Shown piece by piece: positions 1-64,000 of a stretch of 64,000 nucleotides of DNA. The notes below the pieces were generated by a model. It was not told the DNA's origin, did no database searches, and worked only from the letters and a program-made list of their open reading frames with translations. This stretch comes from Lachnospiraceae bacterium (GTDB taxonomy: Bacteria; Bacillota; Clostridia; Lachnospirales; Lachnospiraceae). A program made the translations under genes and the position numbers. Numbering within the stretch: position 1 is the stretch's first letter; every line of letters begins with the position of its first letter. The stretch is taken from NCBI GenBank assembly GCA_015057635.1, contig SVEB01000109.1, positions 31,907 to 95,906 on the forward strand, read 5' to 3'.

Positions 1-34
1 GGCTGTATTTTTCGAGGGTTACTGTATATAATAT

Positions 35-403
35 TTGATAGTGTTGCGAAAAAGGTACAGTAGCAAGAATGTATTTAGAAAGAAGCGTGATGGGATGGTT
101 ACCTTCAGGGAAAGGTTATATTTTGGCGAGACCATAAAGAAGAAACATCGTAAGGCAATCTATAACATACGGCATGAGAAACTTGCACCAGGTGTGTACG
201 TGATTGCATTCGCGTCCAACGAGCAGAACCTGTTTGATATCATTCCGGCAAATGAGCTGCTGTTTCCGTTTTATAAGAAGAAAGAGATTTACATTCTTGG
301 CATGGCCAATGGACTTAGTGAGGCAAAAATCGTAGTCAAGGATATGGTTGCGGAAGTGTATCACAAGACAGGAGGATTTAACGTCAGGGAATATTTTTCT
401 TAG
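35..403 (+). CDS. conserved hypothetical protein (122 aa)
   Basis: Open ORF just upstream of the DUF2953/GerW pair; no domain recognised with confidence. Confidence 0.6.
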   Translation: MIVLRKRYSSKNVFRKKRDGMVTFRERLYFGETIKKKHRKAIYNIRHEKLAPGVYVIAFASNEQNLFDIIPANELLFPFYKKKEIYILGMANGLSEAKIVVKDMVAEVYHKTGGFNVREYFS

Positions 404-426
404 GAAATTGAGATAGAGATAGGGGA

Positions 427-1524
427 ATGGATATGCTGCATGTGATAGGGATTATTTTAAAGATAATAGGAATCTTATTAGCCGTTCTCCTCGGAACTTT
501 AGTGGTGGTTCTCCTGCTTGCTTTGTTTGTGCCTGTCCGATATCGGTTCTTTATTAAGAAACGGGATGATATGCTGATTGACGGGAAGGTGGACTGGCTG
601 TTGCATCTGATACACGGGCACTTTGTTCTGGAGGACAAGAAGCCGGTGATAACGCTTCGGATTTTTGGCATTAAGGTATTTGACAGTACTAAGGTCAAGA
701 AAGAAAAGCCCGAAAAGAAGAAAAAACCGAAAAAGAAGAAAAGTCAAAAAGGAAAGACCGGAAAAGAAAAGGTCAGAAAAGAAAAAGCTAGAGAAGAACA
801 GCTCAAAACAGCTACCGAGACTTCTGGAAATCAGATAAAGCAGGCTCCCTCAAAAGAGGAAAAGCAGGAAATGACCGTGCAGGTTAAGAAGAGTGAGAGT
901 TCCCAGGCTGATTTGGAAAACAGGAAAGAGTCTATAAAGGAAAATGACTCTATAGAAGAAAAAGACTCTGCAAAGGAAAAAGAGATGGACTCAGATTCCG
1001 GTGCAGAATCGGCAGCAGAAAAAGTAAAGGTTTCAATCTTTGGAAAGATACAGGATGGAGTAAAGAAGACACTGGACGTTATCCGTAATCTAAAAGAGAA
1101 GATAAAAAACATTTTAAAACTGATACGCGATCTGTTTGAGAAAAAGAACCTGGTTTCCGCATTTTTAAGGGACAGTGGTAATAAATCCGGCATCCAATCC
1201 ATATTTACTTCATTATGGGGCATACTAAAACATATATCCCCGCATACGATACAGGGTTACTTCAAATTCGGAACAGGTGATCCTTACACAACAGGAGAAG
1301 CGTTAGCAGCGCTGTCTTTTGTATATGCGATGTATGGGGATAAGTTTATGGTAGAACCTGACTTTATGAATAAGGTGTTTGAAGCGGAAGTTAAGGTAAA
1401 AGGAAGAGTACGGCTCTTTAGCCTGCTGAAAATTGCAATTAAGCTTTGGCGGGACGAGCATTTCCAATATATAAAGAAGAGTATTGCAAAGTTAAAGGAG
1501 GAAATTACAGATGGCAGCAGATAA
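427..1524 (+). CDS. DUF2953 (YtfI-like) membrane-anchored protein with a long charged Lys/Glu linker
   Basis: N-terminal TM segment, low-complexity KKEK/EKEK linker, C-terminal FKFGTGDPYTTGEALAALS segment; overlaps a ytfJ/gerW homologue. Confidence 0.75.
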   Translation: MDMLHVIGIILKIIGILLAVLLGTLVVVLLLALFVPVRYRFFIKKRDDMLIDGKVDWLLHLIHGHFVLEDKKPVITLRIFGIKVFDSTKVKKEKPEKKKKPKKKKSQKGKTGKEKVRKEKAREEQLKTATETSGNQIKQAPSKEEKQEMTVQVKKSESSQADLENRKESIKENDSIEEKDSAKEKEMDSDSGAESAAEKVKVSIFGKIQDGVKKTLDVIRNLKEKIKNILKLIRDLFEKKNLVSAFLRDSGNKSGIQSIFTSLWGILKHISPHTIQGYFKFGTGDPYTTGEALAALSFVYAMYGDKFMVEPDFMNKVFEAEVKVKGRVRLFSLLKIAIKLWRDEHFQYIKKSIAKLKEEITDGSR

Positions 1525-1927
1525 GAAAGATCAAAATTTTACAGGCACTGTGGAATCCCTGTTTAAGGGGATGGATGCATTTTTAACAACAAAAACAGTA
1601 GTAGGGGATGCCGTTAAGGTGAACGATGGTACAATTATCCTTCCATTAGTGGACGTCAGCTTTGCAGTTGGTGCAGGTGCATTTACAAATGAAAGCAAAA
1701 ACAATGCGGCAGGCGGCATGGGTGGAAAAATTACACCAAGCTCTGTTCTTGTGATCAAAGATGGAAGCATTCGTCTTGTTAATGTGAAAAATCAGGATGT
1801 TGTGACAAAAGTAATTGATATGGTGCCAGATGTGCTTGATCGTTTTACCAAGGATCCAAAGGCCAAAAAAGAGGATAAAGCAATCGATGCAATGGCTCAA
1901 GATATATTAAATGGTAACGAAGAATAA
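1511..1927 (+). CDS. ytfJ: GerW/YtfJ family sporulation protein
   Basis: VESLFKGMDAFLTTKTVVGDAVKVNDGTIILPLVDVSFAVGAGA...GGGMGGKITPSSVLVI-like motif set; RBS AAGGAGG. Confidence 0.9.
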   Translation: MAADKKDQNFTGTVESLFKGMDAFLTTKTVVGDAVKVNDGTIILPLVDVSFAVGAGAFTNESKNNAAGGMGGKITPSSVLVIKDGSIRLVNVKNQDVVTKVIDMVPDVLDRFTKDPKAKKEDKAIDAMAQDILNGNEE

Positions 1928-2162
1928 AACTGGATACAAAAAAAAGTAAAATTAACTTGCAATAAACAATGAATTCTGTTAGAATAGTTTTGTTTGCAGG
2001 TCACAGTGTACTTCATCTTGTATGGCACTGGATTTACCTGTGTCTATAAGTAGGAGCAGCAGAGCAAGGTTTTGCCTTTGGTCTGTTGTTAATGCACGAG
2101 CTGACGATTTATTAAAACGTAGTAAGTCGCTAGGCCTAATTTAATTAAGGAGGTGCTTTTCA

Positions 2163-2360
2163 ATGGCTAAATGTGCAATTTGTGATAAAGGTGCTCACTT
2201 TGGTAAGGTTGTGAGCCATTCCAGAAGTCAGGTTTCCGGAAGATCTAATAAGATGTGGAAGTCCAACGTTAAATCTGTTAGAATCAAAGTTAACGGTGGA
2301 ACACAGAAAACTTATGTTTGTACATCTTGTTTAAGAGCTGGTAAAGTAGAACGCGCTTAA
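2163..2360 (+). CDS. rpmB: 50S ribosomal protein L28
   Basis: MAKCAICDKGAHFGKVVSHSRSQVSGRSNKMWKSNVKSVR; strong RBS AAGGAGG. Confidence 0.97.
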   Translation: MAKCAICDKGAHFGKVVSHSRSQVSGRSNKMWKSNVKSVRIKVNGGTQKTYVCTSCLRAGKVERA

Positions 2361-2373
2361 TGACGATGGGAAA

Positions 2374-2414
2374 GAGGGGTTGTTGTAGTATATGTATACA
2401 ACAGCCCCTTTTTA
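2374..2414 (+). terminator. Rho-independent terminator after rpmB
   Basis: AGAGGGGTTGTTGTA...TACAACAGCCCCTTTTT hairpin and T-run. Confidence 0.8.
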
Positions 2415-2534
2415 ATTTATCAGGAATCATAGGTAAACATTGCTTGGCGGAATTTTGATAAATTAAAATTCTCCGGGAAAAGAAATTTGTCTTGGAAGCA
2501 GTACGTTTATGTAAAAACTGTTGGGGAACTGCCC

Positions 2535-2672
2535 CTAGCTGCAGAACAGGTTGTATCCTAAGATCAGACAAAGAATAATAATACAGATTGCAATGATCCC
2601 ATTTGTGATAAACAGCATGATGGTCATTCCGATTGCAATCCAGAATAGAATAAACCCAAGCATTTTCTTCAT
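2535..2672 (-). CDS. 45-aa single/double TM small membrane protein
   Basis: Internal ATG of the 102-aa ORF at 2672 with GGAG RBS; MKKMLGFILFWIAIGMTIMLFITNGIIAICIIILCLILGYNLFCS; divergent from asp23. Confidence 0.6.
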   Translation of the reverse strand: MKKMLGFILFWIAIGMTIMLFITNGIIAICIIILCLILGYNLFCS

Positions 2673-2803
2673 GAGAGCCACTCCAAAAGGGATGCTTTCT
2701 ACCAATATATGCTTTTCGTGTCCCTGAATATGAAAATAATGTTTCTTTTTTTCATAAAAGAGGTTATAATAATAATATCTATGAATGAATTGGAGGGCTA
2801 TGT

Positions 2804-3160
2804 ATGAATGGAACGATGCTAACAAAGCTCGGAGAGATAGCAATTGATACCGATGTTATTGCAAAGTACGCCGGCTCTTCCGCAGTGGAATGCTTCGGAG
2901 TTGTAGGCATGGCATCTATCAGCATGAAAGATGGATTAGCCAAATTACTAAGACGTGAGAGCCTGAATCATGGCGTTAACGTAGTGATAGAGAATAATAA
3001 GATTACCATCGATTTACACATTATTGTATCTTATGGTGTAAGTATTTCAGCAGTGGCTGAGAACTTAATCAGCAATGTGAAATATAAGGTGGAAGAATTC
3101 GCAGGCCTAGAGGTAGCGAAAATAAATATATTTGTTGAGGGCGTAAGGGTCATCGACTAG
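2804..3160 (+). CDS. Asp23/Gls24 family envelope stress response protein (YloU-like)
   Basis: Asp23 fold sequence with VIAKYAGSSAVECFGVVGMAS...VNVVIENNKITIDLHIIVSYG. Confidence 0.93.
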   Translation: MNGTMLTKLGEIAIDTDVIAKYAGSSAVECFGVVGMASISMKDGLAKLLRRESLNHGVNVVIENNKITIDLHIIVSYGVSISAVAENLISNVKYKVEEFAGLEVAKINIFVEGVRVID

Positions 3161-3180
3161 TATTAAGGAGGAACAAACCA

Positions 3181-4869
3181 GTGACGTTGAATACGATTGA
3201 TGCTGCGCTATTGCAGAAGATGTTTCTTGCAGGGGCGAAAAGTATCGAAGCGAAAAAGGAATACATCAATGAACTGAATGTATTTCCGGTTCCAGATGGT
3301 GATACCGGAACCAACATGACATTAACAATTATGTCGGCGGCGAAGGAAGTTTCAGCTATTGAGAATCCAACGCTTGAGACACTAGCAAAGGCAATCAGCA
3401 GCGGTTCATTAAGAGGTGCAAGAGGTAACTCAGGTGTTATCCTGTCCCAGTTATTCAGAGGATTTACAAAAGAAGTGAAAGAACATTCTGAAATTAATGT
3501 AACCATTATGGCGAATGCATTTGCTAAGGCTGTTGAGACAGCATACAAAGCCGTTATGAAACCAAAGGAAGGAACAATCCTTACTGTAGCGAAGGGCGGC
3601 GCTGAGCGTGCAGCAGAATTAGTGTCAGAAACAGAAGATTTGGTGTACTTTGGTGCAGAAGTAATAAAACGTATGGAAGAAGTTCTTGCATACACACCAG
3701 AATTATTACCAGTATTAAAAGAAGCAGGAGTAGTGGACTCTGGCGGACAGGGTCTGTTAGAAGTTGTCAAGGGCGGATATGATGCAATGCTTGGCAAAGA
3801 AGTTGACTTTGAGATCGTGCCTGCAAGTGCTGGAGTAAAAGCCAATGTAAGCTCCGAGAATATTGCAACAGCGGATATTAAATTTGGTTATTGTACAGAA
3901 TTTATCGTAATGCTTGAAAAAGAATATACAATAGAAACCGAACATGAATTCAAAGCTTATTTAGAATCCATCGGTGACTCCATCGTAGTTGTTTCGGATG
4001 ACGATATCGTAAAGGTTCATGTACATACCAATGATCCTGGTCTTGCCATCCAAAGAGCGCTTACTTATGGTTCTTTAACCCGTATGAAGATTGACAATAT
4101 GCGTGAAGAGCATAATGAAAAGTTAATCAAAGATGCGGAAAATAAAGCAAAGCAGCAGAAAGAAGAAGAATTACAGGCTGCTGAAGTGAAGAAAAAAGAA
4201 GAACCTAGAAAGCCTGTTGGTTTTGTAGCAGTATCCATTGGTGAAGGTATTAATGAAATCTTTAAAGGTCTTGGTGTTGATTACCTGATCGAAGGCGGTC
4301 AGACAATGAACCCAAGTACAGAAGATATGTTAAACGCAATCGATCATGTGAATGCGGATACCATCTTCATTTTACCAAATAACAGCAATATCATCTTAGC
4401 CGCTAACCAGGCAAAGGATCTGACAGAGGATAAGAAGATTGTTGTTATTCCATCTAAGACGGTTCCTCAGGGTATTACAGCGATTATCAATTATGTCTTT
4501 GATAAGTCGGCTGAAGAAAATGAGGCTAGAATGATTGAAGAGATGGGCAGAGTTAAGACTGGTCAGGTTACTTATGCAGTACGTGACACATCCCTTGATG
4601 GAAAAGAAATCAGACAGGGCAATATCATGGGTATTGGTGATAAGGCAATCCTTTCTGTTGGAACTGAGATTAAGGAAACTACCATTGATTTAATCAATCA
4701 GTTAGTTGATGATGATTCTGAATTAATCAGTTTATACTACGGTGCTGAAACTAGCGAAGAGGAAGCGAATGAAATCGCTGAGATCATCTCCGATCAGTAC
4801 CCAATGGTAGACGTTGAAGTCCATATGGGCGGTCAGCCAATCTACTATTATGTATTATCTGTTGAATAG
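3181..4869 (+). CDS. DAK2 domain (YloV/FakA-like) fatty acid kinase subunit family
   Basis: NVFPVPDGDTGTNMTLT, SLRGARGNSGVILSQLFRG, VDSGGQGL motifs; asp23-yloV gene order. Confidence 0.93.
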   Translation: MTLNTIDAALLQKMFLAGAKSIEAKKEYINELNVFPVPDGDTGTNMTLTIMSAAKEVSAIENPTLETLAKAISSGSLRGARGNSGVILSQLFRGFTKEVKEHSEINVTIMANAFAKAVETAYKAVMKPKEGTILTVAKGGAERAAELVSETEDLVYFGAEVIKRMEEVLAYTPELLPVLKEAGVVDSGGQGLLEVVKGGYDAMLGKEVDFEIVPASAGVKANVSSENIATADIKFGYCTEFIVMLEKEYTIETEHEFKAYLESIGDSIVVVSDDDIVKVHVHTNDPGLAIQRALTYGSLTRMKIDNMREEHNEKLIKDAENKAKQQKEEELQAAEVKKKEEPRKPVGFVAVSIGEGINEIFKGLGVDYLIEGGQTMNPSTEDMLNAIDHVNADTIFILPNNSNIILAANQAKDLTEDKKIVVIPSKTVPQGITAIINYVFDKSAEENEARMIEEMGRVKTGQVTYAVRDTSLDGKEIRQGNIMGIGDKAILSVGTEIKETTIDLINQLVDDDSELISLYYGAETSEEEANEIAEIISDQYPMVDVEVHMGGQPIYYYVLSVE

Positions 4870-4877
4870 AATGGAAT

Positions 4878-5117
4878 AGAGAATAGAATCGAAGACCTCC
4901 CGCGCAAGAGCCGGGCGATTTTCCCGCTTTGTGTTCCGAATGTTCGGACGCATGAGCGGACAAAAATGCCGCGGAATCCTTGATTATCAGACAGGAAGAC
5001 ACTGTCTGCTACTCAAGGACTCCGCGGTATTTTTGTTCGTCATGAGCCGGACATTCCGGAACACAGAGCGGGAAAATCGCCCGGCTCTTGTGCGGGAGGT
5101 CTTCGATTCTATTCTCT
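4878..5117. repeat. ~240-bp near-perfect palindrome (single long hairpin)
   Basis: Left arm AGAGAATAGAATCGAAGACCTCCCGCGCAAGAGCCGGGCGATTTTCCCGC... mirrored by ...GCGGGAAAATCGCCCGGCTCTTGTGCGGGAGGTCTTCGATTCTATTCTCT; apical stem CAGACA-GGAAGACAC-TGTCTG. Confidence 0.95.
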
Positions 5118-5324
5118 TGCTTTGCTGGTGCAACGGATGGTTAAAGATAAGGGCATAAAAGAATGCGAGATTGATTAGTGGTAAAAAAATTATAGAATGT
5201 TAGTGAACGAGATAGCGAATGGATGATGTGTAGAGGCAAGAAGAGCCGAGGAATCAAGAGGATAAGAAAGAAAACGAAAAAGATGTCGAGATATAATATG
5301 AATTGTAAATACTCAAAAAAGATA

Positions 5325-5353
5325 TTGACAGTCTAAAGTGGAAACGCTATAAT
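5325..5353 (+). promoter_or_regulatory. perfect consensus sigma-A promoter TTGACA-N17-TATAAT
   Basis: TTGACA at 5325-5330, TATAAT at 5348-5353, 17-bp spacer. Confidence 0.85.
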
Positions 5354-5409
5354 CTCAAATGACAAATGGAAAATATTTACTGATCGTTGTAGGGAAAAGG
5401 GGGATTAAG

Positions 5410-5502
5410 ATGAGCGAGAAAGAATTATCCAAGAAAGCAATGCGCACAACTATTTTATCAGTGGCTGCAGTTGTGGCTATGATTCTTGTAATCTGGCTGT
5501 AG
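5410..5502 (+). CDS. 30-aa small membrane peptide MSEKELSKKAMRTTILSVAAVVAMILVIWL
   Basis: ATG with purine-rich RBS (AAAAGGGGGATTAAG), charged N-terminus then one hydrophobic segment; flanked by consensus promoter and terminator; too short for the ORF track. Confidence 0.6.
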   Translation: MSEKELSKKAMRTTILSVAAVVAMILVIWL

Positions 5503-5611
5503 TCTATAGATAATGGGATACATAAGGGGATAGGGAGAATAGTTAAGAGTGAAAAGGCACGGTTAGAATGGACAAGGTCTTATGTGCTGGTGCATACCGA
5601 TAAAAAGGAAG

Positions 5612-5667
5612 ATGAGGCGGTAGTCTTCGGATCGGATGGATCCGGGGGCAGAGGCCTCATTTTTTTG
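5612..5667 (+). terminator. Rho-independent terminator
   Basis: ATGAGGC ... GCCTCAT followed by T7, with internal CGGATC/GGATCCG pairing. Confidence 0.75.
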
Positions 5668-5798
5668 TGGTTTTTACAAAACGTATGTTCTAATAGGGGA
5701 AAATATGATAAAATGGGCATAGTGAAAAAGAAGAAACTGTCAGACTTGAATGATCAGAGAAATAATTTGTATTTTGTTTAGATAGAAAGGGTTATACC

Positions 5799-7835
5799 AT
5801 GCAGTTAACAGATGGACTAGGTAAGATTAAGGGAATCGGTGAGAAGACCGAGAAATGTTTTACGAAGGCTGGAATCTACAATATTCTCGATTTAATAGAA
5901 TATTATCCGAAAGGATATCAGACGTATGAGCTGCCGGTGCCGATCGGAAGTTTACGGGAAGGTGAGATTGCAGCAATTGAGGCGAGCGTTGCTACGGTTC
6001 CGGAAGGAAAGAAGATCAGAGGGCTTCAGATGATTACATGCCGGGTGAAGGATCCAAGCGGATCGATCTTCATTACCTGGTTTAATCAGCCATATTTAAA
6101 GAGTACGCTTCGTATGGGAAGCCGGTATATATTCCGCGGGAAGGTGACGAGAAAGAATGGTCAGATTTCAATCGCTCAGCCGAAGATTTATAAGCAGGAG
6201 GAATACCGACCGCTGTTAAATCTGATGCAGCCAACGTATGCCTTAACAGATGGGCTTACGAATAATCAGATTTCCAAGGCTGTTGATTTTGCCCTGCATA
6301 ACGTGGAGATGCCGGAAGAGTTTCTGCCTGCAAGAATCCGAAAAGAATATGATCTGGTGAAACGTAAGGCTGCTCTTGCAGAGATTCATTTTCCGAAGTC
6401 AAAGGACACGATGCGGGAAGCAAGAAAACGTCTGGTATTTGATGAATTCTTTATTTTTACCCTTGTTTTAAATCAGCTCAAGGAGAATAAGAAGACCTCT
6501 TATAATGATTTCTCGATCGTATGTAAACAGGAATGTGAGGATATGATCGGGAAACTGCCGTATGAGCTTACGAACGCGCAGAAGAAGGTTTGGAATGAGA
6601 TCAAGCAAGATATGACATCCAATAAGGTGATGAATCGTCTGGTGCAGGGTGACGTAGGCTCCGGTAAGACAATCTTAGCGGTACTGGGGCTTATGATGAC
6701 GGCATTGAACGGCTATCAGGGGACGTTAATGGTTCCGACTGAAGTTTTAGCAAAACAGCATTATGAATCGCTGATTGAGAATCTGGAGCCATATGGAATC
6801 CGGATTGAGCTTTTAGTCGGTTCTATGACCGCGAGCGAGAAGAAGAAAGCTTATAAACGAATTGAGGCGCATGAGGCGGATATTATCGTGGGTACCCATG
6901 CTCTTATTCAGGAGAAGGTTAATTATGATAAGCTTGGTCTTGTTATCACCGATGAACAGCACCGTTTCGGTGTAAAGCAGCGAGAGATGCTGTCTGTAAA
7001 GGGGGAAAAACCACATGTGCTTGTTATGAGTGCGACTCCGATCCCAAGAACGCTCGCAATTATTTTATATGGGGATCTTGATATTTCCGTATTGGATGAA
7101 CTTCCGGCCAACCGCCAGCCAATCAAAAACTGCGTGGTGGATACCGGATATCGGGATACCGCGTATCGCTTTATTGAAAAACAGGTATACGAAGGAAGAC
7201 AGGCATATGTAATCTGTCCGATGGTAGAGGAAAGCGAGAATATGGAAGCGGAGAATGTAATCGAATATACAGAGAAGCTTCGTATGGTATTAGGCGATCA
7301 GATCACGATTGAGTATCTGCACGGCAAGATGAAACCGAAAGAGAAGGATGCGATTATGGAGCGTTTCTCAAAAGGTGAAATCAAGGTACTCGTATCCACT
7401 ACGGTAGTCGAAGTTGGTGTTAATGTGCCGAATGCGACTGTTATGATGATCGAGAATGCGGAGCGATTCGGATTGGCACAGCTTCACCAGTTAAGAGGAC
7501 GTGTCGGACGAGGCGGTCATCAGTCTTATTGTATCTTAGTAAGCGGCTCCAGAAACAAGGAGACGATGGCGCGTCTTGACATCTTAAATCGTTCCAACGA
7601 TGGATTTTATATTGCAAGCGAAGACTTAAAGTTAAGAGGACCGGGCGATATGTTCGGCGTACGCCAGAGCGGTGATTTAGAGTTCCGCCTGGGAGATATC
7701 TATACGGATGCAACCGTTCTTAAGAATGCGAATGATGCCGCAAAAAATCTGACAGAGAAAGAATATGAAGAAATTATCAGCCATTATCCGGCACTGTTAG
7801 ATAAAATCAACAATTTTGCATCGGGAACTTTGTAA
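5799..7835 (+). CDS. recG: ATP-dependent DNA helicase RecG
   Basis: RLVQGDVGSGKT, DEQHRFGV, MSATPIPRTLA, QLRGRVGRG motifs; wedge domain N-terminal. Confidence 0.97.
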   Translation: MQLTDGLGKIKGIGEKTEKCFTKAGIYNILDLIEYYPKGYQTYELPVPIGSLREGEIAAIEASVATVPEGKKIRGLQMITCRVKDPSGSIFITWFNQPYLKSTLRMGSRYIFRGKVTRKNGQISIAQPKIYKQEEYRPLLNLMQPTYALTDGLTNNQISKAVDFALHNVEMPEEFLPARIRKEYDLVKRKAALAEIHFPKSKDTMREARKRLVFDEFFIFTLVLNQLKENKKTSYNDFSIVCKQECEDMIGKLPYELTNAQKKVWNEIKQDMTSNKVMNRLVQGDVGSGKTILAVLGLMMTALNGYQGTLMVPTEVLAKQHYESLIENLEPYGIRIELLVGSMTASEKKKAYKRIEAHEADIIVGTHALIQEKVNYDKLGLVITDEQHRFGVKQREMLSVKGEKPHVLVMSATPIPRTLAIILYGDLDISVLDELPANRQPIKNCVVDTGYRDTAYRFIEKQVYEGRQAYVICPMVEESENMEAENVIEYTEKLRMVLGDQITIEYLHGKMKPKEKDAIMERFSKGEIKVLVSTTVVEVGVNVPNATVMMIENAERFGLAQLHQLRGRVGRGGHQSYCILVSGSRNKETMARLDILNRSNDGFYIASEDLKLRGPGDMFGVRQSGDLEFRLGDIYTDATVLKNANDAAKNLTEKEYEEIISHYPALLDKINNFASGTL

Positions 7836-7992
7836 AATTTCCAAAATTCACCTTTCAATTCCCCCTGATATATAGTATAATAACCTCATATAGCTCCCCA
7901 TAAAACGGGAGTTTTTATGAGGGAAATCTGCAATTGAATTGTTTTTTAATTGCAAATGATATAAATATTACAAATGAATAGGAGGCATCCTT

Positions 7993-10053
7993 ATGTTAGC
8001 AGTTCTTTACCTTGTGCTTTGTTTCCTTCTGGGATACGGTCTGTGCAGTGTGGTATTTCCGAATTTAAAGAATATTACAGGCAGCCGGTTTTCGGGAGAG
8101 AAGCTTAGCCTTTGTTCCTATTTTGTACAGGTTCCTGCATGGTATCTGACGGGAACGGTGGCAATGACATGGCTTACGTATCTGTTTGCTTATGCATTTA
8201 AGTCAAAGGAGAAGCCATTGATCTATGGCAATTTAGGCTCGATGATCGTCGGAGGCCTGCTTATTGTCCTGCTCTTATGGCTTTCGTTAAGGAAGCACGG
8301 CAAAAAAACAGAACGGCAGAATATGGCATGGAGTGAGTTGAAGAAGATATCGGTGGGGGAATATGTGCTTATGTTCCTCTCTTTGTTTTTGATCATTCAG
8401 TTGATGTGGATCACATTTCATGTAAAGAATGGAGAGCTGCAGGTTGGGTATTCAGTATTCAGTGATTTTTCACCGCATCTTGGCATGATTCGGTCATTCT
8501 CATATGGAAATAATTTTCCGACTCAGTATTCTCATTTTGCAGGAGAAGACATTCGGTATCATTTCCTGTTTCAGTTCCTGGTTGGAAACCTGGAGTTTTT
8601 AGGAATGCGCATTGACTATGCGTTTAATATTCCAAGCGCACTGTCCTTATTCGCCGCTGTAATGCTTTTATACGTGCTTGCGGTAAAGATCGGCGGAAAA
8701 CGGTCCGTAGGATATCTGACCTGTCTGTTCTTTGCGTTTAGAAGTTCGAAGAGTCTCTTTATTTTCTTAAGTAAGGTGCCGGAAGGAACAAGTCTTCTTG
8801 CTGCGTTAAAAGACAATACAGAGTTTATCGGCTATACAACGAATGAGGCATGGGGGTTATGGAATCTGAATGTATACTGCAATCAGAGACATTTAGCCTT
8901 GGGGCTTGCGGTTATGTTATTGATCCTTCTTTTCTTTATTCCGCATCTGTATGCGCTGTTTGAAAGAGTGAAGGCAGCAATAGAACAAAGAGAAAAAGAA
9001 GAGAGCACCTTTGCCGTAGCGGTGAGGGAAATCTTCTTTACAAAAGAAGGATGGATGATAAAGGATCTTGGCCTTTGTGTTGCAGCAGGCATTCTTCTTG
9101 GAATATTAGCGTTCTTTAACGGCGCTGTTACCATCGCGGCTTTGCTTATCTTGTTTTTAATTGCAGTATTTGCGGATCGCCGTCTCGAGTTTTTAGTGAC
9201 GGCAGTGATTGCGACAGGATTATCGGTCTTGCAGTCTTCCTTTTTTATAAAAGGGAGTGCGATCAGTACCAGTTTCTACTTTGGATTCATCGCGGAAAAC
9301 CGGACGTTCTTCGGCGTGATTGATTATATTGAACGGCTGTTAGGGATTCTGCCGATCGTGTTGCTTGTAGCGTTCCTTTTGAGTAAGGGAGTGGAAAAGT
9401 GGCTGATGGCATGTGTAAGCCTTCCGTTTCTATTTGCATTTACCATGTCGTTAACCGTGGACGTGACGGTTAACCATAAGTATATTATGATCAGTGTTAT
9501 GCTTGCAGGGATATTCGCAGCAATCGCAATCGTCAAATTATACGAGAAGAGATCCGTATTCTTAAAGGCTGTCTGCATTTTGCTGACGGTAGTTTTAACA
9601 GCGACCGGACTATACGATTATACGATTGTATTAAAGAAGAATCAGAATTCATTAAATTTTGATCTGGATGATCCATTGACGTTATGGATTCGGGATAATG
9701 CGGATTCTAAGGACATTTTCTTAAGTTCAAATTACGCTCTTAATAATGTGGTAATGGGAGGCGCGATGCTTTTCCTTGGCTGGCCTTATTTCGGCTGGTC
9801 GGCAGGGTATGATACCGCACACCGTGCCGAACTTGTGAAAGAGATGTATGAAGCGGATTCGAGTGAAGAATTGATGCAGCTTGTGGAAGAAAATAATATC
9901 CGCTTTATTATTGTGGATTATGATAACCGGGTAAGTATGGATTACAACCTGGATCCATATACGATTCCTGCGACGTATGAAGCGGTTTATGAAAGCGGAG
10001 CCGGTGACTATCAGATAACAATTTATGATACGAAAAAAGCGATTGGCAGATAA
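7993..10053 (+). CDS. polytopic membrane protein, GT-C-like (glycan/lipid-linked sugar transfer suspected)
   Basis: Many TM segments, soluble C-terminal domain; adjacent to glf and a GT2. Confidence 0.65.
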   Translation: MLAVLYLVLCFLLGYGLCSVVFPNLKNITGSRFSGEKLSLCSYFVQVPAWYLTGTVAMTWLTYLFAYAFKSKEKPLIYGNLGSMIVGGLLIVLLLWLSLRKHGKKTERQNMAWSELKKISVGEYVLMFLSLFLIIQLMWITFHVKNGELQVGYSVFSDFSPHLGMIRSFSYGNNFPTQYSHFAGEDIRYHFLFQFLVGNLEFLGMRIDYAFNIPSALSLFAAVMLLYVLAVKIGGKRSVGYLTCLFFAFRSSKSLFIFLSKVPEGTSLLAALKDNTEFIGYTTNEAWGLWNLNVYCNQRHLALGLAVMLLILLFFIPHLYALFERVKAAIEQREKEESTFAVAVREIFFTKEGWMIKDLGLCVAAGILLGILAFFNGAVTIAALLILFLIAVFADRRLEFLVTAVIATGLSVLQSSFFIKGSAISTSFYFGFIAENRTFFGVIDYIERLLGILPIVLLVAFLLSKGVEKWLMACVSLPFLFAFTMSLTVDVTVNHKYIMISVMLAGIFAAIAIVKLYEKRSVFLKAVCILLTVVLTATGLYDYTIVLKKNQNSLNFDLDDPLTLWIRDNADSKDIFLSSNYALNNVVMGGAMLFLGWPYFGWSAGYDTAHRAELVKEMYEADSSEELMQLVEENNIRFIIVDYDNRVSMDYNLDPYTIPATYEAVYESGAGDYQITIYDTKKAIGR

Positions 10054-10087
10054 GATGCCATCCGATAGAGAAAGGAAATAAAAAACG

Positions 10088-11176
10088 ATGCATTATGATT
10101 ATGTAGTTGTAGGAGCAGGCCTTGCAGGCCTTACGATTGCTGAACGAGCAGCAAATGAAGGAAACAAGAAAGTATTAGTGATTGAAAGAAGAGGCCATAT
10201 TGGCGGAAATGTATACGATTCCTATAATGAGGACGGTATCTTGATTCATAACTATGGACCTCATATTTTTCATACAAACGATAAAGAAGTTTATGACTAT
10301 CTAAGCAAGTTTACAAAATGGAATGACTTCTGGCACAGAGTATTAACTTATGTGGATGGTAACCTGATTCCGATGCCGATTACGGTGGAAACCGTGAATA
10401 AGTTATATAATCTTAACTTAAGCACGAAGGAATTTGAAGCATTTATCAAAGAAGAAGCAGAAGACATTGAAGAGATTCGCACAAGCAAGGATGTAGCATT
10501 AAGCAAGGTTGGAGAGAATATCTATAATTTATTCTTTAAGAACTATACAATCAAGCAGTGGGGCATTGATCCGGGTGAGATCGATACATCCGTTATTTCC
10601 AGAATTCCAATCCGTTTTAATCGTGATACCAGATATTTTGCAGATAAATATCAGGGAATGCCAAGACATGGCTATACCAAAATGTGTGAGAATATGTTAC
10701 AGAATAAGAATATTAAGATCATGCTGAATACGGATTATAAAGAAGTGAAGGACGATATCACATATGATAAGTTAATCTATACCGGACAGACAGATGAATT
10801 TTATGATTTTGAATATGGCAAATTAGCATATAGAAGTCTGGAATTCAAGTTTGAGACATTCGATCAGGAATCCTATCAGGAAGCGCCGGTTGTGAATTAT
10901 CCAAACGACTATGATTTTACACGTATTACGGAATTTAAGAAGCTAACCTGGCAGGATCATAAAAAGACAACAATCTTAAAGGAATATCCACAGGCAGAGG
11001 GAGAACCTTATTATCCGTTCCCAACCAAAGAGTGTAAGGAACATTTTGCAAAATATCAGGCCAAGATGGAACAGGAAGAGAACACTTACTTCTTAGGAAG
11101 ACTTGCTGAATATCGTTATTATAATATGGACGCTGTTGTAAGAAGCGCTCTGGATTTATATAACAGGATCAAGTAA
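10088..11176 (+). CDS. glf: UDP-galactopyranose mutase
   Basis: VVGAGLAGLTIAERAANEGNKKVLVIERRGHIGGNVYD, GPHIFHT, NYPNDYDFTRITEFK. Confidence 0.97.
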   Translation: MHYDYVVVGAGLAGLTIAERAANEGNKKVLVIERRGHIGGNVYDSYNEDGILIHNYGPHIFHTNDKEVYDYLSKFTKWNDFWHRVLTYVDGNLIPMPITVETVNKLYNLNLSTKEFEAFIKEEAEDIEEIRTSKDVALSKVGENIYNLFFKNYTIKQWGIDPGEIDTSVISRIPIRFNRDTRYFADKYQGMPRHGYTKMCENMLQNKNIKIMLNTDYKEVKDDITYDKLIYTGQTDEFYDFEYGKLAYRSLEFKFETFDQESYQEAPVVNYPNDYDFTRITEFKKLTWQDHKKTTILKEYPQAEGEPYYPFPTKECKEHFAKYQAKMEQEENTYFLGRLAEYRYYNMDAVVRSALDLYNRIK

Positions 11177-11197
11177 GAAAATTGTACACAGGGGGAA

Positions 11198-11932
11198 ATG
11201 AAGATGGATAAGTTATATATCGTAATTCCGGCTTATAATGAGGAAGCCAATGTGGAACGTGTTATCAAAGACTGGTATCCTATTGTGGAGAAGACAGGGA
11301 AGGAAAGTAGACTGGTGGTGATCGATGATGGAAGCAAGGATTCCACTTATGCGATTATGACCAGATTAGCGAAGGACTACCCGCAGTTGAAGCCGATGAC
11401 AAAGAAGAATGGAGGGCATGGGGCCACTATTTTATTTGGGTATCAGAAAGCAATTGAAGAAGGAGCTGATTATGTCTTTCAGACAGACTCGGATGGTCAG
11501 ACGGTTCCGGACGAGTTTTGGGATTTCTGGAAGGAAAGAGAAAACTACGCAATGGTAATTGGTCATAGAAAGGGACGGCAGGATGGTTTGTCCCGTATAT
11601 TTGTGACAAAGACATTAAAGCTTGTATGCCAGATCTGTTTCCATGTGACGTTGACAGATGCGAACACTCCGTTTCGTCTGATGAAGGCTTCGGTCTTAAA
11701 AGAGAATCTTCCACTGATTCCGAAAGATTATAATTTATCCAACGTTATTATTTCTGTTATTTATGCAAAGAAGAAGCTGCCGGTTCTTTATAAGAGGGTG
11801 ACTTTTAAGCCTAGACAGGGCGGAGTGAACTCCATTAATATGAAGAAGATCATTAAGATCGGAAAACAGGCAGTAAAAGATTTTAGTCAGATTAATAAAG
11901 TTATTAAGAATAAGGAGAGAATCAATGGGTAA
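11198..11932 (+). CDS. family 2 glycosyltransferase
   Basis: LYIVIPAYNEEANVERVI...VVIDDGSKDST...QTDSDGQ. Confidence 0.93.
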   Translation: MKMDKLYIVIPAYNEEANVERVIKDWYPIVEKTGKESRLVVIDDGSKDSTYAIMTRLAKDYPQLKPMTKKNGGHGATILFGYQKAIEEGADYVFQTDSDGQTVPDEFWDFWKERENYAMVIGHRKGRQDGLSRIFVTKTLKLVCQICFHVTLTDANTPFRLMKASVLKENLPLIPKDYNLSNVIISVIYAKKKLPVLYKRVTFKPRQGGVNSINMKKIIKIGKQAVKDFSQINKVIKNKERING

Positions 11933-14375
11933 AAGAAGCAGGGATATTGTGATAAAATGCGGGATGCCCATTCTTGCGTTCGTTATCATCGCGCTAACGG
12001 GAAAGTCTTTGTTAGGAAATGATTATGGAGCATTCTTTCAGTGGTGGTTTACGCTTTTTGTGATAGGCATTGTATTTTTGCCAATCAGCAGCCTGATATT
12101 TAGGAATTTTCATGATGGAGGATGGCTCTTCTCTAAGACGATCGGGCTCGCGGTGAGCGGCTGGGTGATGTGGTATCTGTCCTCTTTCCATATCCTCAAA
12201 TTCACAAGGACGAATACAATTGTTTCGGTAGGAATCTGTGCGGTGCTCACTGCTGCAGTAATGGCAGGAAGTATCCGTTATGCAAAGAAGAATGGGGCAG
12301 AGATGCCATATCAGTTTGATGTTGACAAAATCGGCGGGATGCTTACCGCGGAATGCCTGTTTTTTGCAGCATTTACATTCTGGATTTATTTAAAGGCATT
12401 TAAGCCGGAGGCATACGGAACGGAGAAGTTCATGGATTATGGTTTTATGACAACCATGATGCGTGCCGAATATATGCCGCCACAGGATTTATGGATGGCA
12501 GGCAAGAATATCAACTATTATTATGTCGGACAGTTTTTAGCGACTTATCTGACGAAACTTAGTGGCGTGGGCGTGGAAAATGGCTACAATCTGATGCTGA
12601 TGACAATCGCATCAATGGGATTCGCCCTTCCATACAGCATCGCCTACAACGTAATGAAGACATTTTTACTGGATCGCGGGCTTGCAAGAAGAAATACAGG
12701 AAAACCACAGTTCGGTTTGAAATTCATGAAGCATAAGACGGCGGTTGCGACCGTATGCGGTGTATTTGCAGGGCTTTTAGTATCCATTGCCGGCAATATG
12801 CATTATCCGATCTATCGTTTTATTGTTCCATTTCTAAATAAAAGAAGCGGTAAGGAAGTATCGTCCTACTGGTTCCCGGATGCGACTAGATATATCGGGT
12901 ATAATCCGGATACAACAGATAAGACGATCCATGAGTTTCCATGTTACTCCTTTGTATTAGGAGATCTGCATGCGCATGTTATTAATATTATCTTTGTACT
13001 GACAGTGCTTGCAATTTTATTCGCGTATCTGCTTAGCAGAAAGAAACAGATGGATGCACTTCGTATGGGAGAGTCCATCGAAGAGCCGAATTTCTTAAAA
13101 GAATGTTTTCATCCATGTATTTTGCTGATCGGATTCTTTATCGGGTTATTCCATACAACGAATTTCTGGGACTATCCGATTTATTATGTAGTATCCGGAG
13201 CAATTATTCTGTTCTCAAATCTGGTCATTTATCAGTTTAAGAAGAAAGCAGTCTTTTTGACAGCGGCTCATGCAGTTATTATATTAGGCATTGCAAAGCT
13301 TGTCTGTCTGCCATTTACGCTTTCCTTCGATCAGATTTCTACTTCCATCAGTATTACGAGCGCGAGAACCCCTCTTTATCAGCTGGCTGTATTATGGGGC
13401 ATCCCATTATTCTTAGTGGCTATGTTTGTAAGGGTTCGCTATAAAGATCTGAAGGTGGAAGGTTACATCACAGAAAAAGACGCATCGTATGGAAACGCGA
13501 AAAAGAAGAAAGATATGCTGCAGCAGGAAAATGGGAAAGTTGCATTTGTGCCGGATAAGAATAAACTATTTCAGTTTATTGATACGTTAACGGTAGCAGA
13601 TCTGTTTATTATCACGATTGGTTTATGTGCAGCAGGTCTTATCCTGATGCCGGAAGTTATTTATGTGGTAGATATCTATTCCGGAGATTATAAGCGTGCC
13701 AATACAATGTTTAAGCTTACGTATCAGGCGTATATCATGTTTGGTATCGCGATGTCCTATATCTCTATTCGGTTTATCACAGAAGAACGCACGAAAGTCA
13801 GAAGAGTGACAGGTCTTATTGCAGCAGCACTTTTAATCTGGACAATGGGTTACTTTGGAAATGCCGCAAAAGCATGGTTTGGAGATGTAAAGGATTCCTC
13901 CCGCTATCAGGGCATTGACGCATCTGCGTTTATAGAAAAAGAAAACTATGATGATTATCTCGCTACAAAATGGCTGAATGAGAATGTGACGGGTGCTCCG
14001 GTCGTACTGGAGGTAAACGGAGACAGTTATACGTATCATGAACGTGTTTCGGTTATAACAGGACTTCCTACCGTACTTGGATGGAAGACACATGAATGGC
14101 TGTGGAGAAGCGATGCGACAGGAGGATATCCGCCTGTATTGAATGAACGTACCGCTGATATACAGACAATCTATACATCAGAGGATGTGAATGCAGTAAA
14201 GGAATTGATTGAAAAGTATGATATTTCCTATATCTATGTAGGGCAGCTAGAGGCAGAGCAATATGAAGTGCCGGTAAATGATGAACTCCTTCGTTCATTA
14301 GGCGAAATCGTATTCGAAAGCCCGGCAACGGATACAAAGACTTATGCGACCTATATTGTAAAAATAGATCGCTAG
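11925..14375 (+). CDS. DUF2298 family polytopic membrane protein (GT-C-like)
   Basis: FMDYGFMTTMMRAEYMPPQDLWMAGKNINYYYVGQF, SFVLGDLHAHV, RANTMFKLTYQAY motifs; overlaps the GT2 gene by 8 bp. Confidence 0.85.
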   Translation: MGKRSRDIVIKCGMPILAFVIIALTGKSLLGNDYGAFFQWWFTLFVIGIVFLPISSLIFRNFHDGGWLFSKTIGLAVSGWVMWYLSSFHILKFTRTNTIVSVGICAVLTAAVMAGSIRYAKKNGAEMPYQFDVDKIGGMLTAECLFFAAFTFWIYLKAFKPEAYGTEKFMDYGFMTTMMRAEYMPPQDLWMAGKNINYYYVGQFLATYLTKLSGVGVENGYNLMLMTIASMGFALPYSIAYNVMKTFLLDRGLARRNTGKPQFGLKFMKHKTAVATVCGVFAGLLVSIAGNMHYPIYRFIVPFLNKRSGKEVSSYWFPDATRYIGYNPDTTDKTIHEFPCYSFVLGDLHAHVINIIFVLTVLAILFAYLLSRKKQMDALRMGESIEEPNFLKECFHPCILLIGFFIGLFHTTNFWDYPIYYVVSGAIILFSNLVIYQFKKKAVFLTAAHAVIILGIAKLVCLPFTLSFDQISTSISITSARTPLYQLAVLWGIPLFLVAMFVRVRYKDLKVEGYITEKDASYGNAKKKKDMLQQENGKVAFVPDKNKLFQFIDTLTVADLFIITIGLCAAGLILMPEVIYVVDIYSGDYKRANTMFKLTYQAYIMFGIAMSYISIRFITEERTKVRRVTGLIAAALLIWTMGYFGNAAKAWFGDVKDSSRYQGIDASAFIEKENYDDYLATKWLNENVTGAPVVLEVNGDSYTYHERVSVITGLPTVLGWKTHEWLWRSDATGGYPPVLNERTADIQTIYTSEDVNAVKELIEKYDISYIYVGQLEAEQYEVPVNDELLRSLGEIVFESPATDTKTYATYIVKIDR

Positions 14376-14468
14376 AAGAAGGGGACTTCCCGGATGGCAA
14401 ATGACGGTTCACGATATGCATTTTTTCGCATATGATATTATGAGGTTAGGAATGAGAGGTGTCAGCGT

Positions 14469-15218
14469 ATGATGGATAATACTGACCCTGCAGCACTTCC
14501 GTCACCAGAAGAGAATGAGTCATTACAGTTATCCGGGGAAGAAACGCCTGGCAGGGTCATCATCAATTATTGTCTGGTGCGTGTGCTCCATGCAGCCGTG
14601 AAGCAGCCGCCGATCCGGGTGATGATTGGAAATCGGATGATAACGAATCATCTGGGGTACGGAAAGATATCTCAGTATGAGAGAGTGAGCTGCGGGAACG
14701 CAATGGTTACCATATATGGAGGTATTAATCCGGAAGAAAAGCTTTATCAGGCAGATATTTCATTTAAAGCAGGAACAAGCATTACGCTTGCAGTCACAAG
14801 TACAGGATGGAAGGTAGAAAGCGGTGTTATCTACGACGGCGACTGTCGCTATCAGCCGCAGAGCGGATCCTGTCTGCGTGCAGTGAATCTGACGGGAGAG
14901 CAAAAGCCGTTCGATATTCTGCTAAGCAGTGGGAGGATCGTATTCCATAATGTGAAGAATCGGGAAGTGACTGCCTGGAGACAGAATTATCCTGGAGAAT
15001 ATGACTTTTATCTTGTGCCGACGCCTGAAGGGGTATATGCGCAAGAAGAAACAGTATCTTTAGAAGAAATGCCATATGTGGAAACTGAATTTTACAGGGG
15101 GCAGGAAGCAGTTCTGATGTTCTACCAGAGGCTTTTATCTGATACCCGCTATACCTGTTTTATTATAGGGGGAGGCCAAAAAAAAATACCAATTCAGATT
15201 GTGTTTGCAGAGAACTAG
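14469..15218 (+). CDS. DUF4397-like domain protein
   Basis: VRVLHAAVKQPPIRVMIGNRMITNHLGYGKISQYERVSCGNAMVTIY resembles DUF4397 repeats. Confidence 0.6.
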   Translation: MMDNTDPAALPSPEENESLQLSGEETPGRVIINYCLVRVLHAAVKQPPIRVMIGNRMITNHLGYGKISQYERVSCGNAMVTIYGGINPEEKLYQADISFKAGTSITLAVTSTGWKVESGVIYDGDCRYQPQSGSCLRAVNLTGEQKPFDILLSSGRIVFHNVKNREVTAWRQNYPGEYDFYLVPTPEGVYAQEETVSLEEMPYVETEFYRGQEAVLMFYQRLLSDTRYTCFIIGGGQKKIPIQIVFAEN

Positions 15219-15223
15219 GAAGA

Positions 15224-15306
15224 AGGCATATGCGCATAGCCCGCTATTTAGCGGATACGATAAAATATAACAGGATGGGCATGCGGCATACAGTGTGCAT
15301 ATGCCT
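15224..15306 (+). other. intergenic nested inverted repeat (possible structured RNA)
   Basis: Arms AGGCATATGCGCA (15224-15236) and TGTGCATATGCCT (15294-15306) enclosing CCGC-TATTTA-GCGG. Confidence 0.6.
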
Positions 15307-15431
15307 GCCTGAAAAATGGACAGGCTGACAAAATAAAAATAGAAGTTTCATTGAAAAATAGGACGAATCGTTTTACAATAGAAAAAGGATACATAAATGG
15401 AAGTATATACTAAAAGATAGCGGGTGCAAAA

Positions 15432-17303
15432 GTGATACGATTAATTAGGGACACAAAAAATTTTATAACGAGGAATCTGAAAAGTCTTGTACTGTTTGAG
15501 CTGCTTTATAAGCTTACGTTACTGCTTGTCGTACTTCCGATATTTGAAGCTGGTCTGAAGAAAACATTAAATATGGCCGGCTATAGTTATTTAACGATTG
15601 AAAATATTCTGCCATTTTTAAGAAATCCGGCTACCATTCTCTCCATAGTGCTTTTTCTTTTGATGATGGGATTTTTCATTCTTTTGGAAATGAATTGCCT
15701 AAGTGTTTATTTTCATAGCTGTATGCAGTTAAGAAAGATACGTCTGGTAGAAATCTTCTTTACCGGTATTATCCATACGGCAAGGGAATTAAAAAAGAAG
15801 AATTTCCTGATTGTGCTTTACAGTACCTTATATGGAGTGGTGCTGCTGCTTCCTCTTATTATTGTGAGCATCTCGAATATGAGAATTCCATCTTATATGG
15901 TCAAGATAATCAAAAATGACAGAGAAGTGGCGATTTGGGTAATCGCGCTGGTGGTATTGGCAGTTGTAGCTGTATATGATGGATTATTCGTATTTCAGTT
16001 CTGCAATATTGAGAAGAAAACATTCCGAGAGGGCCGCTCTCTCAGCAGAGAATTAAAAAAAGGAAGAAATCTAAGAATTCTATCTGTTATTGTGGCGTTT
16101 AATATCCTGCTTTGGATCGGATATGCTGTGCTCTATGTGATCGTCACAGTGGTGACGATTGTCATTACGTATGTGACCATGGATCCGACCGTTGTTGTTG
16201 CTGCATTTTTAAAGATATATAATCAAATGAATCAGTATGTTGGTTTTGTGATTGCAATTGTATCTTTGATTGGGAATTACGGCCTTATCACAAAGCTTTA
16301 CATTGATTACCGCGATTTAAATCCATATGCGGGATATGAGATCGATAAAATTCAGGAACAGATTATGAATGCGGAAGCAGAGAGGCTTCTCGAAAAGGGT
16401 TATTACAGGAATATTAAGGTTCCGCAGGGACGTTATATGGTCATTATTACAGTATTAAGCATCGTGGTAATCGCGATGAACTGTTACAATCTTGCCAAAG
16501 GTGTCTATAAAGGAGCCTTTGTGGAACGGGATACGTTATTTGGAAGCTATATCACATCCCATCGCGGTCTTTCCAGTGAGGCGCCGGAGAACACGATTCC
16601 GGCACTTGAACTTGCAATTGACCGGTTTTCGGATTATGCCGAGATTGACGTACAGGAAACAAAAGATGGTGTTATCATACTGCTACATGATGCCAGTCTG
16701 AAGCGGACTACCGGTGTTAAGCGCAATATCTGGAATGTGACTTATGAGGAACTTTTAACGTATGATGCAGGAAGCTGGTTTTCTTCTGACTATATCGGGA
16801 CTGTAATTCCTACGTTAGAGGAAGTATTAGATTTATGTCGGGACCGAATTAAGCTTAATATTGAGATCAAAATCAATGGACATGAGCAGTATCTGATCGA
16901 GAAGGTTGTGGATTTGATTGAGGAATATGACTTTATCAATCAGTGTGTGGTCACCTCTACAAGCTACAGTGCTTTGGCAAGGGTCAAGGAACTCAACGAG
17001 AATATTAAGACTGGCTATATTATGTCGATTGCGTATGGATATTTCTATAATAAGGAGTATGCTGACTTCTTTAGTGTGAAATCAAGTTTTATCACAGAAT
17101 CCATGGTGCGTACGGCACATAGTTTAGGTAAGGAAGTGCATGCCTGGACAGTGAATACGACGACGGAAGTGGAGAGGCTGAAACAGATCGGTGTTGATAA
17201 TATCATTACAGACAACCCGGTCAAGGTAAGAGAGATCATTTCCAATGCGAATGCGATTGTAACATTTAAGGAATTGCTTGGAATGTTGGAAGAAGTAAAT
17301 TAA
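15432..17303 (+). CDS. glycerophosphodiester phosphodiesterase with N-terminal membrane domain
   Basis: SHRGLSSEAPENTIPALELAID, EIDVQETKDGVIILLHD, INIEIK/VHAWTVNT motifs; GTG start. Confidence 0.93.
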   Translation: MIRLIRDTKNFITRNLKSLVLFELLYKLTLLLVVLPIFEAGLKKTLNMAGYSYLTIENILPFLRNPATILSIVLFLLMMGFFILLEMNCLSVYFHSCMQLRKIRLVEIFFTGIIHTARELKKKNFLIVLYSTLYGVVLLLPLIIVSISNMRIPSYMVKIIKNDREVAIWVIALVVLAVVAVYDGLFVFQFCNIEKKTFREGRSLSRELKKGRNLRILSVIVAFNILLWIGYAVLYVIVTVVTIVITYVTMDPTVVVAAFLKIYNQMNQYVGFVIAIVSLIGNYGLITKLYIDYRDLNPYAGYEIDKIQEQIMNAEAERLLEKGYYRNIKVPQGRYMVIITVLSIVVIAMNCYNLAKGVYKGAFVERDTLFGSYITSHRGLSSEAPENTIPALELAIDRFSDYAEIDVQETKDGVIILLHDASLKRTTGVKRNIWNVTYEELLTYDAGSWFSSDYIGTVIPTLEEVLDLCRDRIKLNIEIKINGHEQYLIEKVVDLIEEYDFINQCVVTSTSYSALARVKELNENIKTGYIMSIAYGYFYNKEYADFFSVKSSFITESMVRTAHSLGKEVHAWTVNTTTEVERLKQIGVDNIITDNPVKVREIISNANAIVTFKELLGMLEEVN

Positions 17304-17372
17304 AAAGTGATGAACCCCCAATCTATCTGCTGCATATTTTAATATGTGAGCGAATATGAGGGGGTTTTATTA

Positions 17373-18185
17373 TTGACACCTAAAGTTGTAATTGATGCCG
17401 GCAATGGAGGATCAGACACCGGTGTTGTCTATGAAGGCAGGTATGAGAAAAATGATAACCTGGATTTGGCCCTTGCTGTTGGAGAAATCCTGCAGGCAAA
17501 TGGCATAAATGTAGAATATACAAGGGAAGACGATCGTGACCAATCGGAGCTTCTGCGCGCACGGTATGCGAATGAGTCAGATGCTGTGCTGTTTGTGTCG
17601 TTTCAGCGAAATGCATCACAGAATCCGAATGAGGGCAGCGGGGTACAGGTAATTGTCTATGACGAGAAGAGTAAAGCAAGGGATTTAGCAGAGAATATTA
17701 CAAAGAGTCTGGCTGATATCGGATTTAAGAATAATGGCGTTACCTATCGGAAGGATATTGATGTCTTAAGGAAAACGAAGATGCCGGCAATGATGGTTTT
17801 GACCGGTTATATCGACAATGACAGGGATAATGAACTGTATGACAGGAATTTCAATCAGATTGCAGATGCGATCGCAGATGATATATATGAAAAGTTGACA
17901 GGCAAGGAGTTAGCAGTAGTACCGCAGTATCAGCTCCCGCCGGGATCAGAGGTGAGCGAAAGTATCCGCTACCGTGTTCAGGTCGGACTATTTTCAAATT
18001 ATAACAATGCGACGAGGGCAGCATCCCGCTTAAAGGCACTTGGGTATCCGGTTGACATCGTAAGGAAGGATCCATATTATGCAGTTGTGGTCGGTGAGTT
18101 CGGGGATCTGGCAGAGGCAAACGATGTAGAAACGGATTTAAAGATGCTTGGATATGACACACTCATTATTATGGTTGAGGTATAA
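17373..18185 (+). CDS. N-acetylmuramoyl-L-alanine amidase with C-terminal SPOR-like domain
   Basis: VVIDAGNGGSDTG, TREDD, C-terminal YRVQVGLFSNYNNATRAASRLKALGYPVDIV; likely TTG start behind GAGGGGG rather than the listed GTG at 17346. Confidence 0.88.
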   Translation: MTPKVVIDAGNGGSDTGVVYEGRYEKNDNLDLALAVGEILQANGINVEYTREDDRDQSELLRARYANESDAVLFVSFQRNASQNPNEGSGVQVIVYDEKSKARDLAENITKSLADIGFKNNGVTYRKDIDVLRKTKMPAMMVLTGYIDNDRDNELYDRNFNQIADAIADDIYEKLTGKELAVVPQYQLPPGSEVSESIRYRVQVGLFSNYNNATRAASRLKALGYPVDIVRKDPYYAVVVGEFGDLAEANDVETDLKMLGYDTLIIMVEV

Positions 18186-18191
18186 AAAAAT

Positions 18192-18277
18192 GTCAGAAAG
18201 AAAAATCCGGGAGGCAGAACGGAATTTTTCTTTCTGACTTTTCTTTTTTTGCTTTCTGATAAAAAATATCAGAAGGC
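18192..18277 (+). terminator. two tandem hairpins after the amidase gene
   Basis: GTCAGAAAGAAAAATCCG/CGGAATTTTTCTTTCTGAC then GCTTTCTGATA-AAAAA-TATCAGAAGGC. Confidence 0.7.
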
Positions 18278-18326
18278 AAAAAAAGAAAAAATAATAATAA
18301 GAATCTGGTATAATAAGTGCTGGAAC

Positions 18327-18355
18327 TTGAAAATAATGAATAACAGAAGTATAAT
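18327..18355 (+). promoter_or_regulatory. sigma-A-type promoter TTGAAA-N17-TATAAT for the COG0523 genes
   Basis: TTGAAA at 18327-18332, TATAAT at 18350-18355. Confidence 0.7.
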
Positions 18356-18365
18356 AAGGTAAGAA

Positions 18366-18390
18366 AATAATGTAAATACATTACGTTATT
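18366..18390. promoter_or_regulatory. palindromic candidate operator AATAATGTAA-ATACA-TTACGTTATT
   Basis: 10-bp arms with one mismatch, 5-bp centre, about 11 bp downstream of the -10 element. Confidence 0.55.
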
Positions 18391-18427
18391 CAGTAGAAAA
18401 AGTACAAAGGGTAAGAAAGGAATCCAT

Positions 18428-19639
18428 ATGACAAAGATAGATATTATTTCTGGCTTTCTTGGAGCTGGAAAGACGACGTTAATTAAAAAATTATTACAGG
18501 AAGGCTTAAATGGTGAAAAGACCGTCCTTATAGAAAATGAATTTGGTGAAATCGGCATTGATGGCGGTTTCTTAAAGGATGCAGGCGTAGAGATTACAGA
18601 GATGAACTCCGGCTGTATCTGCTGTTCCCTTGTAGGTGATTTTGGGACAGCCTTAAAGGAAGTAGTGGAAACATATTCTCCGGAACGTATCATTATCGAA
18701 CCATCCGGTGTAGGTAAATTATCAGACGTAATCAAGGCTGTAGAAGATGTGGCGGAAAAGTTAGATCATGTTGTATTAAACAGCTTTACAGCAGTAGTAG
18801 ATGCCGGCAAATGCAAGATGTATATGAAGAACTTTGGTGAGTTCTTTAACAATCAGGTTGAAAATGCAAAGACAATCATCTTAAGCCGTACACAGAAAGT
18901 GTCAGAAGACAAGTTAAGCAAATGTGTGAATGATTTAAGAGAACATAACGCAGATGCTACCATCATTACCACTCCATGGGATGATATCAATGGTGCAAAG
19001 ATTCTTGAGGCAATGGAACAGAAGAATTCTTTTGTTTCCGCACTTTTAAAAGAAACAGAAGCCGAACATCATCACGAAGGGTGTGGCTGTGGACACGACC
19101 ATGACCATCATGATCATGATCACGAAGGCTGCGGCTGTGGACACGATCACGACCACGATCATCATGACCATGACCACGAAGGTTGCGGTTGCGGACACGA
19201 TCACGATCATCATGACCATGATCACGAAGGCTGCGGTTGCGGATACGATCATCATGACCATGATCACGAAGGCTGTGGCTGCGGACATGATCACGACCAT
19301 GATCATGATCACGAAGGCTGCGGTTGTGGACACGATCACAGCCATGGACATCACCATGCAGATGATGTATTTACAAGCTGGGGTGTTGAAACTCCTCATA
19401 AGTATGAAGAAGACAAGCTAAAGGAAATTCTGGATACGCTTGCGCAAGAGAGTGAATACGGCATTATCCTTCGTGCAAAGGGTATGATTCCTAGCGTATC
19501 CGGAGAATGGATGTATTTTGACTTAACACCAGGCGAATACGAAATCCGTAAAGGATCTCCTGAAGTAACCGGACGTCTTTGCGTGATCGGAAGCAACCTT
19601 GATACGGATAAGATTGAACAGTTATTTGAATTAAAATAA
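18428..19639 (+). CDS. COG0523/CobW-type G3E GTPase with expanded His/Cys-rich metal-binding repeats
   Basis: GFLGAGKTT Walker A, GCICC metal motif, six EGCGCG(H/Y)D-(DH)n repeats. Confidence 0.95.
19076..19360 (+). repeat. in-frame tandem repeat encoding six EGCGCG[HY]D(H/D)n units
   Basis: Units of about 14-18 codons; read directly from the translation. Confidence 0.9.
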
Positions 19640-19674
19640 TTCACGGACTGTCAGAAAAATAGAAAAGTAACAGC

Positions 19675-19715
19675 GATAAAGCAGGAGCCGAATCTGATTT
19701 GACTCCTGTTTTATC
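19675..19715 (+). terminator. hairpin/attenuator between the two COG0523 genes
   Basis: GATAAAGCAGGAG ... CTCCTGTTTTATC. Confidence 0.65.
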
Positions 19716-19735
19716 CGTAGGAGAAAGGAAAAAAT

Positions 19736-20692
19736 ATGGGAATCCCAGTTTATATCGTAAATGGCTTTTTAGAAAGCGGAAAGACAACTTTTGTACAGGA
19801 GACAATGACAGATCCGGACTTCACAGAAGGAAAGAAGACTCTTTTAATTGTGACGGAGGAAGGCGAAGAAGAATACGATGAAGCGCTCTTAGCGAAAAAT
19901 AATGTTTCAATCGTGACAGTGGAAGAAGAGGAAGATCTGAATGCGGCATTCTTAGAGGAGTGCAAGAATCACTACCGTCCGGAACGTATCATGATTGAAT
20001 ACAATGGCATGTGGGATATTGAAGAGTTCTTAGAGGTGGACATGCCAAATCCATTAGAGTTGGTACAGATTATCACAATTATCGATGCAACTACTTATAC
20101 AAATTACTTTAATAATATGAAATCCTTAATGATTCGTAATGTAAAATACTCGGATACGATTATTGTGAATCGCTGTGATGAGAATACAGATAAGATCGGA
20201 ATACGCCGCTCTATTAAACCGGTTAACCGTAAAGGTCAGATCATTTATGAATCTGCAGAAGGCGTGACAGACGATGCAGGGGAAGAAGAACTTCCATTTG
20301 ATATCAATGCGGACGTGATCGATATCTGTGATGATGACTACGGTTTATGGTATATGCATGCAATGGACCATCCTGAAGCATACGATGGAAAGACTGTGAA
20401 GTTCAAAGGTATGGTATATAAAGGCGACAAGCTTCCAAAGAGATGTTTTGTTCCGGGAAGAATGGCTATGACATGCTGTGCGGATGACATCGCATTTATC
20501 GGTTTCTTATGCAAGGCAGGAGAAGTAGGTCCGCTTCCATATGAATTCTTAAAGAACCGCAGCTATGTGACCGTTACCGCTACCGTAAAGAAAGAATACA
20601 ACCGTGAATATCGGGGTGAAGGACCGGTTTTATATGCAACGAGAATCGAGAAGGCTGATGCGCCGGAAGAAAAGCTTGTTTACTTTAATTAG
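19736..20692 (+). CDS. divergent COG0523 GTPase fused to a TIGR03943/DUF1980-like C-terminal domain
   Basis: GFLESGKTTF Walker A but no GCICC motif; C-terminal VKFKGMVYKGDKLPKRCFVPGRMAMTCCADDIAFIGFLC. Confidence 0.8.
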   Translation: MGIPVYIVNGFLESGKTTFVQETMTDPDFTEGKKTLLIVTEEGEEEYDEALLAKNNVSIVTVEEEEDLNAAFLEECKNHYRPERIMIEYNGMWDIEEFLEVDMPNPLELVQIITIIDATTYTNYFNNMKSLMIRNVKYSDTIIVNRCDENTDKIGIRRSIKPVNRKGQIIYESAEGVTDDAGEEELPFDINADVIDICDDDYGLWYMHAMDHPEAYDGKTVKFKGMVYKGDKLPKRCFVPGRMAMTCCADDIAFIGFLCKAGEVGPLPYEFLKNRSYVTVTATVKKEYNREYRGEGPVLYATRIEKADAPEEKLVYFN

Positions 20693-20705
20693 CACGGAAT
20701 AAGGC

Positions 20706-20734
20706 TTGACTTAAAATGTAAAAAACTATATAAT
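20706..20734 (+). promoter_or_regulatory. promoter TTGACT-N17-TATAAT upstream of yicC
   Basis: Elements at 20706-20711 and 20729-20734. Confidence 0.7.
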
Positions 20735-20856
20735 TAATTGGATAGTGGCTTTTTATCGCCATAAGTTAAAAAAGCCTAAAAAGTAAGAACAGCCATACTG
20801 CTTTGGAATATTTCTAAGGCAGGATAATCCCATTTTACAGGAAAGAATGTGTTTTA

Positions 20857-21735
20857 ATGTTAAAAAGCATGACCGGTTTCGGCAGATATGAGCTTGAGAA
20901 CGCAGAACGCAAGCTGGTAATTGAGATCAAGGCAGTGAACCACCGTTACCTTGAGATGTCGATGAAGATGCCGAAGAAACTCAGCTTTTTCGAATCTGGA
21001 ATCCGAAACGTATTAAAGAAGTATATCAATCGAGGCAAAGTTGATTTATTCCTTACATACGAAGATTTTACAGAGGGAAAAGCGTGTGTAAAGTATAATG
21101 AAGACATTGCACGAGAATACTATAACAGCTTGACAAAAATGAGTGAAGACTTTAAGATAGAGGGCGACATTACGGTATCGCTGCTGTCAAAGTTCCCTGA
21201 TGTGTTTACATTAGAGGAAAAAACAATCGATGAAGAAGAATTGTGGTCACTTATTGAAAAAGCGGTTGAATGTGCAGCAGAGCAGTTCGTAGAATCACGT
21301 ATACGAGAAGGTGAGCATCTTTACAAGGATCTGAATGCAAAGCTGGATGAGATGAGTGAGATGGTATCGTTCATTGAAGAACGAGAACCAAAGATCATTC
21401 AGGAATACCGTGCGAAGATTACAGATAAGGTAAATGAGCTTTTAGGAGATACGAAGATCGATGAAAGTGTACTGGCAACAGAGATTACCCTCTTTGCGGA
21501 CAAGATATGTGTAGATGAAGAAACCGTAAGGCTGAAGGCACATATCGACACGATGAAAGAAACTTTAAAAGAAGGCATTAATGTCGGAAGGAAGCTTGAC
21601 TTCATTGCTCAGGAGATGAATCGAGAGGCCAATACGATTTTATCAAAAGCGAATGATCTGATTGTTTCGAATAAGGCAATCGATTTGAAAACAGAGATCG
21701 AGAAGGTAAGAGAACAAATTCAGAACATAGAATAA
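20857..21735 (+). CDS. yicC: YicC/YloC family endoribonuclease-type protein
   Basis: MLKSMTGFGRYE...EIKAVNHRYLEMSMKMPKKL; GRKLDFIAQEMNREANTILSKA. Confidence 0.95.
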   Translation: MLKSMTGFGRYELENAERKLVIEIKAVNHRYLEMSMKMPKKLSFFESGIRNVLKKYINRGKVDLFLTYEDFTEGKACVKYNEDIAREYYNSLTKMSEDFKIEGDITVSLLSKFPDVFTLEEKTIDEEELWSLIEKAVECAAEQFVESRIREGEHLYKDLNAKLDEMSEMVSFIEEREPKIIQEYRAKITDKVNELLGDTKIDESVLATEITLFADKICVDEETVRLKAHIDTMKETLKEGINVGRKLDFIAQEMNREANTILSKANDLIVSNKAIDLKTEIEKVREQIQNIE

Positions 21736-22008
21736 GTGGTGAATTCGTTGAATAGATTAATTAATGTTGGTTTTGGCAATATGGTGAACGCGGAGAAGAT
21801 AATTGCCATCATCCATCCGGAGGCAGCTCCGGTAAAAAGGATGGTACAGAGTGCGAAAGACAGCGGAAAATGCATTGATGCCACTTGTGGCAGAAAATGC
21901 AAGGCAGTAATTGTATCCTGTGAAGAGAAGATAATTTTATCGGCTTTGCTTCCGGAGACAATCGCAAACCGTGTGAACCAGAGAGAAGGAATTGAGGAAG
22001 GAGAATAA
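21736..22008 (+). CDS. remA: RemA family (DUF370) regulator
   Basis: INVGFGNMVNAEKIIAIIHPEAAPVKRMVQSAK. Confidence 0.93.
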   Translation: MVNSLNRLINVGFGNMVNAEKIIAIIHPEAAPVKRMVQSAKDSGKCIDATCGRKCKAVIVSCEEKIILSALLPETIANRVNQREGIEEGE

Positions 22009-22011
22009 ATT

Positions 22012-22266
22012 ATGTTACATCCATCTTATACAGATTTAATGCAGGCAGTAAACAGCGAGGTAGAACCAGGCGAAGCACCTGTAGTAAACAGCAGATACTC
22101 TATCGTTTTAGCAACAGCGAAGAGAGCAAGACAGATCATCAGCGGTTCTACACCACTTTGTTCTGCACCATGTAACAAGCCGTTATCCATCGCGGTTGAA
22201 GAACTTTACAAAGGCAAAGTTAAGATTGTTACAGACGATGAAAGCTTAGAAGAAAGCGAAAAATAA
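22012..22266 (+). CDS. rpoZ: DNA-directed RNA polymerase omega subunit
   Basis: MLHPSYTDLM...NSRYSIVLATAKRARQI...KPLSIAVEELYKGKV. Confidence 0.93.
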   Translation: MLHPSYTDLMQAVNSEVEPGEAPVVNSRYSIVLATAKRARQIISGSTPLCSAPCNKPLSIAVEELYKGKVKIVTDDESLEESEK

Positions 22267-22276
22267 ATAATAAAGT

Positions 22277-22350
22277 AAAGCGGTCTGTTGCAAGATACAA
22301 ATGGTAGATGTCTATAAAGGCATTTTCTTGCGGCAGTCCGCTTTTTTTAA
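22277..22350 (+). terminator. terminator after rpoZ
   Basis: AAAGCGGTCTGTTGCAAGA ... TCTTGCGGCAGTCCGCTTTTTTT. Confidence 0.75.
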
Positions 22351-22363
22351 TTGAGGTAGTTGA

Positions 22364-22966
22364 ATGAACGAATACGAGGAAGCAAATAATCTCAAAGTTT
22401 CAGAAGAAAAGGAATCAAAGGCTGTAAAGGGATTTATCTGGCAGGCAGTAGAGACTATCGTGTATTTCATAGGAATCTTTCTATGTGTGATCCTGTTACA
22501 GCGTTATGTGGTACAGCCGGTTGAAGTGGATGGAAGAAGTATGGAGGCAACCTTATATAATGCAGATCATCTTCTGTTAGAAAAACTAAGCTATCGATTC
22601 TCAGATCCGGAACGATTTGATGTGGTTGTGTTCCGGCATTATGAGGACGGCGTGGAATCCTATTACATTAAAAGGATTATTGGACTTCCAGGAGAAACCG
22701 TTCGTATTGAAGACAGTGTAATCTATATAAATGGCGAGGTGCTTGTAGAGGACTTTGGAAAGGATGATACCATTCGTTTTAGCGGAATCGCAATTGATGA
22801 AATTATAATTGGGGAAGATGAATATTTCGTACTTGGCGATAATCGCAATAACAGCAAAGACAGTAGAGATCCAGAGGTAGGCCTGGTATCAAGAGAATCC
22901 ATTGCGGGAAGAGCATGGGTTCGCATCTGGCCGCTTGGGGATTTCGGGCTGATCCGGCATGAATAA
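22364..22966 (+). CDS. lepB: signal peptidase I (copy 1)
   Basis: VDGRSMEATL, YYIKRIIGLPGE, YFVLGDNRNNSKDSR. Confidence 0.95.
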   Translation: MNEYEEANNLKVSEEKESKAVKGFIWQAVETIVYFIGIFLCVILLQRYVVQPVEVDGRSMEATLYNADHLLLEKLSYRFSDPERFDVVVFRHYEDGVESYYIKRIIGLPGETVRIEDSVIYINGEVLVEDFGKDDTIRFSGIAIDEIIIGEDEYFVLGDNRNNSKDSRDPEVGLVSRESIAGRAWVRIWPLGDFGLIRHE

Positions 22967-22997
22967 GAATTGGTGAATCTGAAAGGAAGTTTCTTGA

Positions 22998-23615
22998 ATG
23001 GGAAATCAGCAGACCGTAATGGAAGAACCCTACGTAAGTGAAAGAGTAAGGGAAAGACAAGAGATAGATTCAGATATCCGAAGAAAAAAGCACAGACGTT
23101 TGCTTCGGGAGATCGTACTTTATGTCGTGCTGTTTACATTTTGCATCTACATTCTGCCTACCTTCTTGCTGCAGAAGACATTCGTCGAAGGGCCGTCAAT
23201 GGAGAACACCTTATATAATGGAGATACCCTTCTGGTAGATAAGTTTACGTATCGATTCTTAGATCCGGAACGATTTGACGTAATTGTATTCTATCCTCAG
23301 AATAATCATGACTCAGAGTATTATGTAAAACGGATCATAGGGTTGCCTGGAGAGACGGTTCAGATTATAGGAAGCACCATTTATATTAACGATGAAGCAT
23401 TGGAAGAGTCTTACGGAAAGGATGCGATCCAGTATGCAGGACTGGCTTCTGATCCGATCATACTTGGAGAAGAGGAATATTTCGTATTAGGCGATAATCG
23501 GACGGTAAGCCTGGACAGCCGTTATGAAGAAGTGGGAAGGGTAACGAAGGAAAGCATTGCAGGCAGACCGATTTTTCGAGTCTGGCCGCTAGATGAGTTC
23601 GGGCCTGTTCATTAG
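22998..23615 (+). CDS. lepB: signal peptidase I (copy 2)
   Basis: VEGPSMENTL, YYVKRIIGLPGE, YFVLGDNRTVSLDSR. Confidence 0.95.
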   Translation: MGNQQTVMEEPYVSERVRERQEIDSDIRRKKHRRLLREIVLYVVLFTFCIYILPTFLLQKTFVEGPSMENTLYNGDTLLVDKFTYRFLDPERFDVIVFYPQNNHDSEYYVKRIIGLPGETVQIIGSTIYINDEALEESYGKDAIQYAGLASDPIILGEEEYFVLGDNRTVSLDSRYEEVGRVTKESIAGRPIFRVWPLDEFGPVH

Positions 23616-23622
23616 AATGAAG

Positions 23623-23658
23623 AGACTGTGCTGAGAGAAGAGCATGGTCTCTTTTTTT
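23623..23658 (+). terminator. terminator after lepB copy 2
   Basis: AGAGACTGTGCT-GAGAGAAG-AGCATGGTCTCTTTTTTT. Confidence 0.75.
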
Positions 23659-24017
23659 GCGCATATGAAAAGAAGGAAAAAAGAAAAAAAGATAGAAAAA
23701 GATAAGACTCAAAGAATAAGAAAATAGAAAGAAAAGATAGAGTTAAAAGAGAAAAAAAGGAGCAGCAATCAAAAAAAGATTCCGAAACAATTTGTATAAG
23801 TTACGAAATCCTACGATAAAGTGTTAAGATTTTGTAAAATAGGATTTTTTACTTGAAATTTCCACTAGGATTGGGTAAAATAAGAGAGGATTTGATAGGG
23901 GTCAAGAAGGAAATTGACAAAAACTTAACGATCCGAGAAATAATTAATATCTGTCGTTTTTAACACTAGGATGACGGACAGTATATTATAAAATTTCATT
24001 TAGGAGGAATTTAAATC

Positions 24018-25031
24018 ATGGCAGTAAAAGTAGCAATCAATGGTTTTGGACGTATTGGACGTCTTGCATTCAGACAGATGTTTGGTGCTGAAGGATATGA
24101 AGTAGTAGCAATCAACGACTTAACAAACCCAAAAATGTTAGCACATCTTTTAAAGTATGACTCTGCACAGGGAAGATACGCTTTATGTGACAAAGTTGAA
24201 GCAAAGGAATCTTCTATCGTAGTTGATGGAAAAGAAATCAAAATCTACGCAGAAGCAGACGCTTCTAAACTTCCTTGGGGAGAAATCGGTGTTGACGTAG
24301 TACTTGAATGTACAGGTTTCTATACATCAAAAGCAAAATCTCAGGCACATATCGACGCTGGTGCTAAGAAAGTTGTTATCTCTGCTCCTGCAGGCAACGA
24401 TCTTAAGACTATCGTATTCTCAGTAAACCACGATACATTAACTGCAGATGATCAGATCATCTCTGCAGCTTCTTGTACAACAAACTGCTTAGCTCCTATG
24501 GCTAACACATTAAACAAGTTAGCTCCTATCGAAAAAGGCTTTATGACAACTATCCACGCTTACACAGGTGATCAGATGATCCTTGATGGTCCTCAGAGAA
24601 AAGGCGATTTAAGAAGAGCACGTGCTGGTGCTGTTAACATCGTTCCTAACTCTACAGGTGCTGCTAAAGCAATCGGTTTAGTTATCCCAGAATTAGCTGG
24701 CAAATTAGACGGTTCTGCACAGAGAGTTCCAGTTCCAACAGGTTCTACAACTGAATTAGTTGCTGTATGTAATAAAGTTGTAACAAAAGAAGAAGTTAAC
24801 GAAGCTATGAAAGCAGCTCAGAGCGCTTCCTTCGGTTACACTGAAGAAGAATTAGTTTCTTCCGATATCATCGGTATTACACAGGGCTCTTTATTCGATG
24901 CAACCCAGACTAAGGTTACACCACTTGGTGACAACCAGACATTAGTTAAAGTTGTTGCTTGGTATGACAATGAAAATTCATACACAAGCCAGATGGTAAG
25001 AACAATTAAGTATTTTGCTGAATTAGCATAA
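24018..25031 (+). CDS. gapA: type I glyceraldehyde-3-phosphate dehydrogenase
   Basis: [42 protein letters not shown]. Confidence 0.98.
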
Positions 25032-25049
25032 TCATAATTGATCCATTCA

Positions 25050-25084
25050 TGGGTCCGGTCTTTGGGACCGGGCCCATTTTTTTC
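25050..25084 (+). terminator. terminator/attenuator between gapA and pgk
   Basis: ATGGGTCCGGTC-TTTGG-GACCGGGCCCATTTTTTT. Confidence 0.85.
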
Positions 25085-25168
25085 TTATCCGGGAAAACGT
25101 TTTACTTGAGATTAGCGTTTGAGGAAAGAAAGACAGGTTTATTTTTTAAAATGAAAGGAGTTTACACA

Positions 25169-26362
25169 ATGTTAAACAAAAAATCCGTTGATGATATCAA
25201 TGTAAAAGGTAAAAGAGTTTTAGTAAGATGTGACTTCAATGTTCCATTAATCGATGGAAAGATCACAGACGATACTCGTCTTGTAGCAGCACTTCCTACT
25301 ATTAAGAAATTAATCAATGATGGCGGTAAAGTAATCCTTTGCTCCCATTTAGGAAAACCAAAGGGAGAACCAAAGCCAGAATTATCTTTAGCTCCTGTAG
25401 CAGTAGCTTTAGAAAAATTACTTGGACAGCCAGTTAAATTTGCAGCAGATGCAACTGTAGTAGGCGAAAATGCGAAGGCAGCAGTAGCAGCTATGAACGA
25501 TGGCGATGTTGTTCTTCTTGAAAACACTCGTTACAGAGCAGAAGAAACAAAGAACGGTGAAGCATTCTCCAAAGAATTAGCTTCTTTATGTGATGTATTC
25601 GTAAACGATGCATTCGGTACTGCTCATAGAGCACATTGCTCTAACGTTGGTGTAACACAGTTCGTTGATACAGCTGTAGTTGGTTACTTAATGCAGAAGG
25701 AAATCGACTTCCTTGGCAATGCAGTTAACACACCAGTTAGACCATTTGTTGCAATCCTTGGCGGTTCTAAAGTATCTTCCAAGATTTCTGTAATCAACAA
25801 TCTTCTTGATAAAGTAGATACTTTAATCATCGGTGGCGGCATGAGCTATACATTCATGAAAGCTATGGGTGAAGAAGTAGGTACATCCTTACTTGAAGAA
25901 GATTACTTAGACTATGCAAACCAGATGATCGCAAAAGCGAAAGAAAAAGGAGTAAACTTACTTCTTCCTGTAGATACTGTGGTAGCAAAGGAATTCTCTA
26001 ACGATGCTCCTTTCAGAACAGTAGCACGTGGTGAAATCGCAGCGGATGAAATGGGTCTTGATATCGGTGAAAAGACTCGTGCTTTATATGCAGATGCAAT
26101 CAAGAGTGCAAAGACAGTAGTTTGGAATGGACCAATGGGTGTATTCGAAATGTCTAACTTTGCAAAAGGTACAATTGCAGTAGCAGAAGCTTTAGCAAAT
26201 ATCGATGGTACAACAATCATCGGTGGTGGTGACTCTGCAGCAGCTGTTAATCAGTTAGGTTTTGCAGATAAGATGACTCATATTTCAACAGGTGGCGGTG
26301 CATCCCTTGAGTTCCTAGAAGGAAAAGAATTACCAGGTGTTGCAGCAGCTAACGATAAATAG
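25169..26362 (+). CDS. pgk: phosphoglycerate kinase
   Basis: [30 protein letters not shown]; start at the internal ATG behind GAAAGGAG rather than ORF start 25049. Confidence 0.97.
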
Positions 26363-26531
26363 GTCACCAGTACATTCAGGCATAGTTCCGTCACAAAAGA
26401 GAATTCCATATATAGGATTTAAAAAAGTAAGTTTAGCGGTTAGCAATAAAATTTTAGAGGGGCTGACAACCAGCCTTATAAAAGCATGTTGGTTAATAAA
26501 ACTGCAGGTAACGATGAAAAGGGGATAGAGT

Positions 26532-27281
26532 ATGCGCAGAAAAATCATTGCAGGGAATTGGAAGATGAATAAGACTCCAAGCGAGACAGTTACATTAATT
26601 GAGGAATTAAAACCATTAGTTAATAATAGTGAGGTAGATGTGGTATTTTGTGTACCTGCGATCTCACTGATGACTGCTATTGAAACAGCAAAAGGCTCTA
26701 ACATTAAAATCGGTGCTGAGAATATGTTTTATGAAGAGAGTGGCGCTTATACAGGAGAGATTTCTCCTGCTATGTTAACTGACATTGGTGTGGAATATGT
26801 AATTATCGGACATTCCGAGAGAAGAGCATATTTCGCCGAGACCGACATAACAGTAAACAAGAAAGTTTTAAAAGCATTTGAACATCATATTACACCAATC
26901 ATCTGCTGCGGTGAATCTCTAGAACAGAGAGAGCAGGGGATTACCCTTGGCTGGATCCGCGGACAGGTTGAAAAGGCATTTATGAATGTAACAAAGGAGC
27001 AGGCAAAAACCGCAATCATCGCATATGAACCAATCTGGGCCATTGGTACCGGAAAGGTTGCAACAAGCGAACAGGCAGAGGAAGTATGCCATTTCATTCG
27101 TGAGTGCGTTGAAAGATTATACGATGAGGAGACTGCAGAAACAATCCGTATTCAGTATGGCGGAAGCGTAACGGCTGCAAGCGCACCGGAACTTTTCGCA
27201 ATGCCGGATATCGATGGAGGATTAGTTGGCGGAGCAAGTTTAAAGCCAGAGTTCGGTAAGATCGTGAACTATAAGAATTAG
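26532..27281 (+). CDS. tpiA: triosephosphate isomerase
   Basis: [36 protein letters not shown]. Confidence 0.98.
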
Positions 27282-27352
27282 AAAGTGTGACATATAGAAA
27301 CGCAAAACGTAGGAAAGCAGCATGATCAGATGTTTGCATATACGGTTTGTGC

Positions 27353-27386
27353 ATCTTGGATGGGATGATAAGTCCCATCCAAGATT
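27353..27386 (+). terminator. terminator after tpiA
   Basis: ATCTTGGATGGGA-TGATAAG-TCCCATCCAAGATTTT. Confidence 0.8.
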
Positions 27387-27535
27387 TTATGTCGAAATGA
27401 TTGACGAATCGACATATTGTGGTATGATGAAGACAGGTTACAGGCAATTGCAAAAGCAGATGTAAGGACCATAAATACATATTTGCAAGAGATTGCAGCA
27501 AACCAGGATAAATATAAAAAAAGGAGCTAAGAAAA

Positions 27536-29080
27536 ATGAGCAAAAAACCTACAGTTTTAATGATTTTAGACGGTTATGGATTAAATGAAAAATCCGAAGG
27601 AAATGCAGTGAATTTAGCAAAAACTCCGGTTATGGATAAATTAATGGCAGAATGTCCATTTGTAAAAGGTTATGCATCCGGAATGGCAGTAGGTCTTCCA
27701 GACGGTCAGATGGGTAACTCCGAAGTGGGTCACTTAAATATGGGTGCAGGAAGAATCGTATATCAGGAATTAACAAGAATTACAAAGTCTATCACAGACG
27801 GCGATTTCTTTGAAAATGAAGGATTATTAGCAGCAGTTGAAAACTGCAAGAAGAATAATTCCGCTCTTCACTTATTCGGATTATTATCCGATGGCGGTGT
27901 TCACAGCCATATCACTCATCTTTACGGCTTATTAGAGCTTGCAAAGAAGAATGGTCTTGAAAAAGTATACGTACACGGCTTCTTAGACGGAAGAGATACT
28001 GCTCCTACATCCGGCAAAGGTTTCTTAGAAGCATTAGATGCGAAGATGAAAGAAATCGGCGTTGGCAAGATCGCATCCGTTATGGGACGTTACTATGTTA
28101 TGGACCGCGACAATAGATGGGACCGTGTAGAAAAGGCATATGCTGCATTAGCATATGGCGAAGGCGTGGAAACAGATAATGTGATCGCAGCAGTAGCAAA
28201 ATCTTATGAAGAAGACGTAAACGATGAATTCGTAGTTCCTACTGTTGTAGTGGAAGATGGAAAAGCAATCGGCGAAATCAAAGAAAATGATTCCGTTATC
28301 TTCTTTAACTTCCGTCCAGACCGTGCACGTGAAATCACAAGAGCATTCTGTGCAGATGAATTTGACGGTTTTGAAAGAAAGAAAGGCCGTTACCCATTAA
28401 CATTCGTATGCTTTACAGAATATGATGTGACAATCCCAAATAAGATCATAGCATTCCACAAAGTAGCGATCACAAATACATTTGGTGAATTCTTAGCAGC
28501 ACATAACATGACTCAGGCAAGAATCGCAGAAACTGAAAAATACGCACACGTTACTTTCTTCTTCAACGGCGGCGTAGAAGAACCAAACAAGGGCGAAGAC
28601 AGAATCTTAGTGAAATCCCCTAAGGTTGCGACTTATGACTTAAAGCCAGAGATGAGCGCTTACGAAGTAGATGCAAAATTAGTAGAAGCAATCAAATCTG
28701 ATAAGTATGATGTGATCATCGTAAACTTCGCAAACCCTGATATGGTAGGCCATACCGGTATTGAAGGCGCTGCAATCAAGGCTGTGGAAGCAGTGGATGA
28801 ATGCGTTGGCAGAGCAGTGGAAGCAATTAAGGAAGTAGATGGACAGCTGTTTATCTGCGCAGACCACGGTAATGCAGAACAGTTAGTGGATTATACAAAC
28901 GGACAGCCATTTACTGCTCATACAACAAACCCAGTTCCATTTATCTTAGTGAACTATGATGATGCCTATACATTAAGAGAAAACGGATGCTTAGCAGATA
29001 TTATCCCAACCTTAATCGAGATGATGGGCATGGAACAGCCAAAAGAAATGACTGGAAAGTCTTTACTTATCAAAAAATAA
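27536..29080 (+). CDS. gpmI: 2,3-bisphosphoglycerate-independent phosphoglycerate mutase
   Basis: MILDGYGLNEKSEGNAVNLAKTP, GQMGNSEVGHLNMGAGR, HGNAEQ. Confidence 0.98.
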   Translation: MSKKPTVLMILDGYGLNEKSEGNAVNLAKTPVMDKLMAECPFVKGYASGMAVGLPDGQMGNSEVGHLNMGAGRIVYQELTRITKSITDGDFFENEGLLAAVENCKKNNSALHLFGLLSDGGVHSHITHLYGLLELAKKNGLEKVYVHGFLDGRDTAPTSGKGFLEALDAKMKEIGVGKIASVMGRYYVMDRDNRWDRVEKAYAALAYGEGVETDNVIAAVAKSYEEDVNDEFVVPTVVVEDGKAIGEIKENDSVIFFNFRPDRAREITRAFCADEFDGFERKKGRYPLTFVCFTEYDVTIPNKIIAFHKVAITNTFGEFLAAHNMTQARIAETEKYAHVTFFFNGGVEEPNKGEDRILVKSPKVATYDLKPEMSAYEVDAKLVEAIKSDKYDVIIVNFANPDMVGHTGIEGAAIKAVEAVDECVGRAVEAIKEVDGQLFICADHGNAEQLVDYTNGQPFTAHTTNPVPFILVNYDDAYTLRENGCLADIIPTLIEMMGMEQPKEMTGKSLLIKK

Positions 29081-29145
29081 CAGATTGTATTTTATCCGAA
29101 ATTATGATAAAATGTGCGTTGAGATATATAAGCAAGGAGGTGTAA

Positions 29146-29394
29146 ATGATGGAAATTTTAAGATTGATCGTAACAATTGCTTATGTTTTAATTTGTGTAG
29201 GATTAGTTGTCGTTGTATTAATGCAGGAAGGTAAGTCAGCAGGACTTAGCGGCGCAATCAACGGCGTTGCAGATACTTACTGGGGTAAGAACAAAGGCCG
29301 TTCTATGGAAGGTGCTCTTAATAAGCTGACAAAAGTTCTTGCAGTTTTATTCATCGTCATCTCCTTAGTTCTTAACCTTCATTGGGGACTGTAA
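29146..29394 (+). CDS. secG: preprotein translocase subunit SecG
   Basis: Small 2-TM protein with VVVLMQEGKSAGLSGAINGVADTYWGKNKGRS. Confidence 0.95.
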   Translation: MMEILRLIVTIAYVLICVGLVVVVLMQEGKSAGLSGAINGVADTYWGKNKGRSMEGALNKLTKVLAVLFIVISLVLNLHWGL

Positions 29395-29400
29395 TTATCC

Positions 29401-29435
29401 AACCCTCGCGGGCTTGCCTCGCGGGGGCTTTTTTT
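29401..29435 (+). terminator. terminator after secG
   Basis: CCCTCGCGGG-CTTG-CCTCGCGGGGGCTTTTTTT. Confidence 0.8.
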
Positions 29436-29442
29436 GAATTTA

Positions 29443-29549
29443 GGGGAGGTCAGCGTGAGCCTTCGCATGGCGCCGCAGCCGATATGTGGAGGCTGAACGG
29501 ATGCACGAGCGGACACCGTAAGGCCGTTGTCTTCGACTCTCAGACAGGA
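29443..29549 (+). repeat. degenerate half-copy of the 4878-5117 palindromic element
   Basis: CGGATGCACGAGCGGACA and TCAGACAGGA match CGGACGCATGAGCGGACA and TCAGACAGGA with identical 33-nt offset between GAGCGGACA and TCAGACAGGA; left boundary approximate. Confidence 0.6.
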
Positions 29550-29556
29550 TATGATA

Positions 29557-30261
29557 TTATTTTTTGGTTAAGAGCAGATGATGAAAGAAGGCGATTTCCT
29601 GGAATGCAGGGATGGTGCTGACGCGGGATTCAAGGGCAAGCATGTTTTGTTGCCAGGCAGGATCGGACTGGATATCCTGATTTTGCTGGAGATCCCAGAA
29701 GGTACGCATGCCGAAAGTAGTCGTAAGTGTCAGGGAAGGAGCCCATTCACATATATTTGTATCTTCATAGTAGGAGATGGCACCAAATTGGGCAGATTGT
29801 CCGCAGTTACCGTCTAACAGGGCATTTGCATGATCGAACTGATTGAGAAGAACGGCCATCTGCATGACTCTTCCGGCTCGATTATGTTTTAGGATGGACA
29901 AAATGCCATCTGGTTTCAGAAGACGGGCAAATTCCTGTACAATCTCCGGACGTTCTTTTGGAGCATACTCTAATACATTATGACAGAGAATCGCGTCGAA
30001 TGATTCGGATGGAAGACCTTTTAGAACGGAAAGGCTTCCTTCAAGCTGGATATAATCATGAGCCATAAAACGTTCCTTTAACATATCCGCATTCGGTTCA
30101 ACAGCCGTTACTTCATTATCTTCTGCAAAATGATCTGCTGTAATCCCTTTCCCGCTGCCAAAATCCAATATCTTTTTATTATGTAAAAAATCAAGCTGTG
30201 TCCAGGTCATCTTCTTTTGTAATTGCTCCCATACAGGGATTGATAAATTCCAATATGTCAT
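29557..30261 (-). CDS. class I SAM-dependent methyltransferase
   Basis: KKILDFGSGKGITADHFAEDNEVTAVEPNADML, FDAILCHNVLEYAPKERPEIVQEFARLLKPDGILSILKHN; start at internal ATG with AAAGGGGAA RBS. Confidence 0.9.
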   Translation of the reverse strand: MTYWNLSIPVWEQLQKKMTWTQLDFLHNKKILDFGSGKGITADHFAEDNEVTAVEPNADMLKERFMAHDYIQLEGSLSVLKGLPSESFDAILCHNVLEYAPKERPEIVQEFARLLKPDGILSILKHNRAGRVMQMAVLLNQFDHANALLDGNCGQSAQFGAISYYEDTNICEWAPSLTLTTTFGMRTFWDLQQNQDIQSDPAWQQNMLALESRVSTIPAFQEIAFFHHLLLTKK

Positions 30262-30631
30262 ATTATAATTCCCCTTTCGTATAATGGATCTGTTTTTCTT
30301 TTTTGCTGCCACAGTATTGCTGGCATTATTCTTTTATTATTTCTCCAGCACTATTCTTATTTTATCTTTAGCCTATTTTGTCTGTTTTACTAGGATTCTA
30401 AAGATTTCTTCTAACAGTAATCAATGTTTTTATGCTTTCTTTATCATTGTTTGACAGTTTATTTTACTGCTCTTATCAGTGTATTACAAAAATTGGTGAG
30501 AGGCAATATGGTCGTGGCAAGTGGGGGAAAAAGATTAAAAAAGGCGAAAAAGGGGAAAATAAATTATGACTGGACATTAGGCCAGAATACTTTATAATCA
30601 TAATATGTAGTATAAGTACAATAACTAGAAA

Positions 30632-32770
30632 ATGAGGATATATATGGATAGAGAAGAGTTAGAAAATAAGAAGCAGCTGTTATTTCATGTGATTACCGAT
30701 AAGGCGTATCGTCCTATGAAATTTAAAGAGCTCGCAGGGATCCTGCAAGTACCAAAGGATGAGAGAGATGATCTGAAACATGTTTTAGACTGTCTGATGG
30801 CAGACGGGAAGATCGCGTTAGATGATAGCAGACGTTATATAGAGGCCAAAGGAAATATAAGAACCGGTGTATTTTCTGGAACAAGCAGAGGATTCGGTTT
30901 TGTTAAGATTGAAGGAGAAGACGAAGAAATCTTCATTCCGGAGAGAGAGACAAAGGGAGCTTTGAATCAGGACGTGGTTCAGGTTGTTATCAATGAGGAA
31001 CAGACTGGCAAGAGAAGAGAAGGTGTAATTGTCGGCATTGTGGAACGAAGTGTGGAAGAGTTAGTGGGAACATTTCAGAAGAGCAAGAATTTTGGATTTG
31101 TTGTTCCAGACTCTCAGAAGTTCAATGCCGATATTTTTATTCCGAAAGAATATACAAAGGGTGCCGTAAACGGACATAAGGTATTAGTGCGTATCGTAAA
31201 TTATGGAAGCGAGAGAAAGAGTCCGGAAGGAAGAATCGTGGAGATCCTTGGTCATATCAATGATCCAGGCGTGGATGTACGAAGCGTTATATTGGAAAAA
31301 GGAATTCCAACAGAGTTTCCGGAGAGCGTGATGCATCAGGTAGAGCATATTCCGGATGAAGTGGATCCAAAGGAAATCGGCGGAAGACTGGATTTAAGAG
31401 ACTTACAGACTGTGACGATTGATGGTGAAGATGCAAAGGACTTAGATGATGCGATCACATTATCAAAATCCGGCAATATCTATAAGCTTGGTGTTCATAT
31501 CGCCGATGTCAGCCACTATGTAAAGGAAGATTCCCCGCTTGACAAAGAGGCATTAAAGAGAGGTACTTCGGTTTATTTAGTAGACCGTGTTATTCCAATG
31601 ATCCCTCATAAGCTGTCTAACGGAATCTGTTCCTTGAATGCAGGCGTTGATCGTCTTGCATTAAGCTGTATTATGGAGATTGATGAGAAGGGAAATGTGA
31701 TCGGACACCGCATCGCAGAAACTGTTATTAACGTATCCCGCAGAATGAGCTATACTTCCGTTAAGAAGATCTTAGAGGATAAGGACGAAGCGGAGATCAA
31801 GGAATACGAAGAATTCGTTCCGATGTTTGAGCAGATGCAGGAATTAGCGGATATCTTAAGAGAGAAGAGAAGAAAGCGCGGCTCTATTGATTTTGACTTC
31901 CCGGAAAGCAAGATTACCTTAGATGATAAGGGAAGACCGATTGAGGTAAAGGCTTACGAACGAAATAAGGCGACCAAGATTATTGAAGACTTCATGCTGA
32001 TTGCAAATGAAACCGTAGCGGAAGATTTCTTCTGGCAGGACCTTCCGTTCGTATATCGTACCCACGAGAACCCGGATGCGGAAAAGATTCAGAAGTTAAG
32101 TGTATTTATCAATAATTTTGGTTATACCATGCATATCGGACAGTATGAGATTCATCCAAAAGAACTGCAGAAGCTGATGAAAAAGATTGAAGGAACACCG
32201 GAAGAAGCGCTTATTTCAAGACTGACTCTCCGTTCCATGAAGCAGGCGAAGTATACTACAACTTGTGACGGACATTTTGGTCTGTCCACCAAGTATTACA
32301 CACACTTCACTTCTCCGATCAGACGTTATCCGGATCTTCAGATCCACCGCATCATTAAGGAAAACTTACGAGGCGGATTAAAGGAAAGAAGAATTGCACA
32401 TTATGATTCTATCCTTCCGGATGTGGCGAACCAGACAAGTAAGACGGAACGACGTGCGGATGAAGCGGAACGCGAAGTACAGAAGCTTAAGAAGGTAGAA
32501 TATATGAGTCAGTTTATCGGGGAGACATTCGACGGGGTAATCTCCGGCGTTACTTCCTGGGGCATGTATGTGGAACTTCCGAATACCTGTGAAGGTATGA
32601 TCCGCCTAGCAGATCTGCAGGATGACTATTATATCTTTGATGAGGCACACTATACATTAATTGGAGAGCATACAAAGAATACCTACAAATTAGGACAGCC
32701 AATCCATGTAATGGTAGTGGCCACAGATAAAATGCTGCGCACGATTGATTTTATGCCAGTTATGGATTAA
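30632..32770 (+). CDS. rnr: ribonuclease R
   Basis: TIDGEDAKDLDDAITL, HIADVSHYV, FTSPIRRYPDLQIHR, C-terminal S1 domain. Confidence 0.97.
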   Translation: MRIYMDREELENKKQLLFHVITDKAYRPMKFKELAGILQVPKDERDDLKHVLDCLMADGKIALDDSRRYIEAKGNIRTGVFSGTSRGFGFVKIEGEDEEIFIPERETKGALNQDVVQVVINEEQTGKRREGVIVGIVERSVEELVGTFQKSKNFGFVVPDSQKFNADIFIPKEYTKGAVNGHKVLVRIVNYGSERKSPEGRIVEILGHINDPGVDVRSVILEKGIPTEFPESVMHQVEHIPDEVDPKEIGGRLDLRDLQTVTIDGEDAKDLDDAITLSKSGNIYKLGVHIADVSHYVKEDSPLDKEALKRGTSVYLVDRVIPMIPHKLSNGICSLNAGVDRLALSCIMEIDEKGNVIGHRIAETVINVSRRMSYTSVKKILEDKDEAEIKEYEEFVPMFEQMQELADILREKRRKRGSIDFDFPESKITLDDKGRPIEVKAYERNKATKIIEDFMLIANETVAEDFFWQDLPFVYRTHENPDAEKIQKLSVFINNFGYTMHIGQYEIHPKELQKLMKKIEGTPEEALISRLTLRSMKQAKYTTTCDGHFGLSTKYYTHFTSPIRRYPDLQIHRIIKENLRGGLKERRIAHYDSILPDVANQTSKTERRADEAEREVQKLKKVEYMSQFIGETFDGVISGVTSWGMYVELPNTCEGMIRLADLQDDYYIFDEAHYTLIGEHTKNTYKLGQPIHVMVVATDKMLRTIDFMPVMD

Positions 32771-32926
32771 AATATAAAATGGACTGAAAGAATACCCTTT
32801 CGGGATGAAACGTATATGACATGGGCTTTTCGCTTGGAAAGCCCATGGAGCATATATCTAAGGGAGGAGAAAGCTTATGGCATTCGGGCTCCCTTTATTA
32901 ATTGCAGGCAGGAGGGAATAGGATTA

Positions 32927-33391
32927 ATGGCAAAAGATAGTATCAAAATGATAGCCAATAATAAAAAAGCCAGATTCGACTATTTCATTGAAGACACCTA
33001 CGAAGCAGGGATCTCATTGCATGGTACGGAGGTCAAATCACTGCGTATGGGAAAATGTTCTATTAAAGAAGCGTTCATACGTATTGAAAATGGTGAAGTA
33101 TATGTGTATAGTATGCATGTGAGTCCTTATGAGAAAGGAAATATATTCAATAAGGATCCGCTTCGTGTGAAGAAGCTGCTTCTTCACAAGTATGAAATTA
33201 ATAAAATAGCTGGGAAGCTTCAGCAGCAAGGGTACACATTAGTACCGCTTACTGTTTATCTAAAGGGGAGTCTCGTGAAAGTTGAGATCGGTTTAGGACG
33301 AGGCAAAAAACTGTACGATAAACGTCAGGATATTGCAAAGAAAGATCAAAGACGAGAAGCAGAAAAGGAATTTAAAATAAGAAACTTATAA
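32927..33391 (+). CDS. smpB: SsrA-binding protein SmpB
   Basis: [51 protein letters not shown]; start at internal ATG 32927. Confidence 0.97.
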
Positions 33392-33404
33392 AAAAGAATA
33401 TGGT

Positions 33405-33455
33405 AGCAGTAAAGGGGCTTAAGGATTACTTAAGAACTGCTGTCCGCTCTTTACT
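33405..33455 (+). promoter_or_regulatory. leader with competing hairpins upstream of ppaC
   Basis: AGCAGT/ACTGCT and AGTAAAG/CTTTACT share bases; the latter abuts the AGGAAGG ribosome-binding site. Confidence 0.4.
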
Positions 33456-33469
33456 AGGAAGGAAAAAAC

Positions 33470-35116
33470 ATGACAACACATGCAAGAAAGATTTTTGTAA
33501 TCGGGCATAAGAATCCAGATACCGATTCCATTTGTTCGGCGATCTGTTATGCGAACTTAAAAAACAAGACGTCGGAAAATGTGTATGTACCAAAGAGAGC
33601 AGGCCAGATAAGTGCGGAGACGCAATATGTGCTGGATCGTTTTGGAGTAACACCACCAGACTATATTGCAGATGTAGGAACACAGGTAAAAGACATTGAA
33701 ATCAGACAGACACCCGGAGTCAGCAAGTACATTTCATTAAAGAAAGCTTGGACACTGATGAAGGAACAGGGCGTAGTAACGCTTCCAATCACAGAAAATG
33801 AAAAGCTGGAAGGTCTTATCACAATCGGTGATATCACAACTTCTTATATGGAAGTTTATGACAGTAAGATTTTAGCAGAAGCAAGTACTTCTTATGAAAA
33901 CATCTTAGAAACATTAGATGCGGAGCTTATCGTTGGTGACAGAGATAAAAACTTCGATAAAGGTAAGGTATTAATCGCAGCTGCGAATCCAGATCTGATG
34001 GAAAGCTATATTGAGGAAAATGATCTTGTTATCTTAGGAAACCGTTATGAATCCCAGTTATGTGCTATTGAAATGAAAGCAGCATGCATTATTGTATGCG
34101 AAGGTGCGAAAGTATCCATGACAATCAAGAAGTTAGCGGAAGACAAGGGATGCGTGGTGATCAGCACACCTCATGATACCTATACGGTAGCAAGACTGAT
34201 CAACCAGAGTATGCCGATCAATCACTTCATGAAGAGAGACAAGCTGATCACATTCCGTACCGATGATTTCGTGGAAGAAATTAAAGGCGTTATGGCGAAG
34301 AACCGCAACCGTGATTTCCCAGTGCTTGATCATAAGGGAATTTACCGTGGCATGATCTCCCGCCGTAACTTATTAAATATGCAACGTAAAGAAGTGATCT
34401 TAGTGGATCACAATGAAATGAGCCAGGCGGTAGACGGTATAGAAGATGCAGAAATCTTAGAAATCATCGATCATCACCGTCTTGGTACGATCGAGACAAT
34501 GAAACCGGTATTCTTCCGCAATCAGCCTCTCGGATGTACAGCAACGATCGTATACCAGATGTACCGCGAAGCAGGCGTTGAGATTGAAAAGCATATCGCA
34601 AGCCTATTATGCTCTGCAATCATCTCCGATACGCTTATGTACCGTTCACCAACCTGTACATTCATGGACAGAGAGGCAGCGGAACATCTTGCGAAGATCG
34701 CAGGAATTGATGTAGAGCAGTTTGCAGCAGATATGTTTGCAGCAGGCAGCAATTTAAAGAGCAAGACCGAAGAAGAAGTATTCTATCAGGATTTCAAGAA
34801 CTTCACAGCCGGTGATATCACATTTGGCGTAGGTCAGATCACCTCTTTAAATGCAAATGAGTTAACGGATGTGAAGGAACGTCTTCTTCCATATTTAGAA
34901 AAGGCGATCACAGAACATGGCGTGGATATGATTTTCTTCATGCTGACAAACATCATCAAGGAATCAACCGAATTAATCTGCATCGGCAATCAGGCAGTGC
35001 ATACGGTAGAAAATGCATTTGGAGTTAAGATGGAAAACAACGGATTCCAGCTTCCAGGTGTTGTATCCCGTAAAAAACAGCTGATTCCAGCTCTTGTAGC
35101 TACTATGCAGGAATAG
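33470..35116 (+). CDS. ppaC: manganese-dependent inorganic pyrophosphatase with CBS/DRTGG regulatory insertion
   Basis: FVIGHKNPDTDSICSAICYANLK, EIIDHHRLG, SDTLMYRSPT; long insertion with CBS-like segments. Confidence 0.93.
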   Translation: MTTHARKIFVIGHKNPDTDSICSAICYANLKNKTSENVYVPKRAGQISAETQYVLDRFGVTPPDYIADVGTQVKDIEIRQTPGVSKYISLKKAWTLMKEQGVVTLPITENEKLEGLITIGDITTSYMEVYDSKILAEASTSYENILETLDAELIVGDRDKNFDKGKVLIAAANPDLMESYIEENDLVILGNRYESQLCAIEMKAACIIVCEGAKVSMTIKKLAEDKGCVVISTPHDTYTVARLINQSMPINHFMKRDKLITFRTDDFVEEIKGVMAKNRNRDFPVLDHKGIYRGMISRRNLLNMQRKEVILVDHNEMSQAVDGIEDAEILEIIDHHRLGTIETMKPVFFRNQPLGCTATIVYQMYREAGVEIEKHIASLLCSAIISDTLMYRSPTCTFMDREAAEHLAKIAGIDVEQFAADMFAAGSNLKSKTEEEVFYQDFKNFTAGDITFGVGQITSLNANELTDVKERLLPYLEKAITEHGVDMIFFMLTNIIKESTELICIGNQAVHTVENAFGVKMENNGFQLPGVVSRKKQLIPALVATMQE

Positions 35117-35139
35117 GCCGACAGCTTAGGATAAAAAAC

Positions 35140-35177
35140 AATAAAAAGGGCAGAGGGATTTGGCTTCTGCCCTTTTT
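35140..35177 (+). terminator. terminator after ppaC
   Basis: AAAAGGGCAGA...TTCTGCCCTTTTTT. Confidence 0.8.
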
Positions 35178-35207
35178 TGTAAAGAAAATTACGGAAATGA
35201 GGAAAAA

Positions 35208-36305
35208 ATGAAACATAAAGCAATAAAAATAACTGCAATCGCAGCAGCAGCCGTGGTAGTCACTGTGATCGGATATCTGGCATACCTGATGCTTTCTTAC
35301 AGCCGTATCGAAGATAATCAGACAATAGACATAACACAAAGCGGTGAGAAGGTAAAGGAAAGTGTAAGTACGGAGACAGAGTACAGCATCATGACGTATA
35401 ATATTGGGTTTGGTGCATATTCTGATGATTACAGCTTTTTCATGGATGGAGGAAAGCATTCCAGAGCATTTAGCAAGGAAAGCGTATTAGAAAACACAAA
35501 TGGCTCTATTTCGATTATTCAGAATAAGAATCCGGATTTTGTATTCTTACAGGAAGTAGATTTAGATTCCACCAGAAGCTATCATGTGAATCAGTATGAT
35601 ATGATCTTAGATTCCTTTGACAGCTATTCCACGGCATTCGGCATTAACTTTGACTCTGCTTACCTGTTCTATCCATTTACAGAGCCTCATGGTAAATCAT
35701 TATCAGGGATGGCGACAATCTCGAACATACAAATCGCGTATTCCATTCGTCGTTCTCTTCCGATCTCAGAGAATTTGCATAAATTTTTAGATTTAGACCG
35801 CTGTTATACAATTTCTAAGGTTCCGGTCGCGAATGGAAAATACTTATGTTTATATAATGTACATTTATCTGCTTATACCGATGATATCTCCATTGTGGAG
35901 CAGCAGATTAAGATGTTAGCAAAAGATCTGCAGGCAGATTTAGAAGCCGGCAACTATATTGTGTGCGGAGGGGATTTCAATCAGGATCTGCTTGGAAATT
36001 CTCCGGAGGTATTTGGAACGGATGAAAGCAATGAAAACTGGGCAAGCCCATTCCCGGTTGAATTTCTTCCCGAAGGCTTTGACTTAGCCGTACGAAGACT
36101 TTCTGGGAAAGAACAGTCTGCACTTGCTCCATCCTGCCGTAATGCAGATAAGCCGTATGTAAAGGGAGAAAACTTTATTACGATGGTTGACGGATTTATT
36201 CTTTCCTCTAATGTAGAAATGACGGAGTATCAGGTGGTGGATACAGGATTTGCTTATTCTGATCATAATCCGGTGTATATGAAATTCCGCTTACGAGAGC
36301 AGTAA
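35208..36305 (+). CDS. endonuclease/exonuclease/phosphatase family protein, membrane-anchored
   Basis: SIMTYNIGFG, FVFLQEVD, GGDFNQDL, YSDHNPV; N-terminal TM; start at internal ATG 35208 with GAGG RBS. Confidence 0.85.
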   Translation: MKHKAIKITAIAAAAVVVTVIGYLAYLMLSYSRIEDNQTIDITQSGEKVKESVSTETEYSIMTYNIGFGAYSDDYSFFMDGGKHSRAFSKESVLENTNGSISIIQNKNPDFVFLQEVDLDSTRSYHVNQYDMILDSFDSYSTAFGINFDSAYLFYPFTEPHGKSLSGMATISNIQIAYSIRRSLPISENLHKFLDLDRCYTISKVPVANGKYLCLYNVHLSAYTDDISIVEQQIKMLAKDLQADLEAGNYIVCGGDFNQDLLGNSPEVFGTDESNENWASPFPVEFLPEGFDLAVRRLSGKEQSALAPSCRNADKPYVKGENFITMVDGFILSSNVEMTEYQVVDTGFAYSDHNPVYMKFRLREQ

Positions 36306-36364
36306 GACTTTAAAAGCAAACATAATGAAAAGGAAAGAGTGATTAAAAAACTCTTTTAAAAGAG

Positions 36365-36407
36365 AAAAAGGCATCCTGCATAGCTTTATGGCAGGATGCC
36401 TTTTTCT
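36365..36407 (+). terminator. terminator
   Basis: AAAAAGGCATCCTGC...GCAGGATGCCTTTTT. Confidence 0.85.
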
Positions 36408-36549
36408 AGGTACCTTTCTAGTTTTTTGGGAAAGCGGAACCATTGAGACCGGAATGGGAAAATTTATATAAAGACATCATTTTTTCATAAGTTTATGGTA
36501 TACTATCGAGTGGTAAGAAAAGAATGTACTGAGGAAAGGGGTAAGGGCA

Positions 36550-36786
36550 ATGCGTGAGATGGAATTTAAGATGGAACGCCATGGACTGATTAAAGTAGGA
36601 GATCATGTACAGATCCGAGAATCGCAGCTCCCGAATGCCATTTACTATTATGTAATTGAACCGGCTGTGGCGATGTCAGGAAATATACCATTTCGTGAGA
36701 GGTTAAAACACCTGGAAGGCGATGTGAGCGATATTAAGGAAACAGACCGCGGATACTATGTAACCGTGCAGTTTGATGAAGAGTAA
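36550..36786 (+). CDS. conserved hypothetical protein (78 aa)
   Basis: RBS GAAAGGGG; ORF well bounded between terminators. Confidence 0.6.
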   Translation: MREMEFKMERHGLIKVGDHVQIRESQLPNAIYYYVIEPAVAMSGNIPFRERLKHLEGDVSDIKETDRGYYVTVQFDEE

Positions 36787-37120
36787 AGAAAAGATAATTG
36801 AAATTATTGCATTTTATGGATAAATATAGTAGTATATGCGTATAGGAAATTAGTACTATAAGACATTGAAAAATTAAGAAGCAAAATTGCAATATTTCAA
36901 AGTAGTAAAATGAGAAGAAGATCAGATGAGTATCATCTTCTTCTTTTTCTTTTAACTAAGAAAGTCGTTTTTTGGGAAAATGAAGAATTTATTGTTATAA
37001 AAGCGATATAAACTATATAAATAGCCTAAAAATGATAAATAATGTAAATAAATGTTGAAAAATATTAGGAGTATGATAAAATATAGGTAAAAATACCCAA
37101 CAAAAGAGGCGAGGTAAGAA

Positions 37121-38869
37121 ATGCTAAGTTCAGCAACTATATCGAATTCAGCGTATCTGAATCGAAAGAAAAAGCGTCTTGGAGATATGCTGATTGAGGA
37201 AAATGTCATTACCTCCGAGCAGTTAGACGAAGCGCTGAAAAAACAAAAGATTGAAAAAAAGAAACTTGGTACGATCTTAATTGAGATGGGATTCACAAAG
37301 GAAAAAGATATTGCGGTTGCGATTCAAAAACAGCTGGGACTGGATTTTGTTGTGCTTGCCGGACTGAGGATTCGGGAAGACATTCTAAGACTGATATCGG
37401 ACAGCAGTATTTTAAAGAAGCATGTGATGATGCCATTTGCCTTTCGGGAAGATCAGAGCAATACTTTGTATGTAGCCATGTCAGATCCGCTTGACTATAT
37501 TGCACAGGATGATATGGCGATCATTACGAATATGGAGATACAGCCGGTAGTAGCTACCATGACGGACATCTTAGCGACGATAGACCGTTATTACGGAAGT
37601 GCGGAAGCACAGGCGGTAGCAGAGCAGTATACAAGAGAACGGGAAACACAGAATAAAACAGAAGAGACAGTGGCAGAGGTGGACAGCAATGCGCCGATTG
37701 TCAAACTGGTCCGCACCATTATTGAGCAGGCTGTAAGACAGCGGGCAAGTGATATACATATAGAACCATTGGAAACAAGAATACGGGTACGGTATCGCGT
37801 GGATGGCGTGCTGTTAGAGATCGGCTCCTATCCGATCGATATGCTGGCAGCGATCACGACTCGTGTAAAAATCATTGGCGGCATGGATATAGCGGAAAAA
37901 AGAAGACCGCAGGATGGCCGCATCACGCAGATCGTAGACCGCATGGAATACGATGTGCGAGTATCCGCTCTTCCAACCGTGTTCGGAGAGAAAATCGTTA
38001 TGCGACTTACTTCCAAGATGACTTTGTCAAGGGATAAGAAGTTGTTAGGATTTTCGGATGAGGAGTTAATGAAATTCGATAAGATGCTTGCAAATCCGCA
38101 TGGCATTATATTAGTAACCGGACCGACCGGAAGCGGCAAGTCGACTACGCTTTACACTGCAGTCAGTGAGTTGAACACATCGGAGGTAAATATCATTACC
38201 GTTGAGGATCCGGTGGAAGCCAATATTGACGGAGTGAATCAGGTACAGGTAAACCCCAAAGCCGATCTAACATTTGCATCGGCGCTGCGGTCCATCCTGC
38301 GTCAGGATCCGGATATCATTATGATCGGAGAAATCCGAGATGTGGAGACGGCAAGCATAGCGGTTACCGCATCCATCACCGGTCATTTAGTTGTAAGCAC
38401 AGTACATACAAATAGTGCAGCAAGCACCATCACTCGGCTGGTGGATATGGGAATCGAGCCGTATCTGTTGGCGGACTCCGTGGTGGGGGTTATCGCACAG
38501 CGCCTTGTAAGAAGGCTATGTCACTGCAAGACATGCAGAAAGGCAGATACATTGGAAAAACAGCTTCTCGGCATTCCCGATGAAGAGGATATTACGATTT
38601 ATGAGCCAAGAGGATGTACAGAGTGCAACGATACCGGCTATAAAGGAAGAATCGGTGTATATGAGATCATGCCGGTTACAAATGAACTAAAGCGCAAGAT
38701 CACAAAAAATGCTTCTATTGAGGAAATAGAAGAAACAGCGCTTTTAGAAGGAATGCAGACACTTAAGATGAGTGCCGCCAGATATGTATTGGAAGGAGTC
38801 ACATCCATCAAAGAGCTTCGCAAGATTGTGTATGCAAATGATGAGGACGTACAGAAAGGCAGAGTATGA
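37121..38869 (+). CDS. pilB: type IV pilus extension ATPase PilB/GspE
   Basis: GspE N-terminal domain, GPTGSGKSTTLYTA, EDPVE, GEIRDVETA, CxxC zinc motifs. Confidence 0.95.
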   Translation: MLSSATISNSAYLNRKKKRLGDMLIEENVITSEQLDEALKKQKIEKKKLGTILIEMGFTKEKDIAVAIQKQLGLDFVVLAGLRIREDILRLISDSSILKKHVMMPFAFREDQSNTLYVAMSDPLDYIAQDDMAIITNMEIQPVVATMTDILATIDRYYGSAEAQAVAEQYTRERETQNKTEETVAEVDSNAPIVKLVRTIIEQAVRQRASDIHIEPLETRIRVRYRVDGVLLEIGSYPIDMLAAITTRVKIIGGMDIAEKRRPQDGRITQIVDRMEYDVRVSALPTVFGEKIVMRLTSKMTLSRDKKLLGFSDEELMKFDKMLANPHGIILVTGPTGSGKSTTLYTAVSELNTSEVNIITVEDPVEANIDGVNQVQVNPKADLTFASALRSILRQDPDIIMIGEIRDVETASIAVTASITGHLVVSTVHTNSAASTITRLVDMGIEPYLLADSVVGVIAQRLVRRLCHCKTCRKADTLEKQLLGIPDEEDITIYEPRGCTECNDTGYKGRIGVYEIMPVTNELKRKITKNASIEEIEETALLEGMQTLKMSAARYVLEGVTSIKELRKIVYANDEDVQKGRV

Positions 38870-39921
38870 TTACAATAGATGAATTGCTTCGAATTGCAAA
38901 AGAGAGAAAAGCATCGGATCTTCATATTACGGTGGGAATCCCGCCGAAAATCCGTGTAAATGGTGAACTGATTGGATTAGAGCTTCCGAAGGTACTGCCA
39001 CGGGATGCGGAAGAGATGATAGCACCTTTATTTACAGAAAGAGCAAGAGCGATATTTGAAGAAAAGGGAGAAGTCGATTTCGCCTATGCGATACCGGGGG
39101 TTGGAAGGTATCGTGTCAACGTGTTTCGGCAGCGTGGTTCCTATGCGTTAGTCATCCGTCTTGTGGGTACGATCATTCCCACACCGGAGGAGCTTGGCAT
39201 ACCGGAGAGAGTGCTTGACTTAGTGGATAAGAAGAGAGGACTGATCTTAGTTACAGGACCGACCGGAAGCGGTAAGTCCACAACACTTGCGACGCTCATT
39301 GACTTAATTAACTCCAAACACAACTTACATATTATTACGTTAGAAGATCCAATCGAGTATCTGCATAATCACAGACATTCCGTCGTAAATCAGAGGGAGA
39401 TCGGTATTGACTCCATGAGCTATGCAGGCGCATTGCGAGCAGCGCTTCGAGAAGATCCGGATGTAATTTTAGTCGGGGAAATGCGAGATCTAGACACCAT
39501 TTCCATAGCGATCACCGCAGCGGAGACCGGGCATCTTGTATTATCCACCCTACATACAACAGGGGCAGCCAATACGATCAACCGTGTGATTGACGTATTT
39601 CCGCCTCACCAGTAGCAGCAGATCCGCATTCAGTTAGCCTCGGTATTAGAAGCTGTGATCTCACAGCAGCTGATTCCAACTCAGGAAGGAAGAGGACGAG
39701 TGGCGGCATTTGAAGTGCTGTTTGCCAATATGGCGATCCGAAACCTGATCCGTGAGTCCAAGACCCATCAGATCGATGCGATGATTCAGACCAATAAGCG
39801 TCTGGGCATGCAGACCATGGATGATGCGATCTACGATTTATATTTAAAGCAGAGAATTGATGCAGAACGGGCACTGCAATATGCTCAGGATACCGTGTCC
39901 CTGCAGAACAAGCTGTTTTAG
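38866..39921 (+). pseudogene. pilT: type IV pilus retraction ATPase PilT interrupted by in-frame TAG at 39613-39615
   Basis: First part 38866-39615 has Walker A/B (GPTGSGKST, VGEMRDLDT); 39616-39921 continues in the same frame with QQIRIQLASVLEAVISQQLIP and AIRNLIRE motif. Confidence 0.9.
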
Positions 39922-39936
39922 GAAGGAGGATGGGAA

Positions 39937-41151
39937 ATGGCGGATTTTGCTTATATAGCCATTGCAAAAGACGGCAGAGAGAAAAAAGGTTCCATGACAG
40001 CGGTGGATGAAGCCAAGGTAAGGGCAGTCCTTCGAAATGACGGATATATTCCGATTCAGGTTACCGAGCAGAATATGCTCACAAAGGATATCAATATATC
40101 CATCGGAAAGCCGGTCAAGCCAAGAGAGCTTAGCATATTTTGTCGTCAGTTCACCAGTATCTTAAATGCCGGAGTGACGATTGTGAATGCGTTAGAGATG
40201 TTAGCCAGTCAGACCGAGAATAAGATTTTTGAACGGGCGATCTTAGATACCAAAATTGCCGTAGAAAAAGGAGAAACATTAGCGAGCGGCATGCGTGCCA
40301 ACCCAAAAGTTTTCCCCTCCATCCTGATCAACTTAGTAGAGGCAGGAGAGGCGAGCGGAAGCTTAGATCATGCATTTTCCAGAATGGCAGTGCATTTTGA
40401 AAAGGATGCCAAGCTAAAGTCTTTATTAAAGAAAGCCATGATCTATCCGATCGTATTGATCTTTGTGGCAATCATTGTAGTCATTATCATGTCTGTGGTC
40501 GTAATCCCACAGTTCGTATCCATGTTTGAAAGTATGGGGACAGAGCTTCCGTTTACAACCCGAATGGTTGTGGTCATGAGTGATTTCTTTATTGCAAAAT
40601 GGTATGCGGTTTTAATAGTAGCGGTTGCTGCATTTGCCATTATTAAGGCAGTAGGGGCAACCGATGCCGGAAAGCATCTGTATGGCAAGATGAAAATCTC
40701 GATGCCGGTATTTGGAAAGATGGCAGTAAAAAGCGCGAGCGCAAGTTTTGCAAGAACCATGAGTACGTTAGTAAGTTCCGGTATCTCGATTACGCAAGCA
40801 CTCGATATCACTTCTAGGTCTATGAGCAATATTTTATTTCAGGATGCCTTAAGAAAGGCAAGGGAAGAAGCGGAAGTGGGTGTCGCAATCTCCGAACCGA
40901 TCAAGGAGTGTGGATTATTCCCGCCAATGGTGCATCAGATGCTAAAGATTGGGGAAGAGACCGGTAATATTGAAGGAATGCTTGATAAAGTGGCGGAATA
41001 TTACGAGGATGAAGTGGAAATTCAGACTCAGGGACTGACCACAGCTCTGGAACCTGCCATTATACTGATAATGGCAGTAATCGTCGGTTTTATCGTATTG
41101 GCGATCTATCAGCCGATGATCAGCATGTATAGCGGACTGGATCAGTTGTAA
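39937..41151 (+). CDS. pilC: type IV pilus inner-membrane platform protein PilC/GspF
   Basis: FCRQFTSILNAGVTIVNALEMLA; T2SSF repeats. Confidence 0.95.
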   Translation: MADFAYIAIAKDGREKKGSMTAVDEAKVRAVLRNDGYIPIQVTEQNMLTKDINISIGKPVKPRELSIFCRQFTSILNAGVTIVNALEMLASQTENKIFERAILDTKIAVEKGETLASGMRANPKVFPSILINLVEAGEASGSLDHAFSRMAVHFEKDAKLKSLLKKAMIYPIVLIFVAIIVVIIMSVVVIPQFVSMFESMGTELPFTTRMVVVMSDFFIAKWYAVLIVAVAAFAIIKAVGATDAGKHLYGKMKISMPVFGKMAVKSASASFARTMSTLVSSGISITQALDITSRSMSNILFQDALRKAREEAEVGVAISEPIKECGLFPPMVHQMLKIGEETGNIEGMLDKVAEYYEDEVEIQTQGLTTALEPAIILIMAVIVGFIVLAIYQPMISMYSGLDQL

Positions 41152-41298
41152 AGCTGGTAGGTTCAGCTGAATGAAAAAAGCTGTCAGTGACAGCTTAGGG
41201 GAACGATTAATAATCTTCGTCGCGGCTCTGGGAAAGGGAAGGGGCGGATGGAGATGATTAATACATAAAATTAATGAATATAAGGAAAGGTGAATAGT

Positions 41299-41739
41299 AT
41301 GAGAAAAAACTTAATGGAAAAAAGAAAAAAAGACAATAAAGGGTTTTCATTGGTGGAATTAATTGTAGTTGTTTTAATTATTGCGATTATTTCTGTATCA
41401 TTAGCACCACAGGTAATGAAATGGGTGGGAACATCTAAAACAAATGTAGATGATAATAATGCTGCAACTATAAAGTCTGCAGTTTCAATAGCTGTAGCTG
41501 AATTTATGTCTACAAGCACAGAGAATCCTAAAGCAACATTTATAGTAAATGGAACAACGTTAAGTGGAGAAAGTAATCTTGGCAAAGCACATGAACAGAT
41601 TGTAACAGTGATGAATGGAGAATGGCCAAAGACAAAAAATGATGATAAGGGATTTACCGTTACTATTACTGATAAAGGACAAGTAATAGTAAGTCATGGT
41701 GTTGCTGAAACAGAAGACCGGAATCCTAATATAAAATAG
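41299..41739 (+). CDS. type IV prepilin (major pilin candidate)
   Basis: KDNKGFSLVELIVVVLIIAIIS class III signal peptide; RBS AAAGGTG. Confidence 0.9.
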   Translation: MRKNLMEKRKKDNKGFSLVELIVVVLIIAIISVSLAPQVMKWVGTSKTNVDDNNAATIKSAVSIAVAEFMSTSTENPKATFIVNGTTLSGESNLGKAHEQIVTVMNGEWPKTKNDDKGFTVTITDKGQVIVSHGVAETEDRNPNIK

Positions 41740-41759
41740 TTGAAGGGTATTTAGTATAG

Positions 41760-42509
41760 GTGATGGTAGTATATCTTATGATTTTCCTTTACGGTATTAT
41801 CATCGGCAGTTTCCTCAACGTCTGTATCTACCGTATCCCCAAGAAAGAGAATATTGTGACCACCCGCTCTCACTGTATGGCCTGTGGCTATCAGTTAAAG
41901 TGGTATGATCTGATTCCGATATTCTCTTTTGTAATCCTGCGGGGCAGATGCAGAAAATGCGGGGAGAAAGTGTCGATTCAATACCCGCTTATTGAACTGG
42001 CGAACGGGGTGCTGTGGGTTTTAACCTTCGCATTCTGTGGTTTCCAGATAGAGACGATTCTCTATTGTCTTATGATATCAGGACTTTTAGTCCTGAGCGT
42101 CATTGACGCCAGAACATTTGAAATTCCATTTGGCATTAATGTGTATCTTCTTGTGTTGGGGGGGATCCGGGAGATTGTATCCGGATGTACGTTAATATCC
42201 TTGCTTATGGATTTATTCCTGGTTAGCGGATTTTTAATGCTTCTTTATATCCTCACTAAAAGAAAAGGCATTGGTGGCGGGGATATCAAGCTTATGTTCG
42301 CAGCAGGAGCCTTGTTAGGCTGGAAGTTAACCGTGTTAGCTTTATTTTTCGGATGTCTGTATGGATCAGTTATTCATATTTTTCGTATGAAATGCATGCA
42401 TGCCGGAAGAGTATTAGCGATGGGGCCATACCTTTCTATGGGAATGGTAACAGCGGCATGGTTTGGAAATACCATTATAAGCTGGTATCTTCAATTTTTT
42501 ATCATATAA
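41760..42509 (+). CDS. pilD: prepilin peptidase
   Basis: GIIIGSFLNVCIYRIPKKE, paired CxxC, GGGDIKLMFAAGALLG. Confidence 0.95.
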   Translation: MMVVYLMIFLYGIIIGSFLNVCIYRIPKKENIVTTRSHCMACGYQLKWYDLIPIFSFVILRGRCRKCGEKVSIQYPLIELANGVLWVLTFAFCGFQIETILYCLMISGLLVLSVIDARTFEIPFGINVYLLVLGGIREIVSGCTLISLLMDLFLVSGFLMLLYILTKRKGIGGGDIKLMFAAGALLGWKLTVLALFFGCLYGSVIHIFRMKCMHAGRVLAMGPYLSMGMVTAAWFGNTIISWYLQFFII

Positions 42510-42539
42510 GGCATTCATTCCAAGCAATGAGTGCCTTTT
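42508..42539 (+). terminator. weak terminator inside the pilus locus
   Basis: AGGCATTCATT-CCAAGC-AATGAGTGCCTTTT. Confidence 0.55.
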
Positions 42540-42694
42540 ATAAATATAAATACAAAGTACAAGTAAAATTTGAAAAATGATATCCCGGCCTTCCAAAAGT
42601 GCAGGGAGAGAAATAATACGTGGAAAGAAGACATCCATATCTATAAGTTATTACAGAGAAAAGTAATAAGGTTAAAAAACGCAGGAGGAAAACT

Positions 42695-44338
42695 ATGAAG
42701 CGTAAAGTGGTCAGTATTGAGATCGGCGAATTCAAAACCAGGATTTGCGAGTTGCAGAACAATAAAAAACGTCCGACTCTTTTAAAATGTGTTACCATTA
42801 ACACACCGGAGCATATGGTGGAGGACGGATACATCCGTGATAAGACTGGGTTCGCAGATTATCTGAAAGAAGAGCTGGCCCGGGAAGAGATCAGTCACCA
42901 AAACATCATTTTCACAATCAATTCAGGCAAGATTCTAAGCAGGGAAGTCATTATCCCTCTCGTAAAGTCTAAAAATATCCGAAGTGTCGTAGATGCAGAA
43001 GTCAATCAGTACTTCCCTATGGATATATCAGACTATGCAATCCAGTATTCCGTAATTGAACAGCTGCAGGAGCAAAAACAGATGCGCCTTATGGTATATG
43101 CAGCACCAAACAATATGGTACGAAACTATTTTAATTTAGCGGAGCTGCTTGGCGGCACGATAACCGCATTAGATTTCAAAGGAAACGCACTGTACCAGTG
43201 GATTAAGAACAATATTAAAACCAATACCAACTTAGTTCTTCAGGTAAATGAACATAATACATTGGTCACAATCGTGAAAAAGGGAGTTCTGCAGTTACAG
43301 AGAACCGTAAACTATGGAATTGAAAACATGGTATATTCCCTGGCAGAAAACCCATACTGCAGAAATGAAAGTACAGCAGGAATTTATAACATTATTAAGA
43401 AAATTGATCTTTCAAAAGATTTTATATACATAGAGGATGAATCAGTCCTAAGTGAAGAGGAAAAGAAAAGACAGAGCATTCATAAAGATCTGACCGAGAT
43501 GCTTCAGATCTTTATTGGGAATATCACCAGAGTTGTAGAGTATTACAGCAATCGCAATAATCAGAGCTTGGTTGAGGAAGTGACCATATTAGGGCAGGAA
43601 GTACAGTTTCAGGGGTTTGAAAAGGTAGTGCAGAATGCATTTGGCATTACAACCAATATAGTCAGACAGGCGGAGGAAGCAAAAAGCTTTAATAAGGCGG
43701 AACAGGAACCGTGCCTGACAAGCGAGTACATTCCATGTATCGGTGCGCTGTACGCGCCGTTAGATTTTCGAATCGCGCAGGAGGAGAAAAAGGAAGAGCA
43801 GAAAAGTTTTTATAAACAGTACATTGGCTTGACGGCAGCAACCGCTCTCGCATGTGGAGTTCTTATATTCAGCGCAAGAAGTGAGTATAAGGATGCACAG
43901 AAGGCAAACGAGGAGATGAAGGCAGAAATAGCATCGCTCTCCTATCTGGACGAGCTGAAATTTGAGTACGAAGCGAATCAGGCAGCATATGAGGAGTTAA
44001 AAAGTATGCATGATTCTACATACAGCAGCAATGAAAATTTAAATGATCTTATTTCGCAGATGGAGGAGAAATTTCCATCTACAGCTGTTATCACTTCTTT
44101 TAACGCTACATCAGATCAGTTCTCGCTAGGAGTTATTGTGCCGGATAAGAAGACAGCAGAGAAATTTTTATTAGTATTAAAGGAGATATCCTATATAGGA
44201 GAAGTTAATATATCCGGGCTGAGCGAGAGTGAAGGCGGAGAGACAGGTAACAAAGAGGTAAGTTTCTCGATTCAATGTACATATGCAATGCCAGATGGAA
44301 TTCAGGCGGATCAGAATGCAGAGGGGGTAACAGAATGA
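42695..44338 (+). CDS. PilM-like actin-fold protein fused to a PilN-like domain
   Basis: N-terminal VSIEIGEFKTRICEL...; C-terminal single TM after RIAQEEKKEEQKSFYKQY, coiled coil, LNDLISQMEEKFPSTAVITSFNAT fimbrial assembly-like segment. Confidence 0.8.
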   Translation: MKRKVVSIEIGEFKTRICELQNNKKRPTLLKCVTINTPEHMVEDGYIRDKTGFADYLKEELAREEISHQNIIFTINSGKILSREVIIPLVKSKNIRSVVDAEVNQYFPMDISDYAIQYSVIEQLQEQKQMRLMVYAAPNNMVRNYFNLAELLGGTITALDFKGNALYQWIKNNIKTNTNLVLQVNEHNTLVTIVKKGVLQLQRTVNYGIENMVYSLAENPYCRNESTAGIYNIIKKIDLSKDFIYIEDESVLSEEEKKRQSIHKDLTEMLQIFIGNITRVVEYYSNRNNQSLVEEVTILGQEVQFQGFEKVVQNAFGITTNIVRQAEEAKSFNKAEQEPCLTSEYIPCIGALYAPLDFRIAQEEKKEEQKSFYKQYIGLTAATALACGVLIFSARSEYKDAQKANEEMKAEIASLSYLDELKFEYEANQAAYEELKSMHDSTYSSNENLNDLISQMEEKFPSTAVITSFNATSDQFSLGVIVPDKKTAEKFLLVLKEISYIGEVNISGLSESEGGETGNKEVSFSIQCTYAMPDGIQADQNAEGVTE

Positions 44339-44985
44339 AAAAATTAAAGCAAAGCGAAATACGCCTTCTCTTTTTATTAGTGATTGTAGCCATGCTAATG
44401 TTCTCTTTTCAGTTTGGATATCAGAATAATAAAGAGAAGACAAAGGTATTAGAGACAGAGAACGCAGTGCTGGAGACAGAACTTATGCAGTATCGGCTGA
44501 TGCAGCAGGATGAAGTAACATATCGGGAGGGACTTGAAAAGTTTAAACAAGATTGCAGTTATATTATAAATGCGTATGGTCCAGGGACATCACCTGAAAA
44601 TACGACGGATTATATCATAGACCTAGAAGAAAACACAGGGGCGAAAATTTATAATATTTCCTTTGGCGCGCCAGATATATTCTTTACATCGGGCAGTGCA
44701 AGAAATGCGGACGGTGGAGTTTATGAGGTTAGTACTACACAGGTGAGCCTGACCTATAAAGCAGATTATGAACAGTTTAAGAAGATGGTAGACTATATCC
44801 AGAAATATGAAGAGCGTATTACAATTGAGAATGTGTCCATCGCTTTTGATCAGGAGACGGGAAATCTAACGGGAACGATATCAATGAACTGGTATGCAAT
44901 GACAGGAACTGATAAGGTGTATGAAGATCCAAAAGTAGACGGGATAACGTCAGGGAAAAAGAACATCTTTGGTACATCAAATTAA
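44335..44985 (+). CDS. PilO-like pilus assembly protein
   Basis: ATGA overlap with pilM-N; N-terminal TM, coiled coil then alpha/beta region. Confidence 0.7.
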   Translation: MKKLKQSEIRLLFLLVIVAMLMFSFQFGYQNNKEKTKVLETENAVLETELMQYRLMQQDEVTYREGLEKFKQDCSYIINAYGPGTSPENTTDYIIDLEENTGAKIYNISFGAPDIFFTSGSARNADGGVYEVSTTQVSLTYKADYEQFKKMVDYIQKYEERITIENVSIAFDQETGNLTGTISMNWYAMTGTDKVYEDPKVDGITSGKKNIFGTSN

Positions 44986-45006
44986 TAAGGAAAAGAGGTG
45001 GCTGGT

Positions 45007-46359
45007 ATGAGAAAAGCAAAGGAAAAGATGGGAAACCAGGGGTTCTCACTGGTGGAGGTCATCGTTAGTATGTTGATTCTTGCTATTATCGTCATGCCGC
45101 TGCTGCAGAATTTTCTGGTGGCCCAGCAGACTAATATCAGAGCAAAGAAGGCTCAATATGCTACGGCATTGAACACAAGTATAATGGAAGCCGTCAAGGA
45201 GTTTGGAATTGAGCAGGTGGCACTGCAATTCTATGGTGCAAAAACGGATTTTTATTTAGTAGGACAAGATGTACTGACAGGAGACTATTATCAAATCAAT
45301 GAGAGTGGTAATAAGATTTCATCAGGGGACACTGCAAATGCTTGTGTGGTGGGAGATAAGTTTATTGACAATAAACAGAAATATTTCTTTCAGATTAATG
45401 GAGTGAAGCAAGGAACCGGTATATATGATGTGAAGATCAGTTATGACTCCACACCGTATACCGGGGCTGGTACGAGTGAAGTACAGCAAAACAATTATCA
45501 GATGCCGAAGGTAGAGGCGCTGAATGCTAATCAGTATGCTCTTATTGATCCATTTTCTTCATTTCGTACATTTATAGAAACAGATGAAGGGTACGTTCTG
45601 ACTAGCAGGGATGATTATGACACAAGAGCCCGCAGAATTTTGTATCAATTGCATGATTCTTATTATACAAGTAAATGGGCGGATGAATGCAAGGCAATAC
45701 AGGAGGAAAATGCGAGGAGACAGCAGCAGGCAGATGAAAAAGGAGAGGTGCCGGTACTTCTTCCATTTCCGGAACGGCCATTGAATAAGACGCAGGATGA
45801 TATGAATGGAAAGATAGCAAGAAAGATTACTATCACCATTAACAAGATATCAGAATCCAGTTATGAAGTGAGTGGAGGAATCTGTTATACAGGAGAAGCA
45901 GAGGCCGGATATTTTTGGAGTGAGGGAACTAAAAAACAGGAATTTCAGTTATATAGTGAGCCTTTAAAGTTTACAACATTAAAGGGAATCTATCTGTTTT
46001 ATCCTCTTTATAAAACCATTTCCAATGCTACACATTCCTATCGGAATTTAGAAAGTCTGGAGATTCAGGTGACAGGAGTGGAATTAGGAACAGAAGAGTA
46101 CCTGGATGTGTATGTCGCAATGCAAGAGGAGGAAGTGCCTGCATCTTATACACCGCTTAATGTGATACTTACTGGCACAAGCTCCGGTCATATCAGGCTT
46201 TACAGCCAGGAAAACCTTTATGTGGGTGGTATAAAAAAGAACTCAGAGTTAGTCGGAAATTATGAAAAAGAAAGTCGCATTTATGATGTGCAGGTAGATA
46301 TCTATGAAGCGGGCACATCCAATCTGGTCTCATCCATGACATCTTCTATTCGTAAGTAA
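45007..46359 (+). CDS. minor prepilin-like protein (PilV position)
   Basis: GNQGFSLVEVIVSMLILAIIVMPLLQNF. Confidence 0.8.
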   Translation: MRKAKEKMGNQGFSLVEVIVSMLILAIIVMPLLQNFLVAQQTNIRAKKAQYATALNTSIMEAVKEFGIEQVALQFYGAKTDFYLVGQDVLTGDYYQINESGNKISSGDTANACVVGDKFIDNKQKYFFQINGVKQGTGIYDVKISYDSTPYTGAGTSEVQQNNYQMPKVEALNANQYALIDPFSSFRTFIETDEGYVLTSRDDYDTRARRILYQLHDSYYTSKWADECKAIQEENARRQQQADEKGEVPVLLPFPERPLNKTQDDMNGKIARKITITINKISESSYEVSGGICYTGEAEAGYFWSEGTKKQEFQLYSEPLKFTTLKGIYLFYPLYKTISNATHSYRNLESLEIQVTGVELGTEEYLDVYVAMQEEEVPASYTPLNVILTGTSSGHIRLYSQENLYVGGIKKNSELVGNYEKESRIYDVQVDIYEAGTSNLVSSMTSSIRK

Positions 46360-46387
46360 AGAATATATTAAAAAAGGAGTGATACAT

Positions 46388-48493
46388 ATGAAAGTATGGA
46401 AACAAGTGAAAGAAGATCAGCGCGGATCTACCTTGCTGCTCGTGCTGGTATGCATGGCGTTTGTAGGTGTGCTCGGCACCACCATGCTTTCAGTCGCACT
46501 TTTAAACTATCAGATGAAGGCGGTAAGCAGTGAAGAGAAAGATACTTTCTACACAGCAGAGACTGCACTGGAGGAGTTTGGAGCTGCTATGGAAGAAATC
46601 TCATATAATGCTCTGGAAGAAGCATACGAATATATGTTGACTACCTATTCGTTAACGGCAGCGCCGGAACGGGCAGGGAAGCTGGCAGAGAAGTTTGCAG
46701 ACCTACTATATCAGGCGCTTACTATCTCGTCTGGAGGCGAAAGAGTATTTCGCTATGGAGAAGATATCAGCGGGCTTGTCAGCTCTCCTGGTGTCCGGCT
46801 TGCAGCTGTCCCAATTGTACAGAAGTATGAGGCGGATAATCAGGTAGTATTAAAAAATGTCATTCTCATTTATACAGATGCTACTGGATATGAGACTATG
46901 ATCACAACAGATATTCACCTTGGCATCGATTTTCCAACAGTATCAACAAACAAGACGGTAGGGCGCGGGGTATTCTATACAGAGTATGCCATCATCGCAG
47001 ACCAGTATATTCGGAATGTCACAACAGCAGCACATACAATTGAAGGAAATGTATTTGCAGGGAAAGGCGTAGTGCTTAATGGGACAGCCATATCCAGTCG
47101 GGAAACAATGAGTGTGAAGGCAGACCTGTTTATTACGAAAGATATCATTGTAAATGATAAAGCCAGCTTTCAGTTAAAAAATCGCACGGATGGCAAGATG
47201 AGTGAATTATGGGTAAACAGTCTAGAGACAGCATCTACGACATCGACAAGTGAACATCTTACCTATATGGATATAAAAGCGGATTGTTATGTAGCAGACG
47301 ATCTAACTTTGAATGCATCCAATGGAGCAGTGATCATAAGCGGAAATTATTACGGTTATCAATCCAGTGGAACGAGGGAAGAAGAGAGCAGTGCGATCAA
47401 TGTAAATGCAAAAGGGGCAATCCTGGACTTGAGAAATGTAGCAAAGCTATGGGTAGCAGGAAAGACGTTTTTGGCGGTTCCGTCCATCTATGGTTCTACG
47501 AGCGAACAGGCAGACTATAAACAGGTAGGGCAGGGAGAATCCATTTCCTATAAAGGATTTCAGAATGCATATCTAGTGCCGGGAGAATGTATTGTAGGAA
47601 TCGGACATAATCCAATGACAGAGGCGGAGTTTAGTAAGATTCGGACAGAAGATAGTGGAGTGAGCATTAATCTACTAAAGAGCTTTTATAACGGAGGTGT
47701 GGATTTAAGTGGGTATGTAAATCCGGACAAACCATATCAGGAAGTTGCAGTACGATTTTCAGGGGCACCGACCATGTACTATCTATATCTTAATTTTATT
47801 GATGCCAATGCAGCGAGCGATTATTTTGCGGAATATTATTCCACATATAAGAAAAGGGTGGAGAAAGAAGCAGAAATGTTGGATACGGGAAGAATCTTAT
47901 TTAATGCAGCAGGAGAGATGCTTACCAATACAGGAAATGTAATCTCCTTTACGGAAGACGGTGTAAGCATTACAGAACGGAGTAAAAGTATCTATGATGA
48001 TGCAATCTATATGAAAGAAGAAGAATGCAGCAAACAATACAGGAATCTACGCAGCGGTCTTGATAAAAATGATTCTTATGGAAGTACGGATTCACTTGCT
48101 TCTAATCTAATCCGCTATGACCGGATACCAGAGACGGGAATTACGAAAGCAGATAGAGACAAAACAGTATATGTAAGTAAGAAGACAGATCCGGTCACGA
48201 TTGACTCTTCACTTAGCGCAGGAATTATCATAACGGCTGGTGATGTAAATGTATATAGTCACTTTAGCGGCCTTATTATTACTAAGGGGAATATTAACTT
48301 TTATAATGAGGCTGCGATTACTGCTGCAGGAGATATGGTGACAGAGCTTATCAATACCGTAGAATGGGATGATGGATTGAAACTGTGTGATTTATTTTAT
48401 GACTATGTGTCTGTAGGCGATGTTATCATAGACAATAGCGAATCGGTAGAAGCTAAGATTGTCATTTCTTATGAGAATTGGAAGAAAAATTAG
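46388..48493 (+). CDS. PilX-like N-terminus fused to a beta-helix/bactofilin-like region
   Basis: RGSTLLLVLVCMAFVGVLGTTMLSVALLN; later TIEGNVFAGKGVVLNGTAISSRETMSVKADLFITKDIIVND. Confidence 0.7.
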   Translation: MKVWKQVKEDQRGSTLLLVLVCMAFVGVLGTTMLSVALLNYQMKAVSSEEKDTFYTAETALEEFGAAMEEISYNALEEAYEYMLTTYSLTAAPERAGKLAEKFADLLYQALTISSGGERVFRYGEDISGLVSSPGVRLAAVPIVQKYEADNQVVLKNVILIYTDATGYETMITTDIHLGIDFPTVSTNKTVGRGVFYTEYAIIADQYIRNVTTAAHTIEGNVFAGKGVVLNGTAISSRETMSVKADLFITKDIIVNDKASFQLKNRTDGKMSELWVNSLETASTTSTSEHLTYMDIKADCYVADDLTLNASNGAVIISGNYYGYQSSGTREEESSAINVNAKGAILDLRNVAKLWVAGKTFLAVPSIYGSTSEQADYKQVGQGESISYKGFQNAYLVPGECIVGIGHNPMTEAEFSKIRTEDSGVSINLLKSFYNGGVDLSGYVNPDKPYQEVAVRFSGAPTMYYLYLNFIDANAASDYFAEYYSTYKKRVEKEAEMLDTGRILFNAAGEMLTNTGNVISFTEDGVSITERSKSIYDDAIYMKEEECSKQYRNLRSGLDKNDSYGSTDSLASNLIRYDRIPETGITKADRDKTVYVSKKTDPVTIDSSLSAGIIITAGDVNVYSHFSGLIITKGNINFYNEAAITAAGDMVTELINTVEWDDGLKLCDLFYDYVSVGDVIIDNSESVEAKIVISYENWKKN

Positions 48494-48503
48494 GAGGAAT
48501 GAC

Positions 48504-49004
48504 ATGAAGAAGAATCTAGGTTTTTCTCTTATCGAGTTAATTATTACTGTGCTGATTCTGGGAATCTTAAGTACAGCAACAGCAGTCAGCATAAGTAATA
48601 TACGAAGAGGGGATGCAATTGGATTTGCCAAGAGTCTGACTACAGCATTAGAACGGGCAAGGCTGGAGTCCTTAAGCCGTCCAAAGGAAACCGTCACTGC
48701 TGTGTTAAGCAGGGAAGCGGATGGTTATTATATTACATATTATTATCAGAATGAGACTGAAAAAAAAGAAGGAGATAGCATTCGTTTAGGCACAGCCCAG
48801 CTTGGAATCACGCTGGTAAAAGAAGACGGAATCACATCTGTTAATATGGGGACGGAACCTGCGGATATCACGAAGGTAGAATTTAAGTACTCAAAGAGTA
48901 CCGGGGCATTTTTAACTTATACTTATCAGACTATTCAGATTACAGGCAGAAATACGGCTAGCATCAAGCTTGTGAAAGAAACAGGCAGATGCTTTGTACA
49001 ATAA
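48504..49004 (+). CDS. GspH/FimT-like minor prepilin
   Basis: NLGFSLIELIITVLILGILSTATAVSISN. Confidence 0.85.
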   Translation: MKKNLGFSLIELIITVLILGILSTATAVSISNIRRGDAIGFAKSLTTALERARLESLSRPKETVTAVLSREADGYYITYYYQNETEKKEGDSIRLGTAQLGITLVKEDGITSVNMGTEPADITKVEFKYSKSTGAFLTYTYQTIQITGRNTASIKLVKETGRCFVQ

Positions 49005-49016
49005 AGGAGGAGAAAG

Positions 49017-49580
49017 ATGGCAGAGGACAACAAAGGATATACTCTTATTGAGCTGATTGTCAGTATACTGGTTTCCTCTATTGTACTGTTGGCATTGCTC
49101 GGTTTCTTAGTGGCTGCGACTAAGAGCTACCGGTTATCCAATGCAGAGGTTACGCTCCAGTTAGAATCCCAAGTAACATCAAATCAGATTGGTGAGAGGA
49201 TTATTGCATCAAAGAAGGTAGAGTTTAACTCATGCTATATGTATATGGGAGAGATGTATAAAGTATTAGTCATCAGCGGAATGGGAGAAAGCGGGGAGTG
49301 TAATTATTTCTATATCCATAATAAGAAAAGAAATGAGCTGTTGTTTGCAAAGGAAGAAGAGGACTTGAATATAGAGATTGATTCTGTAATTGGGACTTGT
49401 CTTAATAATCAGGAATCCTTACTTACCAGATTCATTACTGATTTTGATGTGAAAGCGATAGCAGGGACTTATCTATATCAGCTAAGCATGACATTTGAAT
49501 GCGATGGAAGGACATTTATCACCAGTCAGAATATCAGCTCTAGAAATGAACAAGAAGAGACGGCAGGAGGGGAAACATGA
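49017..49580 (+). CDS. PilW-like minor prepilin
   Basis: DNKGYTLIELIVSILVSSIVLLALLGFLV. Confidence 0.85.
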   Translation: MAEDNKGYTLIELIVSILVSSIVLLALLGFLVAATKSYRLSNAEVTLQLESQVTSNQIGERIIASKKVEFNSCYMYMGEMYKVLVISGMGESGECNYFYIHNKKRNELLFAKEEEDLNIEIDSVIGTCLNNQESLLTRFITDFDVKAIAGTYLYQLSMTFECDGRTFITSQNISSRNEQEETAGGET

Positions 49581-52500
49581 GAAAGAAGATAGGAATCAGA
49601 ATTGTACTGGCAGTTCTGCTGATCTGTGCAGTGTGCTTTGGATATTTAGGCAAGAGTAGGAACGGCGATAATACCACAGTGGCAAATGCACAGCTCAATG
49701 AAAAGGCGGCAGCATCCCCTACTCCAACACCAATGATCATATCGAAGGACACAACTAAGGAATTGGGAACGAAAGAAAATCCGTTCCTGATCTTAGAAAT
49801 TGTACCAGTGGAAAGTTACGCTCTGATGGGATACTTTGTTAGTGGACAAGAGCCGGTTGCTATTAAGAATGTAAGTTCAAATGATTGGTGCACGCTGGAG
49901 AAAATCAATGCATTCGGGAAGAGTACGGTCAATAATAGCACGGTATACTCCAATCTTGACCTATTTGCAAAGTATTGTATTGGATTGGCTTACAGTGACG
50001 AGTATATGACGCCTGATACGGAAGAAAACATACAGGCTAATGTCAAACAGTATCAGGTTAGAGTAGTTACTGTTACGCCAGAGCAACTTAACTATAGTCT
50101 TGACTTAATTGAGCAGGCGAATTTGATTGCGATTATTCCCTCTACTTATTTTAATAACAATGATTTTGTTAATTTATTTAATACATATAGAAATACAGCG
50201 TTATTCCCAAATCCAAGCAAAGAGAATACTACCTTTTTACAAAATGATTTAAGCTGGGAGGCTACTATTCGAATTTTTAAGAAGGTAGCAATTGGTGAGG
50301 ATAAAGTTCCATTAATTTATGATAAAGCATACTATGAGAAACGTCTTGAGGAAAAGAATAAATATTGTAAACCAATCAAAATAACAAGAAGATATAAGAA
50401 TGCTAGTTATGCTACTACATTTGATATGAATGCATGTATCAATAACGTATATAAGCTTTATTTAATGCTGCAGCAGATGGATCCGGAGACTTTCTACGAG
50501 ATGTATGTTAAGACAAACAAGATTGTATCGGTTGCTGTGGAAGGAGTAGTAGATTCTTATGGTAAACAGCTGACCACAGGGGCATTTTTGAATGAGAACA
50601 ATCAGAAGGAGACATATTGGGGAAAATATACGTTTATCCCATTTAATGTAGGTGCAGATTATTATGGTGTATATAATTATTGTAAAGCAAATGATATTGA
50701 TTATGACATGAATGGAATTCGTTCGCATAATATCAGAAATAATGTATTTAGCTACAATGGGGATAATACCATGACATCTGATTTTGCTACAGGAAACTTG
50801 TGGAGTAATGACAGAATGACAGATGCTTTTACATGGCTGTCTGAAAGGGCAGATGGAAGCAGTGTTACATTGAGTTCCATTCATCCTGTAGATGCAATTT
50901 ACTATCTGCTTCATGCGGGGCAGGAAAGAGGAGAGGTCTGTGATAAAGCGATTCATATTCTGGAACTGCAGCCTCAGAATGCATATAAAACAAAAGAAAG
51001 CTGGACGACTTATATAAAAACTATTATTCCTAAGTTTACAGGAGAAATCACCGTTGATCAAATGACCACGGATGAATTTGTAGGAAAGATTGTAGATCTA
51101 AATGCGACCTATGATTTGATTTATATTGGCTCTAATACAGTGAATGGGATTACAATCAATACGCGTCCTGAAAACTATATTTATTACCATGAGGGAAATA
51201 GAGTGCGGGTTACAGCGGACTTGGGAAGCTGGGATAATAGGCTGTTGGAAAAACAGAATAGTAGTGGATACTATACCAGATATCCTGGAAATGATATCAC
51301 AAGAGTTAAAAAGGAAGAAATTCTTCAGTATATAGAAGCGGGATATCCGGTCTTATTCTCGGATGGACTGCTTAATGGAGAGAAATCTGAAGTGGATACG
51401 ACGAAAGTCGATACGGCAACAAACTTATATGAGATTGCCAAGACCTATAGTGCAGGCAATACAATCTATTTTGAAAAAAATAAGACAAAGAATAAAACAT
51501 TTGCAGATGCATTGAAAAAAGCAAAGATGGCACTGGTATTGCAGAGCAAGCCTACCGTATATGACCAGTCTGATGAGAGTACCTATATTAATGCAAATGG
51601 GCAGGAAAAAAAATTAAAGTACCAGTTTTACATTGAGGATAAGGATGTAGATGAAAAGACTACTTATACGGTGCAATTATATATCGATACAAATGCAGAC
51701 GGAAGATTTGATGAGGAAACAGAATTATTAAATGGACTTACCATTCTGGATGCAGCAGATGGGAGCAAAGTTAATTCGTCAAAGTTACAGTGCAATCATA
51801 TCTACAGCCTGTCAAGAGTTATAGATGAATATGTGGGTGTACTGCCGTGGAAGTTAGAAATTACAGCAAATGATGATACGGGAAGACGAGTGATAGAAAC
51901 AGATTTCTGTGCAGTAAAATCTGATAAGAGAGAAGTTCTGCAGGTATTACAGATTACGGCAGATAAGATATATCGTGCGAATACGGTTTACTTGCCAACA
52001 GATGATGAAATCGCAAAATATAATGGCACATTTGAAGGAATCATAAAAAATAATGAAGGTGCCAATCTCACTTCTAGCGAGGCACTGGTCTCTAAAAAGT
52101 TTTATCAATACACAAAGGACTTGCAGGATTTTGAAGTCCATTTTACAAGAATGAGTGTGACACAGTTTCAGCATGCAATCGCAGAAGCAGGAAGCACAGA
52201 TTATGATACAGTATTAGAGCCTTATAATATGCTTATTATTGGGTTCTCAGACGGATATTCGGATATTACTTCTGAAAATGCGTTAAAAGCGATTGAAAAC
52301 TTTATTGATGCAGGAAAGACTACCTTATTTACCCATGATACGACTTCTTTTGTAAATGCATCTAACTTTTCCAGCCTTAGCGGTAAGAAGACGACATGGA
52401 ACTGGGGATACAATATCAATAAGTATTTCAGAGATAAGCTTGGTATGGACCGATTCGGTGTTATGGAAGCTTATCCGAGGGATCAGTCGGGACCGGTTCT

Positions 52501-53416
52501 TACAATTGACCAGCTGATCGCTTCCAATAAGGATATTGCATTTTGGAATAATACCACACAGGACTGTAAAATAACATATGCTACACTTATGGGATATACT
52601 TATATGACCGCATACAGATTTCTATATAATGCAAATGAAAAAATGTACTATACCAGTAAAGTAACGAAGGTGAATGAAGGCCAGATTACAAAGTATCCAT
52701 ATGAGATTCCGGATAATTTTTCTGTAGCAACAACACATGCGCAGTATTATCAGCTGGATATGGAAAGTGATGATATTGTAGTATGGTATTGTTTGGATGG
52801 AAATGTATATGCAGAGTCCCCGAATAATACAAGAAATAATTATTACATCTATAATCGTGGGAATATTACATATTCAGGTGTAGGGCATACCGGTAATCTT
52901 ACAGATACAGAAGTTAAATTATTTGTAAATACCATGATTGCAGCATATAATGCGTCTGCAGGACCATTAAAGGTAATGGTAACAAATGATGAGGCGACAT
53001 TTGACAGTAATGAGGATGCGTATCTATATGTTAATTATGATTTTGCAGATAATACAACTGCTCATGGTGAAGAGATTTATGTAAATGACGGGGAAGTCTG
53101 CAAGCGTATTTATTTTCAGTTAGATGAAGGAAGTATTGTATTAAACAAAAAGATAAATGTGAATGTATATAAAGCGGGAATATCGAATGTGACGTATCAG
53201 ATATGGCGAAAGGCAGATAATGCAAAAATCACACAGGGAACCTTTGATACGGGGGTAGAGTATTATGTCTATATCCCAATCGGAGACCTTGCATCAGACA
53301 ATGGGGTTCAGGTCACCATTGACGTTGAGATGAGTTATGGAAAGAATCTTTCCAAGAAGAAGACAGCACTTCGATCGGTTACTATTTATCGAAGAGGACT
53401 TTTTAATCTAAATTAA
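49577..53416 (+). CDS. DUF5057-like giant secreted/anchored protein (1279 aa)
   Basis: N-terminal signal/anchor, NPFLILEIVPVESYALMGYFVSGQEPV motif; ATGA overlap with the PilW-like gene. Confidence 0.75.
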   Translation: MRKKIGIRIVLAVLLICAVCFGYLGKSRNGDNTTVANAQLNEKAAASPTPTPMIISKDTTKELGTKENPFLILEIVPVESYALMGYFVSGQEPVAIKNVSSNDWCTLEKINAFGKSTVNNSTVYSNLDLFAKYCIGLAYSDEYMTPDTEENIQANVKQYQVRVVTVTPEQLNYSLDLIEQANLIAIIPSTYFNNNDFVNLFNTYRNTALFPNPSKENTTFLQNDLSWEATIRIFKKVAIGEDKVPLIYDKAYYEKRLEEKNKYCKPIKITRRYKNASYATTFDMNACINNVYKLYLMLQQMDPETFYEMYVKTNKIVSVAVEGVVDSYGKQLTTGAFLNENNQKETYWGKYTFIPFNVGADYYGVYNYCKANDIDYDMNGIRSHNIRNNVFSYNGDNTMTSDFATGNLWSNDRMTDAFTWLSERADGSSVTLSSIHPVDAIYYLLHAGQERGEVCDKAIHILELQPQNAYKTKESWTTYIKTIIPKFTGEITVDQMTTDEFVGKIVDLNATYDLIYIGSNTVNGITINTRPENYIYYHEGNRVRVTADLGSWDNRLLEKQNSSGYYTRYPGNDITRVKKEEILQYIEAGYPVLFSDGLLNGEKSEVDTTKVDTATNLYEIAKTYSAGNTIYFEKNKTKNKTFADALKKAKMALVLQSKPTVYDQSDESTYINANGQEKKLKYQFYIEDKDVDEKTTYTVQLYIDTNADGRFDEETELLNGLTILDAADGSKVNSSKLQCNHIYSLSRVIDEYVGVLPWKLEITANDDTGRRVIETDFCAVKSDKREVLQVLQITADKIYRANTVYLPTDDEIAKYNGTFEGIIKNNEGANLTSSEALVSKKFYQYTKDLQDFEVHFTRMSVTQFQHAIAEAGSTDYDTVLEPYNMLIIGFSDGYSDITSENALKAIENFIDAGKTTLFTHDTTSFVNASNFSSLSGKKTTWNWGYNINKYFRDKLGMDRFGVMEAYPRDQSGPVLTIDQLIASNKDIAFWNNTTQDCKITYATLMGYTYMTAYRFLYNANEKMYYTSKVTKVNEGQITKYPYEIPDNFSVATTHAQYYQLDMESDDIVVWYCLDGNVYAESPNNTRNNYYIYNRGNITYSGVGHTGNLTDTEVKLFVNTMIAAYNASAGPLKVMVTNDEATFDSNEDAYLYVNYDFADNTTAHGEEIYVNDGEVCKRIYFQLDEGSIVLNKKINVNVYKAGISNVTYQIWRKADNAKITQGTFDTGVEYYVYIPIGDLASDNGVQVTIDVEMSYGKNLSKKKTALRSVTIYRRGLFNLN

Positions 53417-53587
53417 AAGTGTTGTTAGCAAGCATCAAATTTTATATGATTAATTGACGCAGGAAAAAGCATCATTGGCGCAAATTGTATTGTAATAAAA
53501 CAGAAAAGTTGTACAATAAAGCCAGTTTTAGAAAATGAAGAAGGAACCAAAATAGGATAACGGATAAAACAAAAAGGAGGAAGCGTT

Positions 53588-54571
53588 ATGTTTTACAGAT
53601 TAAGATTGATTTCAATGAAACGAATTCTTTTTGCCAGTATACTGCCTTTATTGGCTGCGGCTTATCTGATCGTAGAATTTACGTGTCCGGCTTTAAAGCT
53701 GATCAGAGGTCCCGAAGATTATAAAATGGTTGCGAAAGATAATATGCAAGGTGCCTATGTGGATCTTGCGACCGAAGGAAGCCTGTTATATCTGAATACC
53801 AGCTATCAGGAAGAGAACGGGAAGACCTTTCGATATTTCCTGTTTTATTCCGAACAGAATGATTCCAATCTGGTTATTAAGATGACGGATGATACATATA
53901 TGGAGCATATTGCAGAAGTGCAGGAAGCGAGGAGCGGAGTTTTCCAGCATTATGATTCCGAAACGGCAATTCACTTTAAAGGTGGGATTACGAAAATGAA
54001 CGATGGCCTGAAGACAGAATTAAATGGTATCCTGTCAGAGAATGAAGCATTTCTTCAGTCTCAGAATACAAGCCTTCCGGTTTATGTTCTTTTTGTAAGC
54101 GATGAACCGTTTGGGAATAATGGTGGGGTTATATTCTGGAGTACAGTTGGCATCCTATTGATAGCAGTATCTGCATTGTTTTTAGTTCTTGCCTTCTCTG
54201 GATTTTATTTAAGAAAAATGAAGAAGCAGCTGGATATAAAACAATGGCCATCTGACTGGGTGAAGCAGGATTATAAAAAGGGAACTCATTTTCAGGGGGA
54301 TGTGGTGATTGGAAAGGATATTACATTCTTCTTTCGTGGATTCACTCCGATGCTAGTAGCAAACAGTGAAATTCGGATGATTACATTTGAGGAGTCCAAA
54401 AAGCAGAAAAATAAAGATGTGACGAAATACGATGTACTGTTATGCGATCAGGATAACAGATCCTATCGTCTCCACAGCAGAGAATGTGTCGACATCTATA
54501 ATTATTACGAGAAACATTATCCAAGAATTAAGATAGAAAGCGTGCATGGTGAGCGCGAATCATTCGCATAA
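53588..54571 (+). CDS. conserved hypothetical membrane protein
   Basis: Two TM segments; RBS AAAGGAGG. Confidence 0.7.
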   Translation: MFYRLRLISMKRILFASILPLLAAAYLIVEFTCPALKLIRGPEDYKMVAKDNMQGAYVDLATEGSLLYLNTSYQEENGKTFRYFLFYSEQNDSNLVIKMTDDTYMEHIAEVQEARSGVFQHYDSETAIHFKGGITKMNDGLKTELNGILSENEAFLQSQNTSLPVYVLFVSDEPFGNNGGVIFWSTVGILLIAVSALFLVLAFSGFYLRKMKKQLDIKQWPSDWVKQDYKKGTHFQGDVVIGKDITFFFRGFTPMLVANSEIRMITFEESKKQKNKDVTKYDVLLCDQDNRSYRLHSRECVDIYNYYEKHYPRIKIESVHGERESFA

Positions 54572-54576
54572 CAAAT

Positions 54577-54632
54577 AAAAAGCCAGGGTGCAAAGAAGAC
54601 AATATCTCTTCTTTGTACCCTGGCTTTTTCTC
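54577..54632. terminator. bidirectional terminator
   Basis: AAAAAGCCAGGGTGCAAAGAAGA...TCTTCTTTGTACCCTGGCTTTTT. Confidence 0.85.
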
Positions 54633-54675
54633 CCACAGGAATCGTTTTCTCTGCAAGAAAAATAGATTTGTTTTA

Positions 54676-56103
54676 TTAAAATGCGCTGTTGTCGCCGGAC
54701 TTAAGAATGGTATCTTCAAACAGAATGGTTTCGGATGGATTAAGCTCGTTTGTGATGCTTACATTCTTCATACGGATGTTTTCGGCATTGTTGATTGTAT
54801 AGCCTTTCTGTGCAAGAATGGATACGTTTTCTAAGGTAATGTCGTGGATTGGAAGAACTTCTAATCCTTCTACCTTAAGAGCACGTCCGGCTCTTGTACA
54901 GGTCACGTTCTGGATTGTAATATTCTTGAATTCCGGAATATCGTCTGCATTGATCTGATCCGGTTCATCGCTTGCCTGATGGTCCATATGGTACAGAGTA
55001 TAGCCCATTGTGAAAATGATGGCGTCTTCTGCGATATTCACCATATTGATATCGCGCATTGTAATATCTTCTACTACGCCGCCACGGCCAATCGCACTTT
55101 TAAAGCGGATACCAACATCTGTGCCAATAAAGGTACAGTCAGAGATTGTAACGTCGCATACACCGCGGGACATCTCGGAACCAACAACAAAGCCGCCATG
55201 ACCATGATAAACAACGCAATCATGGATGCGCACATGCTTGGTAGGAACAGGAATGACACGTGCTACTGCATTCTTGCCGGATTTCATACAGATCGCATCA
55301 TCACCAACATCGAACTTCACATTGTCAATCTCAACAAACTGACAGGATTCTAAATCAAGGCCATCTCCGTTCTGAGCAGCCCAGTCATTACGGATAGAAG
55401 CGTTGCGGATCGTTAAGTTTGTACAAAGAAGCGGATGCACATTCCATGCAGGAGAGTTCTGTAAGGTAACGCCTTCGATTAACACTTTGTCACAGCGAAC
55501 CAGGTTCACCATAACCGGACGGTAATAATCATAATATGGTGCAGCTTTTTTGATTGCATCCGGATCATTTACATCCGGTTCACCTGCTAAGCAGCCTTCA
55601 TATGCGCTTTTTGTTGGGAACCAGATACCGCCTTCATTGGTAGGGATCACATGATTGCTTTCTTTTAATAAGGCATCCCATTTCTTTTCGGATACTTTAA
55701 AATGTTTTACGATTCTCCAGAGATGTCCATTACCATCAATGGTACCTTCGCCGGTAATCGCAATATTCTCTGCGTCAAAAGCGTGGATTGGGGAAAGCGC
55801 GCGAAGTCTTGGCTGTCCTTCGTAATCCGTGCGGATGACGGGATATTCTTTTTCATTTTTATCAAACATTAAAAGAGCGCCGCGTTCTACATGAAAGTTT
55901 ACATTGGATAATAAGGTAATCGGACCGGTCAGATAGATGCCGGCAGGAATGATAACCTTTCCGCCACCGGCAGTATGGCAGGCAGTTACGGCCTGGTTGA
56001 TGGCAGCTGTATTGGATACGATGCCGCCGGCAACTGCTCCAAAGTCAAGGATATTGAAACTCTGCTCTGGAAAACTAGGTAATAATACTGAAAAATCACT
56101 CAT
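54676..56103 (-). CDS. glycoside hydrolase family 28 (polygalacturonase-like)
   Basis: FNILDFGAVAGGIVSNTAAINQAV, NGDGLDLESCQ, GDDAICMKSG, HGGFVVGSEMS. Confidence 0.93.
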   Translation of the reverse strand: MSDFSVLLPSFPEQSFNILDFGAVAGGIVSNTAAINQAVTACHTAGGGKVIIPAGIYLTGPITLLSNVNFHVERGALLMFDKNEKEYPVIRTDYEGQPRLRALSPIHAFDAENIAITGEGTIDGNGHLWRIVKHFKVSEKKWDALLKESNHVIPTNEGGIWFPTKSAYEGCLAGEPDVNDPDAIKKAAPYYDYYRPVMVNLVRCDKVLIEGVTLQNSPAWNVHPLLCTNLTIRNASIRNDWAAQNGDGLDLESCQFVEIDNVKFDVGDDAICMKSGKNAVARVIPVPTKHVRIHDCVVYHGHGGFVVGSEMSRGVCDVTISDCTFIGTDVGIRFKSAIGRGGVVEDITMRDINMVNIAEDAIIFTMGYTLYHMDHQASDEPDQINADDIPEFKNITIQNVTCTRAGRALKVEGLEVLPIHDITLENVSILAQKGYTINNAENIRMKNVSITNELNPSETILFEDTILKSGDNSAF

Positions 56104-56295
56104 TAAAAAATCTCCTTATTCATATGTATCTGCAAAGAGCAACAGGACTGCTCTTTGTTTTTTTGTGCAGATAATACTATGTTGTTATGATCTTCCATTA
56201 TAAACGATATAAGCGAAGAATGCTACCAATTAGGATGGAGAAAGCAAAAGCAAAATTTTATCACATATGCACAATGGGGGAGAAAGGAAAGAAGA

Positions 56296-56327
56296 AGAGA
56301 TAGAGATAGAGATAGAGATAGAGATAG
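56296..56327. repeat. (AGAGAT)n hexanucleotide tandem repeat, about 5 units
   Basis: AGAGATAGAGATAGAGATAGAGATAGAGATAG read directly. Confidence 0.9.
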
Positions 56328-56428
56328 GGGGAGCGGTATGTGTAGAAATAGCAGTAGTAACGGAAGCGGGAGAAAAATAGTAGAAGAGAACAGGGAAATC
56401 AAATAGTAAACCGAACCAAAACAAAAGG

Positions 56429-56457
56429 TTGACAATAGAAAGCGAATTTGATATGCT
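56429..56457 (+). promoter_or_regulatory. bioY promoter TTGACA-N17-TATGCT
   Basis: Elements at 56429-56434 and 56452-56457. Confidence 0.65.
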
Positions 56458-56481
56458 AAAAGAAAAAACAGGAGGAAAAAA

Positions 56482-57057
56482 ATGGATACAACAGTACGAA
56501 GGTCATCAAATGTAAAACAAGGCAGGTTTTCAGCAAAGGATATTGCTTATATCGGCATATTTGTGGCGATTATGGCCATCTGTTCCTGGATCAGCATTCC
56601 TGCGACCATTCCATTTACGATGCAGACATTTGCAGTATTTGTAACAATCGGACTGCTTGGAATGTATCGCGGGACGGTTGCAGTTCTTGTCTATATTCTG
56701 CTTGGAGCAGTAGGAGCTCCGGTTTTTGCCGGATTTAACGGTGGTATTGGTGCATTGATGGGGAATGCGGGAGGATATATCATTGGATTTTTAGCCACTG
56801 CTCTTATCACCGGGCTGCTTATAAAACAGTTTGGAAGAAGCACAGTTACCATGTTTTTCGCAATGGTGGCAGGTCTTTTTGCCTGTTATGCATTTGGCAC
56901 TGCATGGTTTATATTCTTTTATACGAAGACATCCGGAGCAATTGGCATTATGAGCGTTCTGTCCTGGTGTGTGATTCCATTTATCATTCCAGACCTTGTA
57001 AAGATCGTGTTAGCAATTATTATAACGAAGAGAGTTCATGCCCATGGAATATTATAA
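56482..57057 (+). CDS. bioY: biotin transporter BioY
   Basis: SIPATIPFTMQTFAVFVTIGLLG, GAVGAPVFAGFNGGIGALMGNAGGYIIGF. Confidence 0.95.
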   Translation: MDTTVRRSSNVKQGRFSAKDIAYIGIFVAIMAICSWISIPATIPFTMQTFAVFVTIGLLGMYRGTVAVLVYILLGAVGAPVFAGFNGGIGALMGNAGGYIIGFLATALITGLLIKQFGRSTVTMFFAMVAGLFACYAFGTAWFIFFYTKTSGAIGIMSVLSWCVIPFIIPDLVKIVLAIIITKRVHAHGIL

Positions 57058-57442
57058 GATACGGCCTCATCATGGCATTTGCTTTGCATTTTATATCGGA
57101 AAAGGATACTCCGAAGAATTCGTGGAGAATATGAACGGACTTCAAACTGTGTTAAAAGGCGGTAAGAAGCGGATACAGATTACAGAAGATTTAGATGCCG
57201 TATGCAGCAAGTGTCCGAATTCAGATGGAAAAGCCTGCTTTACACAGGAGAAAGTAGCATGGCTGGATTCACAAGTAATGAAAGAATGTGGATTTGAGAA
57301 ACATCAGGTTCTTTCCTATGAGGAATTCACCGATACGGTTCAGAGCAGACTGATTAAGACAGGAGACTGGAAGAAAATCTGCAGCTGCTGCAGTTGGTTT
57401 TCCTGTTGTGAAGAGATCGAACAGCAGAAAAAAGAAAGATAG
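57044..57442 (+). CDS. DUF1284 domain protein, Cys-rich
   Basis: IRPHHGICFAFYIGKGYSEEFVENM; CSKCPN...C, CSCCSWFSCC; overlaps bioY end. Confidence 0.85.
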   Translation: MEYYKIRPHHGICFAFYIGKGYSEEFVENMNGLQTVLKGGKKRIQITEDLDAVCSKCPNSDGKACFTQEKVAWLDSQVMKECGFEKHQVLSYEEFTDTVQSRLIKTGDWKKICSCCSWFSCCEEIEQQKKER

Positions 57443-57448
57443 AAAAAA

Positions 57449-57490
57449 GAAGAAGCCCAGAATCATTTGATTCCGGGCTTCTTCTTTTTT
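57449..57490. terminator. bidirectional terminator between DUF1284 gene and ssrA
   Basis: AGAAGAAGCCCAGAATCATTTGATTCCGGGCTTCTTCTTTTTT. Confidence 0.85.
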
Positions 57491-57510
57491 CTGTTTGCCA
57501 CTAAGCTTAG

Positions 57511-57853
57511 TGGAGCTGAGGGGAATCGAACCCCTGTCCGAAAGCTCTTCCATGGCGGCATCTCCCATTACAGTCTATCTTTTAACATTCCCTCCGTCAA
57601 TCGCCGGTAGACAGGCTATTGACTTCAGTAGCTTCATGGATTCTTTTACTGCCTCAAAGCTTTGGTAGTAAAGTGCCCTGCAAGTTTGATGCCGAGGTCT
57701 TAGGCGGCAGGACGCCTAAGGTCGACAGCTGCCACTAGGCAGCGTACGCTAAATTTTCGTCTGCGTTTATATTTAATTCTAAGTTTTTACGTGGTCCTAG
57801 TCCACGAATGGCTTCCGCAATTTCAAAACCCCCGTCGAAACCAGTACAACCCC
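57511..57853 (-). ncRNA. ssrA: transfer-messenger RNA; predicted tag ADENLAYAA (stop TAG)
   Basis: Minus strand GGGGTTGTACTGGTTTCGACGGGGG 5' end and GGGGTTCGATTCCCCTCAGCTCCA 3' end; GCAGACGAAAATTTAGCGTACGCTGCCTAG tag ORF; CCA not encoded. Confidence 0.95.
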
Positions 57854-58034
57854 TGGTAATTGTCAGACGTTACGGTTAGTATAGTATAAATTTTTGCAAT
57901 TGTCAAGATAGCTTCCAGTTGATTCACGGAAAAGAATATGGTAGTATTATCAGAAAGATGGCAAAAGAAATGGAATGCCAGATCAGACAAGATGCTTATT
58001 GTTAAAATGTTAAAGTAAGGATAGGAGCATAGGT

Positions 58035-58829
58035 GTGAAAAGGATATTAAAATTAGGAATCATCTTATCGATGATGCTGTTGGTTTTAGCCGGATGCAAG
58101 AAAACAGAAAATACGGGGAACACCAATGTAGGAATGGAAAGTGACGGAGAACCTACCTTAAGTGAAAGCGCAAAGAAAATCACGCAGTTTAAGGCACCGA
58201 AAAAAGGGGACACGATGGCGGATATCGTAATTGATGGTTATGGGACAATTACGGTAAAGTTGTTTGAAAAATATGCACCAAAGGCAGTGGAGAATTTTGT
58301 GACACACGCAAAAGACGGATATTATGATGGTACTCTTGTACACCGTGTGATTGAAGACTTTATGATCCAGAGCGGGGATCCGACCGGGGAAGGAAACGGT
58401 GGTGAAAGCATATGGGGAAGTGCGTTTGAGGATGAGATCACGGATGACCTTCAGCCTTATCGGGGGGCGTTATGCATGGCGAATGCAGGTGCAGATACAA
58501 ACGGAAGCCAGTTTTTCTTTGTTCAGGCAGATGCAGCATCCGTACAGAATTTAGAGAGTCTAGTGAAGGAGAGATATCAGTTATCCTTAACCGATTATGT
58601 GGAAAAAGGATATGAGGTCAGCATGACTTCGAAACAGTTAGAACGCTATCTGACATATGGCGGCACTCCATGGTTAAAAGGCCATCATACCGTGTTCGGA
58701 CAGATGACGGATGGTTTTGATGTTTTGGATGCGGTTGCTGCTGTTAAGACGGCGGAGGGGACTGACCGTCCGGTGAAGGATGTTGTGATTGAGACAATCC
58801 GTATTTACCAGTATGGTGAAGAAGAATAG
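58035..58829 (+). CDS. cyclophilin-type peptidylprolyl isomerase lipoprotein
   Basis: LVLAGC lipobox; VENFVTHAKDGYYDGTLVHRVIEDFMIQSGDPTGEGNGGES, NGSQFFFVQ; GTG start. Confidence 0.95.
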   Translation: MKRILKLGIILSMMLLVLAGCKKTENTGNTNVGMESDGEPTLSESAKKITQFKAPKKGDTMADIVIDGYGTITVKLFEKYAPKAVENFVTHAKDGYYDGTLVHRVIEDFMIQSGDPTGEGNGGESIWGSAFEDEITDDLQPYRGALCMANAGADTNGSQFFFVQADAASVQNLESLVKERYQLSLTDYVEKGYEVSMTSKQLERYLTYGGTPWLKGHHTVFGQMTDGFDVLDAVAAVKTAEGTDRPVKDVVIETIRIYQYGEEE

Positions 58830-58896
58830 CAGGAAGATGCAAAGTTTGATTTAAAAGCAACGGATCTTAAGAGAATAAAGATTTTAAGCAGATAAT

Positions 58897-58949
58897 AGAG
58901 GCGACATTTTGTTTGTGGATAAAACAAAAATGTTGCCTCTAATTTTTTT
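58897..58949 (+). terminator. terminator
   Basis: TAGAGGCGACATTTTGTTT...AAAACAAAAATGTTGCCTCTAATTTTTTT. Confidence 0.75.
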
Positions 58950-59088
58950 GACATGCGTGGTATAATAAAGGAAACGCGGCATGACGATATATGGTATGGG
59001 TCAGAACGGAATGACATTCTGACAGCAGAACATAAAGAATCAAACAAAAGATGCCAGGTTTGAGTAACATAAGAGTAAGAAAGGCAGA

Positions 59089-59640
59089 ATGCGAATGGAA
59101 CAACGTTTTGTGTTTAGCGGATATAGTTTTGAGACATCGGAAGAGATGAATGAAGCCAAAAAAGATGCAGAAGCTATTTCCTATATAAAAGCGAAGACTG
59201 ACTTCACCAATACACAGGCGGTGAAGACTCTGTATGCAAAGCTGACAGAGAAAGAATCGCTGCAGACACCGGTAGGAATGGAGTTTATGAAGGCGTTGCA
59301 AAGAAAGCTTCTTCAGACAGAGCATAAGAAAGAAATTCCTCCAATTCCGGTAAAGGTAGCAGAGAAGAAAAAGGGTGCAGATACAAGGAATGTGTCGGCA
59401 GAAACAAGACAAAAACAGAGGGTGGAGCTGTATCAGCAGAAGTTAAAGAATGCACATATGATGAATTTCTTTTTTGGAGTGATTATTATTGCTATGTTTG
59501 CAATTGCTCTGCTTGGTGACAATTCTGTTTTAAGCGATACAGAGTCCGCAATCCAGGATAAGTATGCAGCATGGGAAGAGGATCTTGTGGCAAGGGAAGC
59601 AGCTATTTCTCAAAAGGAAAAGGAAATGGGGATCGAGTAG
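59089..59640 (+). CDS. hypothetical protein with one C-terminal-half TM segment
   Basis: MMNFFFGVIIIAMFAIALLGDNSVL TM flanked by charged coils. Confidence 0.65.
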   Translation: MRMEQRFVFSGYSFETSEEMNEAKKDAEAISYIKAKTDFTNTQAVKTLYAKLTEKESLQTPVGMEFMKALQRKLLQTEHKKEIPPIPVKVAEKKKGADTRNVSAETRQKQRVELYQQKLKNAHMMNFFFGVIIIAMFAIALLGDNSVLSDTESAIQDKYAAWEEDLVAREAAISQKEKEMGIE

Positions 59641-59731
59641 CAGATGCATGTTTGGTCACACAATTAGCAGAAAGTGTTCACAATTTTTACATAGATATCT
59701 GATAGTATGTTAAAAAACACGGAGGTGGGAA

Positions 59732-60406
59732 ATGGACCGTTTAAAAGTATTAGTAGTAGATGATGAAAGCAGAATGAGAAAGTTAGTCAAGGATTTCTTA
59801 TCTCGTTCTAATTATGATGTGATCGAAGCGGAAAATGGAGAACAGGCGGTCGATATTTTCTTTGAACAGAAAGATATTGCGTTAATTATATTAGATGTCA
59901 TGATGCCAAAGATGGATGGCTGGCAGGTTTGCAGGGAAATCAGACAGTATTCCAAGGTGCCGATCATCATGCTGACTGCGAAGAGTGATGAGAAAGATGA
60001 GCTGCTTGGATTCGAGCTTGGCGTGGATGAATATATCAGCAAACCATTTAGCCCGAAAATCTTAGTAGCACGTGTGGAAGCGATCATCCGCAGAACAATG
60101 GTGAAGGATGAAGAGGTATTGGATATCGGCGGTATTTTAGTAGATAAGGCAGCTCATCAGGTGAAGATTGACGGGGTGAACGTGGATCTTTCCGTAAAGG
60201 AATTTGAATTATTAAGTTACTTTATTAAGAACAAAGGGGTCGCATTATCCCGAGAAAAGATTTTAAATAATGTATGGAATTATGATTATTTCGGCGATGC
60301 CAGAACGATTGATACTCATGTGAAGAAACTCCGCAGTAAGATGGGAGACAAGGGGGATTATATTAAAACAATCTGGGGCATGGGCTACAAATTCGAGGTA
60401 GAATAA
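59732..60406 (+). CDS. OmpR-family response regulator
   Basis: KVLVVDDESRMRKLVKDFL, LIILDVMMPKMDGW, MLTAKSDEKD, winged-helix C-terminus; strong RBS. Confidence 0.96.
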   Translation: MDRLKVLVVDDESRMRKLVKDFLSRSNYDVIEAENGEQAVDIFFEQKDIALIILDVMMPKMDGWQVCREIRQYSKVPIIMLTAKSDEKDELLGFELGVDEYISKPFSPKILVARVEAIIRRTMVKDEEVLDIGGILVDKAAHQVKIDGVNVDLSVKEFELLSYFIKNKGVALSREKILNNVWNYDYFGDARTIDTHVKKLRSKMGDKGDYIKTIWGMGYKFEVE

Positions 60407-60408
60407 GA

Positions 60409-61911
60409 ATGAAAAAGTCAATCCGAGTTCGTATGACATTGATTTTAACCATATCAATCGCTGCGACAATTTTAATGTGCTGGATTATCAATAAGACTTT
60501 TTTGGTGCAGTATTATCAGTATAGCAAGATGCAGACTCTTCATGTCACATACGAAGAGGTGGACAGGCTGGTTGCTAAGATTGTGAATCATACATTTGAT
60601 AAGACACAGGAAGAGGAAGCCGATAAGATTAGTTCGGATAATGGAGTCGGCGTATACATTTTTACGGAACGTTTGGAAACGGTATATCAGTCTAATTATA
60701 AGAGACAGGAAGTCGCAAGCATGCTTACCTCCATTCAGTGCTATATGTATGGTGTGTACAGTGAGTTTGATGGAAGCAGGATTGAGCTATTAGATAGTAT
60801 GGATAATCGGTTCAATATCTATCAGATGCATGATGGGGCACTGAAACTTAATTATATTGATTTGTTCGGACGTCTTGATAATGGATACTGGGTATTTATC
60901 CGTACCAATTTAGAAAGCATTCAGGAGAGCGTTGGGATTGCGAATAAGTTCCTTGCATATGTAGGTATTATCGCAACTATTATTGCAACGTTCGTGATGT
61001 TTATCATCAGCCGAAGATTTACGAAACCGATTCTTGAACTGGCTGGAATTGCAAAGAAGATGTCAGAACTTGATTTTGATGCGAAGTATAAGGTTACATC
61101 CGAGGATGAGATCGGGGAATTAGGGAATAGCTTTAATATTCTGTCGAGCCGGCTAGAGCATACCATTTCAGAATTAAAAAGTGCCAACAATGAACTGGAA
61201 TCTGATATTCAGAAAAAAGTGCAGATTGATGAGATGAGAAAAGAATTCTTATCGAATGTGACACATGAATTAAAGACACCGATTGCGCTGATTCAGGGTT
61301 ATGCGGAAGGACTGAAGGAAAATATCAACGATGACAGTGAAAGCAGGGACTTCTATTGTGAAGTTATCATTGATGAAGCCATGAAAATGAATAAGATGGT
61401 GAAGAAGCTGCTTTCTTTAAATCAGATTGAATCTGGGGCAAACCAGGTTGAGTTTGAACGATTCGATATCGTATCTTTAATCCGTTCGGTATTAAGCTCA
61501 GTTGATATCCTGGTAAAACAGAAGGATATCACCATTCATTTTACAGAAGAAGATCCAATCTATGTATGGGCGGATGAGTATATGATAGAAGAAGTGGTGA
61601 CGAATTATATCAGCAATGCGATCAACCATATTGACGGAGCAAGGATCATTGAAGTGAAATGTATCCAGAAGGAAGATGTGGTAAGGGTTGCGGTGTTTAA
61701 TACCGGAGAAAATATTCCAAAAGAGGATCTGGATAAAGTATGGATTAAATTCTTTAAGGTAGATAAAGCAAGAACAAGAGAATACGGCGGAAGCGGAATT
61801 GGACTTTCCATCGTAAAGGCGATCATGACATCCCATAACCGGGAATGTGGCGTGATCAATCACGAATATGGTGTGGAATTCTGGTTTGAACTTGATACAA
61901 AGATAAATTAA
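60409..61911 (+). CDS. sensor histidine kinase (HAMP + HisKA + HATPase)
   Basis: EFLSNVTHELKTPIALIQGYAEGL, NYISNAINH, YGGSGIGLSIVKAI. Confidence 0.96.
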   Translation: MKKSIRVRMTLILTISIAATILMCWIINKTFLVQYYQYSKMQTLHVTYEEVDRLVAKIVNHTFDKTQEEEADKISSDNGVGVYIFTERLETVYQSNYKRQEVASMLTSIQCYMYGVYSEFDGSRIELLDSMDNRFNIYQMHDGALKLNYIDLFGRLDNGYWVFIRTNLESIQESVGIANKFLAYVGIIATIIATFVMFIISRRFTKPILELAGIAKKMSELDFDAKYKVTSEDEIGELGNSFNILSSRLEHTISELKSANNELESDIQKKVQIDEMRKEFLSNVTHELKTPIALIQGYAEGLKENINDDSESRDFYCEVIIDEAMKMNKMVKKLLSLNQIESGANQVEFERFDIVSLIRSVLSSVDILVKQKDITIHFTEEDPIYVWADEYMIEEVVTNYISNAINHIDGARIIEVKCIQKEDVVRVAVFNTGENIPKEDLDKVWIKFFKVDKARTREYGGSGIGLSIVKAIMTSHNRECGVINHEYGVEFWFELDTKIN

Positions 61912-61915
61912 AAGA

Positions 61916-61960
61916 AAGACTGCTGCATAACAGGTAAGAATCTGAGTGCGGCAGTTTTTT
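61916..61960 (+). terminator. terminator after histidine kinase
   Basis: AAAGACTGCTGCAT...GTGCGGCAGTTTTTTT. Confidence 0.75.
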
Positions 61961-62232
61961 TGATAGGAAAGTTCTAAAGATTTTCCTGGTGCTAAAAAAC
62001 TCTTCAAGTAGAAAGTGAAAAACTCTTCGTACAGGATATTTAAAAAATGCTATAAGGAGTACAGACAGTTTTGCCGATATAAAAAGATGAGATTCTTTGA
62101 ACTGGAAAAATGGAACTAGAAATTGTAGGAAAAATGAAAAAGTGATATGATAGAGTTATAGGTATAGAACAGAATGTTACCATATTACGCTGGGACAGGA
62201 AAAGATGCAAAGGATAATCGGGAGGGATACAT

Positions 62233-62943
62233 TTGAAAAAGAAGATAGTATTAGTTACGGCAATTTTGAGCACAGTATTATTGACCGGATGTGCAAGTAC
62301 ATATAAATTAACAGAAAAGGAGACAGATCAGATTGCGGAATATGTGGCAGGTCTTCTGCTTCAGCATGATACGAAATATGATCAGGCACTCTTAGAACCG
62401 GAGCCGGAAGTTGAGGAACAGGCACCGGAGCAGGCAGAGGAAGAAAAGCAGGAAACGCAGGAAACGGATAATAAGCAGGAAGTAGCAGCTGGGAATACCG
62501 TACCAGAAAACAGTACAGATGGGAATCAGCAGGCAAATGCGGATTTCACGGAAGTGATTGGAGTGAACGGAATTTCTGTTGAGTATGTAACATACAGCCT
62601 GCAGGAGAGTTATTCTTCTGAATATTATTTATTAGAACCGAACAAAGGGGAGCAGCTCTTGGTTTTGGAATTTGAGATTAAGAACTCTTATAAGACAGAG
62701 AAGAAGCTTTCTCTCGGAAGTGCTAATATTCAGTATCAGCTGGATGTGAACCCTGGCGGCTTTATAAAACCGCTCTTTACATTCTTTGATACCGATCTTC
62801 GCTATTTGGAGATGACGGTGCCTGCAAAGAGTAAAAAGACTGGCATTCTTATTTTTAGCGTGCCAAAAGATGCGAAGGACAAAGGAATGAATCTGATCAT
62901 TTCGAAAGAAAGTCAGACTGCTATTATTAAGATAAAAGAATAG
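62233..62943 (+). CDS. lipoprotein, DUF4352-like C-terminal fold suspected
   Basis: LLTGCAS lipobox; Glu-rich linker; C-terminal beta-rich region. Confidence 0.65.
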   Translation: MKKKIVLVTAILSTVLLTGCASTYKLTEKETDQIAEYVAGLLLQHDTKYDQALLEPEPEVEEQAPEQAEEEKQETQETDNKQEVAAGNTVPENSTDGNQQANADFTEVIGVNGISVEYVTYSLQESYSSEYYLLEPNKGEQLLVLEFEIKNSYKTEKKLSLGSANIQYQLDVNPGGFIKPLFTFFDTDLRYLEMTVPAKSKKTGILIFSVPKDAKDKGMNLIISKESQTAIIKIKE

Positions 62944-63066
62944 GAAACATAGAATGTTTCGTTGAATTAGTATGCATATGGGAATATGGAAAAAAAGCTT
63001 GCTTGATGTAATGTTTATTTATATAATAAGACTCTGTAGGGTGAATGTCTGGAAGGGAGTGGAAAG

Positions 63067-63441
63067 ATGGACGCAATGTACGTTGAGAAGAAGAGAACAA
63101 AGTTTTTGGCGCTGCCAATTTGCTTTGTGACATATGCTATTTATGAAGAAAAAATCAATATTAAGAGCGGATTTTTGACAACAGTAGAAGATGATGCTTA
63201 TATGTATAAAGTGCAGGATGTACGTTTGACCAGAACAATGATGGAACGAATCTTTGGTCTTGGTACCATTACCTGTTATACAGGAGATACGACACATCCA
63301 GAGTTAAAGTTATCACATATTAAGAATGCATCCCGTATTAAGGAATATCTGATAACGGCTTCGGAGGAAGCAAGAAGAAAACGCAGAACAATGCATGCGC
63401 TGGATATTGATGCAGTAGAACCGGAAATACCAGAAGAGTAG
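63067..63441 (+). CDS. PH domain-containing protein (bPH-like)
   Basis: GFLTTVEDDAYMYKVQDVRLTRTMMERIFGLGTITCYTGD. Confidence 0.75.
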   Translation: MDAMYVEKKRTKFLALPICFVTYAIYEEKINIKSGFLTTVEDDAYMYKVQDVRLTRTMMERIFGLGTITCYTGDTTHPELKLSHIKNASRIKEYLITASEEARRKRRTMHALDIDAVEPEIPEE

Positions 63442-63485
63442 GAAACACTCATTCTAAATAGGAATATGCAGCAGTATTCAAAAAA

Positions 63486-63532
63486 GAAGGAATCAATGAC
63501 AGAGAGGGTCTGTAGATTGGTTCCTTTTTTGT
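63486..63532 (+). terminator. terminator
   Basis: AAGGAATCAAT...ATTGGTTCCTTTTTT. Confidence 0.7.
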
Positions 63533-63629
63533 TGGGGAGGAGTCGATCTTGTTCTCAACAGGTATAGAAAAATCGGATATGGAGAATATTAAAAAAGGAG
63601 GAATAATATACTACTAAAGAGGGGATGAA

Positions 63630-63770
63630 ATGACGTTGACAAAGCCATTTAACCATGATAAACTGATTGAGCTGTCGGAAACGACAGAAAACAGGATGAC
63701 TAAAATGAAAACAGTTGCTTCGTGTAACAATAAGAAGAAAAACTTTGAAAAAAGTAAAAAAAGCTGTTGA
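63630..63770 (+). CDS. possible 46-aa basic small ORF MTLTKPFNHDKLIELSETTENRMTKMKTVASCNNKKKNFEKSKKSC
   Basis: ATG behind GAGGGGATGAA; below ORF-track cutoff; stop overlaps the next promoter. Confidence 0.3.
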   Translation: MTLTKPFNHDKLIELSETTENRMTKMKTVASCNNKKKNFEKSKKSC

Positions 63771-63795
63771 CAAATGAAAGTACACCATATAAAAT
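63767..63795 (+). promoter_or_regulatory. rRNA-operon-type promoter TTGACA-N17-TAAAAT
   Basis: TTGACA at 63767-63772, TAAAAT at 63790-63795, followed by a ~200-nt non-coding leader to the window edge. Confidence 0.6.
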
Positions 63796-64000
63796 ATAAG
63801 AGCTGACTGCGATGCAGGGTGGCGATCTTGGAAAAGTAAATACTTAGAAAATAAGTGACACATTGATAACTGAACAGTGAAACAACCTTGATATTCGTTG
63901 AGAATAAAATTTGGACTAGCATCCAAATACAAATAGAACTGTAAGAAGAAATTCTTACAACCCTAAATAACAGTAACGGAACAAGATGACAAATATAATA

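Follow-up and report, generated by a model that had tools for sequence, protein, structure and literature searches.

The closest described systems are intrinsic terminators, dispersed intergenic repeats and palindromes whose two arms change together. YPAL (RU-2) of Yersinia is an intergenic palindromic repeat of 168 bp that is present in up to about 100 copies and is described as a single repeated sequence with target duplications of 3-26 bp (PMC2229807, PMC2267715). REPs are 20-40 bp long, carry GTAG or CGTC tags and are linked to RAYT transposases (PMC3733652). Co-evolution of palindrome arms has been described in the mitochondrial palindromes of nematomorphs (PMC6649704), and template switching has been published as a mechanism by which co-changing arms can arise (PMC8794818). 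The hairpin family described here, one copy of which lies downstream of a fakA/yloV-like gene in a Lachnospiraceae bacterium, belongs with the known dispersed stem-loop repeats and terminators. We found no description of a comparable Lachnospiraceae hairpin family in the open-access literature, and a comparison of the palindrome region with Rfam gave no family above the gathering threshold and only microRNA hairpins below it.

The window, i.e. the whole stretch of 64,000 nucleotides that was analysed, contains a palindrome that begins 8 nt past the stop codon (4867-4869) of a gene that we refer to as fakA and whose product matches the FakA model NF038248 below that model's cut-off (Table 1). 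The palindrome is real and far exceeds chance: its ungapped outer arms of 78 nt each are 88% complementary with 84 nt between them, and the + strand RNA of 4878-5117 folds into a single hairpin with an MFE of -209.9 kcal/mol compared to a mean of -83.6 in shuffled sequences (z = -24.9), with 0/200 dinucleotide shuffles folding as well. An initial sequence-only reading, which had proposed a near-perfect 240-bp palindrome folding into one continuous hairpin, is thus borne out on both points by arm complementarity and fold. The same reading had proposed a loop of 9 nt; G4994, however, forms a pair with C5002, which leaves a terminal loop of 7 nt (GAAGACA, 4995-5001). It had also noted the lack of a T-run, which is correct for the end of the hairpin and incorrect for its interior, where the inner stem lies between an A-tract and a T-tract. 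Finally, its suggestion that arm differences become G-U wobbles on the + strand fits the fakA copy, in which the - strand RNA folds less well (-191), and fails for the family as a whole (see below). Between the fakA stop codon and the 12/12 promoter match, a search for terminator candidates gave none other than the long hairpin. Behind this promoter, a 30-aa ORF (MSEKELSKKAMRTTILSVAAVVAMILVIWL, 5410-5502) has a start codon that is conserved in the sister species and is without family match. Elsewhere in the window, at 18184-18304, overlapping AT-rich inverted repeats form a chain.

Table 1. Features of the hairpin locus and of a second, partial copy, with positions in the window
Feature	Position	Strand	Basis
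fakA/yloV-like gene (DAK2 domain fusion protein YloV, 562 aa), upstream of the hairpin	3181..4869	+	TIGR03599, 635.8 bits, above cut-off
Whole long hairpin, 240 nt	4878..5117	+	Palindrome and fold
Left outer arm, copy-specific sequence	4878..4933	+	56 aligned columns
Conserved directional family core	4934..5062	+	Model R1, 142.1 bits
A-tract before the inner stem	4962..4966	+	Sequence; conserved across copies
Inner variable stem, 5' side, different in each copy	4967..4978	+	
Conserved apical stem CAGACAG / CTGTCTG with 7-nt loop	4988..5008	+	
Inner variable stem, 3' side	5018..5029	+	
T-tract TTTTTGTT, terminator-like, directly after the inner stem	5030..5037	+	
Right outer arm, complement of the left one	5063..5117	+	Arm pairing and fold
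Sigma-70 promoter match (12/12), 208 nt 3' of the hairpin, kept in the sister species	5325..5353	+	
recG (ATP-dependent DNA helicase), next large gene	5799..7835	+	
Relic: left half of another copy, right arm missing	29442..29562	+	Profile match 29498-29549, E 2e-8

The sequence had suggested a dispersed multi-copy element, and this is confirmed by copy searches of the own genome and of a sister genome. With the palindrome as query, the own genome yielded 48 matches (the best 40 of 242 candidates were scored). A covariance model built from 28 cores and applied genome-wide, with a scoring limit of 150 per genome, detects in the own genome (G000) at least 150 copies and in the sister genome (G001), an uncultured Lachnospiraceae MAG (CALZIE01) of the same genus, at least 148. 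These numbers are lower bounds from two draft assemblies; moreover, several contigs (C82 and C86 in G000; C4, C46, C253 and C303 in G001) start inside copies or no more than some 30 nt away from them, and therefore the true copy numbers are probably higher. The family is absent from all three other genomes of the genus in the covariance model search. In a 397-genome family sample, searched with stricter filters and with the best eight candidates per genome scored, the own genome was the sole match, and searches of phages, plasmids and IMG/VR were without match. The relic in the window, which directly follows a terminator T-run and GAATTTAGGGG, is a decayed or truncated copy.

Detailed comparisons were made on copies in genome stretches that were picked for hits in G000 and partly so in G001. 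The median hairpin length is 220 nt in G000 and 212 nt in G001, with about 95-98 base pairs (145 copies). Each copy combines a shared and a private part. The shared part is a conserved core of about 129 nt, which in the sense direction consists of TTCCGAATGTTCGGACGCATGAGCGGACAAAAA - variable stem - CTTTGACTATCAGACAG - loop - CTGTCTGCTATTCAAAG - variable stem - TTTTTGTTCGTCATGAGCCGGACATTCCGGAA and which has a direction by virtue of conserved bulges, mismatches and wobble positions; because of the conserved bulges, an ungapped palindrome scan misses family copies. At the fakA site, only about 4933-5062 matches most other copies. The private part comprises the outer arms and the inner stem, which match within their own copy only. 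The outer arms have a median length of 44 nt, are about 92% complementary to each other and mostly have nothing in common between copies, with the exception of orthologues and a few relatives such as the neighbouring copies L197 7370 and 8450. The T-tract that follows the inner stem has on average 6.1 T in 8 positions, and of the 145 copies, 115 have more T in it than in the antisense tract, 28 have the same number and two have fewer. Judging from these elements, the A-tract, GC-containing stem-loop and T-tract of the core resemble a bidirectional intrinsic terminator.

Additional sequences recur around the palindrome. In about 39/135 copies, a second small hairpin (TCACAATGCGTTTC-loop-GAAACGCATTGTGA) is found immediately 3' of the big palindrome (e.g. 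L143:3567, L197:15439 and L181:5615); this hairpin varies with compensation and a CACTAG-type motif often comes after it. Many copies also have recurrent words just outside the left arm (AGACGGAC, GCCTCACTAGTAG) and outside the right arm (GTTTGGTG), and these may possibly be further parts of the element.

The copies have a preferred position relative to genes. With gene context scored using mechanically called ORFs of at least 120 aa, a same-strand gene lies upstream in 92/108 classifiable copies, 56 of which are codirectional (++) and 36 convergent. In these 92 copies the hairpin begins a median of 18.5 nt after the stop codon, and at most 30 nt after it in 69; one copy is found about 20 nt after a tRNA-Leu gene. 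Family copies display both a T-tract after a stem and a location at the end of a transcription unit, as is characteristic of terminators. The sequence-only reading had overlooked this one-way placement behind genes, as well as the terminator-like core inside the hairpin and the private nature of the arms. The remaining 14 copies in -- and two in divergent (-+) context count against a reading as gene-end terminators.

Comparison with the sister genome bears on whether the family spreads by transposition. Directly after its fakA, the sister carries a hairpin that shares the core but differs in its inner stem and, for the most part, in its outer arms, stem and arms again each being self-complementary; this orthologous hairpin with diverged, still complementary arms speaks against the recent mobile insertion that the sequence-only reading had considered. 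Among 26 copies that are syntenic on both flanks, 15 have a counterpart in the sister and the other 11 correspond to unfilled sites, a ratio that is biased because hits partly guided the choice of the sister stretches. The unfilled sister sites #6, #9, #32, #44, #46 and #68 have an ordinary stem-loop and T-run, as read from the sequence, after the same gene, which at #9 is the tRNA-Leu gene. Similarly, the three other genomes of the genus are without a long hairpin after fakA, and plain terminators are present there in G004 and G002. The terminator at site #44 (L191:7763-7863, G001) has an apex like the CAGACAG...CTGTCTG inner hairpin and is possibly a solo inner module of the family, and the copy at site #5 (L156:10569-10768, G001) has lost the whole inner hairpin by deletion, its outer arms being paired around TCGGACGCATGAGCGG. 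The idea that the outer arms represent the stem of an ancestral terminator found no support in a permutation test (7 sites, p = 0.12), although site #68 looks similar.

A non-autonomous mobile element of the MITE or YPAL type, which would transpose into gene ends or dyad-symmetric sites, be tolerated by the host and have only incidental terminator activity, could account for dispersed copies with a common core, for the 11/26 syntenic sites that are unfilled in the sister and for the similar arms of the neighbouring L197 copies, and YPAL targets also adjoin dyad symmetry (PMC2229807). However, near-identical copies are not found, the best within-genome core identity being 94%, and most arms are private, so that a moved unit would have to regenerate its arms. 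Moreover, neither a clean empty site nor a target duplication was seen among the unfilled sister sites, where divergence of the intergenic regions is too great for an insertion point to be placed, and a search for Y1 transposases gave no matching enzyme: they number 2 in the own genome, 0 in the sister and 13 in a genome without the element. Taken together, we consider this explanation rather doubtful.

The arms of a copy diverge in concert. Across 18 pairs of orthologous outer arms, the two arms of a copy are 92.1% identical, compared to 66.4% between species, and 149 columns are changed on both sides versus 80 with a mismatch in one genome, with the alignment of the diverged arms being uncertain for some pairs. 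Covariation is 0.285, whereas shuffles give 0.082 and sliding gives no more than 0.066; 97.9% of the cells are paired, and 143 cells are changed on both sides compared to 36 in shuffles. These orthologous arms, which have diverged and still pair, and the covariation agree with the initial proposal that the fold is maintained while the sequence changes, and compensatory covariation is also what a structured RNA displays.

The arms could owe their complementarity mainly to selection for an RNA hairpin that functions in mRNA 3'-end protection, as an RNase III site or as a regulatory RNA, with ordinary compensatory mutations restoring pairing. In addition to the very strong covariation, the location of the copies in 3' untranslated regions is in favor of this explanation, and the core folds better as sense RNA in 112/127 copies and contains conserved U.G and G.U pairs. 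This stability of the sense RNA together with the wobble-compatible asymmetries speaks for RNA-level selection in the core, which is clearly under sequence constraint. Data on the outer arms and the inner stem, however, count against this explanation. If restoration occurred mainly via G-U intermediates, transitions would dominate, but the double changes in the arms comprise 59 transitions to 90 transversions, close to the ratio of 562:771 at fourfold-degenerate sites of the flanking genes (divergence 45%), and this points away from the G-U path. The variable inner stem also contains little wobble: among the seven inner pairs that vary most, 96 cells are changed on both sides, and just 5 of them are wobble and 2 unpaired. 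In the outer arms of 135 copies, A.C mismatches exceed G.T mismatches on the sense strand (234 vs 135), the opposite of the G-U excess over A-C expected for a structured RNA; part of this excess lies within 15 nt of the core and it persists at 15-59 nt (139 vs 89), where it is driven by left-C/right-A pairs. Moreover, the outer arms fold better as antisense in 91/127 copies. Selection for G-U pairs in the outer arms is, therefore, unsupported, and G-U pairs do not serve as the sign of RNA maintenance that they had initially been taken to be. In total, the ratio of transitions to transversions, the rare wobble and the excess of A.C over G.T point to DNA-level copying between the arms, and we regard RNA selection as the main cause of arm complementarity as unlikely. 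Selection for pairing that tolerates no mismatch would likewise give co-divergence of the arms.

An assembly or inverted-duplication artefact is hardly credible. Both genomes are draft assemblies, that of the sister being a MAG, and some of their contigs terminate within copies, but orthologous hairpins occur in independent assemblies, where their matching arms differ and they have long unique flanking sequences on either side.

Combining the data on position, core and arms, we suggest with somewhat better than even confidence that the fakA hairpin is a copy of a lineage-specific gene-end element that has a terminator core and private arms kept matched mostly by DNA-level arm copying. Specifically, (i) the core would function as an intrinsic, largely bidirectional terminator for the gene ending just upstream, here fakA, (ii) the long hairpin would replace the plain terminator found at this place in related genomes, (iii) one arm would serve as the DNA template for the other through template switching or hairpin-templated repair in the quasi-palindrome, and (iv) both arms would drift together while selection would hold the conserved core sequence. 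The right outer arm is located past the T-tract, and paired outer arms are therefore not accounted for by termination alone. More tentatively, a DNA-level process may continually rewrite one arm from the other at about 150 or more gene-end palindromes. In this scenario, every terminator would be accompanied by a private palindrome that drifts fast, new copies might form their arms out of local sequence, and the covariation would be largely mutational rather than selective.

Homologues of SbcC and SbcD are present, and long palindromes should therefore be harder to keep; the absence of SbcCD as a reason for their survival is ruled out by the same observation. A RAYT/Y1 transposase as the driver was also discarded, given that Y1 transposases do not correlate with the element across the genus, and a search for an enzyme linked to the spread, in which Y1 transposases were the only class covered, identified none. 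That SbcCD homologues co-exist with about 150 or more palindromes that are long and near-perfect calls into question the rule of rapid loss for such sequences. The family also provides in the order of a hundred replicate loci at which to ask whether RNA selection or arm-to-arm DNA copying lies behind paired substitutions, a question that bears on the use of covariation as evidence for RNA structure. Finally, a family of long hairpins would take the place of ordinary terminators across a genome.

Compared to known systems, the hairpin family is similar to intrinsic (rho-independent) bidirectional terminators in that its copies follow stop codons and a tRNA gene and have an A-tract, a stem-loop and a T-tract, and in that ordinary terminators stand at several unfilled sister sites. 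It differs from these terminators, the stems of which are roughly 10-20 bp, in that its stems are about 100 bp, its copies are repeats with a conserved core and its arms run far past the T-tract. YPAL/RU-2 shares with the family the intergenic location, the palindromic structure, a similar size, dyad symmetry and the association with upstream genes; unlike YPAL, the family has large copy-private parts, no target duplication was found in it, and it occurs in another lineage. REP and BIME elements are likewise abundant, intergenic, palindromic and near gene ends, but the hairpins are about 220 nt, no GTAG or CGTC tag was noticed at their ends, and Y1 transposases are uncorrelated with them. Lastly, the arms co-change and stay matched as in the nematomorph inverted repeats (PMC6649704) and in template-switch hairpins (PMC8794818); whereas those cases concern mitochondrial coding genes or RNA genes, the hairpin family described here is found at about 150 or more intergenic sites in a single bacterial genome and is built around a common core.
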